A stretch of 64,000 nucleotides of DNA, taken from NCBI RefSeq assembly GCF_003711225.1, contig NZ_CP031030.1:5084001-5148000 (forward strand), given 5' to 3'. Position numbers and translations under genes: made by a program. Below, piece after piece: positions 1 to 64,000 of this stretch. The notes under the pieces were generated by a model. The model was not told where the DNA came from. It made no database searches and worked only from the letters and a program-made list of their open reading frames with translations. The DNA comes from Runella sp. SP2 (GTDB taxonomy: Bacteria; Bacteroidota; Bacteroidia; Cytophagales; Spirosomataceae). The number at the start of each line of letters is the position of its first letter. Position 1 is the first letter of the stretch.

Positions 1-155
1 AGTTTCTGAAAAATATCGAATAAGGAACTGCTATTCTTGTCTTTCTGAAAGAATCTATGGAACTTTGACCAACAGTTCTCGCTTCTACCCCTAGAACAGA
101 GCCTGCGAAAGCCTCCGTGCGGATGTTTTCAAGCTATTTTACCCACTAAACAAAT

Positions 156-1226
156 ATGCTCTCGAACGAAACTCTATTTTTTGGAGCGTTTACGATTTTT
201 GTCATTTTCGTAATGCTCATCGACCTTGGTGTGTTTTCCAAGAAAAAAAGCCACATTGTTAGTTTTAAGGAAGCAGGTATCTGGAGTGCCATTTGGGTGG
301 CGTTGTCGGTTGCCTTCTATTTCTTTATCAAGCAATATGGCTACCTCATCCACGATGTGTCAGATATGGCTCATTTACAAGACATTGTAGATAAATACGC
401 CAAACACCTTGTCCTTGTGCCTAATGACTTTGAGGCCAGTCTTCAAATCTTTGAAAACAACATGGCTTTGGAGTACATCACGGGCTATTTGGTAGAATAT
501 TCGCTGTCCGCCGATAATATTTTTGTTTTTATTCTAATTTTCAATTCGTTTGGCGTTCACGAAAAATTCTACAAAAAAGTCTTGATTTGGGGAATTTCAG
601 GGGCTGTTTTACTTCGTTTTGTCTTCATTTTTGTAGGCTCGGCCTTGCTCCAGCAATTTGAATGGATTATCTACATCTTTGGTGGCTTCTTGATTTATAC
701 TGGCGTGAAAATTTTGTTCGAGAAGGAAGAAGACGAACAAATGAACCCCAACGATCACATTGCGGTGAAGTTTGCTTCAAAGTACTTCAATGTGTATAAA
801 CGCAACGTCATCGACCACTTTTTTGTCTATCACAAGCGGTTCAAAAAATGGTACATCACACCTATTTTTGTGGTAGTAATTGTGATTGCCTTCACCGATT
901 TAATTTTCGCAGTGGATTCTATTCCCGCGATTTTCTCCATCACCAAAGACCCGTACATCGTCTTCTTTTCCAACGTATTTGCCATCATGGGGCTACGTTC
1001 GATGTTCTTTTTCTTGTCGAGCATTATGGACAAATTCCATTACCTCAAGCCTGGTTTGGGCGTCTTGCTTTCGTTTATCGGAACTAAGATGGTTGCCCAC
1101 AGCTACTTAGAAAAATGGGGTTTCAAAACAATATACTCTTTGTACATTATTGTGGGGATTTTGGCCGTGGCAGTCATTGCTTCGCTTTTGTTTCCTCCCA
1201 AAGAAAAAACGCCAGCTAACGCATGA
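156..1226 (+). CDS. TerC family integral membrane protein
   Basis: A 356-residue polytopic membrane protein of the TerC/Alx family, which has been linked to tellurium resistance and to manganese and other metal handling at the inner membrane. The N-terminal hydrophobic helix carries the acidic MLIDLG segment. A second block, YSLSADNIFVF, and a third, FAVDSIPAIFSIT, hold the acidic residues typical of the family's metal-binding helices. A charged cytoplasmic loop (EKEEDEQ) separates the halves. Length fits the long Alx-like members. Its stop overlaps the next start by four bases (ATGA), so it is probably translationally coupled to the DUF952 gene. The 155 bases upstream hold no gene I can support. 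Family call is firm; the transported ion is not known. Confidence 0.93.
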   Translation: MLSNETLFFGAFTIFVIFVMLIDLGVFSKKKSHIVSFKEAGIWSAIWVALSVAFYFFIKQYGYLIHDVSDMAHLQDIVDKYAKHLVLVPNDFEASLQIFENNMALEYITGYLVEYSLSADNIFVFILIFNSFGVHEKFYKKVLIWGISGAVLLRFVFIFVGSALLQQFEWIIYIFGGFLIYTGVKILFEKEEDEQMNPNDHIAVKFASKYFNVYKRNVIDHFFVYHKRFKKWYITPIFVVVIVIAFTDLIFAVDSIPAIFSITKDPYIVFFSNVFAIMGLRSMFFFLSSIMDKFHYLKPGLGVLLSFIGTKMVAHSYLEKWGFKTIYSLYIIVGILAVAVIASLLFPPKEKTPANA

Positions 1227-1519
1227 TTTACCACATCGTCCCCTCTACTTATTGGGCAACTTTCGAAGATAAGCCTGCGTATTTTAGCGAAACTTTTGAA
1301 GCCGAAACGTTCATCCATTGTAGCCTCCAGGAGCAGGTTGCGGGTGTGTTGGAGCGGTATTACGTAGGCGTCACGGGTTTGGTTTTGCTACACATCGACG
1401 AGTCAAAGCTTACCTCAACGCTGCTTTACGAACCTGCCCCGCACAACGGCGAATTATTCCCGCACATTTACGGCGGTATCAATCGCGAAGCGGTGGTGGA
1501 AGTAACTCCTCTTTCGTAG
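1223..1519 (+). CDS. DUF952 domain protein
   Basis: A 98-residue soluble protein matching the DUF952 family across its length: it opens with IYHIVPSTYW and has the conserved ETFIHCS segment, the LLHIDESKL strand and the PHIYGGI block near the end. DUF952 proteins are small and share a fold with some glutathione S-transferase or ADP-ribosyltransferase-like proteins, but no reaction is established. The start overlaps the TerC stop (ATGA), implying one transcript. It ends about 20 bases before a strong inverted repeat that separates it from the convergent metallo-hydrolase gene. Confidence 0.85.
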   Translation: MIYHIVPSTYWATFEDKPAYFSETFEAETFIHCSLQEQVAGVLERYYVGVTGLVLLHIDESKLTSTLLYEPAPHNGELFPHIYGGINREAVVEVTPLS

Positions 1520-1540
1520 ATACCTTCCCGAAGGTTTTCA

Positions 1541-1571
1541 ACTTCCCGAAAGTTCAAAACTTTCGGGAAGT
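1541..1571. repeat. Dispersed hairpin, CCCGAAAGTT family, copy 1; possible two-way terminator
   Basis: Perfect 14-bp arms (ACTTCCCGAAAGTT and its complement) around a 3-base CAA loop, preceded by a degenerate half copy (1524-1540). It lies between the convergent DUF952 and metallo-hydrolase genes, so it could stop transcription from both sides. Related copies are at 29291-29323 and 35227-35278. Confidence 0.8.
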
Positions 1572-1578
1572 TTGGTTT

Positions 1579-2976
1579 CTACACCTCAAAAACCGTGAAT
1601 TGGTCAGGAATCTCGATATGTCTAAACCCTTCAGCTTCGAGGCGGTGTTTAAAGGCAATTTGGTTATCGTACTCGCCGTGTACCAAAAACAGTGTCTTCA
1701 CTTGTGCTGGGTCTTGGCATTTTAAAAACTGAATCAATTCATTGTAATCCGCATGGGCCGAAAACGAATCCATCACTTCTACTCTCGCCTTCACTTGGTA
1801 CGTTTCTCCAAAGATTCGCACCTCAGAATCACCGCGTTTTAGCGCTCCGCCCAGACTATCAGGAGAACAATAGCCAACCAACATGATTGTGTTATCAGGG
1901 TTGAGAATATTGTTTCTGATATGGTGTTTAATGCGTCCCGCTTCGGCCATCCCCGATGCCGAAATAATCACACAAGGCTCTTTGAGGTCGTTGATGGCCT
2001 TCGACTCCTGTACATCCGACACGTAGTGCAAGTTGGGGAAGTTAAACGCATCGCCGTCTTTCTCTATATATTCCAAAATATCAGGATTAAAGTATTCATC
2101 GTGTTTACGCATGATAGAGGTTGCCTTGATGGCCAACGGACTATCAATAAATACTTTTAGACGGGGCAAAAGTCCCTCGTTGGCCAATTGGTCGAGGGCA
2201 TAAATAAGTTCTTGCGTACGGTCAATGGCAAAGGCAGGGATAATCAGTTTGCCTCCTCGCGTTACGCAGGTATCGCGCACCACCCGCAGCAAGTGCGCCT
2301 TCATATCAGGCTCTGGTTCGTGCTGACGATTTCCGTAAGTGGATTCACAAATGATTACTTGGGCTTGGGGGAATGGCTCGGGGCTGCGCAAGATTTTATC
2401 GTCGGGGCGGCCTACATCCCCTGAAAACGTAATTTGCTTGTCAATGCCTTGGTCTTTGATGGTCAAATGCACCGCCGCACTTCCCAAAATATGTCCTGTA
2501 TCGGTAAATCGTACTTTTATCTCGTCGGTATTGAGCCAAAAATCTTGGTGGTAGTCCACAGTAACGAGCATGTCAAGGGTTTTGCGCACGTCATTTTCAT
2601 CGTACAACAACTCCAACTCTTCGTCGCCCCGTTTCCGACGGCGTTCGTTGATGCGTTCCAAGTCTTTTTGCTGAATAAAAGCGCTATCAAGCAGCATAAT
2701 ATTACACAAATCGGCCGTTGGAGGTGTACAATAAATGGGGCCATTGAAACCTTTACGAACCAAGCGAGGCAGCAGCCCCGTGTGGTCGATGTGGGCGTGG
2801 GAGAGCACCACAAAATCAATTTCATTGGCTTTGAAGCCAAAATTTTGGTTAAGATCTTGGGTGTTAATCCCTTGAAACATCCCACAATCAAGCAAAACTT
2901 TTGTTCCTTTTTCGGTCGTAATCAGGTGCTTAGAGCCCGTTACGCGGCGCGCCGCGCCAAAGAATTGTATTTTCAT
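1579..2976 (-). CDS. Beta-CASP metallo-beta-lactamase-fold hydrolase (RNA-processing type)
   Basis: A 465-residue member of the metallo-beta-lactamase superfamily with a beta-CASP cap and a C-terminal RMMBL region, the architecture of CPSF73/YSH1-like nucleases. The zinc-binding HxHxDH motif is visible as SHAHIDHTGLLP (His60, His62, Asp64, His65). Later metal ligands appear in FTDTGHILGSA and in FSAHADYNEL near the C-terminus. The start, MKIQFFGAARRVTGS, is the canonical beginning of this family. The natural substrate of the bacterial members is uncertain; RNA cleavage is inferred from the family. It stands alone on the minus strand, downstream of the DUF1549/DUF1553 gene with a 105-base gap. 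Confidence 0.9.
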   Translation of the reverse strand: MKIQFFGAARRVTGSKHLITTEKGTKVLLDCGMFQGINTQDLNQNFGFKANEIDFVVLSHAHIDHTGLLPRLVRKGFNGPIYCTPPTADLCNIMLLDSAFIQQKDLERINERRRKRGDEELELLYDENDVRKTLDMLVTVDYHQDFWLNTDEIKVRFTDTGHILGSAAVHLTIKDQGIDKQITFSGDVGRPDDKILRSPEPFPQAQVIICESTYGNRQHEPEPDMKAHLLRVVRDTCVTRGGKLIIPAFAIDRTQELIYALDQLANEGLLPRLKVFIDSPLAIKATSIMRKHDEYFNPDILEYIEKDGDAFNFPNLHYVSDVQESKAINDLKEPCVIISASGMAEAGRIKHHIRNNILNPDNTIMLVGYCSPDSLGGALKRGDSEVRIFGETYQVKARVEVMDSFSAHADYNELIQFLKCQDPAQVKTLFLVHGEYDNQIAFKHRLEAEGFRHIEIPDQFTVFEV

Positions 2977-3029
2977 CTGATTTTTTGTTTAAACGTAAAG
3001 CCCCGAGTCTCGAATTAAACGTATTTATT

Positions 3030-3076
3030 CGACATTCTGCACTCTAAACTCGACATTCTGCATTTGACATTCGTCA
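3030..3076. repeat. Short direct repeats CGACATTCTGCA
   Basis: Two identical 12-mers CGACATTCTGCA start 21 bases apart (3030 and 3051), followed by a degenerate third (TTGACATTCG). Related CGACATT copies occur in the intergenic gap at 59367-59397. Function unknown; this looks like non-coding spacer sequence. Confidence 0.55.
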
Positions 3077-3081
3077 CTACT

Positions 3082-5838
3082 TTATGGTTTTGTCACTACT
3101 TCGTCCAAATTAAGCATGGCATTTGCCGTGACAGTCAGAGCCGCCAGTTCGGGCGTGGCGTTGCCATCGTTGGCCAAAAGCTTCTTCGTTGCACCAGTAT
3201 CTTTTCGATAGTTTGCCAATGACTTGTTATACAAATTAAGCAAAACTTGTAAACGTTTGGGAGAGATGGATTGGTACGTCAAACGGCGGTAGGCTTCGCG
3301 AATTTGCTCCTGCGGACTCGCATACTTCGCCGCAATAGCTTCCGAAAAACAGTGCGCTGCCTCCAAATACACGGGGTCGTTGAGCGTTACCAATGCCTGC
3401 AATGGCGTGTTGGTTCGGATGCGCCTTACTTGACAAAACTCCCGACTGGGGGCATCAAACATCACCATCGACGGATAAGGAGCCGTCCGTTTCCAATAAG
3501 TATATAACGCTCGACGGTAGCGGTCTTCGCCTGCGCTCAGTTGCCATTTTGCCCCATCGTAGGGCGAAAGCCAAATATTATCGGGCTGCAAGGGCATCAC
3601 GCTACGTCCGTACATTTTATGCGACAACAAACCACTGGTAGCCAGCAATTGGTCACGAATTTGCTCGGCCGAAAGACGCGCCCGTGGCCCCCGCGACAAC
3701 CATTTGTTGAAGGGGTCTTGGGCTAATTTTTCGGGAGTGACGGCAGTACTTTGTCGGTAAGTGGCCGAAAGCGTGATTTGTTTGAGCAGTTTTTTGAGGC
3801 TCCATTGGTGCGTTTCCATCAACTCCACCGACAGCCAGTCCAGTAATTCTTGGTGGGTGGGGGTAATTCCTTGTGAGCCAAAATCCTCCACCGTTTCCAC
3901 AATACCTGTCCCAAACAATTGTTCCCAAATCCGATTTACCGCCACGCGTGCTGTAAGCGGATGCTCGCGCGAAGTCATCCATTGGGCCAAATCCAAGCGG
4001 TTTTTCATAGAAGCGGTTTTTTCCCCAGATTCTCTAAAGAGATTTGGCACGTCAGGGTTTACTTTCTTGCCCTTGACCGTCCAGTTGCCTCGCTCAAAGA
4101 CGTGTGTCGTACGCGCCAAATCGCCGTGTCCATCGTACATAATGGGCGTACTTTCCACCCCACCCGTTAGAATTTCGGCGTACAATTTTTCAACATCAGT
4201 AAAGCCTGCTTCGTCTTTCCCTGGCAAAGCTTCTTGAAACGCCGCCCACTTTATTTTTACCCATTCTTTGGGGGTTTTGGGGCTATGCAGCGTCCAAAAT
4301 AGCGAATGTTTCCCTCCATCAGACGCTACAGGCAGCACCATCACGGTATCTCCCACTTTAGATAATTCGAGCGAAAGAATCACTTTTCCTTTGATACTAT
4401 CTTGGTGAAGTTGCAAAAGCGCATTTTCAGCATTGGTACCGATGTTCAGCAATAACCTATTTTTACCAGTCAGCGTCACATTCGGCCAGCGCGCCGTTCC
4501 TTGGTCTTGGATACCGAAGTATTTTGCATCTAGCAACGACGCATTGACGTGTTGGTCAAAATCGTGCGAATTGACCTTCGGCTCCATAATCCGCGCAAAA
4601 CGCTGAAAATCGGGCAATTTCACCCCTTTTTGCCCTTGATGCGCTTTTATCCACTGCTCAATTTTTACAATCCGCACCGAGTCTTCTTTTCCATAAAAAC
4701 GCAGCGTCGGCGTATCACTCGTCACGTCTTCGTCGCGGGTATTATTAAAAAACGCCAAGTATTTGTAGTATTCCTCGTGGGTAAACGGGTCATACGGGTG
4801 ACTGTGACATTGCACACATCCAAACGTCGTTCCCTGAAAAACGTCCCAAGTCGTATTTACTCGGTCGATAACCGCCGCCACCCGAAACTCTTCGTCTTGC
4901 GTTCCCCCTTCGTCGTTGTTCATGGTATTGCGGTGAAAACCAGTCGCAATCAACTGAGCATCGGTGGGGTTAGGCAACAAATCACCCGCGAGTTGCTCCA
5001 CCACAAACTTGTCGTACGGTTTGTCTTCGTTAAACGCCTTGATGAGCCAATCGCGGTAACGCCAAATGCTCCGCCCAGGGTCGCGTTCGTAGCCTTTGGT
5101 ATCGGCATAACGGGCCAAATCGAGCCACATTCCCGCCCAGCGCTCCCCGTAGCCCGACGAAGCCAAGAGCGAATCCACTAAATTTTCGTAGGCTTTGGGA
5201 GAAGTATCTTTCAAAAATCGCTGTACTTGGGCATCCGTCGGTGGCAAGCCCGTCAAGTCCAAGCTCACTCGACGAATGAGCGTGGCGCGGTCGGCTTCGG
5301 GAGCAGGTTTGAGCTGCTGTTCGCGCAGTTTTTCCAGCACAAAGTGGTCAATTTCGTTTTTAGCCCAACGCGTTTCATCATCGTCGGTCAAGCCCAATCG
5401 CGCCCAAAAACTGCCAACAGAAGGCACACTTGGCCGTTCGACTCGGTTGTACGCCCAATGGTTGCCCCACTTAGCGCCTTGGTCAATCCATTTGGTAAGA
5501 ATCTCGACTTCTTCGGTTGAAAGTGGAGGACCGTCTTTAGGCATTTTATCTTCGTGGCCTTCGGGAAGCAAAATTCGACGCATCATTTCACTCTCCTCGG
5601 CGTCACCTGCCACCACAGGAGGTTTTCCCGATTTGGCAGGGTCGTACATGTCTTTTTCAAACAAAAAACTCACGCCTCCTGCTTTTTTGACCCCACCGTG
5701 GCACGCCATGCAGTGCTTGTTCAAAATGGGTTTTACCTCCTCATTAAAATTGATTTGGTGACTAAAAATCCCTAAAAACGAAAAGGAACTCAACAGCACA
5801 ACCGCCGCAGCCCCCGTCAGTATCCATTTTGATTTCAT
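3082..5838 (-). CDS. Planctomycete-type cytochrome c (PSD1) / DUF1549 / DUF1553 protein
   Basis: A very large secreted or membrane-anchored protein. I place the start at 5838 (MKSKWILTG..., 918 residues) because the hydrophobic signal segment begins there; the longer frame to 5877 adds 13 unlikely residues. After the signal comes a c-type heme motif, HCMACH, in the PSCyt1 domain. Next is DUF1549 with DLTGLPPT, the DLARYADTKGYERD block and a second CxxCH motif (CVQCHSHPYDP). DUF1553 follows, with VNRIWEQLFGTGIV and the SREFCQVRR stretch. Such proteins are abundant in Planctomycetes and some Bacteroidota, usually paired with a DUF1501 protein, and are suspected to take part in extracellular sugar or polymer oxidation. 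No DUF1501 partner lies in this window. Confidence 0.9.
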   Translation of the reverse strand: MKSKWILTGAAAVVLLSSFSFLGIFSHQINFNEEVKPILNKHCMACHGGVKKAGGVSFLFEKDMYDPAKSGKPPVVAGDAEESEMMRRILLPEGHEDKMPKDGPPLSTEEVEILTKWIDQGAKWGNHWAYNRVERPSVPSVGSFWARLGLTDDDETRWAKNEIDHFVLEKLREQQLKPAPEADRATLIRRVSLDLTGLPPTDAQVQRFLKDTSPKAYENLVDSLLASSGYGERWAGMWLDLARYADTKGYERDPGRSIWRYRDWLIKAFNEDKPYDKFVVEQLAGDLLPNPTDAQLIATGFHRNTMNNDEGGTQDEEFRVAAVIDRVNTTWDVFQGTTFGCVQCHSHPYDPFTHEEYYKYLAFFNNTRDEDVTSDTPTLRFYGKEDSVRIVKIEQWIKAHQGQKGVKLPDFQRFARIMEPKVNSHDFDQHVNASLLDAKYFGIQDQGTARWPNVTLTGKNRLLLNIGTNAENALLQLHQDSIKGKVILSLELSKVGDTVMVLPVASDGGKHSLFWTLHSPKTPKEWVKIKWAAFQEALPGKDEAGFTDVEKLYAEILTGGVESTPIMYDGHGDLARTTHVFERGNWTVKGKKVNPDVPNLFRESGEKTASMKNRLDLAQWMTSREHPLTARVAVNRIWEQLFGTGIVETVEDFGSQGITPTHQELLDWLSVELMETHQWSLKKLLKQITLSATYRQSTAVTPEKLAQDPFNKWLSRGPRARLSAEQIRDQLLATSGLLSHKMYGRSVMPLQPDNIWLSPYDGAKWQLSAGEDRYRRALYTYWKRTAPYPSMVMFDAPSREFCQVRRIRTNTPLQALVTLNDPVYLEAAHCFSEAIAAKYASPQEQIREAYRRLTYQSISPKRLQVLLNLYNKSLANYRKDTGATKKLLANDGNATPELAALTVTANAMLNLDEVVTKP

Positions 5839-5934
5839 TTTTTTGTTTTCTTCAAAAATCAAATCTAGCCTTTCCATTTATAAAAGGCGTGGAGTCTCTT
5901 TTTCTCACTCAATCAATTGCTTCAGTTACTTTGT

Positions 5935-6017
5935 AAACACATAGTTCAGATAGAATTTCCACATAGAGAACAGAGCTATGTTTTCTATGTGAAAATTCTA
6001 ATGTGCTCTATGTGTTT
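5935..6017. repeat. CACATAG palindromic repeat, copy 1
   Basis: An imperfect inverted repeat about 83 bases long. Its ends read AAACACATAG and CTATGTGTTT, and inner segments (ATAGAATTTCCACATAG and CTATGTGAAAATTCTA) also pair. It fills the gap between the divergent DUF1549 gene and the alpha/beta hydrolase. A shorter relative, sharing CTATGTGAAAATTCT and both ends, lies at 32996-33062 inside a broken toxin gene, so this is a dispersed element. It is not associated with a transposase. Confidence 0.75.
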
Positions 6018-6069
6018 TAGAATGGATATAGACGCAAATTCTGTATCTTCCCCCAAAAACTCCTTAACC

Positions 6070-6903
6070 ATGTCTGAAATTACTACTACCCTCACGGCCA
6101 GCGAAGGCACCTCGCTTTTTGCCCGCGCTTGGCTCGCACCTTCCCCCAAAGCAGTCATCGTACTCATTCACGGATTTGGCGAACACAGTGGTCGCTACGC
6201 CCATTTTGCTGATTTTTTTAACCAAAACGGCTATTCCGTCGTTTCAATGGACAACCGAGGCCACGGTAAATCGGGAGGGAAACGTGGGCACGCTCCTACT
6301 TATGATGTTTATCTCAATGACATTGAAACCCTTCTCAACTATGCCAAACAACAAGTACCTCAGCTTCCTATCTATCTCTACGGGCACTCAATGGGGGGAA
6401 ATTTGGTGCTTAATTACTCCCTTCGTCGCAAACCTGCCCTCAAAGGCGTGATTGCCACTGGCCCGTGGATTCGACTGGCGTTTGAACCGAAGCCTATTTT
6501 AGTGACCATCGGTAAACTTTTTCGCAAGGTGCTCCCAGGATTTTCGCAAGGAAGTGGCTTGATACAAGACCATATTTCCAAAGACCCCGCCGTGGTAGAA
6601 GCCTATAAAAATGATCCGTTGGTTCACGGTACCATCACTGCCTCCGCGAGCATTGGACTACTTGAAGCCGCTGCTTTTCTCAATTCGTACGAAAAACCTA
6701 TGCCCATCCCGACCCTCATCATGCACGGCGACGAGGACTTGCTTACTTCTCAACCCGCCAGCGAAGAGTTTGCACAGCGGGTTGGTGGCTCAGTCACTTA
6801 CAAAAAATGGCAGAGTATGTACCACGAAATTCACAATGAACCTCAAAAATTGGAAGTTTTTAATTTTACCTTGGGGTGGTTGGAGCATGATATAAAAGAC
6901 TGA
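6070..6903 (+). CDS. Monoacylglycerol lipase-like alpha/beta hydrolase
   Basis: A 277-residue serine hydrolase of the Hydrolase_4 / monoacylglycerol lipase group. The start at 6070 (MSEITTTL) is chosen because the open frame upstream runs through the CACATAG repeat and lacks family similarity. Visible motifs are HGFGEHSGRY (oxyanion region, about residues 34-43), DNRGHGKSGG, and the nucleophile elbow GHSMGG (Ser107). The acid lies in MHGDEDLLTS and the catalytic His in SMYHEIHNEP. It has no signal peptide, so it is cytoplasmic. It probably cleaves short or medium-chain glyceride or other acyl esters; the exact substrate is not deducible. It is flanked by unrelated genes and is probably transcribed alone. 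Confidence 0.9.
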   Translation: MSEITTTLTASEGTSLFARAWLAPSPKAVIVLIHGFGEHSGRYAHFADFFNQNGYSVVSMDNRGHGKSGGKRGHAPTYDVYLNDIETLLNYAKQQVPQLPIYLYGHSMGGNLVLNYSLRRKPALKGVIATGPWIRLAFEPKPILVTIGKLFRKVLPGFSQGSGLIQDHISKDPAVVEAYKNDPLVHGTITASASIGLLEAAAFLNSYEKPMPIPTLIMHGDEDLLTSQPASEEFAQRVGGSVTYKKWQSMYHEIHNEPQKLEVFNFTLGWLEHDIKD

Positions 6904-7012
6904 TTTATCGACAAAATCGTCGGGTTAGTACATAAAATAGACCATACGCCATCGGTTTTCATTTGGTATTGAGGAATTTTGCCCAATAATCATTCAAACT
7001 AACAACCCAAAA

Positions 7013-9049
7013 ATGGAAAAATTACGATTTACGGCTAGTTGGATGCTCGCAGGAGCACTTTCTGTCGCATTCATCAAATCAGACGACCCCAAACCCAACA
7101 AAGGTCTTGACCTCTCGGGCATGGATTTGAGCGTTAGCCCACGCGAGGACTTCTTTTTGTATGCCAACGGTAGCTGGTTGAAAAAAACTGAGATTCCTGC
7201 CTCCGAAACGGCTTGGGGTTCGTTCAATATTCTTCGTGATAGCAATTCCAAAAACCTCAAAGCTATTTTGGAAGAAGCCGCCGCGAGCAAATCTCCCAGG
7301 GGAAGTGTAAAACAGCGCGTTGGTGATTTTTTTGCGTCGGGCATGGACACCCTTGCCATCGAAAAGCTTGGCTACGAACCCATTAAGCCTATTTTGGCCG
7401 AAATCGACAAAATCAAAAACTACGAAGATTTACTCCGTTATTCGGCCACTCACCCCCAAGACGGAGGAAGTACGTTTATTGGTGCAGGTATTGGTCAAGA
7501 TGCCAAAAACCCCGATACATACATCGTAAGTATGCGCCAAACGGGCACAGGACTTCCTGAAAAAGACTATTACACCAAAGCCGACGAGCCTACTATCAAG
7601 GTTCGGAATGCTTACAAAAAATACATCGCGACGCTGTTTACTCTCACGGGCACCGATGCCGCCAAAGCCCAACAGTTGGCCGACGATATTTTGGCCTTAG
7701 AAACCCAAATCGCTACTTCGCACATGGGTCGCATCGAAATGAGAAATCCCGTAGCGATGTACAACAAATTTGCCACCAAAGATTTTGCCGCCAAAGTACC
7801 TAATCTCAACTTGGTGAATGGACTAACGACGATGCGCATGAAAACCGACAGCATCATTGTAGCCCAACCCAAATACTACGAAGCCCTCAACGAGTGGTTG
7901 CCCAAAGCCAACATCGAAACGTTAAAAGCCAAAATGAAGTTTTCGGTGATTAGTGGCGCGGCCAACTACCTCAGCAAACCTTTTGTAGAAGCTAGTTTTG
8001 AATACAGTGGCAAAACCCTCAACGGACAAAAAATGCAACAAGACCGCTGGAAACGCATTTCGAGCCTTACCGACAACCTCGCGGGCGATTTGTTGGGGCA
8101 GCTTTACGTGGAAAAACACTTCAAACCAGAAGCGAAAAAACGCATGGATGAGTTGGTAGCAAACCTGCAAAAAGTGTTTGAAAAACGCATCAACGAACTC
8201 GACTGGATGACCGCTGAAACCAAAGTAGAAGCCCTCCGAAAACTCAAGGCATTTACGCCCAAAATTGGCTACCCGTCTAAATGGAAAACGTACGAAGGCG
8301 TTAACGTAAAACGCAACGATTTCTATGGCAACGTGCGAGCCTTTGGCAAATGGCGTTACGAAGAAATGTTGGGTCGTTTGGGCAAATCCGTTGATAAAAC
8401 TGAATGGGGTATGACGCCGCCAACGGTGAACGCCTACTACAGCCCATTGCGCAACGAAATCGCGTTTCCAGCGGGGATTTTGCAATGGCCTTTCTTTGAC
8501 CCAGAAGCCGACGATGCCTTCAACTACGGTGCCATCGGTGCCGTGATTGGCCACGAAATGACGCACGGATTCGACGACCAAGGACGACAATACAACTACA
8601 TGGGAATGCTCAAAAATTGGTGGAAAAAAGACGACAACGACCAGTTTAAACAACGCGCCCAAGTGGTGATTGACCAGTACGACAGTTTTACGGTTTTGGA
8701 TAATTTGCACGTAAAAGGTCAGTTGACATTAGGCGAAAACATTGCCGATATTGGTGGTCTTTCGGTCGCTTACGAAGCCTTCAAAACGTTTACGAAGCAA
8801 GGCAAAGGCAACGAAAAAATCGACGGTTTTACGCCTGAACAACGTTTCTTTTTGGCGTTTGGGCAAATTTGGCGGGCCAAACTCCGCGACGAAGCCCTTC
8901 GCTTGAGAGTCAACACCGACCCACACTCTCCAGGGCAGTTCCGCGCCAATGGCCCGTTGTCCAATTTTGAGCCATTTTACAAAGCATTTGGTGTACAACC
9001 TGGCGACAAAATGTACCGTCCAGAAGCCAATCGAGTAAAAATTTGGTAA
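7013..9049 (+). CDS. M13 family zinc metallopeptidase (neprilysin/PepO-like)
   Basis: A 678-residue endopeptidase of family M13. A hydrophobic N-terminal stretch suggests export to the periplasm. The mature part starts with the M13 N-terminal domain (SPREDFFLYANGSWLKKTEIP). Catalytic elements are the NAYYSPLRNEIAFPAGIL substrate-binding stretch, the zinc motif IGHEMTHGFDDQGRQY near residue 513, the third zinc ligand in GENIADIGGLSVAYEAF near residue 575, and the C-terminal RPEANRVKIW, close to the family's usual CxVW ending but without the cysteine, as expected for bacterial members. Complete and of normal length. It cleaves short peptides. A terminator hairpin follows directly. Confidence 0.95.
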   Translation: MEKLRFTASWMLAGALSVAFIKSDDPKPNKGLDLSGMDLSVSPREDFFLYANGSWLKKTEIPASETAWGSFNILRDSNSKNLKAILEEAAASKSPRGSVKQRVGDFFASGMDTLAIEKLGYEPIKPILAEIDKIKNYEDLLRYSATHPQDGGSTFIGAGIGQDAKNPDTYIVSMRQTGTGLPEKDYYTKADEPTIKVRNAYKKYIATLFTLTGTDAAKAQQLADDILALETQIATSHMGRIEMRNPVAMYNKFATKDFAAKVPNLNLVNGLTTMRMKTDSIIVAQPKYYEALNEWLPKANIETLKAKMKFSVISGAANYLSKPFVEASFEYSGKTLNGQKMQQDRWKRISSLTDNLAGDLLGQLYVEKHFKPEAKKRMDELVANLQKVFEKRINELDWMTAETKVEALRKLKAFTPKIGYPSKWKTYEGVNVKRNDFYGNVRAFGKWRYEEMLGRLGKSVDKTEWGMTPPTVNAYYSPLRNEIAFPAGILQWPFFDPEADDAFNYGAIGAVIGHEMTHGFDDQGRQYNYMGMLKNWWKKDDNDQFKQRAQVVIDQYDSFTVLDNLHVKGQLTLGENIADIGGLSVAYEAFKTFTKQGKGNEKIDGFTPEQRFFLAFGQIWRAKLRDEALRLRVNTDPHSPGQFRANGPLSNFEPFYKAFGVQPGDKMYRPEANRVKIW

Positions 9050-9076
9050 TTTATTCTCATTTTTTACCCTAAAAAC

Positions 9077-9109
9077 CGCCTTTGTCTTCATCGACAAGGC
9101 GATTTTTTG
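9077..9109 (+). terminator. Rho-independent terminator after the M13 peptidase gene
   Basis: A nine-pair stem (CGCCTT-GTC with GAC-AAGGCG, one bulged T), a TTCATC loop, and then a run of six T residues, 28 bases after the stop codon. Confidence 0.78.
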
Positions 9110-9268
9110 TTATAAAAGCCGTAATTTTGCGACTTCATTTTTTACAACTAAGTCATCCCTAGTTATTTTACCACTACATACCGCACTAATTGCCTAATAA
9201 TCAAAGTATTTTAAACCAAAAAACACGATTTAGAAGCAACCATTTGAAGTGCGCAAACTCCCAATCCA

Positions 9269-10804
9269 ATGAAAAAAATCCAATCGGCCTTACTTTCGGT
9301 TTATTACAAAGACGGTCTTGAACCAATCGTAAGACTCCTCCACCAACACGGCGTAAAGCTGTACTCAACGGGTGGAACACAGACGTTCATCGAAAACATG
9401 GGAATTCCTGTGACTGCGGTGGAAGACCTTACAGGCTACCCTTCTATTTTCGGAGGCCGCGTAAAAACGCTTCACCCTGCTGTTTTTGGAGGTATTTTGT
9501 ACCGTCGTGACGACGCTGGCGACTTGGCCCAAGCGGCTCAGTTCAACATTCCATCAATTGACTTGGTGGTTGTCGATTTGTATCCTTTTGAGGAAACTGT
9601 TGCGTCGGGGGCAAGTGCCGAAGACATCATCGAAAAAATCGACATTGGAGGTATTTCATTGATTCGGGCAGGGGCTAAAAACTTCCAAGATTCACTCATC
9701 GTTTCATCGCGGAATCAATACGCTGACGTACTCAACATTCTTACTGAAAAAGGCGGTGCTACCGACCTCGCCGACCGTCGTCGTTATGCACAAGAAGCAT
9801 TTGCCACTACCAGCCATTACGACACTGCGATTAATCAGTGGTTTATAGCCCCCCAGCCCCCAATGGGGGTGAAAGAAGGCTCCCCCATTGGGGGCTGGGG
9901 GGCTGGGGCTACCCTTCGCTATGGCGAAAACCCGCACCAAGCCGCGACATTTTACGGGGATTTGGATGCGATGTTCGACAAACTTCACGGAAAAGAGTTG
10001 TCGTACAACAACTTAGTCGATGTTGACGCTTGCGTTTCTCTCATCGACGAGTTTGGCGATGAACCAACTTTTGCAATTATCAAACATACCAATGCTTGCG
10101 GCGTAGCAACGGCTGCCACTGCTCATCAGGCTTACGTAAATGCCTTGGCCTGCGACCCAGTTTCGGCTTTCGGAGGGGTAATTATTACCAATACAACCGT
10201 GGACTTGGCCACAGCTGAAGAACTTAACAAGCTCTTCATGGAGATTTTGATTGCTCCTGCCTACGAAGCAGACGCGTTGGCGTTGTTGCAATCAAAGAAA
10301 AACCGCATTCTTCTCCAGCGTAAAAACATTGAGTTACCTACCAAAATGTTCAAAACCATCCTCAACGGGGTGCTCGAACAAGACAAAGATTTGGTAGTAG
10401 AAACGGCTTCTCAGTTTACAACCGTGACGAAAGTAGCTCCTACGGATGCGGAAGTAAAAGCATTAGAATTTGCGTTGAAAGTGTGTAAACATACCAAATC
10501 AAACACGATTGTATTGGCCAACGAAAACCAACTTCTTGCGAGTGGGACGGGTCAAACTTCGCGCGTGGATGCTCTTCGTCAGGCGATTGAAAAAGCAAAA
10601 TCGTTTGGCTTTGAATTGAAAGGTTCAGTAATGGCTTCGGATGCGTTCTTCCCGTTTGCTGACTGCGTCGAAATCGCGCACAATGCAGGTGTTACCGCAG
10701 TGGTACAACCAGGTGGCTCTATCCGCGACAAAGATTCGATTGAATACTGCGACGCCAACGGCATGGCGATGGTGACAACGGGCGTTCGTCACTTTAAGCA
10801 CTAA
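9269..10804 (+). CDS. purH: Bifunctional AICAR formyltransferase / IMP cyclohydrolase
   Basis: PurH carries out the last two steps of purine synthesis: formylation of AICAR with 10-formyl-THF, then ring closure to IMP. The 511-residue protein has the MGS-like cyclohydrolase domain (GRVKTLHPAVFGGIL, VVDLYPFEETV, IDIGGISLIRAGAKN). The transformylase domain begins at LRYGENPHQ and includes KHTNACGVA and the C-terminal QPGGSIRDKDSIEYCDANG block. All expected motifs are intact. Odd feature: between the end of the cyclohydrolase domain (YDTAINQWF) and LRYGENPHQ there is an extra in-frame segment, IAPQPPMGVKEGSPIGGWGA, encoded by a perfect palindrome (9847-9904). It falls at the interdomain linker, where an extra loop should be tolerated. 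Confidence 0.97.
   Translation: MKKIQSALLSVYYKDGLEPIVRLLHQHGVKLYSTGGTQTFIENMGIPVTAVEDLTGYPSIFGGRVKTLHPAVFGGILYRRDDAGDLAQAAQFNIPSIDLVVVDLYPFEETVASGASAEDIIEKIDIGGISLIRAGAKNFQDSLIVSSRNQYADVLNILTEKGGATDLADRRRYAQEAFATTSHYDTAINQWFIAPQPPMGVKEGSPIGGWGAGATLRYGENPHQAATFYGDLDAMFDKLHGKELSYNNLVDVDACVSLIDEFGDEPTFAIIKHTNACGVATAATAHQAYVNALACDPVSAFGGVIITNTTVDLATAEELNKLFMEILIAPAYEADALALLQSKKNRILLQRKNIELPTKMFKTILNGVLEQDKDLVVETASQFTTVTKVAPTDAEVKALEFALKVCKHTKSNTIVLANENQLLASGTGQTSRVDALRQAIEKAKSFGFELKGSVMASDAFFPFADCVEIAHNAGVTAVVQPGGSIRDKDSIEYCDANGMAMVTTGVRHFKH
9847..9904. repeat. Perfect 58-bp palindromic element translated within purH
   Basis: Two 23-base arms, complementary at every position, flank a 12-base loop (TGAAAGAAGGCT). 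The left arm begins AGCCCCCCAG and ends CAATGGGGG; each arm itself contains a short CCCCCAATGGGGG palindrome. It is far more G+C-rich than the surrounding coding sequence and encodes proline/glycine-rich residues in the purH frame. It looks like a small mobile palindrome (REP/RPE-like) that landed in frame at the domain boundary. Confidence 0.92.
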
Positions 10805-10808
10805 AGTG

Positions 10809-10864
10809 AGAGGGTTGCTCACAACCCTCTACTACAAATACGGTCGGGTTGTAAGCAACCCTCT
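10809..10864. repeat. Dispersed hairpin, GGGTTG family, two tandem copies
   Basis: Copy one (10809-10830) has perfect arms AGAGGGTTG and CAACCCTCT around the loop CTCA. Copy two (10843-10864) pairs GGGTTG with CAACCC around TAAG. Both lie within 60 bases of the purH stop, ahead of the main terminator. Confidence 0.85.
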
Positions 10865-10872
10865 ACACGGCG

Positions 10873-10913
10873 AAAAGCGGCGGTCGGTTTGAAACTGGCC
10901 GCCGCTTTTTTTG
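10873..10913 (+). terminator. Rho-independent terminator of purH
   Basis: A nine-pair perfect GC-rich stem (AAGCGGCGG with CCGCCGCTT), extended by four further pairs including G-T wobbles, with a loop of about seven bases and a run of seven T residues. It sits downstream of two GGGTTG-family hairpins. Confidence 0.85.
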
Positions 10914-10985
10914 TATTCTTCGGAGGTCTCTTGTGTAGATTACTCCCCATTTGACCTTTATCTAGTAAATCAATCGTTTTCCCCA

Positions 10986-13697
10986 ATGAACCGCTTTTTG
11001 TTGTTCTTTTTGTGTTTGTCGCTTTCGGTAATTGGACAAACGCCCCCACCCTCCCCTTTGCGCGTTGAGCAGCTGCGGGTAGAGTACAAAACCAACCCCG
11101 TTGGTATTGATGCCTTTTTGCCTCGTTTTAGCTGGAAACTATTTTCCAAGGAGCGCAATACCCTTCAAAAATCGTATCAAATCCAAGTCTCAAAAGACGA
11201 TAAATTTTCCAAAAAAGGGCTCATTTGGCAATCGGGCGAGGTTGTTTCTGACGCGTCTCATCTCATTGATTACCAAGGCCCTAACCTCCAAAGTCGCCAA
11301 CGGTATTTTTGGAAAGTCAAAGTCACCGATAATTACGGAAACGTAGCCGAATCGGCCGTCAATTTCTTTGAAATGGGGCTTCTCGCCGCTTCTGACTGGC
11401 AAGCCAAGTGGATTGAACCCGAAAAAGAAGGAATTGATTTCAAGAAACAACAGCCCGCTTCGCTTATCCGTAAAGAGTTTGTCACCAAACCCAAAGGCAA
11501 GATAGCCTCTGCCCGTTTGTACGTCACCAGCCGTGGACTCAACGAAATGTACATCAACGGCCAACGCATCGGCAAAGACGTCCTCAGCCCAGGCTGGACG
11601 GCCTACCAGTCTCGTATTCAGTATTTTACTTACAATGTCACAGCATTTATTCAAGCAGGAAACAATGCGATAGGCGCCATGCTGGGTGATGGCTGGTACC
11701 GTGGCTATTTGGTGTGGGAAAACAACCGCAACGTCTGGGGTGAACGCGTCGCCCTGCTGAGTCAATTGGTGATTAAATACGAAGACGGAACCGAACAAAT
11801 CATTGGTACCGACGAAACGTGGAAAGCCAACAACAACGGCCCCATCCGCGAAAACGACCTCTACAACGGCGAAACCTACGACGCACGTTTGGAGAAAAAA
11901 GGCTGGGCAGCCGTAGGGTTCGACGAAAGTGCGTGGTGGAACGTTCGGCTTGGTAATTACCCCAAAGACAACCTCATTGCCCCCGCTGGTCCGCCCGTAC
12001 GCCGTACCCAAGAGTTGAAACCCCTCAAGGTGTTTACGACACCAGCGGGAGAAACCGTTTATGATTTTGGCCAAAATATGGTAGGATGGGTTCGGTTGCG
12101 CGTGCAAGGCCCTGCTGGCACCAAAATTCGTATTGCCCACGCCGAAGTCCTCGACCAAAAAGGCAATTTTTACACCGCCAACCTCCGCTCGGCCAAATGT
12201 GAACTCAATTACACCCTGAAAGGCGACAGCATCGAAGTCTATGAACCTCGTTTTACGTTCATGGGTTTTCGCTACGCCCGCATCGAAGGGCTTCCCAATC
12301 CGCCCACCCTCGATAACCTCACAGGTGTAGTCATTCACTCCGATTTCCCCAATTCAGGGACGTTTGAAACGTCAAAACCACTGGTCAATCAACTCCAAAA
12401 AAACATTGTTTGGGGACAAATTGGCAATTTTGTGGACGTACCCACCGATTGTCCGCAGCGTGATGAGCGCCTAGGCTGGACAGGCGACGCCCAAGCATTT
12501 GTTCGTACCGCTACGTTCAACAAAGAAGTGGCAGGCTTTTTTACCAAATGGCTACGCGACGTGGCCATTGACCAAAAGCCCAACGGCGGTGTACCGCACG
12601 TTGTGCCCGATGTGATTCAAAACAAAAACCCCGACGACATCAAGTCATCGGCAGGCTGGGCCGATGTCGCCACGATTGCCCCTTGGACGCTTTATCAAGT
12701 GTATTCTGACCGTCGTTTGTTGGAAACTCAATACGAATCCATGAAAAAATGGGTAGAGTATGTTCGCAAAAATGCAGGCACTAAGCTCCTCTGGACCAAC
12801 GGCGAACACTTCGGCGATTGGCTCTCGTACCGAGGCGCTGCACAATTTGGAGAACCTGTAACCGACAATGATTTTATCGCCACGGCCTTTTTTGCTCATT
12901 CGGCCAACCTAACGTCCAAAGCCGCACTTACCTTAGGCAAAGCCACGGATGCGGTATTGTATGGGGAATTGTTCCAAAACATCAAAAAAGCCTTTTTGCA
13001 AGAATACGTTTCGCCCAATGGTCGGTTGGTTTGCAATACCCAAACAGCCTACGTGTTGGCACTTCATTTCGATTTATTACCCGAAAATCTTCGTCCACAG
13101 GCCGTTGAGCGCCTCGTACAAGACATCAAGCGACACGGCAACCACCTCACTACGGGCTTCTTGGGTACGCCTTATTTGTGCCACGTCCTGACTCGTTTTG
13201 GCAAAAACGACGTTGCTTACGACCTACTCAATCAAGAAACGTATCCTTCGTGGCTCTACCCCGTCAAAAAAGGTGCAACTACGATTTGGGAGCGCTGGGA
13301 CGGTATCAAACCCGACGGAAGTTTTCAGGATGTTAGCATGAACTCCTACAACCATTATGCCTACGGTGCCATTGGCGATTGGATGTATCAGAACATGGCA
13401 GGAATTGATTTGGTAGAGCCTGGTTTCAAAAAATTTGTGATTGCACCCAAACCTGGCGGCGGATTCACTTCGACCAAAGCTACCTATGAATCTCCGTACG
13501 GAACGATAGCTTCGTCGTGGGAGCAACAAAACGGAAAAATGACCTTAAAAATAAGCGTACCTGCCAATTCAAAAGCCCTTGTCAAACTTCCTGCCATTGG
13601 GGCGGAGAAGTTAAATCAACTTGCTCAAGCCCAACGTCTCAAGCTTACAGAAGGGGCATTGGAAGTAGGGAGTGGAGAGTATTTGTTTGAGTGGTAA
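10986..13697 (+). CDS. Alpha-L-rhamnosidase, GH78
   Basis: A secreted glycoside hydrolase that releases terminal alpha-L-rhamnose from plant or bacterial glycans. I place the start at 10986 (MNRFLLFFLCLSLSVIGQ, a clear signal peptide; 903 residues), not at 10911, whose extra residues overlap the purH terminator. After an N-terminal fibronectin-like domain come the Bac_rhamnosid_N region (RLYVTSRGLNEMYINGQRIG) and the DYNGET-like ENDLYNGETYDAR segment. The signature DCPQRDERLGWTGDAQ is near residue 488 in the (alpha/alpha)6 barrel and contains conserved acidic residues. The barrel ends with TIWERWDGIKPDGSF and MNSYNHYAYGAIGDWMY. The C-terminal beta domain is intact. No SusC/SusD genes are adjacent, so it is not in a classical PUL. 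Confidence 0.95.
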   Translation: MNRFLLFFLCLSLSVIGQTPPPSPLRVEQLRVEYKTNPVGIDAFLPRFSWKLFSKERNTLQKSYQIQVSKDDKFSKKGLIWQSGEVVSDASHLIDYQGPNLQSRQRYFWKVKVTDNYGNVAESAVNFFEMGLLAASDWQAKWIEPEKEGIDFKKQQPASLIRKEFVTKPKGKIASARLYVTSRGLNEMYINGQRIGKDVLSPGWTAYQSRIQYFTYNVTAFIQAGNNAIGAMLGDGWYRGYLVWENNRNVWGERVALLSQLVIKYEDGTEQIIGTDETWKANNNGPIRENDLYNGETYDARLEKKGWAAVGFDESAWWNVRLGNYPKDNLIAPAGPPVRRTQELKPLKVFTTPAGETVYDFGQNMVGWVRLRVQGPAGTKIRIAHAEVLDQKGNFYTANLRSAKCELNYTLKGDSIEVYEPRFTFMGFRYARIEGLPNPPTLDNLTGVVIHSDFPNSGTFETSKPLVNQLQKNIVWGQIGNFVDVPTDCPQRDERLGWTGDAQAFVRTATFNKEVAGFFTKWLRDVAIDQKPNGGVPHVVPDVIQNKNPDDIKSSAGWADVATIAPWTLYQVYSDRRLLETQYESMKKWVEYVRKNAGTKLLWTNGEHFGDWLSYRGAAQFGEPVTDNDFIATAFFAHSANLTSKAALTLGKATDAVLYGELFQNIKKAFLQEYVSPNGRLVCNTQTAYVLALHFDLLPENLRPQAVERLVQDIKRHGNHLTTGFLGTPYLCHVLTRFGKNDVAYDLLNQETYPSWLYPVKKGATTIWERWDGIKPDGSFQDVSMNSYNHYAYGAIGDWMYQNMAGIDLVEPGFKKFVIAPKPGGGFTSTKATYESPYGTIASSWEQQNGKMTLKISVPANSKALVKLPAIGAEKLNQLAQAQRLKLTEGALEVGSGEYLFEW

Positions 13698-13701
13698 ATC
13701 A

Positions 13702-13784
13702 GTCGGGTTTTGAGAAACCCGACTCACCGTGCTGAGGGTTTCTCAAAACTCGAAAACAAGTGCAAAAGATTGCTCACAACCCGA
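13702..13784. repeat. Dispersed hairpins, GGGTTG family, variant copies
   Basis: The first copy (13702-13723) has perfect arms GTCGGGTTT and AAACCCGAC around the loop TGAG. The second (13734-13751) is a degenerate GAGGGTTT-CTCA-AAACTC. The third (13768-13784) is a partial ATTG-CTCA-CAACCC. They fill the whole gap between the convergent rhamnosidase and GT9 genes. Confidence 0.8.
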
Positions 13785-14975
13785 TTAGCTAACTACTTTC
13801 TCTAGCAGTATTCGTTCCGCAATCTTGTTCTTCACTTCAGGAATATCCGTTTCAGGATAGTAGTGAATTTCAACATTTTTGCGGACGTATTCTATGCCTA
13901 CGCTGGGTTGATGCCCGTGGAAGAGCAATGCAGGAAAATTAGCAATCGGGAAAAACGGCAAGCCCGAAACCCGATAAATCGTGATGGTTTTACAAAAAAT
14001 ACACGTTAAATGTTCAGGGAAAGAATCGAGGGTTAAGGCGTAAGTTGCCTCGTTGGCGACGTACGCCAACTCATGAATGGACAATAACCGAGACGCATTG
14101 ATAAGTCGCTCAGATTCCCCTGTTGTCTGTGTTATTTCATCAATAATTTTTGAAGACAAATCCGTTTGACCACAAAAAACCACCGAGAAGGGAGATTCTT
14201 GCAACAACCGTTTCACAATATCCGCCCAAAACGAGAGGCTCATTTGTCGATGCGGTTCCCCAGTTTCAGGAAATAGCATCACATACGGCTCTGTCAACGG
14301 CGTGGGGAATTTTACCCCAATTGTCTCCCACGAAATAGTAGGTAAAATGGGGAAATACGGTTTTACTTCTTCCAATATTGCCTCAATACCCATTTCTTTC
14401 AGCAAGGCTGCGTAGGTATCGAAATGGTGAAAACACGTATTTTCGGGCAGAGTCAATTCCACATCGAGCAATCCACCTTGCCCTCTGCGATTAAACCCAA
14501 TCGCTTTTTTTACTTGGGTAAAAGGTAGAATAAAATGAGAAACCGCATTTGAAGTACGGACGTCGATGTAATAATCGTACTCTTCACCTTTCAATACTGC
14601 AATTGCTTTCTTGAATGTTGCATAAAACTGCTTCATCTTTTGCCAATCACTCACCTTTGCTCGATTGCTTAGAAAGTGGTCGATGCAAATGATTTGACGA
14701 ACGAAAGGATTGCATTCACTTACTACCTTACACCAAGTAGGGGTCAGTACATCAATAATGGCATCAGGGTATTTTTGACGAATTAGCGGAAACATATATG
14801 AAACCGTCAAGGCATCCCCCATGTGCCCCAACGAAGCCACCAATACCTTTGGGGCACTCGAAATAGAAGCACGTTTTCTTTTTTTATAGAACCATTTGGC
14901 ATAGGCATCTATAAAAAAATCGGTCAAACGCATCGGAATTGTTTCGCGAGGGGTTCCGCTGTAATATCGCTTCAT
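13785..14975 (-). CDS. Glycosyltransferase family 9 (heptosyltransferase-like)
   Basis: A 396-residue GT-B protein related to LPS heptosyltransferases and other GT9 enzymes. The N-terminal Rossmann half begins at KVLVASLGHMGDALTVSYMFPLI, with the small-residue loop that binds the acceptor. The C-terminal donor half contains PYVMLFPETGEPHRQMSLSFWADIV and VVFCGQTD, then the region ending ALTLDSFPEHLTCIF, equivalent to the (S/D)SxxxH segment for nucleotide-sugar binding. It has no signal peptide and should act at the inner face of the inner membrane. It is followed on the same strand by nothing close, and preceded 21 bases away by the DUF5672 gene, so the two form a small envelope-glycan operon. 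Donor sugar unknown. Confidence 0.82.
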   Translation of the reverse strand: MKRYYSGTPRETIPMRLTDFFIDAYAKWFYKKRKRASISSAPKVLVASLGHMGDALTVSYMFPLIRQKYPDAIIDVLTPTWCKVVSECNPFVRQIICIDHFLSNRAKVSDWQKMKQFYATFKKAIAVLKGEEYDYYIDVRTSNAVSHFILPFTQVKKAIGFNRRGQGGLLDVELTLPENTCFHHFDTYAALLKEMGIEAILEEVKPYFPILPTISWETIGVKFPTPLTEPYVMLFPETGEPHRQMSLSFWADIVKRLLQESPFSVVFCGQTDLSSKIIDEITQTTGESERLINASRLLSIHELAYVANEATYALTLDSFPEHLTCIFCKTITIYRVSGLPFFPIANFPALLFHGHQPSVGIEYVRKNVEIHYYPETDIPEVKNKIAERILLEKVVS

Positions 14976-14996
14976 TAATGAGGTATCGTTCGTTAT

Positions 14997-15809
14997 TTAA
15001 AAAGTATAACCCAGTTGGTGAAATTTTTCTTTCCAAAACTCCAGTTCATGGATATCCCACGCATGACAGCCAAAAGGGAGCTGTTGGTCGTTGAGATTAA
15101 ACGATTTTGTCGGCATATCTTCCACGGCAAACCGCAAAGCTTCGCGCCAATGAGGTACCCGTACCCGCTGGAAGTATCGGTTCATTTCAAGGCAAAAAAA
15201 GACGTCTTCATTATAAAAAGAGCCTTTTCCCGCTAAATAACGCTCAATTGTAGGACGCTGAGCACGTACAATGTCAAGCATTTTTTGAACCTTACGAAGC
15301 GAAAACCCGCCGTTACCTACGGTCATTTTGAGAACAATATCCAACGGTTGGTTGTTTCGGTTTTTATCACGCAAATCCAGCCAAATCGCCAATTGCTTTT
15401 TGAGACGAAAAATGAGCTTATCCGTAACCGACGAAAAATCTCGCTCAATCCGCCAAGGCGCCCCGATGTAATCATACCCTTTTTTACACCACTCTAGCAG
15501 TTCGTCCCGAAATACAAACGCATCCAGCTGATAAATAAGCAAATACTCGTAACTCAAAAAGCGTTCGTAGAACTCCGTCGAAAGCATCAATCGGTTGTAC
15601 GTCTGAACACTTTTAAAATAATCGTCCGTAAAAGGTTCAAACTGTAATTGAGGATGAAGTTTCTGTAAATAGTCAAGGTTCAGCGACTGCGGCTTTACGA
15701 TTTTAATGGGATGTTCGGCTAAAACTTTTAAGCATTGGGTAAAAGCAATCTGCTCGTGAACAGTAAAGTTGGATTTATAAATGGGAATAACAACGACGAC
15801 TGGGTTCAT
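14997..15809 (-). CDS. DUF5672 family protein (putative glycan synthesis)
   Basis: A 270-residue protein with the start placed at 15809 (MNPVVVVIPIYKSNFTVHEQIAF); the 13 residues upstream do not look like family sequence. The segment FLSYEYLLIYQLDAFVFRDELLEWCKKGYDYIGAPW is characteristic of DUF5672. The order (short Rossmann-like start, DxD-like LDAF, GAPW) resembles a compact GT-A glycosyltransferase. The nearby KMTVGNGGFSLRKVQKML also matches the family. It lies just upstream of the GT9 gene on the same strand. The role in sugar transfer is inferred from family context. Confidence 0.75.
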   Translation of the reverse strand: MNPVVVVIPIYKSNFTVHEQIAFTQCLKVLAEHPIKIVKPQSLNLDYLQKLHPQLQFEPFTDDYFKSVQTYNRLMLSTEFYERFLSYEYLLIYQLDAFVFRDELLEWCKKGYDYIGAPWRIERDFSSVTDKLIFRLKKQLAIWLDLRDKNRNNQPLDIVLKMTVGNGGFSLRKVQKMLDIVRAQRPTIERYLAGKGSFYNEDVFFCLEMNRYFQRVRVPHWREALRFAVEDMPTKSFNLNDQQLPFGCHAWDIHELEFWKEKFHQLGYTF

Positions 15810-16114
15810 ACCACCTTTGGATTGGTGTCGAATTTTTTGGGGTAACAAAAGACGTTCAAAGGTACAAGAAAAAGTGCATCCAAAATAAAATTTTCCCGAT
15901 ACCCTCTCAAATTAGCCTCTGTAGGTGGTTTAATCCTTCAATAGTTATGCTCCGTAATTTTAACCTCAAAAATAGGCTGTTTGGTCTCACAGGAGCATCT
16001 ACCCAATATTTAGCAAAAAATTGTACATTTTTTATACACTCTCGTATTATCAAAGAAAATTTATCGTTAATTTTGCGGCAAATTTATGAATCACTATAAA
16101 CTTTATATCATAAT
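15810..16114. other. Divergent intergenic region between DUF5672 and atpA
   Basis: 305 bases without a supported gene. It is strongly AT-rich near atpA. A TAATTTTG box (16068-16075) fits the Bacteroidota minus-7 consensus TAnnTTTG and lies 39 bases before the atpA start, but I see no well-spaced TTTG partner upstream. A 48-codon open frame from 15947 has no recognisable content and was not called. Confidence 0.5.
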
Positions 16115-17692
16115 ATGGTAGCTGTAAGACCGGATGAGGTTTCGGCGATACTTCGGGAACAATTGGCAGGAGCCAAAACCGACGCCCAACTCGAAGAAGT
16201 AGGTACGGTGCTCCAAATAGGTGACGGTGTAGCCCGTATCTATGGCCTTACCAAAGTACAAGCAGGAGAGCTTCTCGTGTTTGCAAATGGCCTCAAAGCC
16301 CTTGCCCTCAACCTCGAAGAAGATAACGTCGGAGCGGTATTGCTCGGCGAATCGTCCGAAATCAAAGAAGGTGATACCGTAAAACGTACTGGCGAAATCG
16401 CCTCTGTAAAAGTAGGTGAAGGAATCATCGGACGTGTAGTAAACACGCTTGCGGAACCTATCGACGGTATGGGACCTATCCAAGGTGAAACGTACGAAAT
16501 GCCACTTGAGCGTAAAGCACCAGGGGTTATCTATCGTCAGCCTGTAACTGAGCCTCTTCAAACAGGTATCAAATCAATCGACGCCATGATTCCTATCGGA
16601 CGTGGCCAACGCGAATTGGTGATTGGTGACCGTCAAACGGGTAAAACAGCCGTTTGTATCGATACCATCATCAACCAGAAAGAATTCTACGACAAAGGTG
16701 AGCCAGTATATTGTATCTACGTAGCTTGCGGTCAGAAAGCCTCTACCGTGAAGCAAGTAGAAGCTACCCTCCGTCGTTATGGAGCAATGGACTACACTGT
16801 TATCGTTTCGGCGTCAGCAGCAGATCCATCACCAATGCAGTTCTTTGCACCGTTTACGGGTGCTGCCATCGGGGAATATTTCCGCGATACTGGCCGTCCT
16901 GCTTTGGTAGTTTACGATGACTTGTCAAAACAAGCCGTTGCTTACCGCGAGGTATCTCTTTTGCTCCGTCGCCCACCAGGCCGCGAAGCTTATCCAGGAG
17001 ACGTATTCTATCTTCACAGCCGTTTGCTAGAACGTGCCGCGAAAATCAACACGTCGGACGAAATTGCGAAAAACATGAACGACTTGCCACCTTCGTTGAA
17101 AGACAAAGTAAAAGGCGGTGGTTCATTGACCGCCCTTCCAATCATTGAAACACAAGCGGGTGACGTATCGGCGTATATTCCAACCAACGTAATCTCAATT
17201 ACGGACGGTCAAATTTTCTTGGAGTCTAACCTCTTCAACGCAGGTATCCGTCCAGCCATCAACGTAGGTATCTCGGTATCACGCGTGGGTGGTAACGCAC
17301 AGATCAAGTCAATGAAGAAAGTAGCAGGTACGCTTAAACTTGACCAAGCGCAGTTCCGTGAATTGGAAGCGTTTGCCAAGTTTGGTTCAGACCTTGATGC
17401 TTCTACTAAATTGACCATCGACCGTGGTCGCCGCAACCAAGAAATCTTGAAACAAGGTCAATTCTCACCAGTAAGTGTAGGCGACCAAGTAGCGATTATC
17501 TATGCTTCTATCAACGGCGTATTGGATAAAGTAAACGTTTCAAAAGTAAAAGAATTTGAAACCGAATTTATCCACCAATTGAAAGCTTCGCATCCAGAAG
17601 TGTTGAAAGCATTGGCTGCTGGCAAATTGGACGATTCAGTAACAGATACTATCAAGAAACTAGGTCGCGAACTCGCTCCTAAATACGCTTAA
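16115..17692 (+). CDS. atpA: ATP synthase F1 subunit alpha
   Basis: The 525-residue non-catalytic alpha subunit of F1-ATPase. The N-terminal beta barrel ([17 protein letters not shown]) is followed by the nucleotide-binding domain with Walker [11 protein letters not shown] near residue 170. Next come [27 protein letters not shown] and the signature [14 protein letters not shown], then the C-terminal helical domain. Length is normal (Bacteroidota members are slightly longer than the E. coli subunit). It is the first gene of a three-gene transcript in this window; atpH and other ATP synthase genes are not immediately upstream, where the DUF5672 gene is divergent. A methyltransferase gene follows after 27 bases, then atpG. 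Confidence 0.98.
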
Positions 17693-17719
17693 TTTACTGC
17701 ATTAGCAGGTTCATATCGA

Positions 17720-18640
17720 ATGTCTCGCATCAAAGAAATCGTAAAGGCTACGCCCCTCATTGGGGACGTAGCCCGATTTATCGGAAAATATCGCACACGG
17801 GTACCCGCAGGGCATTTCTATAGCCCAATTGTATCGGTGGACGAAATACGTAAACGTGAAGAACAGATTTACCCCACACCTCCGCCACGGACGTTGCCAG
17901 GTATTGATCTTCGCGAAGAAGCGCAAGTCGCCTTGATGCAGACGTTTGCCTCGTCTTACTTTGGGAGTGTTCCGTTTACGGACAACCCCCAAGAAGGCTT
18001 TCGGTATTATTTTGTTAACAAATATTTTATTCACGCCGACGCCACCACGCTGCATTGCATGATGCGGCACTTTAAGCCCAAGCACATCATTGAAGCAGGG
18101 TCTGGGTTTTCGTCGGCTGTGATGTTGGATACCAACGAACGGTTTTTGAACCAAAGCGTAAAGTTCACGTTTATTGAGCCTTATCCCGACCGTTTGTATT
18201 CGTTGTTGACACCCGCCGACCGCCAACAGACAACCATTTTTGAAAAAACATTGCAAGATATTCCTGTGACGTATTTTGAGCAATTAGGCGAAAACGACAT
18301 CCTGTTTATTGATTCGACCCACGTCTCAAAAACAGGAAGCGACGTCAACTATTTCTTGTTTGAGATATTCCCTCGCCTCCAACCTGGGGTCATCGTTCAC
18401 GTTCACGACGTATTTTATCCTTTTGAGTATCCCAAAGCGTGGGTAATCGACGGAAACGGGCGTTTTGGCTGGAACGAAGCTTACATGATGCGGGCGTTTT
18501 TGATGTACCAAAACCAGTTTGAGGTATTGTTTTACAACGATTTTCTTCAAACGTTTCATTCAGAATGGTTGTCTCAGCACATGCCAACCTACGCCACGCG
18601 CGGACGAGGGTCGAGTATTTGGCTGAGAAAAACCAAGTAA
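17720..18640 (+). CDS. Class I SAM-dependent methyltransferase inserted between atpA and atpG
   Basis: A 306-residue protein with a Rossmann-type SAM-binding core of the Methyltransf_24 kind. The glycine-rich motif I is IIEAGSGFSSAVML, motif II is FTFIEPYPDRL, and NDILFIDSTHVSKTGSD and GVIVHVHDVFYPFEYP are the later strands; the HDVF motif contains the metal-type acidic residue seen in sugar O-methyltransferases. The N-terminal ~100 residues are less typical. It starts 27 bases after the atpA stop and ends 71 bases before atpG, in the same direction, so it is probably co-transcribed with ATP synthase genes. Nothing suggests that it acts on ATP synthase; a role in glycan methylation is more likely from family membership. 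Start at 17720 is the only good ATG. Confidence 0.8.
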   Translation: MSRIKEIVKATPLIGDVARFIGKYRTRVPAGHFYSPIVSVDEIRKREEQIYPTPPPRTLPGIDLREEAQVALMQTFASSYFGSVPFTDNPQEGFRYYFVNKYFIHADATTLHCMMRHFKPKHIIEAGSGFSSAVMLDTNERFLNQSVKFTFIEPYPDRLYSLLTPADRQQTTIFEKTLQDIPVTYFEQLGENDILFIDSTHVSKTGSDVNYFLFEIFPRLQPGVIVHVHDVFYPFEYPKAWVIDGNGRFGWNEAYMMRAFLMYQNQFEVLFYNDFLQTFHSEWLSQHMPTYATRGRGSSIWLRKTK

Positions 18641-18711
18641 AAAGCAGTAAGTTTAAATAGTTTTATCCTGTACGGAAACTATTAACAAATAACAGTTAAC
18701 GGTAACACACA

Positions 18712-19602
18712 ATGGCTTCACTGAAGGAAGTTCGCAGTAGAATCACGTCGGTTAACTCGACGCAACAAATTACGAAGGCCATGAAAATGGTGGCCGCCGC
18801 TAAACTTCGCCGTGCGCAAGATGCCATCATTCAGATGCGCCCTTACGCTAAGAAGTTGAGCGAAATGCTTGCAACGGTATCAGCAGGAGCTGAAACCGCC
18901 GCAGAAAGCCCATTTAAGCAGGTCCGTTCGGTAGAAAAAGTGTTGATTGTCACTGTTACTTCTGACCGTGGCCTTTGTGGGGCGTTCAATTCCAATATCG
19001 CTAAAGCCGCCAACCTGCTCATCAACGAAAAATACGCTACGCAAGCTGCCAAAGGCAACGTAGAAATTTTGGCGTTGGGAAAAAAAGGGGGTGAGGCATT
19101 TCAACGCAGGGGCTTCAACGTAAATACAACCTACATGGATGTATATACTCGTTTGAGCTTTGGCGTCGTAAAAGAAGCCGCTGAAAGCATCATGGCTGAC
19201 TTTGAAGCTGGAAAATACGACGCGGTAGAAGTGGTTTTCAACGAATTTAAAAACGTTGCAACCCAAATCATCCGTACCGAGCAGTTTTTGCCAATCGTCG
19301 CTGACGAAACAGCATCACAAAATGTATCCGCTTCGGGTGCTAACTACGTATTTGAGCCATCAGAAGAGCAAATCGTGCAAGATTTGATTCCTAAAACGCT
19401 CAAAATTCAATTGTACCGTGCCGTACTCGAATCGAATGCGTCGGAACACGGTGCGCGTATGACGGCGATGGACAAAGCCACCGACAACGCCCAAGAGCTT
19501 TTGAAAGCGTTGCGTTTGGAATACAACCGCTCACGCCAAGCGGCCATTACCAAAGAAATCCTCGAAATCGTGGGTGGTGCCGAAGCATTATCGCAAGGCT
19601 AA
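18712..19602 (+). CDS. atpG: ATP synthase F1 subunit gamma
   Basis: The 296-residue central-stalk gamma subunit that rotates inside the alpha3beta3 ring. The N-terminal helix SLKEVRSRITSVNSTQQITKAMKMVAAAKLRRAQ and the C-terminal helix MTAMDKATDNAQELLKALRLEYNRSRQAAITKEILEIVGGAEAL are the two conserved halves of the coiled-coil shaft; the middle SDRGLCGAFNSN is also diagnostic. It is complete. It ends the transcript, since a strong terminator follows. The upstream gap of 71 bases contains AT-rich repeats of the TTAAC type. Confidence 0.97.
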   Translation: MASLKEVRSRITSVNSTQQITKAMKMVAAAKLRRAQDAIIQMRPYAKKLSEMLATVSAGAETAAESPFKQVRSVEKVLIVTVTSDRGLCGAFNSNIAKAANLLINEKYATQAAKGNVEILALGKKGGEAFQRRGFNVNTTYMDVYTRLSFGVVKEAAESIMADFEAGKYDAVEVVFNEFKNVATQIIRTEQFLPIVADETASQNVSASGANYVFEPSEEQIVQDLIPKTLKIQLYRAVLESNASEHGARMTAMDKATDNAQELLKALRLEYNRSRQAAITKEILEIVGGAEALSQG

Positions 19603-19623
19603 TCCCCAACGATTTTATATTTG

Positions 19624-19654
19624 AAAGCCTGTCTTTGAGGAGACAGGCTTTTTT
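19624..19654 (+). terminator. Rho-independent terminator of the atpA-atpG transcript
   Basis: An 11-pair stem (AAAGCCTGTCT with AGACAGGCTTT), a six-base loop and a run of six T residues, 21 bases after the atpG stop. Confidence 0.88.
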
Positions 19655-19756
19655 ATTACCTAACAATTAAAATAAAAAGTATTATTAGTTTATATCAAGA
19701 AAAACCTGTAGCTTATCTCCGAATTCAAATACTGTATTAAAACCATTATACTCTAC

Positions 19757-20584
19757 ATGCTCAAGTATTTAAAAAATTCGTTTCGGCGAAAAATTGCTCG
19801 ACGTTTTACCAAAGAGTACCCGTCACATATTCATCAATATCATTTGGAAAAAGAAGGTAAAGTTGACTTTGCTGAATGGACAAATCCTTTTGTGACACCA
19901 CTTGGGCTGAAACAAGAAACGGTAGATTTTTTCCGTCAGTTTATCAAAGAAGGGGATTTGGCCATTGATATTGGTGCCAACATCGGAGATACTACCGTTC
20001 CGATGGGCTTAGCTGCTGGTCAGAAAGGTCTTGTTTTAGGGTTTGACCCAAATCCGTACGTCTTTAAAATTCTACAGGAAAATACCCTACTAAATCAGGA
20101 TAAGGCAACGATTCACCCTTTACCGTTTGCTATTTCGGTGCAAGAAGAGGAGTTTTATTTTATTTCGTCCGAAGCCTCGTTTGTCAACGGAGGGATTTCA
20201 CCCACCAAAGAGAGTCGTCATGGCAAATTTATTCATCCCGAAAAAATCAAAGGGGTGCCAATGAAGCAATTTTTAGAAAAAAATTATGCCGAATGGTTGC
20301 CTAAGTTGTCGTTTATTAAGGTAGATACCGAAGGCTATGACAAAGAAATTCTCAAGTCGATTGCTGATTTGATTGCCCAGTATAAACCCGTGATTGTTGC
20401 TGAGAGCTTTGGAAAAAACTCCGATGCTGACAAAATGGAGCTTTTTACTACGATTGCCCAACACGGGTACGAAATTTATTACGTTGAAGAGTTTGAAACA
20501 ACGGCCGAGGTTATTCCAATCAACACCAAGGAAGAAATTACAAAATGGAAAAAAACCATTAATATTTACGCCACGCCTAAGTAA
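19757..20584 (+). CDS. FkbM family methyltransferase
   Basis: A 275-residue SAM-dependent methyltransferase of the FkbM family. Motif I is LAIDIGANIGDTTVPMGLAAG, followed by GLVLGFDPNPYVFKILQENTLLN, which positions the acidic residue for SAM ribose binding. Further on, LSFIKVDTEGYDKEILKSI is the family's KIDVEGxE-like block. FkbM proteins methylate hydroxyls of sugars or secondary metabolites. The N-terminal ~50 residues are basic (KNSFRRKIARRF). It stands alone between two terminator hairpins and is more AT-rich than the ATP synthase genes, which is consistent with, but does not prove, acquisition from elsewhere. Confidence 0.88.
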   Translation: MLKYLKNSFRRKIARRFTKEYPSHIHQYHLEKEGKVDFAEWTNPFVTPLGLKQETVDFFRQFIKEGDLAIDIGANIGDTTVPMGLAAGQKGLVLGFDPNPYVFKILQENTLLNQDKATIHPLPFAISVQEEEFYFISSEASFVNGGISPTKESRHGKFIHPEKIKGVPMKQFLEKNYAEWLPKLSFIKVDTEGYDKEILKSIADLIAQYKPVIVAESFGKNSDADKMELFTTIAQHGYEIYYVEEFETTAEVIPINTKEEITKWKKTINIYATPK

Positions 20585-20592
20585 GCAAATGG

Positions 20593-20626
20593 ACACAGCC
20601 TGTCTTCGAGAAGATAGGCTGTGTTT
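20593..20626 (+). terminator. Terminator hairpin after the FkbM gene
   Basis: A 14-pair stem (ACACAGCCTGTCTT with AAGATAGGCTGTGT, one G-T wobble) and a CGAG loop, eight bases after the stop. The stem core resembles the atpG terminator. The T-run is short. Confidence 0.72.
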
Positions 20627-20694
20627 GTGATTCACGTTATAAGTGCTTTCCCCACTTATTTTATATATTTGTACAAAAGAAAAATGACTTTTAC

Positions 20695-20877
20695 ATGAAA
20701 AAGAAAGAAAAATACAGTAGCTTTCATGAAATGAAAATCAACTCTACTTCAATAAACCCAACTAATGCTACTGAAGTAATGGAACGCCATACTATGTTTG
20801 ATACCTTTATGGGGTTTGTTAGGGAGGAGCATGCAAAAAAAATAGCTTCAAAAAGCCGTAAGCCTACCTCTAAATGA
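20695..20877 (+). CDS. Small hypothetical protein, possibly paired with the nucleotidyltransferase
   Basis: A 60-residue hydrophilic protein (MKKKEKYSSFHEMKINST...), with a basic C-terminus (KKIASKSRKPTSK) and a central predicted helix (NATEVMERHTMFDTFMGFVREEH). I do not recognise a family. The start has a plausible minus-7 box, TATATTTG, at 20664-20671, 24 bases upstream. Its stop lies four bases before the start of the nucleotidyltransferase gene, so the two are almost certainly co-translated. The size and spacing resemble a toxin-antitoxin pair, but nothing in the sequence proves that role. Confidence 0.6.
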   Translation: MKKKEKYSSFHEMKINSTSINPTNATEVMERHTMFDTFMGFVREEHAKKIASKSRKPTSK

Positions 20878-20881
20878 TAGT

Positions 20882-21355
20882 ATGAGTGATAGCTCTATTT
20901 CCTCCATCTTCACATCTTTAAATAAGCACCATGTACAATTCTTAGTTGTTGGAGGCATGGCAGTCGCTTTCTATGGCCACAGCAGACTTTCTACTAATAT
21001 CGCTGGTGAAATTACTGAAAAACCTGATATTGATATTTGGTACAACCCGAATTATGAAAATTACTATTCTCTTCTTAACGCTGTAAAAGACCTCGGAAAG
21101 GATATAACTTTCTATCTTAATGAGGTTAATCCAGATCCGAAAAAATCGTTTTTCAAGTTTGAATTTGATAATTACACGCTCGATTGCTTACCTCGAATAA
21201 ATGCTCCTTTAAAATTCAGCGAATCGTATATCAGGAGAGAAATCTTTACTGGAAATGAGCTTGAGATTCCATTCATAAGTCGCGAGGACTTAATAGCAGA
21301 CAAGAAAATAACAGGCAGACCAAAAGACCTGTCCGATATTGCACATTTACTTTGA
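20882..21355 (+). CDS. Nucleotidyltransferase-fold protein (AbiEii / DUF6036-like)
   Basis: A 157-residue protein with the minimal nucleotidyltransferase signature: FLVVGGMAVAFYGHSRLST (Gly24-Gly25 turn and helix), followed by KPDIDIWY, in which Asp49 and Asp51 form the metal-binding DxD pair. A third acidic position may be in YTLDCLPRIN. The C-terminus contains IPFISREDLIADKKITGRPKDLSDIAHL, the KxxxxRxKDxxD motif seen in AbiEii/MNT-type proteins. Such proteins often serve as antitoxins or toxins that transfer nucleotides to a partner or to tRNA. It is AT-rich and follows the small 60-residue gene by four bases. Function inferred from the fold only. Confidence 0.78.
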   Translation: MSDSSISSIFTSLNKHHVQFLVVGGMAVAFYGHSRLSTNIAGEITEKPDIDIWYNPNYENYYSLLNAVKDLGKDITFYLNEVNPDPKKSFFKFEFDNYTLDCLPRINAPLKFSESYIRREIFTGNELEIPFISREDLIADKKITGRPKDLSDIAHLL

Positions 21356-21499
21356 GAAGTGAGATACACAAAATCCGAAGGGTTAGCCCTTTCCCCTTTT
21401 CTATTTTTCTTCAATAACCATTGGCCTTATTTTAAAAAAAATGAGTAATGTATAGTCACTGTTGCCTTACTGACATAAGCACCTAATTGACTATCTGCT

Positions 21500-22771
21500 A
21501 TGACCTCACAGACTTCTCGGAGAAAATTTCTCAAAGGTTCGCTGGCTACCTTAGCCACATTTTCTATTGTGCCTCGGCACGTGCTGGGCAAAGGCTATCT
21601 CGCTCCTAGCGACCAACTTACCAAAGGAATCGTCGGCGTAGGCGGCATGGGCCGTGGCCACATTCCGTACGCAGGAACGCGGGTAGTGGCCGTGTGCGAT
21701 GTGGACAAACGACACATCAAACTGGCCCTCGACGAGCTAGGCTCCAATGCCTCTGGCGTCAAAACCTTTGGGGATTACCGAGAACTGATTCAACTACCCG
21801 AAGTGGATATTGTTCACGTGGCGACTCCCCCCCACTGGCACGGTATCATTGCCGCCGACGCCGCCCGCGCTGGCAAGGACGTATGGTGCGAAAAACCCAT
21901 GACCCGAACCATCGGCGAAGGAAAACGCCTGGTGGAAGCCGTGCAGCAACACGGTCGGATTTTCCGCCTCAATACTTGGTTTCGGTTTGAATCCAACTTT
22001 TATGGCATGAACTCTACCGTTCGGCCCATCAAAAAACTGGTAGAAAGTGGGCTATTGGGTTGGCCGCTCAAGGTCACCGTAAGCCGCCACACGGGCTTCG
22101 ATTGGAAGTTTTACTGGGTAGGTAAAACCGACCTAACGCCCGAACCCGTTCCCGCCGACCTCGACTACGACATGTGGCTCGGCCCTGCGCAATACAAACC
22201 CTACAACGCCCACCGCGTCCATAATACCTTCCGTGGTTACTGGGACTACGACGGCGGTGGTTTAGGCGACATGGGGCAGCATTATTTAGACCCTATCCAG
22301 TATTTCCTAGGCAAAGACGATACCAGCCCCATTAGCGTAGAAATAGATGCGCCACAGCAACATACGGACGCCGTAGGCACTTGGCGACGCATCGAATACA
22401 CCTACGCCGACGGCTGTAAAATCATCCTCGACGGCGAAGGAAAAGACGAAAACGTTCCATATATCGAAGGTCCTAAAGGTAAACTTTACCCCAATTTCAG
22501 GTCAGATATTCCTGATTTGGAGAAAAAATTAGCCGCTTTCCCCGACCCTGAACCTCAAGTAACTGACTTTGCCGAGGCGGTAAGAAAACGTCAAAAATTT
22601 GCGCTCAACGAAGAAAACGGCCACCGTTCTTGCACGATTGTCAACATGGGATTAACGGCATTGCGTTTGGGTCGCTCGCTCAAGTTTGACCCTATTAAGC
22701 AACTTTTTGTGGACGACGAAGGAGCCAATCGCCTCATCGACCAACCCATGCGCGGCCCTTGGACTATGTAA
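21500..22771 (+). CDS. Gfo/Idh/MocA family oxidoreductase with Tat signal
   Basis: A 423-residue NAD(P)-binding oxidoreductase. The N-terminus TSRRKFLKGSLATLATFSIVPRHVLG is a twin-arginine signal, so the folded enzyme is exported to the periplasm. The Rossmann half shows KGIVGVGGMGRGHI and the acidic VVAVCDVDKRH. The catalytic EKP motif is VWCEKPMTRTIGEG, and downstream DYDMWLGPAQYKPYN, GGGLGDMGQHYLDPIQYFLG is typical of the exported Bacteroidota/Planctomycetes subgroup. These enzymes oxidise or isomerise sugars; the exact substrate is unknown. The next gene on the same strand, 157 bases on, encodes DUF1080 domains, a family now known to include 3-keto-disaccharide hydrolases, which suggests a joint 3-keto-sugar pathway. 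Confidence 0.93.
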   Translation: MTSQTSRRKFLKGSLATLATFSIVPRHVLGKGYLAPSDQLTKGIVGVGGMGRGHIPYAGTRVVAVCDVDKRHIKLALDELGSNASGVKTFGDYRELIQLPEVDIVHVATPPHWHGIIAADAARAGKDVWCEKPMTRTIGEGKRLVEAVQQHGRIFRLNTWFRFESNFYGMNSTVRPIKKLVESGLLGWPLKVTVSRHTGFDWKFYWVGKTDLTPEPVPADLDYDMWLGPAQYKPYNAHRVHNTFRGYWDYDGGGLGDMGQHYLDPIQYFLGKDDTSPISVEIDAPQQHTDAVGTWRRIEYTYADGCKIILDGEGKDENVPYIEGPKGKLYPNFRSDIPDLEKKLAAFPDPEPQVTDFAEAVRKRQKFALNEENGHRSCTIVNMGLTALRLGRSLKFDPIKQLFVDDEGANRLIDQPMRGPWTM

Positions 22772-22772
22772 A

Positions 22773-22835
22773 AATCGTTAATCGTTAATCGTTAATCGTT
22801 AATCGTTAATCGTTAATCGTTAATCGTTAATCGTT
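22773..22835. repeat. Nine tandem copies of the 7-mer AATCGTT
   Basis: Nine perfect AATCGTT units in a row, starting one base after the oxidoreductase stop codon. Unit length 7 means slippage changes copy number freely in this non-coding gap. Similar TTAATCGTT/GTTAAC sequences occur as single copies in other gaps (for example 46097-46130). Confidence 0.97.
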
Positions 22836-22865
22836 TACCCAAAATAAAGTTTTTCACAACTTACA

Positions 22866-22908
22866 GTTAACAAATACACAGATAACGGTTAACAAATACA
22901 CAGATAAC
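22866..22908. repeat. Two tandem copies of a 22-base unit
   Basis: The unit GTTAACAAATACACAGATAAC occurs at 22866 and again at 22888, with period 22. It lies between the AATCGTT array and the start of the HEAT-DUF1080 gene, so it is in that gene's leader or promoter region. Confidence 0.88.
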
Positions 22909-22928
22909 AGACACAACTTCGACTTTCT

Positions 22929-25900
22929 ATGAAATATACCATACATTTACTTTTAGGACTCTGGCTAAGTACCACCGCCGTCATGGCGCAGGTGGATACC
23001 CGAATTACCAATATTTTACGGCAATTTCCCTCCCAAAACGCCAAACAGCAGCAAAAAAACATGGATGACATGACGGCACTTGGCAAAACTGGAATCACGG
23101 CGTTGGCTTCCCAACTCTCATCACCCGATAAGGCGGAACACGCAAAAGTACAATATGCAGTGGGTGGCTTTACGTATTACGTTACCCAAGCTGGCAAGGA
23201 AGAATGGCGGAAAATGGCGGCCGAAGCCTACTCCGAAGCCCTGCCCCGCGTGAGCGATAAAAACAACCAAGCTTTTCTGATTTTTCAACTTCAACAAGTG
23301 GGAAAAGACGAGGTCGTAGGCACGTTGGCCAACTACTTGACAGACGCACAATTGAGTGGCCCTGCCGCACGCGCTCTTGGTAAAATTGGAACCGCTCAAG
23401 CAACAAAAGCCTTGAACCAAGCGCTTTCCACCGCAACGGGTGAGGCACAAATCTCCCTCATCGAAGCCCTTGGCGACGCCAAAGTAAGCGATGCCGCCCC
23501 TGCCATTGAGCGAATCGCGGCGGGTACCACGGGCAATTTACAAAAGGTAACACTTTACGCTTTGGCCCAAATTGGGGGTAACTCCTCTGCATATACGTTA
23601 TCGAATGCCGCAGCAAAAGCCAACTATACCTACGACGTCACCAATGCTACTTCATCTTATTTAGTGTATTTGGAGCGGTTAGTTGAAAATGGGCAAAAAG
23701 CTCTGGCTGTTAAAAGTGCCACTGCGCTCTTAAAGAGTGCCATCTCCGCCAAACAAACTCCTACTCGCACAGCTGCCTTGAAAATTTTGGCCGATGCGCA
23801 GGGAGCATTGAGCGTCCCAACTCTCCAAAAAGCAGTAGCTAGTCCTGCCATTGAGGAGCGAATTGCCGCTTTGAAACTGGCTCAAAAGTTCCTTACCCCT
23901 GCCAATACGCAACAATGGATCGCGGCTTTGCCACGTTTCAAACCCGAAGCCCAAGCCGAGGTGATTACGATGTTGGGGCAAGCAGAGGCCAAAACGGCCC
24001 TCCCTGCTCTCCTCAAACAACTTTCTAGCAAAGTAAGCGTAGTTAAAATTGCGGCGATTGGTGCTTCCGCAAAGATTGGCCAAGAAAGCGTCTTAAAGAA
24101 CTTATTGGACGTCTTGAAAAAAAGCTCAGACGACGAAGTGAAGGCCGTAAAAACGGCGCTTTTGTCGCTCAAAGGAGACAATGTGGTCAATCAAGTAGCA
24201 ACAGCACTCCCAACCCTTCCAGCCAACGCCCAAGTGGCTTTGCTTGAGTTTTTGGCTGCCCGCGCGGCTGATTCAAAAATTGATGTGGTGATGGGACAAT
24301 TAAAAAATAACGACCCCAGCGTTAAAAATGCGGCTTTTTCCGCCCTCAAGCGCGTTTCGATGCCGAAGGATTTACCAACCTTGTACGAACTATTAGGCAC
24401 GGTTTCGGCACCTACTGAGCTGCTTGCCACCCAAGAAGCCATCACAGCTGCCCTCAAAGGTACAGGAAACACTAATCAACAAACCCAACTTTTATTGGGT
24501 CAAATCAACAACGTCAGTGCGGAGAAAAAGCCCACTTACTTGCGCGTTTTGGCCAACATTGGCACCCGTAAAGCGTTGCAATTCGTAAGTTCTTCTTTTA
24601 CCAATGGCTCAAGTTCAGCCCAACAAGCAGCACTGGCAGCATTGGCCAACTGGTCGGATGTAAGTGCCATTCCTGAGTTGCATAACATTGGAAAAAGCAC
24701 AACAGACGCCTCTTTCACCGAGCAAGCCGTGGCAGGAATTATCCGCGCGGTAACGGCGTCAAAACAAAATCCTACCCAACGTGTCCTTTCACTGCGCGAA
24801 GCTTTGTCTATTGCCAAAACATCAGCACAAAAAGAAAGTGTATTGAAAGAATTGGTACGCAACCGTACGTTCAATGCGCTCTTGCTGGCAGGACCTTACT
24901 TAGATGATGCTTCACTCCAGCAAACGGCCGCGCAAGTGGTCATCAATGCTGCGCTATCCAACAAAGACTTCAACGGTACGACCGTCCGTTCTTACCTTAA
25001 CAAAGCCCTCAATTTTGCCTCTAGCGATGCGCAGAAAGAGGCTGTTCGTAAACACTTGGCCGAGCTTCCTGCGGGAGATGGCTTTGTTTCGTTGTTTAAC
25101 GGGAAAGACCTAACAGGTTGGAAAGGATTGGTAGCCAACCCAATTGCCCGCGCCAAAATGCACCCCGATACACTCGCCGCCAAGCAACTCAAAGCCGACG
25201 AAAACATGCGCAAAGGCTGGATTGTCAAAGATGGAGATTTGGTGTTTACGGGTCACGGCGATAACCTATGCACGGTGAAAAAATACCGCGATTTTGAGAT
25301 GTTTGTGGACTGGAAAATAGAACCTAAAGGCGATGCTGGTATTTATTTACGCGGCTCCCCGCAAGTACAAGTTTGGGATACCTCACGCGTAGAGGTGGGT
25401 GCGCAAGTTGGCTCGGGAGGATTGTACAACAACCAAAAGAACCCAAGCAAGCCACTCAAAGTAGCCGATAACGCGATTGGTGATTGGAACACCTTCCGTA
25501 TTATCATGAAAGGCGACCGCGTAACGGTGTATTTGAACGGCGAATTAGTGGTGGACAACGTGATTTTGGAAAATTATTGGGACAGAAAACTTCCCATTTT
25601 TGCCAGCGAACAGCTTGAGCTTCAAGCCCATGGTACGTTGGTTGCCTACCGCGACATTTATGTCAAAGAATTGCCTAGTCCTGAGCCATTTGTATTGAGT
25701 GAACAAGAGAAAAAAGATGGTTTTAAGGTGTTGTTTGATGGCACCAACATGTTTGAATGGCAAGGAAACACCACAGACTATATCATCGAAAACGGCGATA
25801 TGGTGATTTATCCTAATCGTGGTGGCAAAGGCAATCTTTATACCAAAGACGAATACAGCGATTTTGAGTTCCGTTTTGAGTTCCAACTAACACCTGGCGC

Positions 25901-26366
25901 CAATAACGGCCTAGGAATACGCGCTCCACTTCAAGGTGATGCGGCTTATGTGGGCATGACTGAATTACAGATTTTGGACAATGACGCGGAGATTTATAAG
26001 TCGTTGCAGCCTTACCAGTACCACGGCTCGGCTTACGGAATTATTCCTGCCAAACGAGGATTCCACAAACCGCTTGGACAATGGAACTACCAAGAAGTAG
26101 TAGTAAAAGGATCAAAAATAAAAGTAACCCTCAACGGAACGGTCATTTTGGATGGCGACCTAGCCGAAGCTTCTAAAAATGGAACTGCCGACCACCGCGA
26201 CCACCCAGGTTTGAACCGTACTTCGGGATACATCGGCTTTTTGGGCCACGGCGATGTGGTTCGTTTCCGCAACATTCGCGTGAAAGATTTGACGGTGGTT
26301 CCGCCCGTTGAACAACCTGCCCCAGAACCTGCTCCGACTGATAAGAAAAAACGGAAGAAAAAATAG
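22929..26366 (+). CDS. Secreted HEAT-repeat protein with two DUF1080 (3-keto-disaccharide hydrolase-like) domains
   Basis: An 1145-residue protein. MKYTIHLLLGLWLSTTAVMAQ is a signal peptide. Residues about 30-700 are a long array of alanine-rich helical repeats of HEAT type (for example ALGKIGTAQATKALNQAL, IEALGDAKVSDAAPAIERIA). The first DUF1080 domain begins near residue 717 (GFVSLFNGKDLTGWKGL, then GDAGIYLRGSPQVQVWD). The second begins near residue 929 (GFKVLFDGTNMFEWQGN, then PGANNGLGIRAP). DUF1080 is a concanavalin/LamG-like fold now linked to 3-keto-disaccharide hydrolysis. A short lysine-rich tail ends the chain. It follows the Gfo/Idh/MocA gene on the same strand. Both domain copies look intact. 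The HEAT array probably serves as a scaffold. Confidence 0.92.
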   Translation: MKYTIHLLLGLWLSTTAVMAQVDTRITNILRQFPSQNAKQQQKNMDDMTALGKTGITALASQLSSPDKAEHAKVQYAVGGFTYYVTQAGKEEWRKMAAEAYSEALPRVSDKNNQAFLIFQLQQVGKDEVVGTLANYLTDAQLSGPAARALGKIGTAQATKALNQALSTATGEAQISLIEALGDAKVSDAAPAIERIAAGTTGNLQKVTLYALAQIGGNSSAYTLSNAAAKANYTYDVTNATSSYLVYLERLVENGQKALAVKSATALLKSAISAKQTPTRTAALKILADAQGALSVPTLQKAVASPAIEERIAALKLAQKFLTPANTQQWIAALPRFKPEAQAEVITMLGQAEAKTALPALLKQLSSKVSVVKIAAIGASAKIGQESVLKNLLDVLKKSSDDEVKAVKTALLSLKGDNVVNQVATALPTLPANAQVALLEFLAARAADSKIDVVMGQLKNNDPSVKNAAFSALKRVSMPKDLPTLYELLGTVSAPTELLATQEAITAALKGTGNTNQQTQLLLGQINNVSAEKKPTYLRVLANIGTRKALQFVSSSFTNGSSSAQQAALAALANWSDVSAIPELHNIGKSTTDASFTEQAVAGIIRAVTASKQNPTQRVLSLREALSIAKTSAQKESVLKELVRNRTFNALLLAGPYLDDASLQQTAAQVVINAALSNKDFNGTTVRSYLNKALNFASSDAQKEAVRKHLAELPAGDGFVSLFNGKDLTGWKGLVANPIARAKMHPDTLAAKQLKADENMRKGWIVKDGDLVFTGHGDNLCTVKKYRDFEMFVDWKIEPKGDAGIYLRGSPQVQVWDTSRVEVGAQVGSGGLYNNQKNPSKPLKVADNAIGDWNTFRIIMKGDRVTVYLNGELVVDNVILENYWDRKLPIFASEQLELQAHGTLVAYRDIYVKELPSPEPFVLSEQEKKDGFKVLFDGTNMFEWQGNTTDYIIENGDMVIYPNRGGKGNLYTKDEYSDFEFRFEFQLTPGANNGLGIRAPLQGDAAYVGMTELQILDNDAEIYKSLQPYQYHGSAYGIIPAKRGFHKPLGQWNYQEVVVKGSKIKVTLNGTVILDGDLAEASKNGTADHRDHPGLNRTSGYIGFLGHGDVVRFRNIRVKDLTVVPPVEQPAPEPAPTDKKKRKKK

Positions 26367-26380
26367 AAGGGAAATACTGA

Positions 26381-26416
26381 GAGTTAGTTGGAGGTGATGA
26401 TACCTCCAACTAACTC
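26381..26416. terminator. Two-way terminator hairpin
   Basis: A perfect 15-pair stem (GAGTTAGTTGGAGGT and its complement) with a six-base loop, between the convergent HEAT-DUF1080 and DUF2911 genes. T-runs on either side are weak. Confidence 0.72.
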
Positions 26417-26425
26417 ATTTAAAGA

Positions 26426-27253
26426 CTAAAGTGTAGCAATCAACTTCTGATTAAGTACTACGTAATCGTCATTTTTAGCTTCTTTGGCCAATTCAATAGA
26501 CTTCATAGCAGTTGATTTTGCGCCTGCTTTGTCACCTGCTTTTGCTTGAACTTTCGCTTTCAAGTGCAACACCCAAAACGCCGTAGGCTGCGCTTCTACC
26601 GCTTTATTTGCCCACTCCAACGCTTTGTTGATGTCTTTTCCGTTGTCGAAATAATAACTAGCCGCTTGGAAATAGGGACGGCTATCTACAGTCATGGCTG
26701 AGTTGATTTGCGCCATAATTTTGCTGTCGATATCGGCTACAACAGGGAATTCAACCGCTGTCGTCTCCCACAAAATTTGTACACTTGCCGATGAAGCCGT
26801 CAAATTGCCCAACATAATTGTGAACGATTCGATGTTCATTGGCAACTGCATTGGCTTCACTTTAAAACGAGCTACATCGTCTTCCGTTTTGTAACCTGTC
26901 AAACCTGAATTGTTTGCACCTTTGTTGATGATGATTTCCCATTCGTTGGCATTAGGCACTGAATAGATAGCATACGAACCTGCTTTTACGGGCATTCCAC
27001 CTACTTTTACATCTTCGCCAAACGTAATTTTTGTAGCGCCATTGGCACCTGTTCTCCAGATTTTTCCGAAAGGCACTAAGTCACCAAATACTTTACGGCC
27101 TTTCGCAGCAGGGCGTGAGTAGTTGATTTCGATAGAAGAAAGAGCAAAATCTTGCTTGAGGGTTTGGGTTGGACTAGGAGCAGGCGTCTTGATTCCTTGC
27201 GCCATTGACCCCAACGAAATGAGGGACAAAAGAAGTACAGCGACTTTTTTCAT
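26426..27253 (-). CDS. DUF2911 domain secreted protein
   Basis: A 275-residue exported protein with signal peptide MKKVAVLLLSLISLGSMAQ. The DUF2911 region covers about residues 30-180: SSIEINYSRPAAKGRKVFGDLVPFGKIWRTGANGATKITF, then VGGMPVKAGSYAIYSVPNANEWEIIINK. The C-terminal part (ASYYFDNGKDINKALEWANKAVE, FWVLHLKAKVQAKAGDKAGAKSTAMKSIELAK) is a pair of TPR-like helical repeats. The family is common in Bacteroidota, and no activity is known to me. It is probably transcribed alone. Confidence 0.9.
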   Translation of the reverse strand: MKKVAVLLLSLISLGSMAQGIKTPAPSPTQTLKQDFALSSIEINYSRPAAKGRKVFGDLVPFGKIWRTGANGATKITFGEDVKVGGMPVKAGSYAIYSVPNANEWEIIINKGANNSGLTGYKTEDDVARFKVKPMQLPMNIESFTIMLGNLTASSASVQILWETTAVEFPVVADIDSKIMAQINSAMTVDSRPYFQAASYYFDNGKDINKALEWANKAVEAQPTAFWVLHLKAKVQAKAGDKAGAKSTAMKSIELAKEAKNDDYVVLNQKLIATL

Positions 27254-27471
27254 TTGAGTTTTTAGGATTTTGTTTTGGGAAATAAACTAACACATTCGAT
27301 AGACTATTAGCTATTCTACAAACTCATTCGGAGGCTAAAAAATTCACCTGCCTACGTTTTTAATCCTACTTTTCCTGATCTACGTCATCTTTTCCCCCGC
27401 AGAATATCGCGACTTTTGAAGAGGTATGCTTGCGTATCTATGTTTTTGATTTTACTAACAACTGCTTTCAC

Positions 27472-29268
27472 ATGGCCAAACAACACACCTTTCATATTCC
27501 TGTCATGGGGCTGGGGTTTACAATGGAAACGCCCATTAAAGTCGCTCGTTACGGGATTTCATCCGTGATTTCAATCATCGAAGACGAACTCATGGAACGC
27601 CTCCGCGAATTATACAGTCCGTGGGTAAACGATTCTTTTTCACCCATCGCTCCCCACGAAGAAGATTACCGCGCGCGTCGGATTGCGTCGTACCTCAACT
27701 TGGTCAATCGTATCGTCAAACAACAAATCGAAACGTTACGAAATCTTCCTTTTTCCCTTGGAAACGACCTCGTGAAGTACTTTGAGCTACTTCCTGACGA
27801 CTCACCCGTCAAGCTTATTTACCAAAAGATGACAACGCTCGAAGACGGCCCTGCCAAAATAGAGCTTCAAGAACAGCTTCGGAGTGAAGTAAAAGCGGGA
27901 GCTATTGATGTCAATATTATGTCCAAAGTCGATCGTAATACCTACACCAAAGACGGCGAAATGCTTCCAAAAGAGTTTTCGGATGCGTTGTCGAGCTTAC
28001 GCGGATTTGCGACTAGCGAGTTGGAATCGTCAGTGGTATTTTCGGCGGGTTATAACCCGCGTTTGTACGCCTACATCGACACCTTCCCCGACTTTTTACC
28101 CGACGAAACGGGGCAGTTGAAGAAAAAAATTATCCTAAAAGTAAGCGACTACCGTTCGGCACTTACGCAAGGAAAAATATTGGCAAAAAAAGGTCTGTGG
28201 GTTTCCGAATTTCGGATTGAATCGGGCCTCAACTGCGGCGGACACGCGTTCGCTACCGACGGCTTGTTGTTAGGCCCCATCATGGAGGAGTTCAAAAACA
28301 ACCGCGAAGCCCTTGCCGAAGAACTTTGGGCACTTTGCAACCAAGCCCTAACTGCCAAGGGAGTACCCACCTTTGCGGCCGTTCCTCACCTTAGGATTAC
28401 GGTACAAGGAGGCATTGGCACGGCCAACGAAAACCAGTTTTTGCTCGACTACTACCAAGCCGACGCCACTGGCTGGGGGAGTCCGTTTTTGTTGGTTCCA
28501 GAAGCAACCAGCGTCGATGAGGTCACGCTTCATCAACTCGCCACGGCCAAGCCCGACGATTATTACTTGAGCCACGCGTCGCCGCTTGGGATTCCGTTTA
28601 ACAATTTCCGCAAAAGCTCCGCGCACTTGCAAATTGAAAAACGCATTGCCAAAAACCGCCCTGGAAGCCCCTGCTACAAAAAATTTTTGGTGTCCAACAC
28701 CGAGTTTACCGAAATCCCTATTTGTGCCGCATCTCGCCAGTACCAGCACCTCAAAATCAAGCAATTGCAAGAACAAGGGCTACCTACCACCGACTACGAA
28801 ACACAACTTGCGACGGTAATCGAAAAAGATTGTCTTTGTGAAGGGTTAGGTGCTTCGGCCTTGTTGAAAGACGGCCTTGCTCCCGCTCACAACTTAAAAG
28901 CAGTGTCGGTATGCCCAGGGCCTAATTTGGCGTACTTTTCAGGGATATTTACCTTTAAACAAATGGTGGATCACATTTATGGGCGTACTAATTTGCTCAA
29001 TTCGGTGAAGCGTTCCAATTTGTTTGTGAACGAACTTCGGATGTATATCGACTATTTTGAGAAAGATTTAAAGAAAAATACCGAACAACTTACGACCAAA
29101 AAACTTCGGTCGCTGCAGTTGTTCAAGGCCAATCTTTTGGAGGGAATTTCGTACTACCAGCGACTGATTCCACAACTTAAAAACGAGGCGGAAAGCTACT
29201 TAAACGAAATGCGGGCGGAGTTGGCGCAGTTTGAAGAAGCTGTGCAGCAAATTGTTTTGCCCGTGTAA
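27472..29268 (+). CDS. Large conserved protein of unknown function
   Basis: I start the gene at 27472 (MAKQHTFHIPVMGLGFTMETPIKVARYGISSVISI, 598 residues); the 14 residues before it come from an ORF that starts in an untypical position. I do not recognise a named family. The opening resembles an (alpha/beta)8 flavin or nitronate-oxidase-like barrel (PVMGLGF, GISSVISI). FRIESGLNCGGHAFATDGLLLGPIMEEF and LRITVQGGIGTANENQFLLDYYQADATGWGSPF could be glycine-rich cofactor sites. Cysteines cluster in CLCEGLGASAL and SVCPGPNLAYF, and could bind a metal or cluster. The C-terminal ~90 residues are a helical segment. It has no signal peptide. It ends next to a strong hairpin before gatC. A second large unknown is 1.9 kb downstream. 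Confidence 0.7.
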   Translation: MAKQHTFHIPVMGLGFTMETPIKVARYGISSVISIIEDELMERLRELYSPWVNDSFSPIAPHEEDYRARRIASYLNLVNRIVKQQIETLRNLPFSLGNDLVKYFELLPDDSPVKLIYQKMTTLEDGPAKIELQEQLRSEVKAGAIDVNIMSKVDRNTYTKDGEMLPKEFSDALSSLRGFATSELESSVVFSAGYNPRLYAYIDTFPDFLPDETGQLKKKIILKVSDYRSALTQGKILAKKGLWVSEFRIESGLNCGGHAFATDGLLLGPIMEEFKNNREALAEELWALCNQALTAKGVPTFAAVPHLRITVQGGIGTANENQFLLDYYQADATGWGSPFLLVPEATSVDEVTLHQLATAKPDDYYLSHASPLGIPFNNFRKSSAHLQIEKRIAKNRPGSPCYKKFLVSNTEFTEIPICAASRQYQHLKIKQLQEQGLPTTDYETQLATVIEKDCLCEGLGASALLKDGLAPAHNLKAVSVCPGPNLAYFSGIFTFKQMVDHIYGRTNLLNSVKRSNLFVNELRMYIDYFEKDLKKNTEQLTTKKLRSLQLFKANLLEGISYYQRLIPQLKNEAESYLNEMRAELAQFEEAVQQIVLPV

Positions 29269-29290
29269 TATACAACTTCCCGAAAGTTCA

Positions 29291-29330
29291 ACCCTCCCGA
29301 AAGTTTAAAACTTTCGGGAGGGTCCGTTTT
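29291..29330. terminator. Hairpin, CCCGAAAGTT family, copy 2; two-way terminator
   Basis: Perfect 16-base arms (ACCCTCCCGAAAGTTT and its complement, 29291-29323) around a one-base centre, followed by CCG and six T residues. It separates the convergent unknown gene and gatC. It is a member of the dispersed family seen at 1541 and 35227, with GGGAGGG replacing GGGAAG in both arms. Confidence 0.85.
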
Positions 29331-29618
29331 TTATTCAATCACCTTAGGCACACGGAAGTACGTTCCGTCTTGCGAAGGCGCATTTACCAACGCTTGCTCT
29401 CTTGGCAAGTGATTTCCGACCACATCTTCACGCATCACGTTGATTTCGGCCGATATGTGAGTCAAAGGGGCTACACCTGTCGTGTCTAATTCATCCAACT
29501 GCTCCATCCACGACAACACGCTCTCTAGGCTTTTCAACAACGGAGCTTCTTCTTCGGGTTTCACTTCCAAACGCGCCAAATGCGCAATCTTGTGAAGCGT
29601 ATCTTTATCTATTTGCAT
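29331..29618 (-). CDS. gatC: Asp-tRNA(Asn)/Glu-tRNA(Gln) amidotransferase subunit C
   Basis: A 95-residue GatC subunit. GatCAB converts misacylated Asp-tRNA(Asn) and Glu-tRNA(Gln) to the correct amides; the C subunit stabilises the A-B complex. The family pattern is plain: IDKDTLHKIAHLARLEVKPEEE at the start, LESVLSWMEQLDELDTTGVAPLTH in the middle, and MREDVV and the C-terminal FRVPKVIE. The length is normal. gatA and gatB are not adjacent, which is usual in Bacteroidota. Confidence 0.95.
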   Translation of the reverse strand: MQIDKDTLHKIAHLARLEVKPEEEAPLLKSLESVLSWMEQLDELDTTGVAPLTHISAEINVMREDVVGNHLPREQALVNAPSQDGTYFRVPKVIE

Positions 29619-29734
29619 TCTCTCAATTTTTCCACAAAATTATGACTTTATCCACAATTTGAAGGGATTGAATATTTTTTTGGTGGAAAACTGCAACCTT
29701 TTCTATTCCCTTGCATTATGGATTCAAATGATTA

Positions 29735-30304
29735 TTGAGTTTGAAAACCGTCGCTGACCCCATAAACGTCTCCCAACCCCTCGATGAACAGGCATTTGGG
29801 CAACTCTACGATGCGTATTATTCCAAAATTTTTGGATACGCTTTTCGTCGGGTGGGAGATTATGACATTGCCCGCGATGTGGCCGCCGAAACGTTCTTGA
29901 AGGCATTTTTAAACCTAAAAAAGTACCGTTTTGAAGGCCATCACATTTCGGCTTGGTTGTACAAAATTGCCACCAACGAAATCAAGCTCTTTTTTCGTAA
30001 CCAAAAATACCGCCCCGATTTGTTTGGACAGTTGTCGGACGATATGCTTTCTGACCGCGAACTGCTCACAGTTTTTGAACGCGAAAAGAACGAAGCCGAA
30101 CGCCAAATGGCCGACTATGAAGCATTTGCCGACGTACAGCGTCACCTCAAAACCCTTGACATCAAGTACCAAGAGGTGATTGCACTCAAATATTTTGAAG
30201 AAAAAAGCATTGCTGAAATCAGTCTTATTTTAGACAAGCCCGAAGGAACAGTCAAGTCGCTGTTGTCGCGGGGCATCGACTATTTACGGCAAAAATGCGG
30301 CTAA
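29735..30304 (+). CDS. ECF-type RNA polymerase sigma factor
   Basis: A 189-residue sigma-70 family (ECF) factor. Region 2 is FGQLYDAYYSKIFGYAFRRVGDYDIARDVAAETFLKAFLNLKKYRFEGHHISAWLYKIATNEIKLFFR, and region 4 is LKTLDIKYQEVIALKYFEEKSIAEISLILDKPEGTVKSLLSRGIDYLRQK, with the helix-turn-helix near the end. No in-frame ATG exists before the conserved region: upstream is a TGA stop, so initiation is probably at TTG 29735 (or TTG 29741). The next gene on the strand, 23 bases after its stop with the ATG start chosen, encodes a small membrane protein that could be its anti-sigma factor. Confidence 0.9.
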   Translation: MSLKTVADPINVSQPLDEQAFGQLYDAYYSKIFGYAFRRVGDYDIARDVAAETFLKAFLNLKKYRFEGHHISAWLYKIATNEIKLFFRNQKYRPDLFGQLSDDMLSDRELLTVFEREKNEAERQMADYEAFADVQRHLKTLDIKYQEVIALKYFEEKSIAEISLILDKPEGTVKSLLSRGIDYLRQKCG

Positions 30305-30333
30305 TTACCCAACCACTTTAACTCAAGTTGGCC

Positions 30334-30792
30334 ATGGAACCAATGGACGAATTCGAAAAAAAATTACAAAACCTAAAAAAACCTCAGGTGATGACCGAAC
30401 ATCAAGCGTATTTAAAATTACCCATCCTCAACACCCGCAAATCGGCCGCGATAGGCTGGTGGTTGGTGGCTTTGCCTTGTTTTTTATTGGCTTGCGTACT
30501 GGTGCAACTCGTCTCGGGCGGCAACATTCGCGTATTGGATATGTTATTTAGTACCCTTGAGGTTTTCGACCGCTCGCATGGCGGCTGGTTTTCGCCCTTG
30601 GTCTTTGTGATTTTTCCGATGGTAGCAGCGGGAATGAACCTCCTTTCGCTCCTCAACGTGCTGTACGATGCCGAACGCCGTGAACTTACAATTACGCTCA
30701 AAGTACGTTTCTGGAATCTGTTCTTGATTTTTGTGGGGTTTGGAGCTGCCCTCTTTATCGGATTTCACGCCCTTCTCCAGCATTTCCATTAA
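30334..30792 (+). CDS. Membrane protein downstream of sigma factor, candidate anti-sigma
   Basis: A 152-residue protein starting at ATG 30334. The N-terminal ~45 residues are soluble (EPMDEFEKKLQNLKKPQVMTEHQAYLKLPILNTRKSA). Three hydrophobic helices follow (AIGWWLVALPCFLLACVLVQLV, WFSPLVFVIFPMVAAGMNLLSLL and NLFLIFVGFGAALFIGFHALL). It overlaps no gene and begins 29 bases after the sigma factor stop. The order sigma-membrane protein with a cytosolic N-terminus fits an anti-sigma factor, but I see no zinc-type HxxxCxxC motif, so it is not the common ZAS type. Function is inferred from position. Confidence 0.65.
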   Translation: MEPMDEFEKKLQNLKKPQVMTEHQAYLKLPILNTRKSAAIGWWLVALPCFLLACVLVQLVSGGNIRVLDMLFSTLEVFDRSHGGWFSPLVFVIFPMVAAGMNLLSLLNVLYDAERRELTITLKVRFWNLFLIFVGFGAALFIGFHALLQHFH

Positions 30793-30841
30793 TGTTTACA
30801 GGCTCATTTTTTCATCCATATACTATACAATCACCACTTTT

Positions 30842-31060
30842 ATGCACTGGTTTGTTCGAAAAGGTATTTTTTTTAAGCCCATTTCCCCCGTTGGCTGGGC
30901 ATTGTTTATCCTTGTAGCCATGTACGCTGTCCACGCGTTGATTGAGGTCAATGAGCATTCACATTCGACCATGGAGACAATCATAAACTGGTTTTTCAGG
31001 GTGATTTTAGTAGGCGTTGCCTATACCATCGTAGCATATTTTATGTCAGAAAAAGAGTAG
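30842..31060 (+). CDS. Small membrane protein, unknown
   Basis: A 72-residue protein from ATG 30842 (MHWFVRKGIFFKPISPVGW), with two hydrophobic helices (VGWALFILVAMYAVHALIEV and MVTI-type IINWFFRVILVGVAYTIVAYFM) and a short charged tail (SEKE). A longer frame beginning at 30731 overlaps the preceding membrane gene and is less plausible. It follows the candidate anti-sigma by 49 bases and might belong to the same transcript. No family recognised. Confidence 0.55.
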   Translation: MHWFVRKGIFFKPISPVGWALFILVAMYAVHALIEVNEHSHSTMETIINWFFRVILVGVAYTIVAYFMSEKE

Positions 31061-31198
31061 TTTGTCCACAAGCAAGCGTGCTGATATGGGAGTTTATTGT
31101 ATTTTTGTCAAGACCAAGTATTCGCTTTTCTTTTCAAAATATTGTCTTAAAAAAACTTGAAAAGGTTACAAAACTGGGCATCAACAAACGTCTTTCCC

Positions 31199-32665
31199 AT
31201 GAGCATCAAGTACGATAAACACATAGGCACCAAACAAAAAGCCCTTCGCATCAACTTAGACCGCCGCATTTATGGCTCTTTTGCCGAAATTGGGGCGGGC
31301 CAAGATACTGCCGCTCACTTTTTTAAGGCAGGAGGTGCTTCAGGAACCATCGCCAAAACCATGTCGGCCTACGACATGAAGTTTAGCGACGAAATCTACG
31401 GTCCCGAACCCAGCGGTCGCTACGTGGTAGAATCGCGCTTGATGAAAATGATTCAGCACGAGTATGACCTCGTCGAACAACGCTTGGCCGAAAAACGCGG
31501 CGCCGATAGTTTGTTTTTTGCCTTTGCCAATACCGTCGTTGCCCTCAATTACCAAAAAAGTAACGAAGGCCACGGCTGGCTCGGACTGCGTTTTCAACTC
31601 ACGCCCCGCGCTCCGTACAACGACGTAGTGATTCACATCAAAATGCTCGACAACGACAGCATTTTGCAACAACAAGCCTTGGGAGTGATTGGGGTGAATT
31701 TGATTTATGCTTGTTTTAATTACTACAAATCGCCCGAAACTCTATTGATGTCGTTGATGGATGACCTCGGCCCCGACCGCGTCCATATCGACATGATTCG
31801 GATTCAAGGACCTGATTTTAACCACGTTGACAACCGACTTTTGAGTTTATATTTGGTCAAACACGGCTTTACCGAAGTAGCCATGTTTGGCCCCGACGGG
31901 CAAGTATTGCAGCCGTCAGAAGCCCTCTACAAAAAACATATTTTGTTATTACGCGGGCGACTTCGCCCCATCACCAACGTCCACATCGATATGCTTCGCA
32001 ATGGCCTTAAACAGTTTAAGGCCGAACCCGACGTGGACGAGAAAAAAGTGATGATGGTAGCTGAGCTGACACTCCAAAACCTCCGTGGCCTCGAAAAAGA
32101 CATCAACGAGAAGGATTTCCTCGACCGCGTGGACGTGCTGAGCTCGATTGGTCAAACGGTAATGATTTCCAACTACCACGAGTATCACCGTTTGGTGGCA
32201 TTTTTGGCCAAAACCACCCGCCTCAAAATTGGGTTGGTTTTGGGGGTTCCTAATTTGGAGTACATTTTTGAAGAAAGTTATTACCAAAACCTTCCAGGTG
32301 GCATTTTGGAGTCGTTTTCGACCTTGTTTAGTCGCAACGTGAAGCTGTTTGTGTATCCTACATTTAAAAACGGGAAGCTTTACAACTGCCAAAACTTCGA
32401 ATTGTCCACCAATTTGCAGCCGCTTTTCCACTATTTGGTCTGCAACGATAAAATCGAGGACATCCGCGACTACAACGAAGACAACCTACGGATTTCAACC
32501 GACCGCGTTCTCGAACTCATCAAGCGAGGCGAACCTGGCTGGGAAGAAAGCGTACCGACCGAAGTTGCCGAAATGATTAAAAACAAGTGTCTGTTTGGGT
32601 TTCCGTGCGTAGTGTATGAGCCCAAAATGGCCGCCCACATTCACCAAGCGGTAGGGAATTTGTAA
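31199..32665 (+). CDS. Second large conserved protein of unknown function
   Basis: A 488-residue protein. The frame opens at TTG 31157, but the ATG at 31199 gives MSIKYDKHIGTKQKALRINLDRRIYGSFAEIGAGQDTAAHFFKAGG, which looks like the true N-terminus. I do not recognise a named family with certainty. The stretch YGSFAEIGAGQDTAAHFF is glycine-containing near the N-terminus and might bind a nucleotide. Later, GYI-like segments (LGVIGVNLIYACFNYYKSPETLLMSLMDDLGPDRVHIDMIRI) suggest alternating strands and helices, and the C-terminus holds FGFPCVVYEPKM. No signal peptide is apparent, so it is cytosolic. It ends 2 bases before a toxin-antitoxin remnant. It sits on the same strand as the other unknown (27472). 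Confidence 0.68.
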   Translation: MSIKYDKHIGTKQKALRINLDRRIYGSFAEIGAGQDTAAHFFKAGGASGTIAKTMSAYDMKFSDEIYGPEPSGRYVVESRLMKMIQHEYDLVEQRLAEKRGADSLFFAFANTVVALNYQKSNEGHGWLGLRFQLTPRAPYNDVVIHIKMLDNDSILQQQALGVIGVNLIYACFNYYKSPETLLMSLMDDLGPDRVHIDMIRIQGPDFNHVDNRLLSLYLVKHGFTEVAMFGPDGQVLQPSEALYKKHILLLRGRLRPITNVHIDMLRNGLKQFKAEPDVDEKKVMMVAELTLQNLRGLEKDINEKDFLDRVDVLSSIGQTVMISNYHEYHRLVAFLAKTTRLKIGLVLGVPNLEYIFEESYYQNLPGGILESFSTLFSRNVKLFVYPTFKNGKLYNCQNFELSTNLQPLFHYLVCNDKIEDIRDYNEDNLRISTDRVLELIKRGEPGWEESVPTEVAEMIKNKCLFGFPCVVYEPKMAAHIHQAVGNL

Positions 32666-32667
32666 GA

Positions 32668-32757
32668 TATGCTGGTAAACTGCCTATTGGTATGGCAAAT
32701 GAACTTCAACGCCATATAACCCAAAGCCGTGATGAATGGAACAACCGCACTATTTAA
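32668..32757 (+). pseudogene. Antitoxin C-terminal remnant (VapB-like)
   Basis: An open stretch reading YAGKLPIGMANELQRHITQS-type residues, ending at a TAA at 32755-32757. The composition and its overlap with the following toxin frame (which starts at 32736) are those of a small VapB-type antitoxin's end (KLP...ELQRHI..SRDEWNNR). The N-terminal part is absent: the stretch begins three bases after the stop of the upstream gene, with no start codon in place. It is therefore a truncated antitoxin gene. Inference from pattern and position. Confidence 0.6.
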
Positions 32758-33266
32758 TTGACACAAATGCTGTCATTGATTATCTCGGCAACAAACTTCC
32801 TGCTTCGGGGATGGGCTTTATGAATATGATTGTTGATGCAGTTTCTAATGTTCGGTCATTTCCAAAATTGAAGTGCTTGGCTTTAATACTCCAGAAGAGC
32901 ACTTCTGATTTTACTGATGATACGATTGTATTGGGGTACGAATAAATGCAGGATATAGTAACATTCTTTTTAAAACACATAGGAAACATTAGAATAAACA
33001 CATAGTGAACATAGAAAGTCTTTTGTGTGCTATGTGAAAATTCTGTGTGAACTATGTGTTTACATTTTCCTAGTCAACTGCAAAACTTCGTACACTTGAG
33101 TGTGGTAGAGGCAAGTATCGAAATCCGAAAAAGACATAAGACCAAGTTACCAGATGCTATCATTGCCGCTACGGCTCTTGTTTATGGCTTAGTGTTAATC
33201 TCTCGTAATGTCTCCGATTTTAAAAGTATTGATGGTTTACAAGTTATTGACCCACATCTATTGTAA
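32736..33266 (+). pseudogene. Broken VapC-like PIN domain toxin with repeat insertion
   Basis: The first frame reads HYLIDTNAVIDYLGNKLPASGMGFMN, the classic start of a PIN ribonuclease with the first acidic residue (LIDTN). After NV at about 32850 the original frame is lost: SVISKIEVLGFNTPEEHF is readable in another frame (32852-32905), then the first frame resumes as TDDTIVLG and stops at 32945. The C-terminal half (IEIRKRHKTKLPDAIIAATALVYGLVLISRNVSDFK) is intact at about 33093-33266, with the PIN acidic residues in LPDAIIA and SRNVSDF. Between the halves lies a CACATAG palindrome (32996-33062). The gene has at least two frameshifts and an insertion, so it is inactive. Confidence 0.82.
32996..33062. 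repeat. CACATAG palindromic repeat, copy 2, inside vapC remnant
   Basis: The ends are AAACACATAG and CTATGTGTTT; inside lies CTATGTGAAAATTCT, identical to part of copy 1 at 5935-6017. The copy is shorter and less regular. A flanking AAACACATAGGAAACATTAG (32973-32992) suggests a partial second unit. It interrupts a PIN-domain gene. Confidence 0.72.
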
Positions 33267-33344
33267 AAGCAAAATGAGAAGCTAAATACCCAACATTTGA
33301 TAAAGAACGCCCTAACACCTAATTTTGTGCATAAATTGTTCACT

Positions 33345-35147
33345 ATGCACAGAATCATTGTTAGTTGTCTTTTAGCCATTTGCGCAGGGATAGGGTTGAG
33401 TTCGTACGCACAGCAAACGGCTCCCAGCCCTGTGGGCCTTCAACGAGACACTACCTACCGCGCCGACACCGCCGCTGTAGTCATCACCGCCGCCGTCCGT
33501 ATCTATGACTTATCGCACGTTTCGGTCTGCCCAGGCAGCACCATTTTCGTTCCGTTTGATTTTGAGGGCAAATTTGAAGAAAAAAATCGCTTTTTGGTTC
33601 AGATTTCGGACGTATCAGGACGCTTTAGTACCATTTCTGACTCCCTTCAACACGGCCCTGCCCGCATTGTCCTTCCCCAAAACCGCGCGGGTTTGGTAGC
33701 TGTTCGCGTGATTTCAACTCACCCTAGCGTAGTAAGTGCACCTACGCGCCTGATGGTCTTGCCTTTGCCCCAAGCTAAAATAGAAACCAACGACGGCGGA
33801 AGTATCGCTAAAATTGGCCCAGGCCAAGCCGCCACTTACCGCGTATCGCTCACGGGAGCCGCTCCTTGGTCGTTCACTATTTCGGATGGAACCGTTGTCA
33901 CCAATACCTTAGTCAACCCCTACGTGACCCAAGTAAGCCCCAAAGAAACCACTTCGTACAAAGTTACGTCCATCCTCAATGCTTGCGGAAGCGGTACTGG
34001 CTCGGGTGAATTGGTGGTACAAGTAAGCCAAGATACCTTGCCCGCCATTGCCCTCAAAGCCGTACCCAAAGCAGGGTTTCGCATTTGTACAGGAACGCCC
34101 TTTCAAATCAATTTTAACGCGACGGGGAAATACAACATCGGCAACGGTTTCGTCGTCCAACTTAGCGATACCACGGGGCAAAATTTTACTAACATCTCAG
34201 AACTCGCTACCGAAAGCCCTATCATTGCCAAAACACCTTTTTCGTTGAAGGCGGGCAATTACAAGCTTCGGGTCGTTTCTACTTTTCCAACGATTTCCAG
34301 TGATACCGTCGATGTCAACGTTTCAGCTCCTGCCACAGCTACCCTTCGCCGCGACTCGCTCGAAATCCCCGAAGGAGGTGCTACCAACCTTACCGTTGAC
34401 TTCGGTGGCGGTGGTCCTTGGTTTGTCTTGCTATCGGACGGCACGTACCAAAACGACATTCGGGTGACACCTTACACGTTAAAAGTAAGTCCTAACGACC
34501 CAACGACTTATAAAATTACGTCGGCGGGAGGCTACTGCGGCGTAGGAACGTTTTCGGGAACGGCCGTGGTCAAAGTAAAAATTCCACCTGCGACCATCTC
34601 CACGGGCAACCTTTCGGATAAAATCATTTGCTCAGGTACTGAAATCACCGTTCCTTTTACGACGACGGGGCGTTTTGAGAATGCCAATAAATTCATTGTA
34701 CAAATTGCCGATACGAGCGGAAAATGGGTAAATCTTCCTACGGTGGGAGGATTAAGTGCGCTTCGTGCTAAGATTTCGCCGCCGTTTCTCAAAGATACCC
34801 TCACTACGCACCAATTGCGCGTCATAGGCACATTTCCATTTACCGAAGGAGTTCCTACCAATATCAACGTAATGATGCAAAACGCGGCTTCGGCGGCTGT
34901 TACGGGCGGGGGAGTGATTCGGCCTGGGGGAGCGTCTCGGATTCGAGTAGCTTTCAAAAATGGCTTACCACCGTGGTCGTTTGTATTGTCTGACGGAACT
35001 ACGGTCAACGGAACGTTTATCAATCCGTACCAAATTACGGTCAACCCTCGTACTACCACCGAATACAAAGTGGTTTCGCTCAACAACACCTGCGGAACGG
35101 GGATAACGAACGGTCCTTCGGCAACCGTAACCGTCGATACGAATTAA
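33345..35147 (+). CDS. Secreted protein with three tandem Ig-like repeat pairs
   Basis: A 600-residue exported protein; the start at 33345 (MHRIIVSCLLAICAGIGLSSYA) gives a clean signal peptide. The mature part contains three similar units of about 190 residues. Each unit has a first beta-rich half with a VCPGST / ICTGTP / ICSGTE opening and an xxVQISDxSG core. The second half has PWSFTISDGT (or PWFVLLSDGT, PWSFVLSDGT), then NPYxxxVxPxxTTxYKVTS, and ends with NACGSGT, GYCGVGT or NTCGTGI. Such repeats form Ig-like folds and occur in cell-surface or adhesin-type proteins of Bacteroidota. No sorting domain is visible at the C-terminus. Function not known; surface adhesion is an inference. Confidence 0.78.
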   Translation: MHRIIVSCLLAICAGIGLSSYAQQTAPSPVGLQRDTTYRADTAAVVITAAVRIYDLSHVSVCPGSTIFVPFDFEGKFEEKNRFLVQISDVSGRFSTISDSLQHGPARIVLPQNRAGLVAVRVISTHPSVVSAPTRLMVLPLPQAKIETNDGGSIAKIGPGQAATYRVSLTGAAPWSFTISDGTVVTNTLVNPYVTQVSPKETTSYKVTSILNACGSGTGSGELVVQVSQDTLPAIALKAVPKAGFRICTGTPFQINFNATGKYNIGNGFVVQLSDTTGQNFTNISELATESPIIAKTPFSLKAGNYKLRVVSTFPTISSDTVDVNVSAPATATLRRDSLEIPEGGATNLTVDFGGGGPWFVLLSDGTYQNDIRVTPYTLKVSPNDPTTYKITSAGGYCGVGTFSGTAVVKVKIPPATISTGNLSDKIICSGTEITVPFTTTGRFENANKFIVQIADTSGKWVNLPTVGGLSALRAKISPPFLKDTLTTHQLRVIGTFPFTEGVPTNINVMMQNAASAAVTGGGVIRPGGASRIRVAFKNGLPPWSFVLSDGTTVNGTFINPYQITVNPRTTTEYKVVSLNNTCGTGITNGPSATVTVDTN

Positions 35148-35189
35148 GTGGATTGTGCGTCTGGCAGGAAAATCGGGTTTTGGAATGTG

Positions 35190-35305
35190 CGTCTGGTTGC
35201 TCACAACCAGACGTTCGGGTTTTGTCACCTTCCCGAAAGTTCAAAACTTTCGGGAAGGTCTAAACTTTCGGGAAGGTAACAAAGATCGGGTTGTGAGCAA
35301 CCCTC
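35190..35305. repeat. Stacked dispersed hairpins (both families)
   Basis: Three hairpins within 116 bases between convergent genes. First, 35190-35213: perfect arms CGTCTGGTTG and CAACCAGACG with loop CTCA. Second, 35227-35259: perfect 15-base arms ACCTTCCCGAAAGTT and complement, then a second half copy to 35278. Third, 35286-35305: GGGTTG and CAACCC with loop TGAG. Together they may also terminate transcription from both sides. Confidence 0.85.
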
Positions 35306-35311
35306 AGCACG

Positions 35312-36049
35312 TTAGTTTTTCTTACGATAATCGCCGCGAGAGAACGTTTTTTCGATAAAACAGTACATCAAAATAAAGAAGTAACGACTTCCCATTTCTT
35401 TGATTTTGAGTTTCGACTCGCCGTACTTACGATTAGTCCAGCTGTTAGGAACCACGGCGTAGCTGTATCCTCGCACAATTGCTTTGAGCGGCAATTCTAC
35501 CGTTAGGTTAAAATGGGGAGAAAGAAAAGGCTTGAGCCCTTCCATGGTTTCGCGTTTGTAGAGTTTGAAGGCATTGGTGGTATCGTTGTACTTAATGCCC
35601 ATCACCATCCGAATGATAAAATTGGCCAAACGGTTGATGACTTTTTTTATCGTCGGATAGTCATAGACATTACCCCCTTTTCCCCAACGCGACCCAAACA
35701 CTGCGTCGTAGTTTCCTTCGACCATTTTTTTGTAAAACTTCACCAAATCTTCTGGGTCATCAGACAAATCGGCCATAAAAACCGCCACGCAGTCGCCCGA
35801 AAAACGCTCAAGGCCATAGCGAACGGCGTATCCAAAACCATTCGGACCTGGGTTGGTTTCATAAACTAAGGTCGGAATTTCTTTTGACAGCTCTTGTAAA
35901 ACCTGTAAAGTTTTATCTTTTGAGTTGTCGTTGGTCACCCAAATCTCGTGCGGGATGTCGTACTTCGACAACGTTTGGTATAACGTGCCTAATGTTTGTG
36001 GCAAAGAATCTTGTTCGTTATAGGCGGGTATGACAACGCTTAATTTCAT
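35312..36049 (-). CDS. Glycosyltransferase family 2 (DPM1/polyprenyl-phosphate type)
   Basis: A 245-residue GT-A enzyme. The N-terminus MKLSVVIPAYNEQDSLPQTL and IWVTNDNSKDKT form the nucleotide-sugar site. The acidic metal motif sits in AVFMADLSDDPEDLVKFY; the ADxSDDP pattern is typical of the dolichol-phosphate mannose synthase group. NDTTNAFKLYKRETM and VELPLKAIVRGY follow. A short hydrophobic stretch near the C-terminus (YFFILMYCFI) may anchor it. It probably transfers a sugar to a lipid-phosphate carrier. It is the last gene of the minus-strand glycan cluster, 113 bases after the next GT2. Confidence 0.88.
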   Translation of the reverse strand: MKLSVVIPAYNEQDSLPQTLGTLYQTLSKYDIPHEIWVTNDNSKDKTLQVLQELSKEIPTLVYETNPGPNGFGYAVRYGLERFSGDCVAVFMADLSDDPEDLVKFYKKMVEGNYDAVFGSRWGKGGNVYDYPTIKKVINRLANFIIRMVMGIKYNDTTNAFKLYKRETMEGLKPFLSPHFNLTVELPLKAIVRGYSYAVVPNSWTNRKYGESKLKIKEMGSRYFFILMYCFIEKTFSRGDYRKKN

Positions 36050-36162
36050 CTATGTGGCAGGCCCTCTTTCGCTACGACAATTGTCTGGGCGCGGGCGTTT
36101 TATGAATGATTTTGAGAGAATGACCCTAAGAGGATTATACAGCAAAATTGGGTCATTTTGAC

Positions 36163-36978
36163 CTAATTTCCAATTTTTTCCAGTAAACGGTCGTAATACT
36201 GCAAGGTTTTCTGAACAGTATCGTCGTAAATAAAATCAAGCCATTCGTTTACATCAGCAAACATTTGGCGTCGGTTTCGGAGAAAGTAAGGGTTGGTCGT
36301 TGCGTGAACATGGCTGAGTCCTCCACGGTGTTTTCGATATTTTCCCATCGTTTCGGACAAATACCCAATTTTCCCGCGCGCAGCCAATTGAATCACCAAC
36401 GCCCAATCGCCCGCCGCCGCGCGATGATGCCATTCCGCAAAATCTTCGTTACGGAAAAAATTTCGGTACAGTAAACTGGCCGTTCCAATAAACCAACGGT
36501 CTTCCAACACATCTTTTACCGTAGAAACTGCCTTTTGGTCAGGTTCATTAAAAGGGTGGCTCGGCGAATTATCTTCGTAAATCACCTCCAAATTATGGTG
36601 ACAAATGGCAAAATCGGGGTGAGCTTCCATAAAATCGACTTGCTTTTGCAGCTTCAGCGGGTCGGTCCAATAATCATCGCCTTCACAAAGCGCCACATAG
36701 TCGCCTTGGCAAGCTTTAAGCAAAAAAAGCACGTTGTTTCGTCCCCCAAACTCCCGAGGCTCTTTCGGCCCTAAGTTTTCGGGATGCAGATACGCCCTAA
36801 TTTTGTCAGGAAACCGCTCAGCGTATTCCCGAATGATGCGCGGGGCGGCGTCAGTAGAAGCATCGTCACCCACCACAATTTCAAACGGAAAGGTCGTTTG
36901 CTGCATCAACGCACCTTCGAGCATTTGTGCAATGTACTTTTCGTGGTTGAAGGTGGGAACACAAACGCTAACTTTCAT
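36163..36978 (-). CDS. Glycosyltransferase family 2
   Basis: A 271-residue GT-A enzyme: KVSVCVPTFNHEKYIAQMLEGAL, EIVVGDDASTDAAPRII and the metal motif YVALCEGDDYWTDPLKLQKQVDFMEAHPDFAI. DDYW after the acidic pair is common in this subgroup. Its start overlaps the stop of the upstream gene by four bases (ATGA). It is clearly paralogous to that upstream gene (same DGDDYWTD.LKLQ.QVDFMEAHPDF block), so the pair arose by tandem duplication. Acceptor and donor unknown; a role in surface-polysaccharide assembly follows from the cluster. Confidence 0.88.
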   Translation of the reverse strand: MKVSVCVPTFNHEKYIAQMLEGALMQQTTFPFEIVVGDDASTDAAPRIIREYAERFPDKIRAYLHPENLGPKEPREFGGRNNVLFLLKACQGDYVALCEGDDYWTDPLKLQKQVDFMEAHPDFAICHHNLEVIYEDNSPSHPFNEPDQKAVSTVKDVLEDRWFIGTASLLYRNFFRNEDFAEWHHRAAAGDWALVIQLAARGKIGYLSETMGKYRKHRGGLSHVHATTNPYFLRNRRQMFADVNEWLDFIYDDTVQKTLQYYDRLLEKIGN

Positions 36979-37949
36979 CGGGAAGATTCTTTCAAACGGT
37001 GAGGTAATAGCGCAAAGAAGCTATAAACGTTCATCATCCACTTTGGAAGCACGTAATCTCGGATAATTTCTTTGGAAATTTCGCGAGGAGGTTGTCCCAA
37101 TTGAAGGTATTTCAACGCCAACCTTGCGCGGCGGAAGTAGCTTTTTTGATACTGTCGGGCATCGAGAAGCATTCGGTAGTAACGCGCGATGTTGAGCCGC
37201 AACAGCGAGTGGTGGCGATACTCTAATTCTTTATCAATGCCTTCGTACATCGCAATTCGGTTGTACAAAAAGCGCGCATCGCGGTAGTGGTCTTTAAAAC
37301 TTGCCCCTCCTCTATTTTTTCGATACACAGACATTACGCCTGGTACGTACCCAATTGGGCCGTGTTTGGCCAAAATCACGTAACGCGGAATATCTCCACT
37401 CGACGATTTCAAAAACCACTCGGGGTAGTGCATAATGCCATTTTTAAACATCACCGCCGACGTGGCCATGAACCAAATTTCGTCTTCCCCGACCAAATCG
37501 GCCGCCGTAATGACCTCTTTCTGGTCGGGTGCATTGAGTTCGTGTGAGGGCGTACCGTCTTCGTAGGTAATGAGGGCATTATGAAAACAAGCCGAAAAAT
37601 CAGGATGCGCCTCCATGAAATCGACTTGGCGTTGCAGTTTCTGGTCGTCGGTCCAGTAATCGTCCCCGTCCATCGGGGCAATGTACGTTCCTTTGGCCAA
37701 TTTGAGGGTTTCGATGGTATTGAAAAGGCCATTTTGCCCCAAATTTTTGGAATGCAAAACAGCCTTTACTTTATCAGGATATTTTTCTTGGTAAGCGAGT
37801 ATGGTTTCTTGCGCACCATCCGTCGAGCAATCGTCTCCTACCAATATTTCAATATCGAAATTTGTTTTCTGGGACAACGCACTTTCAATGGCTTTGCCAA
37901 TAAATTCTTTCTGGTTGTACGTAAGAATCGCAACGCTTACTTTAATCAT
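36975..37949 (-). CDS. Glycosyltransferase family 2 (paralogue of the next gene)
   Basis: A 324-residue GT-A protein. IKVSVAILTYNQKEFIGKAIESAL and EILVGDDCSTDGAQETI are followed by YIAPMDGDDYWTDDQKLQRQVDFMEAHPDFSACFHNALITYEDG, nearly the same as in the following paralogue. The C-terminal ~100 residues are longer than in that paralogue and rich in basic residues and Tyr (YYRMLLDARQYQKSYFRRARLALKYLQLG), possibly a membrane-surface helix. It overlaps the PhyH gene upstream and the GT2 gene downstream by four bases each, so three genes are translationally coupled. Confidence 0.88.
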   Translation of the reverse strand: MIKVSVAILTYNQKEFIGKAIESALSQKTNFDIEILVGDDCSTDGAQETILAYQEKYPDKVKAVLHSKNLGQNGLFNTIETLKLAKGTYIAPMDGDDYWTDDQKLQRQVDFMEAHPDFSACFHNALITYEDGTPSHELNAPDQKEVITAADLVGEDEIWFMATSAVMFKNGIMHYPEWFLKSSSGDIPRYVILAKHGPIGYVPGVMSVYRKNRGGASFKDHYRDARFLYNRIAMYEGIDKELEYRHHSLLRLNIARYYRMLLDARQYQKSYFRRARLALKYLQLGQPPREISKEIIRDYVLPKWMMNVYSFFALLPHRLKESSR

Positions 37950-38782
37950 ACGGCAGGTGTTGGTGAAGCAAAAACAGCTTCAAGTTGTTCTACAGTTGGA
38001 AAATTTGGTGTCACCAATTCAGCCTCTGGTTTGTATATATACGCCATTGGATAACCTCTTTCAATAAAAGTAGCTTCGGCCAAGTTGTTATAACGAAGCT
38101 GCACCGACCAGCGAATGTTATTAGTGATATTATTGCCCGATTGGTGTACCAAGAATGCTGAGAAAATCAACAAATCTCCTACTTGGAATTCGGTTTGGAC
38201 AAAATCCTCGTCGTTCAGTTGAGCGGTAATTCCTCCTTGATATCCCGACGTACTCGACTCCAACAGTCCCCAAGTGTGACTACGCGGAATTACTTGTAAC
38301 GCGCCTAAATCGGCACCTGCGTCCACCATCGGAAACCAAATCACCGTACTATCGAGCGAGCCTTGACCCGTACGCCAATCTTGGTGGGCATCGAGTTTCC
38401 AGTGCTTACTACCGTCTTTTGATAGAAAACGGCTATTGAATTGCATGGCAGGACGAGCGCCAATAACGGGCTGCTCGATGCCAACTTCTTTTAAGAGATT
38501 GACAATTTTTTCACTTACCGCAAACTGGTGAAGCGACAAGCTATGCTGAACCGTAACGCCTGTATTTCTAAAGGCCGTAAAATCTTTTTCAAAAAACTCA
38601 AACATCGCGTTTTCGAAAGCATCACGGTCATTAATATCAACGGTACGCCCCGTAACGTGCTTTATCTGAACGGCAAATATTTCACGTGCTTCGCGGTAGA
38701 TGTTTTCCACCACGCTTTTATCTAAGAAGTTGCGAATGAGTAAAAACCCATCTTGACGAAATTGCTCTGCTAATGTTGACAT
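37946..38782 (-). CDS. Phytanoyl-CoA dioxygenase (PhyH) family protein
   Basis: A 278-residue Fe(II)/2-oxoglutarate-dependent oxygenase of the PhyH group. The iron site is recognisable: His133-Gln-Asp135 in KLDAHQDWRTGQG and the distal His213 in FSAFLVHQSGNN. IRWSVQLRYN supplies the Arg that binds 2-oxoglutarate. The segment LGALQVIPRSHTWGL is characteristic. Such enzymes hydroxylate a wide range of small molecules, and in glycan clusters they may modify a sugar. It is translationally coupled to two glycosyltransferases downstream (ATGA overlap). The substrate is unknown. Confidence 0.88.
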   Translation of the reverse strand: MSTLAEQFRQDGFLLIRNFLDKSVVENIYREAREIFAVQIKHVTGRTVDINDRDAFENAMFEFFEKDFTAFRNTGVTVQHSLSLHQFAVSEKIVNLLKEVGIEQPVIGARPAMQFNSRFLSKDGSKHWKLDAHQDWRTGQGSLDSTVIWFPMVDAGADLGALQVIPRSHTWGLLESSTSGYQGGITAQLNDEDFVQTEFQVGDLLIFSAFLVHQSGNNITNNIRWSVQLRYNNLAEATFIERGYPMAYIYKPEAELVTPNFPTVEQLEAVFASPTPAV

Positions 38783-38891
38783 GGTACTAATCTGTTTGGT
38801 TTAACAACCTTCAATGTTACGAATCATGGCCTTTTGAAAGTATGACCTTGGTCAAAAATCAAAAGTAAAGTTACAACAAACCTTCCAACTT

Positions 38892-39830
38892 TTAATCTTC
38901 CCAAACGGCATAGCCAAAACCAGCCGCACCAAAACCGTTGCCATTGTACAGTAAATACTTTTTACCCTTGTGTTCGTAGCAATAAGCATAGTCAATCATG
39001 TTGTAATCAAAGTCACCTGGTGTCTCTGATTTATGAATCCCTACCAAATGGTCTTTTCGCTCCCAATGCTCTCCATCCACCGATTCGGCATAGCCAAGGC
39101 GATAGCTCTGGTTGCGGTCGGTACGGTAGTCGCGCGTGTGGCGGAATGAATAGTACATTTTGTAAATACCGTCTTCTTTAAACACACTCGGACGACCAAC
39201 AGCATGCAAGAAATCGTCAAAATCGAGCGTTGGTACATCACTGATATTCCAGTAAATACCATCGGTAGAAGTGGCCGACTGACAACGATAGTAGGGCTCA
39301 GGGTAGCCGTGGATGTACTCACATTTATGCCCTGAAATGTACCACATCCGCCACGTTCCGTCTTCTTCACGCATCACCGAAGGCTGCGCCGCCCAAATGG
39401 GGTTTTGAATGCTACGGTCCATGATAGGCCCCGTAAACATCTTTTTGAAAGTCAACCCACCGTCGTGACTTACCGAAAGTCCCATCGAAAGGCGGTATGA
39501 GTTGTGGGTACGATTCCAACCCGTGTAGTACAACCAAATATCGCCGTTGGGCATATCAACAAACCACGCTGGCATGGCGCCCGTTTCGTCGTATTCACCT
39601 GGGCCACCAAGCTCCAATACGGGCTTGTCGTGGATGTATAAAATCTTTTTAGGGTCATCATAATCCACGTCGATAAAAGTAGGACGAGATTGCCCTTTGT
39701 CATCGCGTGACGAGAAATAAATACGTAAAAAATCAGGGTGCTTGTACGCATACGGCACTTGCGCGTGCGAACGACTGTGCGCCAACGACCCATCTGGTTT
39801 ATAAATTACTCCTTTTTTTTGCCAAGCCAT
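38892..39830 (-). CDS. Cytoplasmic five-bladed beta-propeller glycosidase-like protein
   Basis: A 312-residue protein without signal peptide. The repeats DIWLYYTGWN, WRMWYISG, YKMYYSFRH and YLLYNGNGFG are the recurring strand-turn blocks of the GH32/43/130-like five-bladed propeller, with a short FSSRDDKG block near the N-terminus and acidic residues (DETGAMPAW, GRPSVFKEDG) at equivalent positions. I cannot assign catalytic residues. It sits between a PhyH-like gene and a methyltransferase within a biosynthetic cluster, which is unusual for a hydrolase; a role in modifying, trimming or phosphorolysis of a precursor is possible. Function inferred from fold only. Confidence 0.72.
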   Translation of the reverse strand: MAWQKKGVIYKPDGSLAHSRSHAQVPYAYKHPDFLRIYFSSRDDKGQSRPTFIDVDYDDPKKILYIHDKPVLELGGPGEYDETGAMPAWFVDMPNGDIWLYYTGWNRTHNSYRLSMGLSVSHDGGLTFKKMFTGPIMDRSIQNPIWAAQPSVMREEDGTWRMWYISGHKCEYIHGYPEPYYRCQSATSTDGIYWNISDVPTLDFDDFLHAVGRPSVFKEDGIYKMYYSFRHTRDYRTDRNQSYRLGYAESVDGEHWERKDHLVGIHKSETPGDFDYNMIDYAYCYEHKGKKYLLYNGNGFGAAGFGYAVWED

Positions 39831-39956
39831 TTTTGTTTGCAGTTTACTGTTTTCAGGTTTTCTGCTTTGTGTTTTTGATAATGTATCGTCTAATCGGTTG
39901 AGAGCAGCCCTCTGATACCATCTGTTTTGCGTCAGACGACAGTCAGACGCGCTAAA

Positions 39957-39977
39957 GTCGGGTTGTGAGCAACCCTC
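39957..39977. repeat. Dispersed hairpin, GGGTTG family
   Basis: GGGTTG and CAACCC around TGAG, with the usual leading GTC and trailing TC. It sits just downstream of the methyltransferase gene (39988) on the minus strand, in a 157-base gap that holds nothing else recognisable. Confidence 0.85.
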
Positions 39978-39987
39978 AACACTAACA

Positions 39988-40863
39988 CTAGGCTTTTTCT
40001 GCTCTCAAACGCCAGTTATCCACAAAATCTTTGCCTGGGATTGGCAAATCAATGTCAATTTCAGGAGCTTTGGCAGCGACGGTATATTCCATCACATAAA
40101 AGCAGTTGCCAAAAATATAGTGCAATTTGAAGTTTTCAACGTTGGCAGGCAAATCGGCGATGGGCACCTCGGCACGGAACAACGGGTTGGCTTTCCAAAG
40201 TGTCTGGTACGTAGGTTCGTTGCGAAGCCACGGCGCCATACTTTCGTCTCCAATCACTACTTTTCCTCCTACTTTCACCACCCGAGTAAGTTCCGTAAAG
40301 GCTTTTTTACGTTCCGAAAATGTATTGATTCCCCCAAAGTGAAATACAGAATCAAACGTACCGTCCGCAAAAGGCAAGTACGAACCATTTCCCAAAAAGA
40401 AATGAATATTTACGTCCTCGGCCTTCAATTTCTGCGTAGCAAGTCGCAACATATTGGGTGAAAGATCCGACAATACTGCCGTTCCGCCTGGGCTAATTTG
40501 CTCAATAATCAAGGCCGAATCTTTTCCAGTTCCTGCTCCTACTTCAAGCACAGTTTGGCCAGGTTGCAAGTTCATCAATCCAATCATAAATTGGCGAGTA
40601 GCCGCTTCATCAGAGTGATTCAATGTTTCAAACACCCACGAAACGCCGCGGTCATAGCGTTGATACGCTTGGTCGTAGAGATGCTGCTCGCGGGCATCAT
40701 CCTCAAACAACTCACGCGGATGCACCATGTCGATGATGTTTGAATCCAACACAGGATAAACTGTGCCATCGGGAGCGGTAAGCGATTGGCCATCTTCGGC
40801 AACTTGTAGCGGCTGTCCCGTTTTAGGGCAAACCAATGAAGCAAGGAATTGAGTATGTGTCAT
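39988..40863 (-). CDS. Methyltransferase with N-terminal Trm112-like domain
   Basis: A 291-residue SAM-dependent methyltransferase. The first ~50 residues (FLASLVCPKTGQPLQVAEDGQSLTAPDGTVYPVLDSNIIDMV) resemble a Trm112/YbaR-type zinc-ribbon-like domain; only one of the usual cysteines is clear. The catalytic part is Methyltransf_11: VLEVGAGTGKDSALII, GTAVLSDLSPNMLRLA, and FADGTFDSVFHFGGINTFSERKKAFTELTRVVKVGGKVVIGDE. It lies in the middle of the glycan cluster, 95 bases from the GT-C gene. It probably methylates a sugar or lipid intermediate; the exact substrate is unknown. Confidence 0.85.
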   Translation of the reverse strand: MTHTQFLASLVCPKTGQPLQVAEDGQSLTAPDGTVYPVLDSNIIDMVHPRELFEDDAREQHLYDQAYQRYDRGVSWVFETLNHSDEAATRQFMIGLMNLQPGQTVLEVGAGTGKDSALIIEQISPGGTAVLSDLSPNMLRLATQKLKAEDVNIHFFLGNGSYLPFADGTFDSVFHFGGINTFSERKKAFTELTRVVKVGGKVVIGDESMAPWLRNEPTYQTLWKANPLFRAEVPIADLPANVENFKLHYIFGNCFYVMEYTVAAKAPEIDIDLPIPGKDFVDNWRLRAEKA

Positions 40864-40958
40864 TCTATTAGGATTCTAAACTAATCATCAAGAGGGTCAA
40901 AATTAACGCATCTTTTATACTTTGGCAAAGATGGTTTCTTGGCCAAAGGAGGGATTTA

Positions 40959-42542
40959 TTATTCGGTTCGTACAAAAACGCGGGTATTTTCTACTTCTCC
41001 CACGAGTCGATAGTGCGCTTCAATCAAGGCTTTAAGTTCGGGAAAAGCTTCGTGCGCTTGCGTTGCGCGGTCGTAGAGCCACAAACTATTCGGGCCTACG
41101 GCATCTACAAAGACTTTAGGAGTATTTTGTTTTAAATCAGCCAGATAGCGTTTGTAATAAATCTCTCGCATCGGATGCAGATAAATACATCGTTCCGAAT
41201 GGTTCTCGGCCGTTCCTTGGGGCATTTGTGTTTCTACGTGATACCGACACATCCAACCCCAAATCACCAAACGGTCGCTGGGGGTGGCATATTTTTGTAT
41301 CAATTTCGACACTTGGCTTACAGGCACGCGGTGGTCAGCCGTCGAAAAATAAGCATTGAGTGGCTCACGTTTCAGTACTTTGTATCCAAACCAACCTACC
41401 CACACGCTTACTGTCAATATCGCCAGCATTGCAAATGCTTTAGGTTTAAAGACCAAGGTATTGATACCCAACGCCGCCATCAATCCAAATGGATAGATGC
41501 ACAGATTGAGGTAATGTACAAAATCATTTCCCGACTTGGTGGCGGCATACAACGCAGTCAATAGCCAAAGCACGGCAAAATAGAACATTGTTGTTTTATT
41601 TTTTCCTCCTCTAAAAGCCAACAATACCAACGGCAGGGTAGTCAGCAAAAACGCCATAAAACTGGGGCTTTTGGCAAAAAAATGCGGCAAACGAAGAATC
41701 GAATCAGTCAACGAGCTACCGCCCGCGTAGATGAGGTTTCCAAGAACGTAAAAATTCCAAAAATCGTCGAGCACATCGTACGTCCACGCCCACACCAAGG
41801 TCAATATCGGGAACGTCACCGCTCCAAGCACCAATGCGCTGAGTTTGGTTATCTTTTTCTCCGTATTCCACCCCTGTATAATTGCAAATAGCCCAATCAC
41901 CGCAGCTTGAGGCACTACTTGAATTTTAGCAAATGGACTCATACCTAAGACCAGCCCAAGCAAAAACCAAGGAGCTATTTTTAGCGACGGATTCCAATTT
42001 TTGGACAATAACCAAAGCCCTATATTTAATATCAAAACGGGAAGTTGTTCGCTCGAATAATGCACATAATCAGCTTCCTGTGTAAAAGTAAGTAAAAATA
42101 ACGGCGGCAAGAGCGCAACGCGAGCGGCGTCTTCTCCCCACCAATTTTTCAGACTGCGGTAAAAAAACCACAGACTTCCCAACACACAAAGCAAGCCCAC
42201 CAAACGCCCCGAAGTATAATCTATCGCTCTTCCAAAAAACGATGGCAGCAAAAGAGCATAATTATCGAGCGGGCCAATGGTAGTCCCATCCACCGACTGC
42301 CAATAAATAGGATACTGTTTGAGGGTAATGGCGTGGGCCAACATTTGACTTTCGTCGGGGTTGATTTCTTGGTTAAAAATCACCACGGGCAAGCGCATAA
42401 ACAACAACAAAGCTGCTGCTACTCCCAGAAAAAGAATTTCTTGAAAGCGCTTATTTTTCCATAATGCCAGTACTACTATCACTCCTGCAAGGAGATAGCC
42501 AAGGGCAAAATACACTATGGGAAAATCGTCGAAACTCAACAC
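40959..42542 (-). CDS. GT-C type membrane glycosyltransferase (ArnT/PMT-like)
   Basis: A 527-residue polytopic membrane protein with about ten hydrophobic helices and a soluble C-terminal part. The first external loop contains the acidic pair INPDESQMLAHAITL, the motif expected at the catalytic site of GT-C enzymes that use polyprenyl-phosphate sugars as donors. It is followed by DGTTIGPLDNYALLLPSFFGRAIDYTSGRLVGLL. The C-terminus (QMPQGTAENHSERCIYLHPMREIYYKRYLADLK) is periplasmic. The neighbour GtrB-like GT2 (42579) would supply the lipid-linked sugar, so the pair forms a plausible donor-synthase/transferase module for glycan decoration. Acceptor unknown. Confidence 0.82.
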   Translation of the reverse strand: MLSFDDFPIVYFALGYLLAGVIVVLALWKNKRFQEILFLGVAAALLLFMRLPVVIFNQEINPDESQMLAHAITLKQYPIYWQSVDGTTIGPLDNYALLLPSFFGRAIDYTSGRLVGLLCVLGSLWFFYRSLKNWWGEDAARVALLPPLFLLTFTQEADYVHYSSEQLPVLILNIGLWLLSKNWNPSLKIAPWFLLGLVLGMSPFAKIQVVPQAAVIGLFAIIQGWNTEKKITKLSALVLGAVTFPILTLVWAWTYDVLDDFWNFYVLGNLIYAGGSSLTDSILRLPHFFAKSPSFMAFLLTTLPLVLLAFRGGKNKTTMFYFAVLWLLTALYAATKSGNDFVHYLNLCIYPFGLMAALGINTLVFKPKAFAMLAILTVSVWVGWFGYKVLKREPLNAYFSTADHRVPVSQVSKLIQKYATPSDRLVIWGWMCRYHVETQMPQGTAENHSERCIYLHPMREIYYKRYLADLKQNTPKVFVDAVGPNSLWLYDRATQAHEAFPELKALIEAHYRLVGEVENTRVFVRTE

Positions 42543-42578
42543 AACTACTTATTGATTATTTGCTGATGAACACTGTTT

Positions 42579-43523
42579 TTAACTTATGTCTTCTACTTTC
42601 TCAATAAAATCGCGGTACTGAAGCACGGGAATAAATTGCTGTTGGGTACGGTATTGAAGCACCATAAAAACAAGAAAAAGCGAAATCAAAAACGATTGAA
42701 GTACCACAATCAACAAGGCCGAACTGAGCGTAGATGCCCACCCTGGCGAGGCGTCGTTCATCCATTTCAAAAACAATACGACACAAATGACCAACAACGC
42801 CGCCAATGACATCCCAATCGAGAAGATTAAAATGCGAACTGCCGTTACGTCAATCAGCACCGAAATCGTACTCAGTCCGTGCAATACCAGCGACACAAAA
42901 TTCATCTTGCTTTCACCCGCCAAACGTTTTCCCCGCTCGGTAGGAATGGCTACATACGGAATCCGTGATCTAATAATACCCCCAGGAAAATTGTTCCATA
43001 TTTCAGAGACGCGCACAAGGTTTTGCAAACGTCGCTGCGGAATCAATGAGAAGTTTCCAAACGTAATCACTTTCCCCGTCAACTGACGAAAGATAAATTT
43101 ATAAATACCGTAGAAAAAACGAAAAGTAAAGCTCTCTTGGCGTTTGGTACGTTGCGCAAACACAATACGGTCAGGTGCTTTTTCTGAAGCCGCGACTAGG
43201 GCGTTAATGTCTTTAGGAGCATCTTCGCCATCGGCATCCATCACAATCACTTTTTCGCACGATACCTCTTTGGCGATGTAAGACAACCCAATCGCAATAG
43301 CTCGTTGATGTCCCAAATTGCGATATAGACGCACAATTTGCACCTGTTGCCCCCGAAACGCCACCAAATGTTCTAAATCTTGACTAGAACAATCATCTAC
43401 AATAACCAAAGACGTAGTGGCCAACAATTCGGCCACTACGTCTTGATTAATGCGTTCGATAAGCAGGTTTAACGCCTCCCAATCGTTGTATTGCGGTATG
43501 AGTATGACGTATTTTGAAGTCAT
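42579..43523 (-). CDS. GtrB-like glycosyltransferase family 2 with C-terminal membrane helices
   Basis: A 314-residue GT-A enzyme: VILIPQYNDWEALNLLIERIN, LVIVDDCSSQDLEHL, and the metal motif VIVMDADGEDAPKDINALV. Two hydrophobic helices lie at the C-terminus (RILIFSIGMSLAALLVICVVLFL and ALLIVVLQSFLISLFLVFMVLQYR). That is the domain plan of bactoprenol glucosyltransferases such as GtrB, which attach a sugar to undecaprenyl phosphate on the cytoplasmic side. Its gene is 36 bases upstream of the GT-C gene and 32 bases downstream of the SDR, with all three on the minus strand. Confidence 0.88.
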   Translation of the reverse strand: MTSKYVILIPQYNDWEALNLLIERINQDVVAELLATTSLVIVDDCSSQDLEHLVAFRGQQVQIVRLYRNLGHQRAIAIGLSYIAKEVSCEKVIVMDADGEDAPKDINALVAASEKAPDRIVFAQRTKRQESFTFRFFYGIYKFIFRQLTGKVITFGNFSLIPQRRLQNLVRVSEIWNNFPGGIIRSRIPYVAIPTERGKRLAGESKMNFVSLVLHGLSTISVLIDVTAVRILIFSIGMSLAALLVICVVLFLKWMNDASPGWASTLSSALLIVVLQSFLISLFLVFMVLQYRTQQQFIPVLQYRDFIEKVEDIS

Positions 43524-43555
43524 TGAGTGTGTTATCAGTTTAACAGATAACAGTT

Positions 43556-44629
43556 CTACACCGTCATCGCCAAACGAGCGGCGATACCGTCGTGGATTTG
43601 AACAAGTGTTTGTTCAAGGTTATAAGTCCAGTTCCAATCTGGGTAGTGGCTCTTAAATTTCGTCAAGTCACTTACGTACCAAATGTGGTCACCGATACGG
43701 TTGGTTTCTGAGTAATGATATGTCAATTTTTTACCCGCAATTTTCTCACAAATCGCGATAGCTTCCAACATTGAGCAGTTGGCATAGCGGCCACCGCCTG
43801 CGTTGTAGGCTTCTCCTGGACGTGGGTTTTGGTAAAAATGCCAGAACATATTCACCAAGTCGTAGCTGTGGATATTGTCACGGACTTGCTTTCCTTTGTA
43901 ACCAAAAATAGTGTAAGGGTTACCCGTAATCGTACACTTCATCAAATACGCCAAAAATCCGTGCAACTGCGCACCTGAGTGGTTAGGACCAGTCAAACAT
44001 CCACCACGGAATACCCCTACTTTCATGCCAAAATAACGGCCGTACTCTTGGCACATAATATCTGCCGCTACTTTCGACGCTCCAAAAATAGAGTGTTTGG
44101 TATGGTCAAGGCTATGGTGTTCGTCAATACCATTTTTGAAATATGCGTGGTCTTCCGAAATCTCCCAACGGCTCTCTAGTTCTACCAATGGCAAGTAATT
44201 AGGGTTATCGCCATATACTTTGTTGGTCGAAGTAAAAATAAATACCGCCTCTGGGCAGTTTTGGCGGGTCATTTCAAGCATGTTGAGCGTTCCGACCGCG
44301 TTTACTCCGAAGTCAGTAAAAGGCTCACGTGCCGCCCAGTCGTGGCTTGGTTGAGCCGCGGCATGAACGATTAGCTTAATGTCGGCACCATATTCTTTAA
44401 AAATGGGCTCCAACTGGCTCACTTCACGGATATCAGCGCTGTAGTGCTTATAATTCGTGTACGCATCTTGCAAACGGTTACGGTTCCATTCCGTATTTCC
44501 GTCTTGCCCAAAGAAATATTGACGTAAATTATTATCTACCCCAATCACGAGGTCAAATTTATCAGCAAAAAAAGCGACCGACTCGCTTCCAATCAATCCA
44601 GCCGAACCAGTGACAAGTGCAATGTTCAT
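43556..44629 (-). CDS. NAD-dependent epimerase/dehydratase (CDP-paratose 2-epimerase-like SDR)
   Basis: A 357-residue extended SDR. The NAD site is [20 protein letters not shown] (GxxGxxG) with [36 protein letters not shown] holds the active-site Ser/Thr region. [51 protein letters not shown] resembles CDP-paratose 2-epimerase (TylE). Odd point: the usual catalytic YxxxK reads F(182)GASK(186), with Phe in place of Tyr. Other motifs and length are normal, so the gene looks functional; this may be a feature of the subgroup. It is the first gene of the glycan cluster. Confidence 0.88.
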
Positions 44630-44742
44630 ACAAGAATCGTCTTTTGAAGTGTTATGTATATTGGAAAATTTCTATTTTTCTCTTTTAAAGGCGTAAAATA
44701 AGTCAAAAAAGTTCAATTCGCCTAATCCGTAAAATAAGTCAG

Positions 44743-45777
44743 TTAGTCAGCTTTCTCTAGTTTAAAACTAAAGGTTGTCCCTTTTTCCACTTTGCTCGCT
44801 ACCGAAATCTTTGACCCGTGCGCACTCAAAATATGCTTCACAATGGCCAGTCCCAGCCCCGTTCCTCCTTTTTCACGCGAGCGGCTTTTGTCCACCCGAT
44901 AAAACCGCTCAAACAAGCGCGGCAAGTGTTCCGACGGAATCCCAGGGCCATTGTCACGTACCGATATTACAAAATGTTTTTTCTCTTCTTCAAAATGGAT
45001 AACCACCTTTCCGTTGTCATTTCCGTATTTAATGGCGTTTTCGATGAGGTTTGTCATCACTTGCGTGATTCGATAGGCGTCGGCTTTTACCCAGACGTGC
45101 GCCAGTTGATCGGGTTTAATTTTTAGGAGGGTTTTGCGCAGGTTTGCTTTGTGTTCAAGCTGTTCACAGACTTCCAAGGTCAGCAAACGCAAGTCCACCA
45201 TTTCCTTGTGCATTCGGATTTCTCCCGTTTCCATCTGCGACAATGCCACTAAATCTTTAACGAGCGCATCGAGCCCATCCAAGCTTTTTGCAGCTTTCTG
45301 CAGAAACTTATCCCGCACTTTTACATCGTCCATGGCACCATCCAACAGGGTATGAATAAAGCCTTGCGCTGCAAAAATGGGCGTTTTTAATTCATGCGAA
45401 ACATCCGCCAAAAACTCCCGACGAAATATTTCTAATTTTTTTAGTTCGTCGATTTCTTGCTGCTTACGAGCCACATAGACAAAAATCTCTTGGTTGAGTT
45501 TTTTCAACGGGTTGGCATCGCTCACAATCGCTTTTCTTGGAAAGCTAAAGTCCTTGAGTTTCAGGCGTTGAATGGTCTGGTGCATTTTGGTCACTTCACG
45601 ATAGACCAAAATTTCAATGGCGTACATTATCAAAAAAAAAGCAGCCGAAAAACTGGCAAGCCCTGCCACAAAAAACATACTTCCGTTGGTACCACTCACA
45701 AACGAAAGAAAGGCAACAGTAATGGCCGAAATGGCTAGGGCAAGTAAGAAAGCAATGATACGTGGCGTAAATCGCAT
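44743..45777 (-). CDS. Orphan sensor histidine kinase (PhoR-like)
   Basis: A 344-residue membrane kinase. Two N-terminal helices (IIAFLLALAISAITVAFLSF and GSMFFVAGLASFSAAFFLIMYAIEIL) flank only a few residues, so there is almost no periplasmic sensor. The phosphoacceptor is His128 in FLADVSHELKTPIFAAQGFIHTLLDG. NLIENAIKYGND (N box), RDNGPGIP (G1) and GGTGLGLAIVKHIL (G2) form the ATPase domain. Membrane topology is like PhoR of Bacteroidota, without a HAMP domain that I can identify. No response regulator lies beside it; the ribosomal L33 gene diverges upstream. Confidence 0.93.
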   Translation of the reverse strand: MRFTPRIIAFLLALAISAITVAFLSFVSGTNGSMFFVAGLASFSAAFFLIMYAIEILVYREVTKMHQTIQRLKLKDFSFPRKAIVSDANPLKKLNQEIFVYVARKQQEIDELKKLEIFRREFLADVSHELKTPIFAAQGFIHTLLDGAMDDVKVRDKFLQKAAKSLDGLDALVKDLVALSQMETGEIRMHKEMVDLRLLTLEVCEQLEHKANLRKTLLKIKPDQLAHVWVKADAYRITQVMTNLIENAIKYGNDNGKVVIHFEEEKKHFVISVRDNGPGIPSEHLPRLFERFYRVDKSRSREKGGTGLGLAIVKHILSAHGSKISVASKVEKGTTFSFKLEKAD

Positions 45778-45840
45778 GAGGGTAAAGATGTCTCTGCCGC
45801 AAAGTTACGCAAATATTTTTCCTGAAATTTTAAGAAAATG

Positions 45841-45872
45841 TTTTGTCTTATGCTTGACTATCTGTAACTTTG
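45841..45872 (+). promoter_or_regulatory. Promoter of rpmG-DUF4295, Bacteroidota consensus
   Basis: TTTTG (45841-45845), then 19 bases, then TAACTTTG (45865-45872), matching the TTTG ... TAnnTTTG pattern of the Bacteroidota primary sigma factor. The TAACTTTG box ends 28 bases before the rpmG start. A mirror minus-strand TAACTTTG box (45800-45807) could serve the divergent kinase gene, but lacks a clear minus-33 partner. Confidence 0.62.
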
Positions 45873-45900
45873 CGCTCCGTTTTGAAATTTTTGAAAAGCA

Positions 45901-46083
45901 ATGGCAAAGAAAGGTAACAGAATACAAGTAATTTTGGAATGTACGGTTCAAAAGGAATCAGGCGTTCCTGGCATGTCGCGTTACATCACGACAAAGAACC
46001 GTAAAAACACCCCTGCCCGTATGGAAATGAAGAAATACAATCCATACTTGAAGAAAGTAACGGTTCACAAAGAAATTAAATAA
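45901..46083 (+). CDS. rpmG: 50S ribosomal protein L33
   Basis: A 60-residue ribosomal protein of the 50S subunit. [19 protein letters not shown], then the family's core [35 protein letters not shown]. It has no zinc-binding cysteine pairs (only one Cys), so it is the zinc-independent form. In most Bacteroidota rpmB (L28) sits just upstream, but here an unrelated kinase gene diverges instead. It is co-transcribed with the DUF4295 gene 86 bases on. Confidence 0.95.
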
Positions 46084-46169
46084 TTTGTTATTTGTTGATC
46101 GTTAACTAGTTAATTGGTACTGTTAAACGATTGAACATTAACTTTTAACAATCTTAACTGATACTTACA

Positions 46170-46322
46170 ATGGCAAAGAAAGTAGTTGCAACCCTGAAAA
46201 AAGAAGGTGGTAAGACATACGCTAAGGTGATTCAAGCTGTGAAATCTCCAAAGACTGGTGCTTACACTTTTAAAGAGGTTATCGTTCCTACCGATGAGGT
46301 ACAGGCTGCGTTGAAAAACTAA
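46170..46322 (+). CDS. DUF4295 small protein (ribosome-associated gene neighbour)
   Basis: A 50-residue basic protein starting AKKVVATLKKEGGKTYAK and ending VPTDEVQAALKN. DUF4295 is a Bacteroidota-specific family almost always placed between rpmG and ftsY, as it is here. Its genomic position and composition suggest a link with the ribosome, but I know of no defined role. The upstream gap contains TTAAC-rich sequence. A terminator follows 35 bases after the stop. Confidence 0.85.
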   Translation: MAKKVVATLKKEGGKTYAKVIQAVKSPKTGAYTFKEVIVPTDEVQAALKN

Positions 46323-46356
46323 TTCGCAACCTCTGTTACCGTAACGATATTCTAAG

Positions 46357-46381
46357 AAAGTCCCCATGAGGGACTTTTTTT
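46357..46381 (+). terminator. Terminator between DUF4295 and ftsY
   Basis: A seven-pair stem (AAGTCCC with GGGACTT), a five-base loop (CATGA) and seven T residues. It splits the rpmG-DUF4295 unit from ftsY, whose own minus-7-like box TACATTTG follows at 46386-46393. Confidence 0.78.
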
Positions 46382-46418
46382 GTTGTACATTTGTGACAGA
46401 ATTTATACAAACGATAAC

Positions 46419-47375
46419 ATGGGTTTATTTGATTTTTTCTCAAAAGAAAAAAAAGAGACGCTCGATAAAGGGCTCGAAAAATCAAAAGAAAGCTTCTTTG
46501 GGAAATTGAGCCGCGCCCTCGTCGGTAAATCAACCGTCGATGAGGAAGTCTTAGATGAGTTAGAAGAGATTCTAATTAGCTCAGATGTGGGTGTTGGTAC
46601 TACCGTCAAAGTCATTGAGCGCATCGAAGCACGCGTTTCAAAAGACAAATACACGAGCACTAGCGAGCTCGACCGAATCCTTCGTGACGAGATTGCTGCT
46701 CTACTTACCGAGAATCAATCACTTGATATTAAAGACAGCTTTGAAACCGACAACCTGCCGAAACCTTATGTCATCATGGTTGTGGGGGTAAACGGCGCTG
46801 GCAAAACAACGACCATTGGAAAACTGGCTCACCAGTTCAACAAACGTGGTAAAAAAGTTGTCTTAGGTGCAGGTGACACTTTCCGCGCTGCTGCTGTAGA
46901 TCAACTCAAAACCTGGGGACAGCGTGCAGGCGTGCCAGTTATCGATCACGGCATGAATACCGACCCCGCTGCCGTGGCGCACGATGCCGTCAAGAAAGGG
47001 GTAGAAATGGGCGCTGACGTGGTGATTGTGGATACTGCTGGACGCTTACACACCAAAGTAAACTTGATGAACGAGCTAACGAAAATTAAGCGTGTCATGC
47101 AAAAAGTATTGCCCGACGCTCCGCATGAAGTATTATTGGTGTTAGATGGAAGCACAGGCCAAAACGCAGTGATTCAGGCACGTGAATTTACCAAAGCCAC
47201 CGAAGTGACTTCACTGGCGATTACTAAGCTCGACGGTACTGCCAAAGGTGGCGTCGTGATTGGTATTTCGGACGAGTTCAAAATTCCTGTCAAATACATT
47301 GGCGTAGGCGAACGCATGGACGACTTACAAGTATTTGACCGTGCTCAATTTGTCGATTCTTTATTTAAGAAATAA
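46419..47375 (+). CDS. ftsY: Signal recognition particle receptor FtsY
   Basis: A 318-residue SRP-receptor GTPase that docks ribosome-nascent-chain complexes at the inner membrane. The start at 46419 (MGLFDFFSKEKKETLDKG) is typical; the longer frame from 46380 includes the promoter. The short charged A region is followed by the helical N domain (LVGKSTVDEEVLDELEEILISSDVG). In the G domain, G1 is VGVNGAGKTTTIGKLA, with GDTFRAAAVDQLKTW, VIVDTAGR (G3), ITKLDGTAKGG (G4) and KYIGVGERMDDLQVF at the end. It is complete. Confidence 0.97.
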   Translation: MGLFDFFSKEKKETLDKGLEKSKESFFGKLSRALVGKSTVDEEVLDELEEILISSDVGVGTTVKVIERIEARVSKDKYTSTSELDRILRDEIAALLTENQSLDIKDSFETDNLPKPYVIMVVGVNGAGKTTTIGKLAHQFNKRGKKVVLGAGDTFRAAAVDQLKTWGQRAGVPVIDHGMNTDPAAVAHDAVKKGVEMGADVVIVDTAGRLHTKVNLMNELTKIKRVMQKVLPDAPHEVLLVLDGSTGQNAVIQAREFTKATEVTSLAITKLDGTAKGGVVIGISDEFKIPVKYIGVGERMDDLQVFDRAQFVDSLFKK

Positions 47376-47399
47376 CCGCCCCAAAGCACAAACAAAAAG

Positions 47400-47428
47400 A
47401 AAGCCGACCCTCAAGAGAGTCGGCTTTT
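47400..47428. terminator. Terminator between ftsY and rpsG
   Basis: A nine-pair outer stem (AAAGCCGAC with GTCGGCTTT) with a partly paired inner loop and four T residues on the plus side. The symmetric arms can act for both the converging ftsY and rpsG genes. Confidence 0.8.
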
Positions 47429-47458
47429 ATATTTTGCCTAGTCAGGCGCTTCAGTTTA

Positions 47459-47926
47459 CTAGAAACGGAAGTGCGAGAACGCTTTGTTGGCTTCAGCCAT
47501 ACGGTGCGTATCGTCTTTCTTCTTCACAGAAGCACCTTCACCTTTTGATGCCGCAACGATTTCAGCCGCCAAACGGTCACGCATGGTTTTTTCACCGCGC
47601 AAACGAGCGTACTTAATCATCCACTTCATACCCAAAGCAACTTTACGGTCTGGACGAACTTCGGTTGGAACTTGGAAGTTAGCACCACCTACGCGGCGGC
47701 TTTTTACCTCTACAGCAGGCATTACGTTGTTCAACGCACGGCGCCATACTTCAAGGCCACTTTCGTTAAGACGTTTTTCAGCAATTTCCAATGCACCGTA
47801 GAAAATTTCGTACGCTGTACTTTTTTTACCTTCCAACATCAAGTTGTTCACAAACTTGGTTACCATTACGTCCCTGTACTTAGGGTCAGGCAATAGGTAT
47901 CTTTTTTTAGGTTTTGCTTTTCTCAT
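47459..47926 (-). CDS. rpsG: 30S ribosomal protein S7
   Basis: The 155-residue S7, which binds the 3' major domain of 16S rRNA and starts assembly of the 30S head. [37 protein letters not shown] and [22 protein letters not shown] are conserved, and [20 protein letters not shown] ends the protein. rpsL lies 129 bases upstream. Immediately downstream is a convergent terminator, so fusA and rpsJ, which usually follow in Bacteroidota, are not in this cluster. The gap with rpsL contains a small ATCCCGAA hairpin. Confidence 0.97.
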
Positions 47927-47972
47927 TGTACTGAGTTGTTAATCAATGTAGGTTTCGTTTTTCAACTGATTC

Positions 47973-47993
47973 ATCCCGAACTAGCTTCGGGAT
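47973..47993. repeat. ATCCCGAA hairpin between rpsL and rpsG
   Basis: Perfect eight-base arms (ATCCCGAA and TTCGGGAT) around a five-base CTAGC loop, within the 129-base gap. In the minus-strand mRNA it could attenuate read-through between rpsL and rpsG, or be a member of a dispersed palindrome group. Confidence 0.6.
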
Positions 47994-48055
47994 TACTACC
48001 CTTTTATGCTATAATGTACTATGCAAACAAAAGGACGAACGCTAACGCGTTTTAA

Positions 48056-48484
48056 TTACTTCTTCTTACCTGGTGCTGGTTTTCCACCCTTTCCTACTGG
48101 AGCTACTTGTCCTGGTTTCGGACGTTTAGCACCATAAAGTGAGCGGCTTTGTTTACGACCGTTTACACCTGCGGTATCAAGCGCACCACGAACGATGTGG
48201 TAACGTACCCCTGGAAGGTCTTTTACACGACCACCACGCACCAATACGATTGAGTGCTCTTGGAGGTTGTGACCTTCGCCTGGGATATAAGCGTTGACTT
48301 CCTTCATGTTTGACAAACGTACACGCGCAACTTTGCGCAAAGCCGAGTTTGGCTTCTTCGGGGTCGTGGTGTATACACGCGTACATACACCGCGACGTTG
48401 TGGGCAAGAATCTAAGGCTGGTGACTTAGATTTCCACGTCATTTGTTCGCGTCCTTTGCGTACTAACTGTGAAATAGTTGGCAT
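48056..48484 (-). CDS. rpsL: 30S ribosomal protein S12
   Basis: The 142-residue S12, at the decoding centre of the 30S subunit. It starts [13 protein letters not shown] and contains the conserved loops [25 protein letters not shown] and [34 protein letters not shown]. The TPKKPNSA loop has lysines, the usual streptomycin-sensitive form. The C-terminal tail ([17 protein letters not shown]) is extended and basic relative to E. coli, as often in Bacteroidota. The first gene of the pair with rpsG. It has a good promoter at 48535-48565. Confidence 0.97.
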
Positions 48485-48534
48485 TTTATACTGTTTTTTT
48501 CAAAAATGGTTATACCACCCCAAAAATGGGAGTG

Positions 48535-48565
48535 CAAAAATAGAAGTTTATCTTCTGATCACCAA
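48535..48565 (-). promoter_or_regulatory. Promoter of rpsL, Bacteroidota consensus
   Basis: On the minus strand, TATTTTTG (48542-48535) matches TAnnTTTG, and TTG (48565-48563) lies 20 bases further upstream. The box is 50 bases before the rpsL start. Confidence 0.5.
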
Positions 48566-48629
48566 GAATATACGCTAAGTTTTTTTAGTAAGTATGCTAT
48601 TTGGAGAAAATTATTCTCAAAACTGTGGT

Positions 48630-49826
48630 TCAATATAAAAAACCAAATAACCACAAGGGGATGACATTTGTATAACCTATTTCAATGTTATCTTTTACAA
48701 TCCAGGCGTTGGATAATGCCGCTATTTGCTTCTTTTTTTTGTTTTTTCCTCCTACCTCTAACGTATATTTATCATCTACCATAAAATCACCTTGTTCAGC
48801 TAATACCAAATGGTGTCCTTTGTTACAGAGTTGATTTGCCACAAATGTTTCACGTAGAGTACCCTCATTGGGCGTTTTACCTAACGCGTAATTGAAATTC
48901 GTATTCTCCAAAACAATTTTGTCAGGCTTTTGAAGTACCGAAGTTCCATGGCCTTCTTTGTGAATATTACGAATGATCGCCGCTTGTTCTAGATGTTGAA
49001 GCCACATTAGTACGGTATTTCGGCTAACTTGTAGTACCGTAGCTAGTTCCTGAATATTGGGAATGTAAGGAACTGTATCAGCTAAAACTCCTAACAATCG
49101 TCTAATTTTAGATTGATGACTCGCTGAATAATCATGCAAAAAAGCTAAATCAAAGCCCAGTACAGCATCAATGAGCTGGAAAGTTCTCATCCCATATTCT
49201 TGCTCAGAAGAAGTTTGAACTCCAAGTGGTAAATAGCCAGTTTGAAGATATTTTTTGAAGTGGAGCAATGGAGCCTTTAGCGTTTGCATCAACTCCATTG
49301 CTATTATTTGATGGTTTTCTAGCAGGCCACTTAATGAGAAAGAAGGCAAATCAGCCAGTTGGTATAATGATAAATACTCTCGAAACGACATTCCATGCAA
49401 GGTAACACTCAAAGCCCTACGGCTTAAATCAGCCTCTCCTCGGTAAATATCAAGGGCAGATGAAGCCGTAAAAAGTACCCGCATTTCGGGAAAGCCATCA
49501 TAAATATTTTTTAACTCCGCCGACCAATGAGCGTATTTATGCACTTCATCAATAACTAGTAAACGCCCGCCTTGTTTGTGCCATTCTTCAGCGGTTTCGA
49601 GCAATGAATGTTGGTAAAACCACGGATGGTCAGCTGTGACGTACAAGGACGTTGACAACGGCTGTGTTTTAAAATATTGTAACAACAACGTTGTTTTTCC
49701 TACTCCCCGAATTCCCTTCACACCTACTAAACGGCTATGAAAAGGGATCTGCTGATATAAATACCGTTTAAACGATAAAGGCGTATTTTGCAGTATATTG
49801 TTTTGAAATGAGAACAATTTTTCCAT
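48630..49826 (-). CDS. AAA family ATPase with C-terminal nuclease-like region
   Basis: A 398-residue P-loop protein of the AAA_14 type. Walker A is GIRGVGKTTLL (about residues 38-47) and Walker B is LLVIDEVHK (Asp93-Glu94). The sensor-1 strand is MRVLFTASSALDIY. A winged-helix block follows (IQELATVLQVSRNTVLMWLQHLEQAAIIRNI), then a restriction-endonuclease-like end (DFMVDDKYTLEVGGKNKKKKQIA), as in AAA_14/DUF4143 proteins. Function unknown; such genes are frequently mobile. The region is visibly more AT-rich than its neighbours and stands alone, which fits recent acquisition. Confidence 0.82.
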   Translation of the reverse strand: MEKLFSFQNNILQNTPLSFKRYLYQQIPFHSRLVGVKGIRGVGKTTLLLQYFKTQPLSTSLYVTADHPWFYQHSLLETAEEWHKQGGRLLVIDEVHKYAHWSAELKNIYDGFPEMRVLFTASSALDIYRGEADLSRRALSVTLHGMSFREYLSLYQLADLPSFSLSGLLENHQIIAMELMQTLKAPLLHFKKYLQTGYLPLGVQTSSEQEYGMRTFQLIDAVLGFDLAFLHDYSASHQSKIRRLLGVLADTVPYIPNIQELATVLQVSRNTVLMWLQHLEQAAIIRNIHKEGHGTSVLQKPDKIVLENTNFNYALGKTPNEGTLRETFVANQLCNKGHHLVLAEQGDFMVDDKYTLEVGGKNKKKKQIAALSNAWIVKDNIEIGYTNVIPLWLFGFLY

Positions 49827-49887
49827 AAAAACGTTTTTGTTTCAAAACAAATATAGGTTATTGACGCCACTTCTACGCTACAAATCC

Positions 49888-50265
49888 CTACTTTATTCCT
49901 TCTTTGGCTAGGTCGGCGTAGCCACCACCCTGCAAATTGTAGATTAATTTAAAGCCTGACTCTTTTAAAATTTGTGATGCCTTCGTACTACGCCCTCCTA
50001 CGGCACAATACACAAAAACGGGTTTGTCTTTGTCTAGTTTTTGTACTTGCTCTTTGAATGCTGGGTCGTTGTAATTAATACATTTCGACGAAGCTATTTT
50101 ACCCGCATTCCATTCGTTAGGCGTGCGAACGTCCAATAATTGGGCATTGGGAGTGGTCTTGAGTTTTTGAATAAATTCTTTAGGGGCTAAGTTTTCTTGG
50201 GCACGCAAAGAGGTGCCAGCCAATAGCACAATAACAAAAGTAAAAGTTGCAAGTAGCGTTTTCAT
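49888..50265 (-). CDS. Periplasmic rhodanese-like protein
   Basis: A 125-residue exported single-domain rhodanese; the signal peptide is MKTLLATFTFVIVLLAGTSLRAQ. The substrate-specificity and active loop is VYCAVGGRSTKA with Cys87 as the likely persulfide carrier. LLDVRTPNEWNAGKI is the other family block, and LQGGGYADL ends the domain. It begins 12 bases after the TauE-like gene on the same strand and is the last gene of the nirBD transcript. A sulfur-carrier or cyanide/thiosulfate role is known for the family; its link to nitrite metabolism is inferred from position. Confidence 0.92.
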   Translation of the reverse strand: MKTLLATFTFVIVLLAGTSLRAQENLAPKEFIQKLKTTPNAQLLDVRTPNEWNAGKIASSKCINYNDPAFKEQVQKLDKDKPVFVYCAVGGRSTKASQILKESGFKLIYNLQGGGYADLAKEGIK

Positions 50266-50277
50266 GTTGTGAAAAAG

Positions 50278-51087
50278 TTAAGATAAAAACAGTTCTTTGA
50301 ATAAAATGTAAAAGCCCATCACGAGCACAAAATAACCAAAAATTGGTTTTAATTTATCACCGCTAATCTTGCGAGCCAGCGAACTCCCTAGTAAAATACC
50401 GATAACTGCAAGGGTAGAAAAATGCACAAGAAATGGCCAGTTAATGAGCGAATGAAATTCGTAGTCGCGCCAAAAACCCGTCAGGGAGTTCGTAGCAATG
50501 ATGACTAACGACGTTCCTACGGCCTGCTGCATCGGAAGGCGAGCAATCAGCACCAGCGCTGGAATAATCAAAAAACCTCCTCCTGCTCCCAACAATCCCG
50601 TGATTCCGCCCACTAAAAAACCCTTGAGCAACATATTTATGATCTGCCAGTACCCGCCTGCGGATGGGTTACCATTCCTTGGAAATTGGTTTGGCGGATT
50701 TTTTATCATCGAAAATGATGAAAAAACCATCAATACCGCAAACAGTGCCAGTAAAAAGCTCGAACGAGAAAGAATAAAAGTACCAGCTTGAAGTATTGGA
50801 TTGGGAATGAGGGGCAACAAATAGGTACGCGTCAAAAACACACTCACCACCGAAGGAATTCCAAAAGTTAGCGTCAGTGGCCAATGAATATGCCCCGCAC
50901 CCGCTCGGACCGTGGCTCCAACTAGGCTCGTGAGCCCCACAATAAAAAGTGAATAAGTGGTAGCAATAAGTGGCTCAACACCAAACAAATATACTAAAAT
51001 GGGTACGGTAAGAATAGCTCCTCCGCTACCAATAAGTCCCAAGCAAAGCCCCATCACAAGCGCTCCTGCGTACCCAATGATTTCCAT
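50278..51087 (-). CDS. Sulfite exporter TauE/SafE family membrane protein
   Basis: A 269-residue membrane protein with seven to eight hydrophobic helices. The family features are the N-terminal GYAGALVMGLCLGLIGSGGAILTVPILVYLFG and the repeated half VGGITGLLGAGGGFLIIPALVLIARLPMQQAVGTSLVIIA; the GxxGxGG repeat is the ion-path signature. TauE/SafE proteins move anions such as sulfite or organosulfonates. Here it lies between the nitrite-responsive regulator and a rhodanese, so it may serve sulfite or nitrite transport. No dedicated nitrite transporter of the NirC/FocA type is present in the window. Transported ion not known. Confidence 0.93.
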   Translation of the reverse strand: MEIIGYAGALVMGLCLGLIGSGGAILTVPILVYLFGVEPLIATTYSLFIVGLTSLVGATVRAGAGHIHWPLTLTFGIPSVVSVFLTRTYLLPLIPNPILQAGTFILSRSSFLLALFAVLMVFSSFSMIKNPPNQFPRNGNPSAGGYWQIINMLLKGFLVGGITGLLGAGGGFLIIPALVLIARLPMQQAVGTSLVIIATNSLTGFWRDYEFHSLINWPFLVHFSTLAVIGILLGSSLARKISGDKLKPIFGYFVLVMGFYILFKELFLS

Positions 51088-51141
51088 AAAAGTAAAGCAC
51101 AGCTAGGAGGATGGTTTGGCGACTAACTGTGCTTTACAAAT

Positions 51142-51795
51142 TTACAGCAACTTTTCTTCTAAGGCTAATTTTACCAATTCGGCCGCATTATGCACTTGAA
51201 GGCGACGCATCATGTTGGCACGGTGGTTGTCAACGGTACGTACACTAAGATCAAGAGTGTCAGCGATTTGGCGGCTACTCATGCCTTCCACCAGCAATTT
51301 TAGCACTTCTTTTTCTTTTTTGGAAAGTAGTGTTTTTCGTGATTCTGACGCTTTTTCTACTTTTTGAACCTGCGACAAATACCCATTCACAATCACCGCC
51401 GCTACTGCGGGGTTGAAATATTTTTCGCCATTTTTGACCGAATGTAGCGCCGCTAAAATTTCATCACGCGTGGCATCTTTGAGCAAATAACCATACGCTC
51501 CTGCCTCCACAGACTTGAGGATGTACGCGTCATCGTTGTGCATCGATAAAATGACAGGTCGGATGGCGGTGCTTTGCTTCACCACTTTACCTACTAACTC
51601 AATACCCGACATGCCTGGCATCGAAATGTCAATGAGCATCACCTGGGGTTTTAAGTAGGCAATTTTTTCGAGGGCTTCTTCCCCATTGGCGGCTTCGCCA
51701 ATGACTTCGATTTCGTCGGTGCTTTCTAAAATCGACCGCAGTCCATTTCGGACTATTGTGTGGTCATCGACGAGTACTACTTGGATTTTCTTCAT
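51142..51795 (-). CDS. NarL/LuxR-family response regulator
   Basis: A 217-residue regulator with an N-terminal receiver domain (phosphoacceptor Asp56 in VMLIDISMPGMSG, Lys in LLKDATRD) and a C-terminal LuxR-type helix-turn-helix (LLSKKEKEVLKLLVEGMSSRQIADTLDLSVRTVDNHRANMMRRL). It starts four bases after the sensor kinase stop, so the two are coupled. It is the natural partner of the NarX-like kinase upstream, and candidate binding sites (TACTTAA heptamers) occur in the nirB-cobA intergenic region. Confidence 0.95.
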   Translation of the reverse strand: MKKIQVVLVDDHTIVRNGLRSILESTDEIEVIGEAANGEEALEKIAYLKPQVMLIDISMPGMSGIELVGKVVKQSTAIRPVILSMHNDDAYILKSVEAGAYGYLLKDATRDEILAALHSVKNGEKYFNPAVAAVIVNGYLSQVQKVEKASESRKTLLSKKEKEVLKLLVEGMSSRQIADTLDLSVRTVDNHRANMMRRLQVHNAAELVKLALEEKLL

Positions 51796-51799
51796 GTTG

Positions 51800-53236
51800 T
51801 TAGTTATGTTGAGGAATATTTACAATTATTTCGGTGCCTTGGCCTACTATCGAATGAATTTTGATTTTTCCATCCAGCAAACGCGTACGTTCTTGGAGGT
51901 TGGTCAAGCCGTGCGTAGGCACGAGCGTTGCTTGCGTTTTTTTATTGATTCTGAACCCTTTTCCATTATCACTGATTTTGAGTACAATGTCTTTTTCTTG
52001 ACGAAAAATGCGAACAGCAATATTGGTGGCTTGCGCGTGTTTGACGGCATTGTGAATAGCCTCCTGAGCAATACGGTAAAGCCCTATTTCAATCCGTGGA
52101 TCAAAACGTTCGTCCTTAAGATTTGACTCAAAAACCAACGGCGCTCCAGTATTTCTGACGGTAGAATCCACAAGCTGTTTTAGGGCCAACTTCACCCCAA
52201 AATCATTCAGAACAGTAGGCATCAGGTTGTTGGAAATCCCTCGTACTTCTTGGATTGTTTGCCCTACCAATTGTCGAAGATTAATGGCTTGTTGGCGGTC
52301 TTTTTCTGACCATCCCGTTCCATTTGAAAAGCTTTCGGCCATCAATTTCAGCCCAGTTAGCATCTGCCCTACCCCGTCGTGAAGCTCTTTGGAAAGGCGA
52401 CGACGCTCCTCTTCCTGTCCTTGGAGCAACGCTGAAGTGTGAATTTTTTGTTCTTTCAGCTCTTGACGGTGCCGATGCTGCGTTGCTTCTAGCAACTTGG
52501 CCTGCGTAGCGCGCAACTCTTGATAAGCTTTTTGAAGTTCTTGGTTGGCCTGATGCGTTTTTTCGCGTGCTTCTATGAGCTGATGAAGCGTTTCGGAAAG
52601 TTTTACGACGGCGGGGCGAAAAATAAATAATCCCTCAACTAACAAAATACAAAGCGTAAAAGCCATCAGCCAAAGTTCAATGCGTCGGAGCGTTGTCACT
52701 TTGGCTTTGGCTTCTTGGTCATATTGAAATACAATACGATCCATTTTGCGCAAAAACACAAGTTCATGCGCAAAGATATTTTTCAGGTGAACATCCACAT
52801 TTCCTTCGCGGGCGGGCTGTTCGAGCCAGCCGATGACCGAATGGGTACTGCCCGCAATTGCCTCAAAATGCGCATCAATGTCCTCAAACATCGCCTGTAC
52901 GGTATCGCTGTTTACCGAAGTCGCCTTAATATCCCGAAGATTTCCCGTTTTTAATTGGTCGTGGTGATCTTCCCAATCGCGTAACACCTTTTTTAACTCT
53001 GTCACGTGCGTTGCTTTATCGGCCAAATCTGGTCGCTGGGTAAGTAAGAGGGCACTTTTGGCAATCAACTGACTTTGAAAGCGTTGACGACCCGCATAAT
53101 TCACCAGCCAAGAGTCGTGCAACGACCCCTCCAAAGAATTTTGAACCAATAATTGTCCGAGTATCGTCAGAAATGCAACCAACGATAAGGCCATGATATA
53201 CAGCCGAGTAAAACGTTTAGGTACGCGTAATGGCAT
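51800..53236 (-). CDS. NarX-like sensor histidine kinase with PilJ-type nitrate/nitrite sensor
   Basis: A 478-residue membrane kinase. A helix (LYIMALSLVAFLTILGQLLV) precedes an extracellular four-helix PilJ/NIT-like domain (NYAGRQRFQSQLIAKSALLL, ELVFLRKMDRIVFQYD), then a second helix (LWLMAFTLCILLVEGLFIF). A coiled coil (LIEAREKTHQANQELQKAYQELRATQAKLLEATQ) leads to HisKA_3, with the phosphoacceptor near residue 284 in SKELHDGVGQMLTGLKLM. HATPase_c follows (EAIHNAVKHAQATN, SDNGKGF). The NYAGRQR motif is the nitrate-contacting P-box type of NarX/NarQ sensors. It begins 11 bases after nirD. Confidence 0.93.
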   Translation of the reverse strand: MPLRVPKRFTRLYIMALSLVAFLTILGQLLVQNSLEGSLHDSWLVNYAGRQRFQSQLIAKSALLLTQRPDLADKATHVTELKKVLRDWEDHHDQLKTGNLRDIKATSVNSDTVQAMFEDIDAHFEAIAGSTHSVIGWLEQPAREGNVDVHLKNIFAHELVFLRKMDRIVFQYDQEAKAKVTTLRRIELWLMAFTLCILLVEGLFIFRPAVVKLSETLHQLIEAREKTHQANQELQKAYQELRATQAKLLEATQHRHRQELKEQKIHTSALLQGQEEERRRLSKELHDGVGQMLTGLKLMAESFSNGTGWSEKDRQQAINLRQLVGQTIQEVRGISNNLMPTVLNDFGVKLALKQLVDSTVRNTGAPLVFESNLKDERFDPRIEIGLYRIAQEAIHNAVKHAQATNIAVRIFRQEKDIVLKISDNGKGFRINKKTQATLVPTHGLTNLQERTRLLDGKIKIHSIVGQGTEIIVNIPQHN

Positions 53237-53247
53237 AAGTTGGAATG

Positions 53248-53586
53248 TTAAATTCCGATAAACACAAACCCATCTTCTATCTTAACGGGATAGACATTGA
53301 TGCAATAGTCTTCGCCTTGTAAGTTCAGTCCAGTCTCAAGGGAAAACGTTTTTTTATGAAAAGGGCAGGCCACTTTCGGATGCCCTTGTTGGTCGCCAAT
53401 CATCCCACGGCTCAAGGCCATTTGATGCTTGTGGGGGCATTCGTTGTCGGTCGCATACCATTTATCGAGTTGTTTGAAATGAAATACCGCAATTTGTTTG
53501 TCGTTGTATTTAACACAAGCACCCCCATTTTCGGGAAAAGCAGAAACAGGTGCTGCTTTGAACCAAGTAGTAGATTGATTATTCAT
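53248..53586 (-). CDS. nirD: Nitrite reductase (NADH) small subunit
   Basis: A 112-residue Rieske-type [2Fe-2S] protein, the small subunit of assimilatory NADH-nitrite reductase. Iron-sulfur ligands are Cys50-Pro-His52 (CPHKHQMALS) and Cys74-Pro-Phe-His77 (CPFHKKTFSLETG). IAVFHFKQLDKWYATDN is the preceding strand region. It follows nirB by 33 bases. It has the compact length of the NirD group, without extra domains. Confidence 0.95.
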   Translation of the reverse strand: MNNQSTTWFKAAPVSAFPENGGACVKYNDKQIAVFHFKQLDKWYATDNECPHKHQMALSRGMIGDQQGHPKVACPFHKKTFSLETGLNLQGEDYCINVYPVKIEDGFVFIGI

Positions 53587-53619
53587 TTTAATTCAGTTTT
53601 AGGGTGAAACTTGGATAGA

Positions 53620-56127
53620 TTACCAATCAGCGGGGCGTTTTTGTCCACGCATCTCCACAAACTCCAACGTTGGATCAGGCTCTTCCACATTGACAAAGTG
53701 GGAAAAACGCGCCCTGATTTCAGGCGTTTCTACTGCTACTCGCCACTCATCGTGGTACGTATCGACCAAGTACTGAAGCTCATGCTCCAATTCAGCCGCA
53801 ATCCCTAAACTATCATTGATAATCACGTTGCGGAGGTAGTCCATTCCCCCTTCCAATTTATTGAACCAAGTAGCGGTGCGTTGGAGTGGTTCAGCAGTTT
53901 TGATGTAAAACATCAAAAAGCGGTCGATGTACTTCAAACAAGTTTCATCGTCGAGGTCGCTGGCCAGCAGCAGCGCGTGCTGAGGCTTGATTCCGCCGTT
54001 TCCGCATACGTACAAATTCCAACCTTTATCGGTTGCGATGATACCAAAGTCTTTGCTTTGGGCTTCGGCGCACTCACGCGTACAGCCCGAAACGGCACTT
54101 TTGAGCTTATGTGGCGAACGAATGCCTTTGTATCGGTTTTCTACCCGAATCGCAAATCCGACCGAATCTTGTACCCCAAATCGACACCACGTACTTCCCA
54201 CACAACTTTTGACCGTACGCAATGATTTTCCGTAGGCATGACCACTTTCAAAGCCTACTTCGAGCAGCTCTTCCCAAATTGAAGGCAGTTGCTCAACCCG
54301 TGCTCCGAACAAGTCAACCCGCTGTCCACCAGTAATCTTACAGTACAAATCATATTTTTTAGCGACCGTACCAAGCGCAATGAGTTGTTCGGGAGTTATT
54401 TCCCCACCTGGCACACGGGGCACGACCGAATACGTCCCACCTCGCTGAATATTGGCCATAAAACGGTCGTTCGTGTCTTGAATTACCGCCTGTTTGGCAA
54501 TGACATCGTTATAAATACTGGCCAACATCGAAGCAACGGCTGGCTTACAAACCTCACAGCCACAGCCTTTTCCAAACTTCGCCAACACCTCATCGTAGCT
54601 ACGTGTCCCTGATGTCTGAATCAAGTGATACATTTCTTGGCGCGAATAATCGAAGTGCTCACAAAGCACCTTTTTTACTACTTTGCCTTGTTTTTTGAGG
54701 GTTTCTGTCAACAAGTCAGACAACATAGGCACACAACCTCCGCAGCCTGTTCCTGCTTTTGTACACTTCTTGATGGCCGCTACATCAGGCAAGTTGTGTT
54801 CTTCAATGGCCTCGCAAATCGCGCCTTTGGTAATGTTTTCGCACGAACAAATACTGGCCTCGTCTGGCAGGGCACCAACGCCCGCCCCTGCTGAGGCACT
54901 ATCACCTTTGCGCGCAGGCAACACCAAATCTTCGGGGTTAGGTGGCAATACCAAACGATTTTTGACCGTTTGAAGAAGCATATTGTAGTTTTCGGCTTCT
55001 CCCACCAAAATCCCCCCCAACAGGTATTTTCCATCGGTCGTCACATTCAGGCGTTTATAAATACCTTTGAGTTTGTCTTCCACCACAATCGTATCGTGGG
55101 GAGTTTGTTCACAGAAAGGCTCGCCAAAACTTGCCACATCGACACCGATGAGCTTCAGTTTTGTGGACATATCAAACGCCTTAAATTCCTTGACAGTTTG
55201 TCCTTGTGCTAGGTTGTTTGCCACCACTTCGGCCATTTCGTAGCCAGGGGCAACGAGTCCATAAATCATTCCTTGATGAAGCGCACATTCACCGATGGCA
55301 TAAATATCAGGATGCGACGTCTGAAGTTGGTCGTTCACCACAATGCCCCCCCTTGGCCCAACGGCGATAGCAGCTTGTTTTGCCAGCTCGTCGCGGGGGC
55401 GTATTCCTGCCGAAATCACGACCATATCCACCTCCAGCGAAGTTCCGTCCGCAAACGAAAGCCCATCAACAGCCGCCCCTCCATCAAACTGTGACGTGTT
55501 TTTATTGAGGTGAATTTGAATCCCCAACGCTTCCATTTTTCGTTTGAGCATCCCAGCTCCCGCTGCGTCCAACTGCCGTGGCATGAGTCGCGGTGCAAAC
55601 TCCACTACGTGGGTTTCTAAGCCCAAATCGAGGGTTGCTTTGGCGGCTTCTAGCCCCAAAAGCCCTCCGCCAATTACCGCAGCACGCGTTGCACCTTTGG
55701 AATAACCAATGATGGCGTCGAGGTCTTCGATGGTTCGATAAACAAACACCCCTTCTTTTTCTACGCCTGGCACAGGAGGTACAAAGGCCCCTGAGCCCGT
55801 CGCCAACACCAGCTTGTCGTAAGGAATTTGTAACCCTGTGTGGGTCTGAACATAGTGAGCTGCGGGGTCGATTTTGACCACACACTCCCCAGTAAGTAGT
55901 TGGATGCCATGCTCGGCATACCAGCTTGCGGGCGCCATTGTCAGTTCTTCGACGGACGTGCCCGAAAAATACGCGGAGAGATGAACCCGATCGTACGCTG
56001 GACGAGGTTCTTCACCAATTACCGTGATAGAAAATAGGCCGCCACCTACTTTTGTCAGCAACTTTTCGCAGAACTTATAGCCTACCATTCCGTTGCCTAC
56101 TACCACTACCTTTAGCGGTTGTGTCAT
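53620..56127 (-). CDS. nirB: Nitrite reductase (NADH) large subunit
   Basis: An 835-residue NirB that reduces nitrite to ammonium with NADH in the cytoplasm. The FAD/NAD oxidoreductase half comes first (VVVGNGMVGYKFCEKLL, VIGGGLLGLEAAKATLDLGLETHVVE, and GEFCEQTP). Two BFD-like [2Fe-2S] domains follow (SICSCENITKGAI ... CTKAGTGCGGC near residue 430, and KGCGCEVCKP near 525). The ferredoxin-like half contains siroheme/4Fe-4S ligands SCVGSTWCRFG (near 645) and SGCTRECAEAQ (near 680). The C-terminus (HFVNVEEPDPTLEFVEMRGQKRPADW) is complete. It is the first gene of a six-gene transcript (nirB-nirD-kinase-regulator-TauE-rhodanese). Confidence 0.97.
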   Translation of the reverse strand: MTQPLKVVVVGNGMVGYKFCEKLLTKVGGGLFSITVIGEEPRPAYDRVHLSAYFSGTSVEELTMAPASWYAEHGIQLLTGECVVKIDPAAHYVQTHTGLQIPYDKLVLATGSGAFVPPVPGVEKEGVFVYRTIEDLDAIIGYSKGATRAAVIGGGLLGLEAAKATLDLGLETHVVEFAPRLMPRQLDAAGAGMLKRKMEALGIQIHLNKNTSQFDGGAAVDGLSFADGTSLEVDMVVISAGIRPRDELAKQAAIAVGPRGGIVVNDQLQTSHPDIYAIGECALHQGMIYGLVAPGYEMAEVVANNLAQGQTVKEFKAFDMSTKLKLIGVDVASFGEPFCEQTPHDTIVVEDKLKGIYKRLNVTTDGKYLLGGILVGEAENYNMLLQTVKNRLVLPPNPEDLVLPARKGDSASAGAGVGALPDEASICSCENITKGAICEAIEEHNLPDVAAIKKCTKAGTGCGGCVPMLSDLLTETLKKQGKVVKKVLCEHFDYSRQEMYHLIQTSGTRSYDEVLAKFGKGCGCEVCKPAVASMLASIYNDVIAKQAVIQDTNDRFMANIQRGGTYSVVPRVPGGEITPEQLIALGTVAKKYDLYCKITGGQRVDLFGARVEQLPSIWEELLEVGFESGHAYGKSLRTVKSCVGSTWCRFGVQDSVGFAIRVENRYKGIRSPHKLKSAVSGCTRECAEAQSKDFGIIATDKGWNLYVCGNGGIKPQHALLLASDLDDETCLKYIDRFLMFYIKTAEPLQRTATWFNKLEGGMDYLRNVIINDSLGIAAELEHELQYLVDTYHDEWRVAVETPEIRARFSHFVNVEEPDPTLEFVEMRGQKRPADW

Positions 56128-56144
56128 GGAGAAAATTGTTTTTA

Positions 56145-56159
56145 CAATCCCTAATTTAA
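56145..56159 (-). promoter_or_regulatory. Leader motif TTAAATTAGGGATTG before nirB
   Basis: On the minus strand the motif TTAAATTAGGGATTG ends 17 bases before the nirB start. It is shared, with one mismatch, with the cobA leader (56472-56486). Confidence 0.6.
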
Positions 56160-56217
56160 TCCTCTATATGTACTTCAATTTTTAATGAGTAATTCTTATA
56201 AAAGTTGAATCTTACGC

Positions 56218-56359
56218 TACTTAAATTAAAAACCAAATATTTTAATTTTTGCAATTTTTACACCAATGATGGTTGTTTTTAAAACCAGCTTTTGCAAAAA
56301 TAGAATATTATTTCCTACAAATACTTAAAAATAATACTTAATTTTGAAAAAATACTTAA
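56218..56359 (+). promoter_or_regulatory. Four TACTTAA heptamers
   Basis: Exact TACTTAA at 56218-56224, 56322-56328, 56335-56341 and 56353-56359, plus TACTTCA at 56171 and TACTTTA on the minus strand at 56428-56422. The last three exact copies start 13 and 18 bases apart. They match six of seven positions of the E. coli NarL heptamer TACYYMT, and the adjacent operon encodes a NarL-type regulator. Confidence 0.5.
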
Positions 56360-56378
56360 TTTTAATCTATTATTCTAT

Positions 56379-56392
56379 CAATGTGCACATTG
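56379..56392. promoter_or_regulatory. Perfect 14-bp palindrome CAATGTGCACATTG
   Basis: Perfect dyad, 98 bases before the cobA start and about 250 bases before nirB. The GTGCAC core is GC-rich against an AT-rich background. The symmetry fits a homodimeric repressor or activator site. Confidence 0.55.
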
Positions 56393-56435
56393 GTAAAATA
56401 ATATTTCAAAAAAGTATTTATAAAGTACAAAATAC

Positions 56436-56460
56436 ACCAAAAGAGTGGCGGCTCTTTGGT
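56436..56460 (+). promoter_or_regulatory. Leader hairpin before cobA
   Basis: ACCAAA-GAG pairs with CTCTTTGGT (nine pairs, one bulged A) around TGGCGG, ending 29 bases before the cobA start. If transcribed it would form a 5' leader hairpin. Confidence 0.5.
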
Positions 56461-56471
56461 ACGTAAATAGG

Positions 56472-56486
56472 TTAAATTAGGGACTG
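56472..56486 (+). promoter_or_regulatory. Leader motif TTAAATTAGGGACTG before cobA
   Basis: The 15-base motif ends three bases before the cobA ATG, and 14 of 15 bases match the minus-strand motif before nirB (56145-56159). Confidence 0.6.
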
Positions 56487-56489
56487 ATT

Positions 56490-57248
56490 ATGAAACCAAC
56501 ATTAACACTGGTAGGGGCTGGCCCTGGCGACCCCGAACTCATTACACTCAAGGGAATTAAAGCATTACAACAAGCAGACGTTGTTCTTTACGACGCTTTG
56601 GTATCCACCGAACTCCTCACCTACGCCCCTGCTCACGCGCAGCTGGTCTATGTAGGCAAACGACGTGGGCGCTGCGAATTTGCCCAAAGCGACCTCAACC
56701 AACTCATTGTTGACTATGCCCTCACGTATGGGCATGTCGTTCGCCTCAAAGGTGGTGATTCTTTTGTCTTTGGCAGGGGATACGAAGAAATTGCCTTTGC
56801 CCAAGAATTTGGCATTCAAACCGCCGTGATTCCTGGCATTTCGAGCAGCATTTCGGTACCTGCCTTGGCGGGTATTCCGCTTACCTGCCGAGGAGTAAGT
56901 GAAAGTTTTTGGGTACTCACGGGCACCACCAAAAACCACAGCCTCTCCAACGACGTCGCCAAAGCCGCTCACAGCACGGCCACAATCGTGATTTTGATGG
57001 GAATGCAGCACCTCAGCCAAATTACCTCCCTTTTTTCGGAAGTAGGACGCGGCCATACGCCCATCGCTATTATCCAAAACGGCAGCACGCCCCAACAAAA
57101 ACTTGGCCTAGGCACCGTTGATACAATTGTGGAAGTGGTTGACAAAGAGCAACTGACCAATCCTGCCATCATCATTATCGGAGACGTTGTACGGTTACAT
57201 CCTGCCTATCCCAACGGTAGGTTGGAAGCAACGATGGCTTTTGGATAA
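56490..57248 (+). CDS. cobA: Uroporphyrinogen-III C-methyltransferase
   Basis: A 252-residue SAM-dependent enzyme that makes precorrin-2 from uroporphyrinogen III, on the way to siroheme (the NirB cofactor) and cobalamin. The family motifs are LVGAGPGDPELITLKGIKALQQADVVLYDALVS, RLKGGDSFVFGRGYEE and PGISSSISVPALAGIPLTCRGVSESF. It is the single-domain (CobA/SUMT) form; no CysG-like dehydrogenase/ferrochelatase domain is attached or present in this window. It is transcribed away from nirB and shares a promoter region with it, so the two are probably co-regulated. Confidence 0.95.
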   Translation: MKPTLTLVGAGPGDPELITLKGIKALQQADVVLYDALVSTELLTYAPAHAQLVYVGKRRGRCEFAQSDLNQLIVDYALTYGHVVRLKGGDSFVFGRGYEEIAFAQEFGIQTAVIPGISSSISVPALAGIPLTCRGVSESFWVLTGTTKNHSLSNDVAKAAHSTATIVILMGMQHLSQITSLFSEVGRGHTPIAIIQNGSTPQQKLGLGTVDTIVEVVDKEQLTNPAIIIIGDVVRLHPAYPNGRLEATMAFG

Positions 57249-57268
57249 AACCAATCCTTCCCATCACC

Positions 57269-58426
57269 ATGAGCCGTCTTTTATCTTTTCTCATTGTTGG
57301 CATGAGTTGTCAGTTAGCCTTTGGTCAATCGACCCCAGAATTATGTCAGGGTGGCTATTTTACCGAAGCACAGGGCAAAGAATTTTTAGAAAAACACGTA
57401 CCTTCTTCCAAAAAAGAATGGGAAAACCGCGCTACCCAAATCCGTAGTCGCATTTTGGAAGGAGGTGAACTCAAAAACCTTCCACCCCGCCCAACATCTA
57501 AACCGATTGTCCACAGCCGACGAGAGCTAAACGGATACAGCGTTGAAAATGTGGCCTTTGAGAGCGTAGAAGGTTATTATGTAACGGGAAATTTGTATCG
57601 TCCCCTTCAGCAAAAAGGGCCTTTTGCGGCGGTACTTTGTCCACACGGACATACCCAAAACGCCGATGCTCGTTTTCTGGAGGCAATGCAGTTTCGTTGT
57701 GCTAATTTGGCGCGCATGGGTGCTGTGGTGTTTGCATACGATATGCTGGGTTACAGCGATGCCCAACAATGCCAACACAAACTTCCCAAAGCGTTTAAAC
57801 TACAAGCCTTGAATAGCATTCGGGCATTGGATTTTTTGCTAGACCAACCTGGTATCGATAAAAATCGAGTAGGTGTGACGGGTGAATCTGGTGGCGGCAC
57901 TCAAACATTTATGCTTACCGCCCTCGACCCGCGCGTAAAAGTGGCAGTTCCTGTGGTGATGGTTTCGGCGCACTTTTTTGGCGGATGTACCTGCGAAAGC
58001 GGGATGCCTGTTCATAAAAAAGGAGATTTTCAGACCAATAACGTAGAAATCGCCGCCCTTGCTGCACCTCGCCCCTTGCTAATCGTTTCGGATGGTGCCG
58101 ACTGGACCAAGCACAATCCTGAGGTGGAATACCCGCATTTGCAGAAGATTTATCGCTTATACGGAAAAGCTAATTTGGTAGAAAACGTCCATTTACCCAA
58201 CGAAAAACACGACTACGGCCCTTCAAAAAGAGCCGCAGCCTATCGTTTTTTGGCGAAGCACCTAAGTTTAGATATTTCGAAAGTAACCAAGGCCGATGGC
58301 AGTATCGACGAAAGTAATGCGCAACTGCTCGACCGTAAGCTGTTGGAAGTATTCAACGCCGACCACCCACGCCCTAGTAATGCTGCCATGGGCGATGAAG
58401 CGGTGACGGCCTTGCTCAATTGGTAA
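57269..58426 (+). CDS. Secreted acetyl-xylan esterase-like alpha/beta hydrolase
   Basis: A 385-residue exported hydrolase; signal peptide MSRLLSFLIVGMSCQLAFGQ. The nucleophile is Ser207 in VTGESGGGTQTFM. AVLCPHGHTQNAD holds the oxyanion strand, VFAYDMLGYSDA follows, and the acid and histidine lie in LIVSDGADWTKHNPE and NEKHDYGPSKR. It resembles AXE1/Abhydrolase_7 enzymes that remove acetyl groups from plant polysaccharides. It starts 20 bases after cobA on the same strand, so read-through from cobA is likely, though no functional link is obvious. Confidence 0.85.
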   Translation: MSRLLSFLIVGMSCQLAFGQSTPELCQGGYFTEAQGKEFLEKHVPSSKKEWENRATQIRSRILEGGELKNLPPRPTSKPIVHSRRELNGYSVENVAFESVEGYYVTGNLYRPLQQKGPFAAVLCPHGHTQNADARFLEAMQFRCANLARMGAVVFAYDMLGYSDAQQCQHKLPKAFKLQALNSIRALDFLLDQPGIDKNRVGVTGESGGGTQTFMLTALDPRVKVAVPVVMVSAHFFGGCTCESGMPVHKKGDFQTNNVEIAALAAPRPLLIVSDGADWTKHNPEVEYPHLQKIYRLYGKANLVENVHLPNEKHDYGPSKRAAAYRFLAKHLSLDISKVTKADGSIDESNAQLLDRKLLEVFNADHPRPSNAAMGDEAVTALLNW

Positions 58427-58430
58427 TCAT

Positions 58431-59240
58431 CTATTGGTCAACGGATTTGATACTGTAGTTTTTGGTAAACTGCCACAACAACGCTGGTGCAAAACGCTTG
58501 AGGTAAGTACCAAGGGTTTCCATAAAACCTGCAATAACGACCTCACGCTTTCCTGCTTTGAAGGCTGCGACCATTTTGCGCGCACACACATCGGCTGGAA
58601 TCCCTTTGGCTTGGTTTTCATCCATCTTGCCAAAGGGTTTTCCGTCTTTTCCGATGGCGTTGTACGATATATTGGTTTTGATATAGCCAGGACACACAAT
58701 CGTCACCTGCACTCCTTCTTGCCATACCTCCCCTCGCAACGAATCAAAAAAACCTTGAATGGCGTGTTTGGAAGCACTGTAAAACGTGCGAAATGAAGTG
58801 CCAATTTTTCCACTTACGCTGCTTGTTACCAGTATTCCTCCCGATTTTTGTGCCAACAAATGCGGCAGGACTTCGCGCGTGAGCAGGACAAGGTTCGTAA
58901 AGTTGGTATCCATCAATCGCTTAAAATCAGCAGGGGCAATGTCCAAAAACTTTTCGCGCTGACTTACTCCTGCGTTGGGTACTAACACGTCGATACGCCC
59001 AAAATATGCCAAGACTCGCTGGGTTTTGGCAGCAAATTCTTCGGGGCGAAGCATGTCAATCGGCAACGTCATCACGGCGTTTTCTGGCAAAGACAATTCT
59101 CGTTTGACACGCTCCAGTTCTTCGAGACGCCGCGCTGAAAGCACTAGCTTGGCGCCTTCTTTGGCAAATTCATGGGCCAAAGCCTCGCCAATTCCCGACG
59201 AAGCCCCCGTTATCCAAACAACTTTATTGGTTAGGTTCAT
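58431..59240 (-). CDS. Short-chain dehydrogenase/reductase
   Basis: A 269-residue classical SDR. The NAD(P) site is WITGASSGIGEALAHEF (residues 11-18), and the catalytic set is Ser (TSSVSG, about 140), Tyr154 and Lys158 in FYSASKHAIQGFFDSLRGEV. VLVPNAGVSQ is the NAG motif. VCPGYIKTNIS follows the catalytic region as usual. It resembles the DHRS7/YqjQ-type group. The substrate cannot be assigned. It converges on the esterase gene with only four bases between the stop codons. Confidence 0.9.
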   Translation of the reverse strand: MNLTNKVVWITGASSGIGEALAHEFAKEGAKLVLSARRLEELERVKRELSLPENAVMTLPIDMLRPEEFAAKTQRVLAYFGRIDVLVPNAGVSQREKFLDIAPADFKRLMDTNFTNLVLLTREVLPHLLAQKSGGILVTSSVSGKIGTSFRTFYSASKHAIQGFFDSLRGEVWQEGVQVTIVCPGYIKTNISYNAIGKDGKPFGKMDENQAKGIPADVCARKMVAAFKAGKREVVIAGFMETLGTYLKRFAPALLWQFTKNYSIKSVDQ

Positions 59241-59319
59241 TTATATTCGGTTTCCTGTTTTTTGTTTAGAGTTCACTGTCATGCTGACAATAGGAAGCAT
59301 CTATTTCCTGTTTTTACTC

Positions 59320-59423
59320 GTCGGGTTGTGAGCAACCCTCCTCACATTAACGCCCCTTCTCACATTCGACATTCTACCCTCTGCACTCGACATTCCAAAT
59401 TGGTCGGGTTGTGAGCAACCCTC
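59320..59423. repeat. Dispersed hairpins, GGGTTG family, two copies with direct repeats
   Basis: Two identical GGGTTG-TGAG-CAACCC units at 59320-59340 and 59403-59423, each followed by CTCAC(A/G)TTA. Between them lie CGACATT-type repeats like those at 3030-3076. The 292-base gap (59241-59532) otherwise contains no gene. Confidence 0.85.
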
Positions 59424-59532
59424 CTCACGTTAGCAACCCTCTTCACATTAACGCCTCTTCACATTTGCCTAAATTCAGTTTTTTTGCAATATCGTGCATT
59501 TTTACACGTTAATTCCACCAAATGACATTTTT

Positions 59533-60513
59533 ATGACCAGACTGCGTTTGTGCGTTCCTTTTTTCTTGATTTTCATTTTCCCCCACGCTCGCGCCCAGCA
59601 CTTTGCTTTGAGTCGTCTTTTTTACCCTAATGCTACACTTCGCGCCGATATGATGGCCGATGCTAACATGGGCAACAATCAACGTTTTGGGCTTACTAGA
59701 ACATCATTCAATGCCATTATCCCGCTCCGTAGCGAAGTGGATGTCGCATTTAGTCTTCGCAAAAAACTGGACTTACGCGCCCGTCACTTTTTGATGTTGG
59801 CCAATGCTTCACAAATCAACCCAAGTATCAACAGTACCATCACGCCCGACAATGGCTATAAAACGTTTTCGGCAGGCGTGCTGATGCTTCAAGCCAGCCT
59901 CCGCGACCGCCTGTGGATTTATGGCGGTGGTCTGGGACTAACGGAGTCAAACGAGACATTTTTTACGCCTCAACCTTTCTTTTGGGGTGGAGGGGCGCGG
60001 ATGCGAATTTTAGGAATCCATACCCAAATCGCTTACGGAACGGTGCTGATTTATAACCAAAAAATTCGCTTTGTACCCGTTTTTGGTATTAATAAACGCA
60101 TCAACAAACAATGGCGCGTGTCGGCGTTGTTACCGTTTCGTGCTGATGTCAACTACCGTTTCAATGAATGGCTAAACTTCGACATGATTGGGGCATTCGA
60201 CGGTTATAGTGGTGGTTTTCAACAAGTAACCAGTGTAGAAAAAATGCTCCGTCGGAGTAATTATCAGCAGGTAAAATTTTCGGTTGCCGCCAATGCACAC
60301 TTATTTACCGTTTTCAATGTGTCGTTAGAGGCTGGTTTGGGTACCTTCCGCCAAATCCGCACCTTCAATGCAGCTCGCGAAAACCTCGGAACTCAGAACC
60401 CAAACATTGCCCCCTTCATTGGAGCCAGTGTGCGTTATATCTCAAGTAAGTCAAAGCTTTCGTCGCAGTTTACTAGGAAGTTAGGATTTGGAGAGTCAGG
60501 TATCAACTGGTAA
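59533..60513 (+). CDS. DUF6268 family outer-membrane-like protein
   Basis: A 326-residue exported protein; the start at 59533 (MTRLRLCVPFFLIFIFPHARAQ) gives the signal peptide, and the upstream ORF start is implausible. The mature part is a run of amphipathic strands (FNAIIPLRSEVDVAFSLRKKLDLRARHFLMLANASQ, RLWIYGGGLGLTESNE, QIAYGTVLIYNQKIRFVPVFGI, VKFSVAANAHLFTVFNVSLEAGLGTF), typical of a beta-barrel. It ends in a strand with Ser/Lys. It matches the DUF6268 barrel group as I understand it. Function unknown. A terminator follows. Confidence 0.68.
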   Translation: MTRLRLCVPFFLIFIFPHARAQHFALSRLFYPNATLRADMMADANMGNNQRFGLTRTSFNAIIPLRSEVDVAFSLRKKLDLRARHFLMLANASQINPSINSTITPDNGYKTFSAGVLMLQASLRDRLWIYGGGLGLTESNETFFTPQPFFWGGGARMRILGIHTQIAYGTVLIYNQKIRFVPVFGINKRINKQWRVSALLPFRADVNYRFNEWLNFDMIGAFDGYSGGFQQVTSVEKMLRRSNYQQVKFSVAANAHLFTVFNVSLEAGLGTFRQIRTFNAARENLGTQNPNIAPFIGASVRYISSKSKLSSQFTRKLGFGESGINW

Positions 60514-60532
60514 ACCTTCCGCGCGAAACCCC

Positions 60533-60561
60533 AAGGCAGCCCTCAAAAGCTGCCTTTTTTT
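60533..60561 (+). terminator. Terminator after the DUF6268 gene
   Basis: An eight-pair stem (AAGGCAGC with GCTGCCTT), an eight-base loop and seven T residues, 20 bases after the stop. Confidence 0.88.
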
Positions 60562-60660
60562 ATGGGTTAGCGCGTATAATAATCCTGCCTTCATCATGAG
60601 TTAACATACCAATTGTTCTTTTGCAGTTAATTATCCCCGTTTCAATCAAACCTCTCCCCT

Positions 60661-62226
60661 ATGAACAAATTTACACTCCTGCTCTTATCCACGTTCTTGC
60701 TTGGCACGGCTGAGGCCCAAAATGTCGCCAAGGGAATTGTTTACGAAGACCTAAATGGTAATTTTAAGAAAGACAAAAAAGAAAAAGGCATTGCCAACGT
60801 TGCCGTATCCAACGGTACAGACGTGGTGCTTACCAACGCAAAGGGTGAATATCAGTTGCCCGTTGGCGACGACAATATCTTTTTTGTCATCAAACCTTCA
60901 GGTTATAAAGTAGGCTTGGACGAAAACAACCTCCCAAAGTCTTACTATTTGCACAAACCCAAAGGCGCGCCCGAATTGAAGTATAAAGGCGCAGCACCGA
61001 CAGGCGCGCTTCCTGCTTCATTGGATTTTGCCCTGACGGCCTCTCCCGAAGCCGAAAACTTCAAAGCCCTCATTTTTGGTGACCCACAGCCTTACACTTT
61101 GGACGAAATAAAACACTTTGAAAAAGGGGTTGTCCAAGAGGTTGCAGGCATCAAAGAGGTTGCTTTTGGGTTAAGTCTGGGCGATTTGGTGGGCGATAAC
61201 CTTGATTTACACCAAGCGTACAAAGAAACGATTCGAAAAGTAGGGCTTCCGTGGTACAATCTTACGGGCAACCACGACATGAACTACGACGTGACCCAAG
61301 ACGAGCACGCCAATGAGGCGTTTCAATCGCATTTAGGCCCCGTCAATTATTCGTTCAATTACGGAAAAGTCCATTTTATCGTGCTTGACGACATCCTTTA
61401 TCCTGACCCGCGCGACGGCAAAGGCTATTGGGGTGGCTTCCGTAAAGACCAGCTCGATTTTGTTGAAAATGACCTCAAGTTTGTCCCTAAAGGAAATTTG
61501 GTGGTTTTGGCATTCCATATTCCTTTGGAATTAGAGGGAGAATCGTTTCGTTTGGAAGACCGTCAACGTCTTTTTTCTATCCTCAAGGATTATCCCAATA
61601 CACTCGCACTTTCGGCCCATACGCACTTCCAGCAACAAAACTTTTTCGGTGCAAAAGAAGGATGGCAGGGAACGAAACCTTTCTATGAATTTAACGTAGG
61701 GACAACCTCGGGCGACTGGTATTCGGGCGAAAAAAATGACCAAGGCGTCCCTGCTTCTACCATGCGCGACGGGACACCAAAGGGCTATGTTTTTCTCAAT
61801 TTCAACGGTAATCAATATACCATCGACTATAAAGTGGTGGGCAAACCTAGCGATTATCAAATTGATATTTATGCACCAAACGTCATCCCGTCTGACCGTG
61901 GAACGGCGGCTAAAGTATATGCCAACTTTTTTATGGGAAGTGAAAAAGATGTGGTTGAATACCGCCTCGATAACGGCGACTGGAAACCAATGACTTACAC
62001 ACGCGAAGCGGATCCTCGCTATGTGGCGGCTCTTTACCGCTGGGATGCCTCGGAAAAGTTGATGCCTGGACGTCGGCCAAGTAACCCCGTTAAGTCAACG
62101 CACTTGTGGTCGGTGGCTTTTCCAAATACCAAGGTAGAAGGTACGCACACGATTGAAGTTCGTGCCAAAGACATGTTTGGACGGACGTTTACCCAAACAA
62201 AAACATTTCGGGTAGAAAAACCATAA
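60661..62226 (+). CDS. Secreted calcineurin-like phosphoesterase with N- and C-terminal accessory domains
   Basis: A 521-residue exported metallophosphatase. MNKFTLLLLSTFLLGTAEAQ is the signal peptide. An N-terminal SdrD-B/CarbopepD-like domain (GIVYEDLNGNFKKDKKEKGIANVAVSNG) is followed by the catalytic core: FGDPQPY, SLGDLVGD, LTGNHDMNYD, LAFHIPLELEG and LSAHTHFQQ supply the two-metal ligands. A C-terminal beta domain (DVVEYRLDNGDWKPM, THTIEVRAKDMFGRTFTQ) belongs to the family (metallophos_C). Likely substrates are phosphoesters outside the cell; none assigned. A related enzyme is cut at the right window edge. Confidence 0.92.
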   Translation: MNKFTLLLLSTFLLGTAEAQNVAKGIVYEDLNGNFKKDKKEKGIANVAVSNGTDVVLTNAKGEYQLPVGDDNIFFVIKPSGYKVGLDENNLPKSYYLHKPKGAPELKYKGAAPTGALPASLDFALTASPEAENFKALIFGDPQPYTLDEIKHFEKGVVQEVAGIKEVAFGLSLGDLVGDNLDLHQAYKETIRKVGLPWYNLTGNHDMNYDVTQDEHANEAFQSHLGPVNYSFNYGKVHFIVLDDILYPDPRDGKGYWGGFRKDQLDFVENDLKFVPKGNLVVLAFHIPLELEGESFRLEDRQRLFSILKDYPNTLALSAHTHFQQQNFFGAKEGWQGTKPFYEFNVGTTSGDWYSGEKNDQGVPASTMRDGTPKGYVFLNFNGNQYTIDYKVVGKPSDYQIDIYAPNVIPSDRGTAAKVYANFFMGSEKDVVEYRLDNGDWKPMTYTREADPRYVAALYRWDASEKLMPGRRPSNPVKSTHLWSVAFPNTKVEGTHTIEVRAKDMFGRTFTQTKTFRVEKP

Positions 62227-62241
62227 TGCCTTTGTTTGTCC

Positions 62242-63468
62242 TTACAACACTTCCCCTACGACTTCATCCAACGAACGCGCATCGGGGAAGAAGGACAACA
62301 TCCGCATCAAAACGCCTTCAATGATGGCATCAGGGCAAGACGCCCCACAAGTAAGCATGATAGTCACCGAATCTTTGTCTGGAATGAAGTTTTCGGTGAC
62401 TTTTTCTTTCTTTCGGTGTAAATCGTAGTGTTTGATGAGGTTACGATCCAAAATTTTGTTGGCCGACTCAATAAAATACGTTGGGAATTTGGTCTCACAA
62501 AGTTCTACAATGTGGGAAGTATTGGAGCTGTTATAACCACCAGCAATCAGCACAAAATCAGCTTGTTCTTTCAACAAAGCGTAGGTGGCATCTTGGTTAT
62601 CGTTAGTGGCGTAGCAAAGGGTATCTCGCGTATTGGCAAAACGACTTTCCACTTCATGCGGGGCAAGATTGTAGTGTTTTATCATCACCTGTTTAAGGTA
62701 ATCCGCGATTCCTTGCGTATCCGAAGCAAGCATCGTCGTTTGGTTGACAACTCCAATGCGTTGTAAATCCTGCTCTGGGTCAAAACCTACGGAATATTGC
62801 CCACTAAACTCCTCAAAAAATTCTTCTTTATTGGCCTCCCCCGTAATGTAACGGGCCAAACGTTCGGCTTGTTTTTGGTTTTTAACAATGACCGTAGGAG
62901 CATCTTCTTTGCTGTGCGAAAACGTAGCCCGCGTTTCTTCGTGTAACGGTTTTCCGTGTACGACAATCGTATAGTTTTTCTGTCCGATTTGGGCTGCGCG
63001 GTTCCACACTTTTTCCACAAACGGACAAGTAGTATCGTATTTATAAGCGTCGATGCCAAGAAGTTGCAAGCGATTTTGAATTTCGATGGTCGTTCCAAAA
63101 GCAGGCACCACAACGATGTCGTCCGACTTTAATTCTTCCCATGGGATGATTTGGCGGCCTGTCGTTTCCATCAAAAAACGTACGCCACGTTCCAATAAAT
63201 CCCGATTAACGTCAGGATTATGAATCATTTCACTCAACAAGAAGATACGCTTATCTGGGTTTTCTTCGATGGCCTTGTAGGCGATTTCAATGGCGTTTTC
63301 GACGCCGTAGCAAAACCCAAAATGCCGCGCAATGAGAAACTTCACCGACCCGAAATCCAGCACGGTCGGCGATAAGTCGCGCTTCAACTTATCGTTTTTA
63401 CGACGTAGCTCTTTGATAGGAGTGATAATCCGACTACGATAAAATTCGGGTATGTGGAAAGTCTTCAT
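62242..63468 (-). CDS. ispH: 4-hydroxy-3-methylbut-2-enyl diphosphate reductase
   Basis: A 408-residue IspH (LytB), the last enzyme of the MEP isoprenoid pathway. It is of the long type: a ~50-residue N-terminal extension precedes the usual start. The [4Fe-4S] ligands are recognisable as Cys in ARHFGFCYGVENA, YDTTCPFVEKVWNRA and LTCGASCPDAIIEGV. The substrate-binding region shows VVHGKPLHEETRATF, NQTTMLASDTQGI and LIAGGYNSSNTSHIVELCE. Complete. A TACCTTTG box (63533-63526) on the minus strand is a possible promoter 58 bases upstream. Confidence 0.95.
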   Translation of the reverse strand: MKTFHIPEFYRSRIITPIKELRRKNDKLKRDLSPTVLDFGSVKFLIARHFGFCYGVENAIEIAYKAIEENPDKRIFLLSEMIHNPDVNRDLLERGVRFLMETTGRQIIPWEELKSDDIVVVPAFGTTIEIQNRLQLLGIDAYKYDTTCPFVEKVWNRAAQIGQKNYTIVVHGKPLHEETRATFSHSKEDAPTVIVKNQKQAERLARYITGEANKEEFFEEFSGQYSVGFDPEQDLQRIGVVNQTTMLASDTQGIADYLKQVMIKHYNLAPHEVESRFANTRDTLCYATNDNQDATYALLKEQADFVLIAGGYNSSNTSHIVELCETKFPTYFIESANKILDRNLIKHYDLHRKKEKVTENFIPDKDSVTIMLTCGASCPDAIIEGVLMRMLSFFPDARSLDEVVGEVL

Positions 63469-63583
63469 GCTGTTGGAGCAGAATTAGACGTGGATGAATA
63501 AAATGGGTTGTTTAGACTGCCGCTGCAAAGGTACGACATACGTTTTTATAACACGCTACCCTTCTACTTTGTTTCGACAAAAT

Positions 63584-64000
63584 CTAAAATACTTGCTCGT
63601 TGACTTTTAATCGTTTGTCGGGGTTCCACTGAAACGTATAGCAACTACGGGCACTACGGGCCTCTACGATGCGGTAGCCTTTGTAGTCAACGCCCCAATT
63701 TCCACCAAAATGCCCGTCAAAAAAGGCAGGTTTTGAAAGCGTTTTACCCATGTCGATGGCGTGGTCATGCCCGTGAAACATGGCTCGGAGATTGGGATAT
63801 TTAGCCAGCGTTTTTTCTAATTCGGGGCAAGTAGTGCCGTGCTCAGACCAAAGCTTGGCGGGAATGTGCATGAACAAAAATACGTGTTCTTTTTTGGTAA
63901 ATTTCGCCAATTGAGCATCAATCCACGGAATATCAGGGCAAAGGTATTCTCCTTTTTCGTTGGACGTATCGGCCAAAATAATCGCATTTTTACCAATTTC
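63584..64000 (-). CDS. Calcineurin-like phosphoesterase, cut by the window edge
   Basis: The frame is open from the right edge of the window to its stop at 63584, so the N-terminus lies beyond 64000; the TTG at 63976 is not a true start. The visible part reads EIGKNAIILADTS, then CPDIPWIDAQLAKF, and the diagnostic late metal motifs FMHIPAKLW and AMFHGHDHAID. It ends in a beta-rich stretch (YRIVEARSARSCYTFQWNPDKRLKV). It is a metallophosphoesterase of the purple-acid/calcineurin fold; about 139 residues are visible. Upstream domains cannot be judged. Confidence 0.8.
   Translation of the reverse strand, partial: EIGKNAIILADTSNEKGEYLCPDIPWIDAQLAKFTKKEHVFLFMHIPAKLWSEHGTTCPELEKTLAKYPNLRAMFHGHDHAIDMGKTLSKPAFFDGHFGGNWGVDYKGYRIVEARSARSCYTFQWNPDKRLKVNEQVF

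What the first reader, a model, noticed from the sequence alone, without database searches (positions are those of the whole stretch)
9847..9904. Palindromic element translated in frame inside purH
Sequence shows 23-base arms that match perfectly around a 12-base loop, and the palindrome is read as about 20 Pro/Gly-rich residues between the cyclohydrolase and formyltransferase halves of PurH. The rest of PurH is intact, and the extra length sits just before LRYGENPHQ. This resembles Rickettsia palindromic elements and other REP-like units that land in genes, but the G/C-run arms and the host group look different. Perfect arms suggest recent arrival or active correction.
Basis: partly seen in the sequence, partly recalled or inferred. 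Interest (0 to 1): 0.78.

Follow-up and report, generated by a model that had tools for sequence, protein, structure and literature searches.

The report
Palindrome translated inside a housekeeping enzyme
A perfect DNA palindrome that belongs to a family scattered through this bacterium's genome is read as part of the purine enzyme PurH, and the same family sits in other conserved genes, where related species show the palindrome gained, flipped or rebuilt while the protein frame is kept.

Summary
In detail: 23-nt arms, 100% complementary, 12-nt loop, read as about 20 residues of PurH. It is one copy of a dispersed family, AGCCCCC-NNN-CCCCCNNNGGGGG and its mirror image: 145 arm matches in the genome, 0 in the reversed control. 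Of 77 sampled groups 41 lie inside long frames. Against three congeners, length differences are multiples of three in 74 of 76 comparisons at in-frame sites and 10 of 36 elsewhere, so these copies sit in translated, selected genes (MetH, LeuRS, GcvP, KdpA). In PurH the palindrome replaced the variable native linker (+3 residues). A second genus has analogous palindromes at the same PurH and LeuRS residues. Loops are inverted between species at three sites; perfect arms of different sequence occupy the same site in different species; arms match best when loops are short. These are signatures of replication template switching, though a genome-wide arm-covariation test was weak. RAYT transposases are not linked (0 clear cases in 20 chosen loci). 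It works like Rickettsia palindromic elements; homology to them was not tested.

The parts
9269..10804 (+). purH ORF, 511 aa (IMP cyclohydrolase / AICAR formyltransferase)
   Evidence: ORF; Pfam and PDB-sequence matches
9847..9869 (+). left arm AGCCCCCCAGCCCCCAATGGGGG
   Evidence: family member
9870..9881 (+). 12-nt loop
9882..9904 (+). right arm CCCCCATTGGGGGCTGGGGGGCT, exact reverse complement of the left arm
9845..9913 (+). linker codons I193-T215 that stand where congeners have a native linker before LRYGENPHQ

Best explanation
The segment is one copy of a dispersed, lineage-specific palindromic element that tolerates being translated. A copy entered the purH linker before this species split from its congener G004 and took the place of native linker codons. 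Only in-frame, stop-free copies in tolerant loops survive selection. The two arms are kept complementary, and loops are flipped, because the replication fork switches template inside the hairpin and copies one arm onto the other. Shown here: family membership, an open and conserved frame, replacement of native codons, occupation of the same residues in another genus, loop inversion at three sites, matched change of both arms at three sites. Inferred: template switching as the cause, near-neutral (selfish) status in PurH, surface-loop position, translation itself (no protein data). Unknown: how new copies spread. Two copies that share a loop suggest that arm+loop+arm can be copied as a unit, and I found no linked transposase.
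For: Family: 145 arm matches, control 0; 20 strict pairs. Frame: length differences divisible by 3 in 74 of 76 comparisons at 29 in-frame sites, 10 of 36 at 13 others; first arm in one codon phase in 15 of 18 pairs. Replacement: native linkers in congeners. Same residues in another genus: purH, leuS, an ABC transporter. Loop inversion: 331936 in G001 and G004, 4707536 in G004, 2876571 in G008 (at most 1 of 5000 shuffles each; sites picked after reading the alignments). Matched arm change: G004 has 41-nt perfect arms at 2879970 and 29-nt at 4707536 where own has other arms; G008 has other 20-nt perfect arms at 2696161. Perfect 23/23 arms in 5 of 13 short-loop and 0 of 17 longer-loop pairs, Fisher p 0.009; Spearman -0.44, p 0.015. 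Unit copying: loops AATAACTGTC and AATAACTGTT at two loci with the same arms. Precedent for arm homogenization plus spacer inversion in coding DNA: PMC8604942 (abstract and passages).
Against: Shuffling right arms among 30 own pairs shows no significant covariation of the central triplet (77 of 90 against 75.5 expected; 706 of 2000 shuffles as high), none over the outer 10 nt (286 of 2000) and only a marginal one for the 3-nt outer spacer (44 of 90 against 35.9; 83 of 2000). Only 5 of 30 pairs have perfect arms, and many copies are single arms. Most conserved loops keep their orientation. Different perfect arms at one site could be re-insertion of another family member. One site outside long frames (7083705) looks like a nearly clean insertion, +95 nt against all three congeners for an element of about 108 nt. 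No expression or mobility data.
Confidence: 0.68

Rival explanations
1. A classical REP/MITE: a non-autonomous element moved in trans by a RAYT or another transposase, with in-gene copies as collateral.
For: Dispersed palindromes with conserved ends (AG before the C-run in 92 of 126 arms); in all 39 multi-arm groups the first arm is of the - and the last of the + kind. Intragenic REPs are known, also different REPs at about the same site of recB in two Xanthomonas species (PMC3733652 section 15). Site 7083705 looks like a nearly clean insertion.
Against: In 20 chosen RAYT-like loci (about 1 kb on each side, some cut by contig ends) the only match was one with 3 mismatches that I take for chance. 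The one Y1-type match of this genome (26.7 bits, cut-off 23) is followed by GGTTGTGAGCAACC, another family with 213 matches. 41 of 77 groups are in long frames. Transposases other than Y1 were not searched for.
Confidence: 0.2
2. A functional RNA or translation element: the hairpin slows the ribosome inside PurH or regulates purH.
For: Very stable hairpin; position before the formyltransferase signature LRYGENPHQ; same position filled in a second genus.
Against: Absent from 27 of the 29 relatives' linkers seen. In 20 other proteins the element starts inside a Pfam match in 12, between or outside matches in 6, unclear in 2 (my reading), so no domain-border rule.
Confidence: 0.07
3. Translational bypassing: the ribosome skips the palindrome, as in the yeast mitochondrial elements mentioned in PMC6649704 (passage).
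For: Hairpins inside conserved genes.
Against: Length differences at in-frame sites are multiples of three in 74 of 76 comparisons, frames are open and codon phase is biased, as expected for translation.
Confidence: 0.03

Closest known systems
Rickettsia palindromic elements (RPE)
   Same: Dispersed palindromes read in frame inside genes of ordinary proteins (PMC3733652 and PMC6649704, passages).
   Different: Other host group; about 59 nt in purH with C/G-run arms (RPE lengths recalled as longer); arms here change together at some sites, whereas RPE are reported to lose repeat identity with time (PMC6649704); native codons are replaced here. Sequence homology not tested.
GTAG and CGTC REP superfamilies with RAYT (PMC3733652)
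   Same: Short dispersed palindromes, sometimes intragenic, once at about the same site in related species. CGTC REPs are reported from Bacteroidetes.
   Different: GTAG next to 7 of 126 arms and CGTC/GACG next to 0 of 126; about half in long frames; no RAYT link in 20 loci.
Quasipalindrome template-switch mutation (yeast coding genes, PMC8604942; RNA hairpins, PMC8794818, listing only)
   Same: Arm homogenization and spacer inversion in coding DNA.
   Different: There no dispersed family is described in the passages I saw, and inverted spacers changed 2-5 bp; here a dispersed family flips loops of 10 to 14 nt.
Coding palindromes in Nematomorpha mitochondria (PMC6649704)
   Same: Perfect inverted repeats inside protein genes, gained and lost between species (abstract start and passages).
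   Different: Mitochondrial, up to 284 bp; one shared sequence family is not described in the passages I saw.

Membership tests
Rickettsia palindromic element (RPE) | palindrome inserted in frame in ORFs of likely functional proteins | tested here: met
Rickettsia palindromic element (RPE) | sequence homologous to an RPE family | not tested
   no RPE sequence was fetched; Rfam gave no match above a gathering score
Rickettsia palindromic element (RPE) | host in Rickettsia | tested here: not met
   the only named record with the same purH arrangement is a Cytophagia MAG; host genus itself is not named by any search
GTAG/CGTC REP | GTAG or CGTC tetranucleotide at one end | tested here: not met
   GTAG within 6 nt of the C-run in 7 of 126 arms, CGTC/GACG in 0 of 126
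GTAG/CGTC REP | mostly intergenic | tested here: not met
   41 of 77 groups inside frames of at least 500 nt with 90 nt on both sides
GTAG/CGTC REP | neighbouring RAYT gene (REPtron) | tested here: not met
   20 chosen RAYT-like loci: one 3-mismatch match, taken for chance
MITE | terminal inverted repeats of a parent insertion sequence and target-site duplication | tested here: inconclusive
   inverted ends present; no formal test of duplications; no parent IS sought
Template-switch palindrome correction | spacer inversion with arms kept | tested here: met
   three of the four sites examined
Template-switch palindrome correction | arms change together | tested here: inconclusive
   seen at 2879970, 4707536 and 2696161; shuffle test within the genome weak

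The most novel reading that the evidence does not exclude
A transposase-free selfish sequence: a palindrome family that spreads and renews itself only through replication template switching, and that recurrently rewrites the same loops of conserved enzymes in separate genera, so that protein loops evolve by hairpin copying.
Probability: 0.3. Interest if true: 0.88.

Novelty: new variant of a known kind. Interest (0 to 1): 0.72.

Why it matters
It offers a group of close congeners for two open questions: how palindromic repeats keep their arms matched, and how selfish DNA becomes protein sequence. Loop flips, matched arm changes and different palindromes at one codon position in sister species make the steps testable. 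The same genome also holds a contrasting palindrome family beside its only RAYT-like gene.

Tried and rejected
Rfam: only matches below gathering score, mostly microRNA precursors. RAYT link: not supported. Arm covariation within the genome: not significant for the central triplet or the outer 10 nt, marginal for the outer spacer. The first automatic loop-orientation script mis-parsed several loops and flagged only 2876571 as inverted; one search repeated it with hand-set borders on 4 sites picked after reading the alignments: 3 have an inverted loop in at least one congener, and at 2879970 G008 is in the same orientation and G004 undecided. The in-ORF list used (70 of 71 against 14 of 41) was typed by hand after lengths had been printed, so one search repeated the count with the rule: 74 of 76 against 10 of 36; its two exceptions are 2461317 in G004, where the compared stretch reaches beyond the start of the frame, and 2879970 in G008, whose row ends one base short. 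Domain-border rule: not supported. The phylum survey (34 of 392 genomes, own included) also caught unrelated palindromes and tandem repeats, so it does not measure this family's range. Paper searches listed no description of this family; CGTC REPs in Bacteroidetes are in print (PMC3733652); only openly licensed papers are held, and the RPE paper tried was not. Structure prediction never ran, so the loop position is inference.

Full report
What is there. The palindrome at 9847-9904 is exact: two 23-nt arms, 100% complementary, around 12 nt. It lies in frame in a 511-residue PurH and covers residues 193 to 212, shortly before LRYGENPHQ. The stretch folds far better than its shuffles, and the window holds no other copy.

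A family. In the 7.6-Mb genome the 19-nt arm core has 76 matches at up to 2 mismatches (40 + 36) and none in the reversed control. A looser arm pattern has 145 matches (70 + 75), control 0 (its list stops at 100). Strict pairs number 20. From the listed places I took 52 stretches of the genome and found 83 groups there and in the window. The unit is AGCCCCC-NNN-CCCCCNNNGGGGG, a loop of 10 nt to about 90 nt (pairing limit of my script 110), and the mirror image. In all 39 multi-arm groups the order is - arm first, + arm last; the other 44 groups show one arm only. Of 83 groups 44 lie inside stop-free frames of at least 500 nt with 90 nt on both sides; leaving out 6 groups in repeated stretches (L124-L127), 41 of 77. 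Among 59 genomes of the neighbourhood, own included, 19 match the pair pattern, some with unrelated palindromes.

Frame kept. I compared 47 chosen sites plus purH with congeners G004, G001 and G008; 42 of the 48 had at least one alignable congener. With the frame rule, the length difference is a multiple of three in 74 of 76 comparisons at 29 in-frame sites and in 10 of 36 at 13 other sites; both exceptions have a simple cause (see Tried and rejected). The first arm is read in the phase S-P-x-x-P-N-G-G in 15 of 18 pairs, which points to selection on the peptide or to a phase preference of arrival. PurH uses a rarer phase, in which the common TAA spacer would be a stop; its arms carry CAG and CTG there. 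Genes hit include MetH, LeuRS, a cytidylyltransferase, an inositol-monophosphatase-family protein, KdpA, a B12/MeaB/mutase fusion, GcvP, a UPF0004/radical-SAM/TRAM protein, a GH106 enzyme and an AcrB-family protein (names from Pfam matches and my reading of them).

Replacement and recurrence. In PurH the three closest congeners are each 9 nt shorter although the element is about 59 nt. Two of them (G001, G008) have another linker without a palindrome, and G004 keeps only the right half. In LeuRS the KGEYDY of three congeners is replaced by SPPAPNGGVNSEAPIGGWGL. By my reading there are 22 in-frame comparisons at 13 paired sites in which the congener has no palindrome; the net change runs from -45 to +57 nt and never reaches the length of the element. 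Against this, site 7083705, outside long frames, gains 95 nt against all three congeners and looks nearly like a clean insertion. G018, of another genus, has its own palindrome at the same PurH position and further ones at the same LeuRS and ABC-transporter positions. Its copies mostly have GAT in the centre where own mostly has AAT. The identical native LeuRS codons of the three congeners make independent gain there more likely than loss (inference). A strict scan of the GTDB collection for this arrangement in purH found one record (L094), whose linker is the same as that of G018; the window's genome and very near ones may be left out of that scan. In 8 chosen G018 stretches and its purH locus, 12 of 13 pairs are in frames of at least 450 nt with 75 nt on both sides.

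Flips and matched arms. With loop borders set by hand on four sites picked from the alignments, the loop at 331936 has one orientation in own and G008 and the reverse complement in G001 and G004; at 4707536 own and G004, and at 2876571 own and G008, are reverse complements. Each reached at most 1 of 5000 shuffles. Other conserved loops mostly keep their orientation. Arms also change together: at 2879970 and 4707536 G004 has longer perfect arms with the same extra module on both sides, and at 2696161 G008 has other 20-nt perfect arms. At the 27 hand-listed in-ORF sites the congeners hold an inverted repeat scoring 12 or more in 11 of 71 rows, against 4 of 600 random 80-nt windows; most of these rows are the same palindrome family, and row lengths vary, so this is a rough control. 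At 288724 and 4665075 congeners carry palindromes of another type; CCTCCC..GGGAGG hairpins number 7 to 15 in five of eight genomes, with 1 to 2 control matches in those five. Within the genome, arms are perfect in 5 of 13 pairs with loops of 16 nt or less and 0 of 17 with longer loops (Fisher p 0.009), and arm identity falls with loop length (Spearman -0.44, p 0.015). The shuffle test of arm covariation was weak.

Mechanism. Template switching in a replication hairpin is reported to equalise arms and invert spacers, also in coding DNA (PMC8604942, abstract and passages; PMC8794818, listing). It would explain perfect arms, flips, paired changes and the loop-length effect without any element-specific enzyme. 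How new copies arise is open. Two loci 42 kb apart share arms and nearly the same loop, which suggests that whole units are copied. I found no linked RAYT: 20 chosen RAYT-like loci gave one 3-mismatch match, and the genome's only Y1-type match is followed by GGTTGTGAGCAACC repeats, another family of 213 matches. Other transposases were not searched for.

Comparison. It works like the Rickettsia palindromic elements but homology was not tested. It fails the GTAG/CGTC REP tests of ends, intergenic place and RAYT link as far as tested. I therefore call it a new variant of protein-coding palindromic elements. The paper searches listed no description of this family, within a library of openly licensed papers; CGTC REPs in Bacteroidetes are in print (PMC3733652). 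My guess that the host is Runella is recalled and comes from no call.

Noticed in passing
10809-10864, 35195-35302, 39961, 59324, 59407: A second palindromic repeat, GGTTGTGAGCAACC, has 117 + 96 matches in the genome, control 0, 6 of them exact in the window, and two copies follow the genome's only RAYT-like gene (G000:C1:3780849, L255): it looks like a classical REP-RAYT pair.
   Followed up: partly
G001 loci at sites 288724, 4665075, 3105065 (L184, L194, L211); G004 loci L155, L165: Congeners carry palindromes of another type (CCTCCC..GGGAGG or CCCTCTCC-like) at sites where own has the C/G-run palindrome. The CCTCCC..GGGAGG pattern counts 7 to 15 in five of eight genomes searched, 1 in one and 0 in two; control 0 to 2.
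   Followed up: partly
G004 at sites 2879970, 4707536, 4072573; own 4708561, 2466157: A module close to CGCGCGGCGTACCGT sits inside arms, on both arms at two G004 loci and on single arms elsewhere.
   Followed up: partly
L152 (G018): One leuS frame of G018 holds three palindromes, all in frame.
   Followed up: no
G001 at purH and at sites 2879970, 2696161, 5457968: Where G001 lacks the palindrome, the loop holds low-complexity sequence (for instance AACTGCAAACAGCAAACTG, GGGGCAAAGGACAAGGAGCAGAGGGC) that looks like other repeat filler; not counted genome-wide.
   Followed up: no
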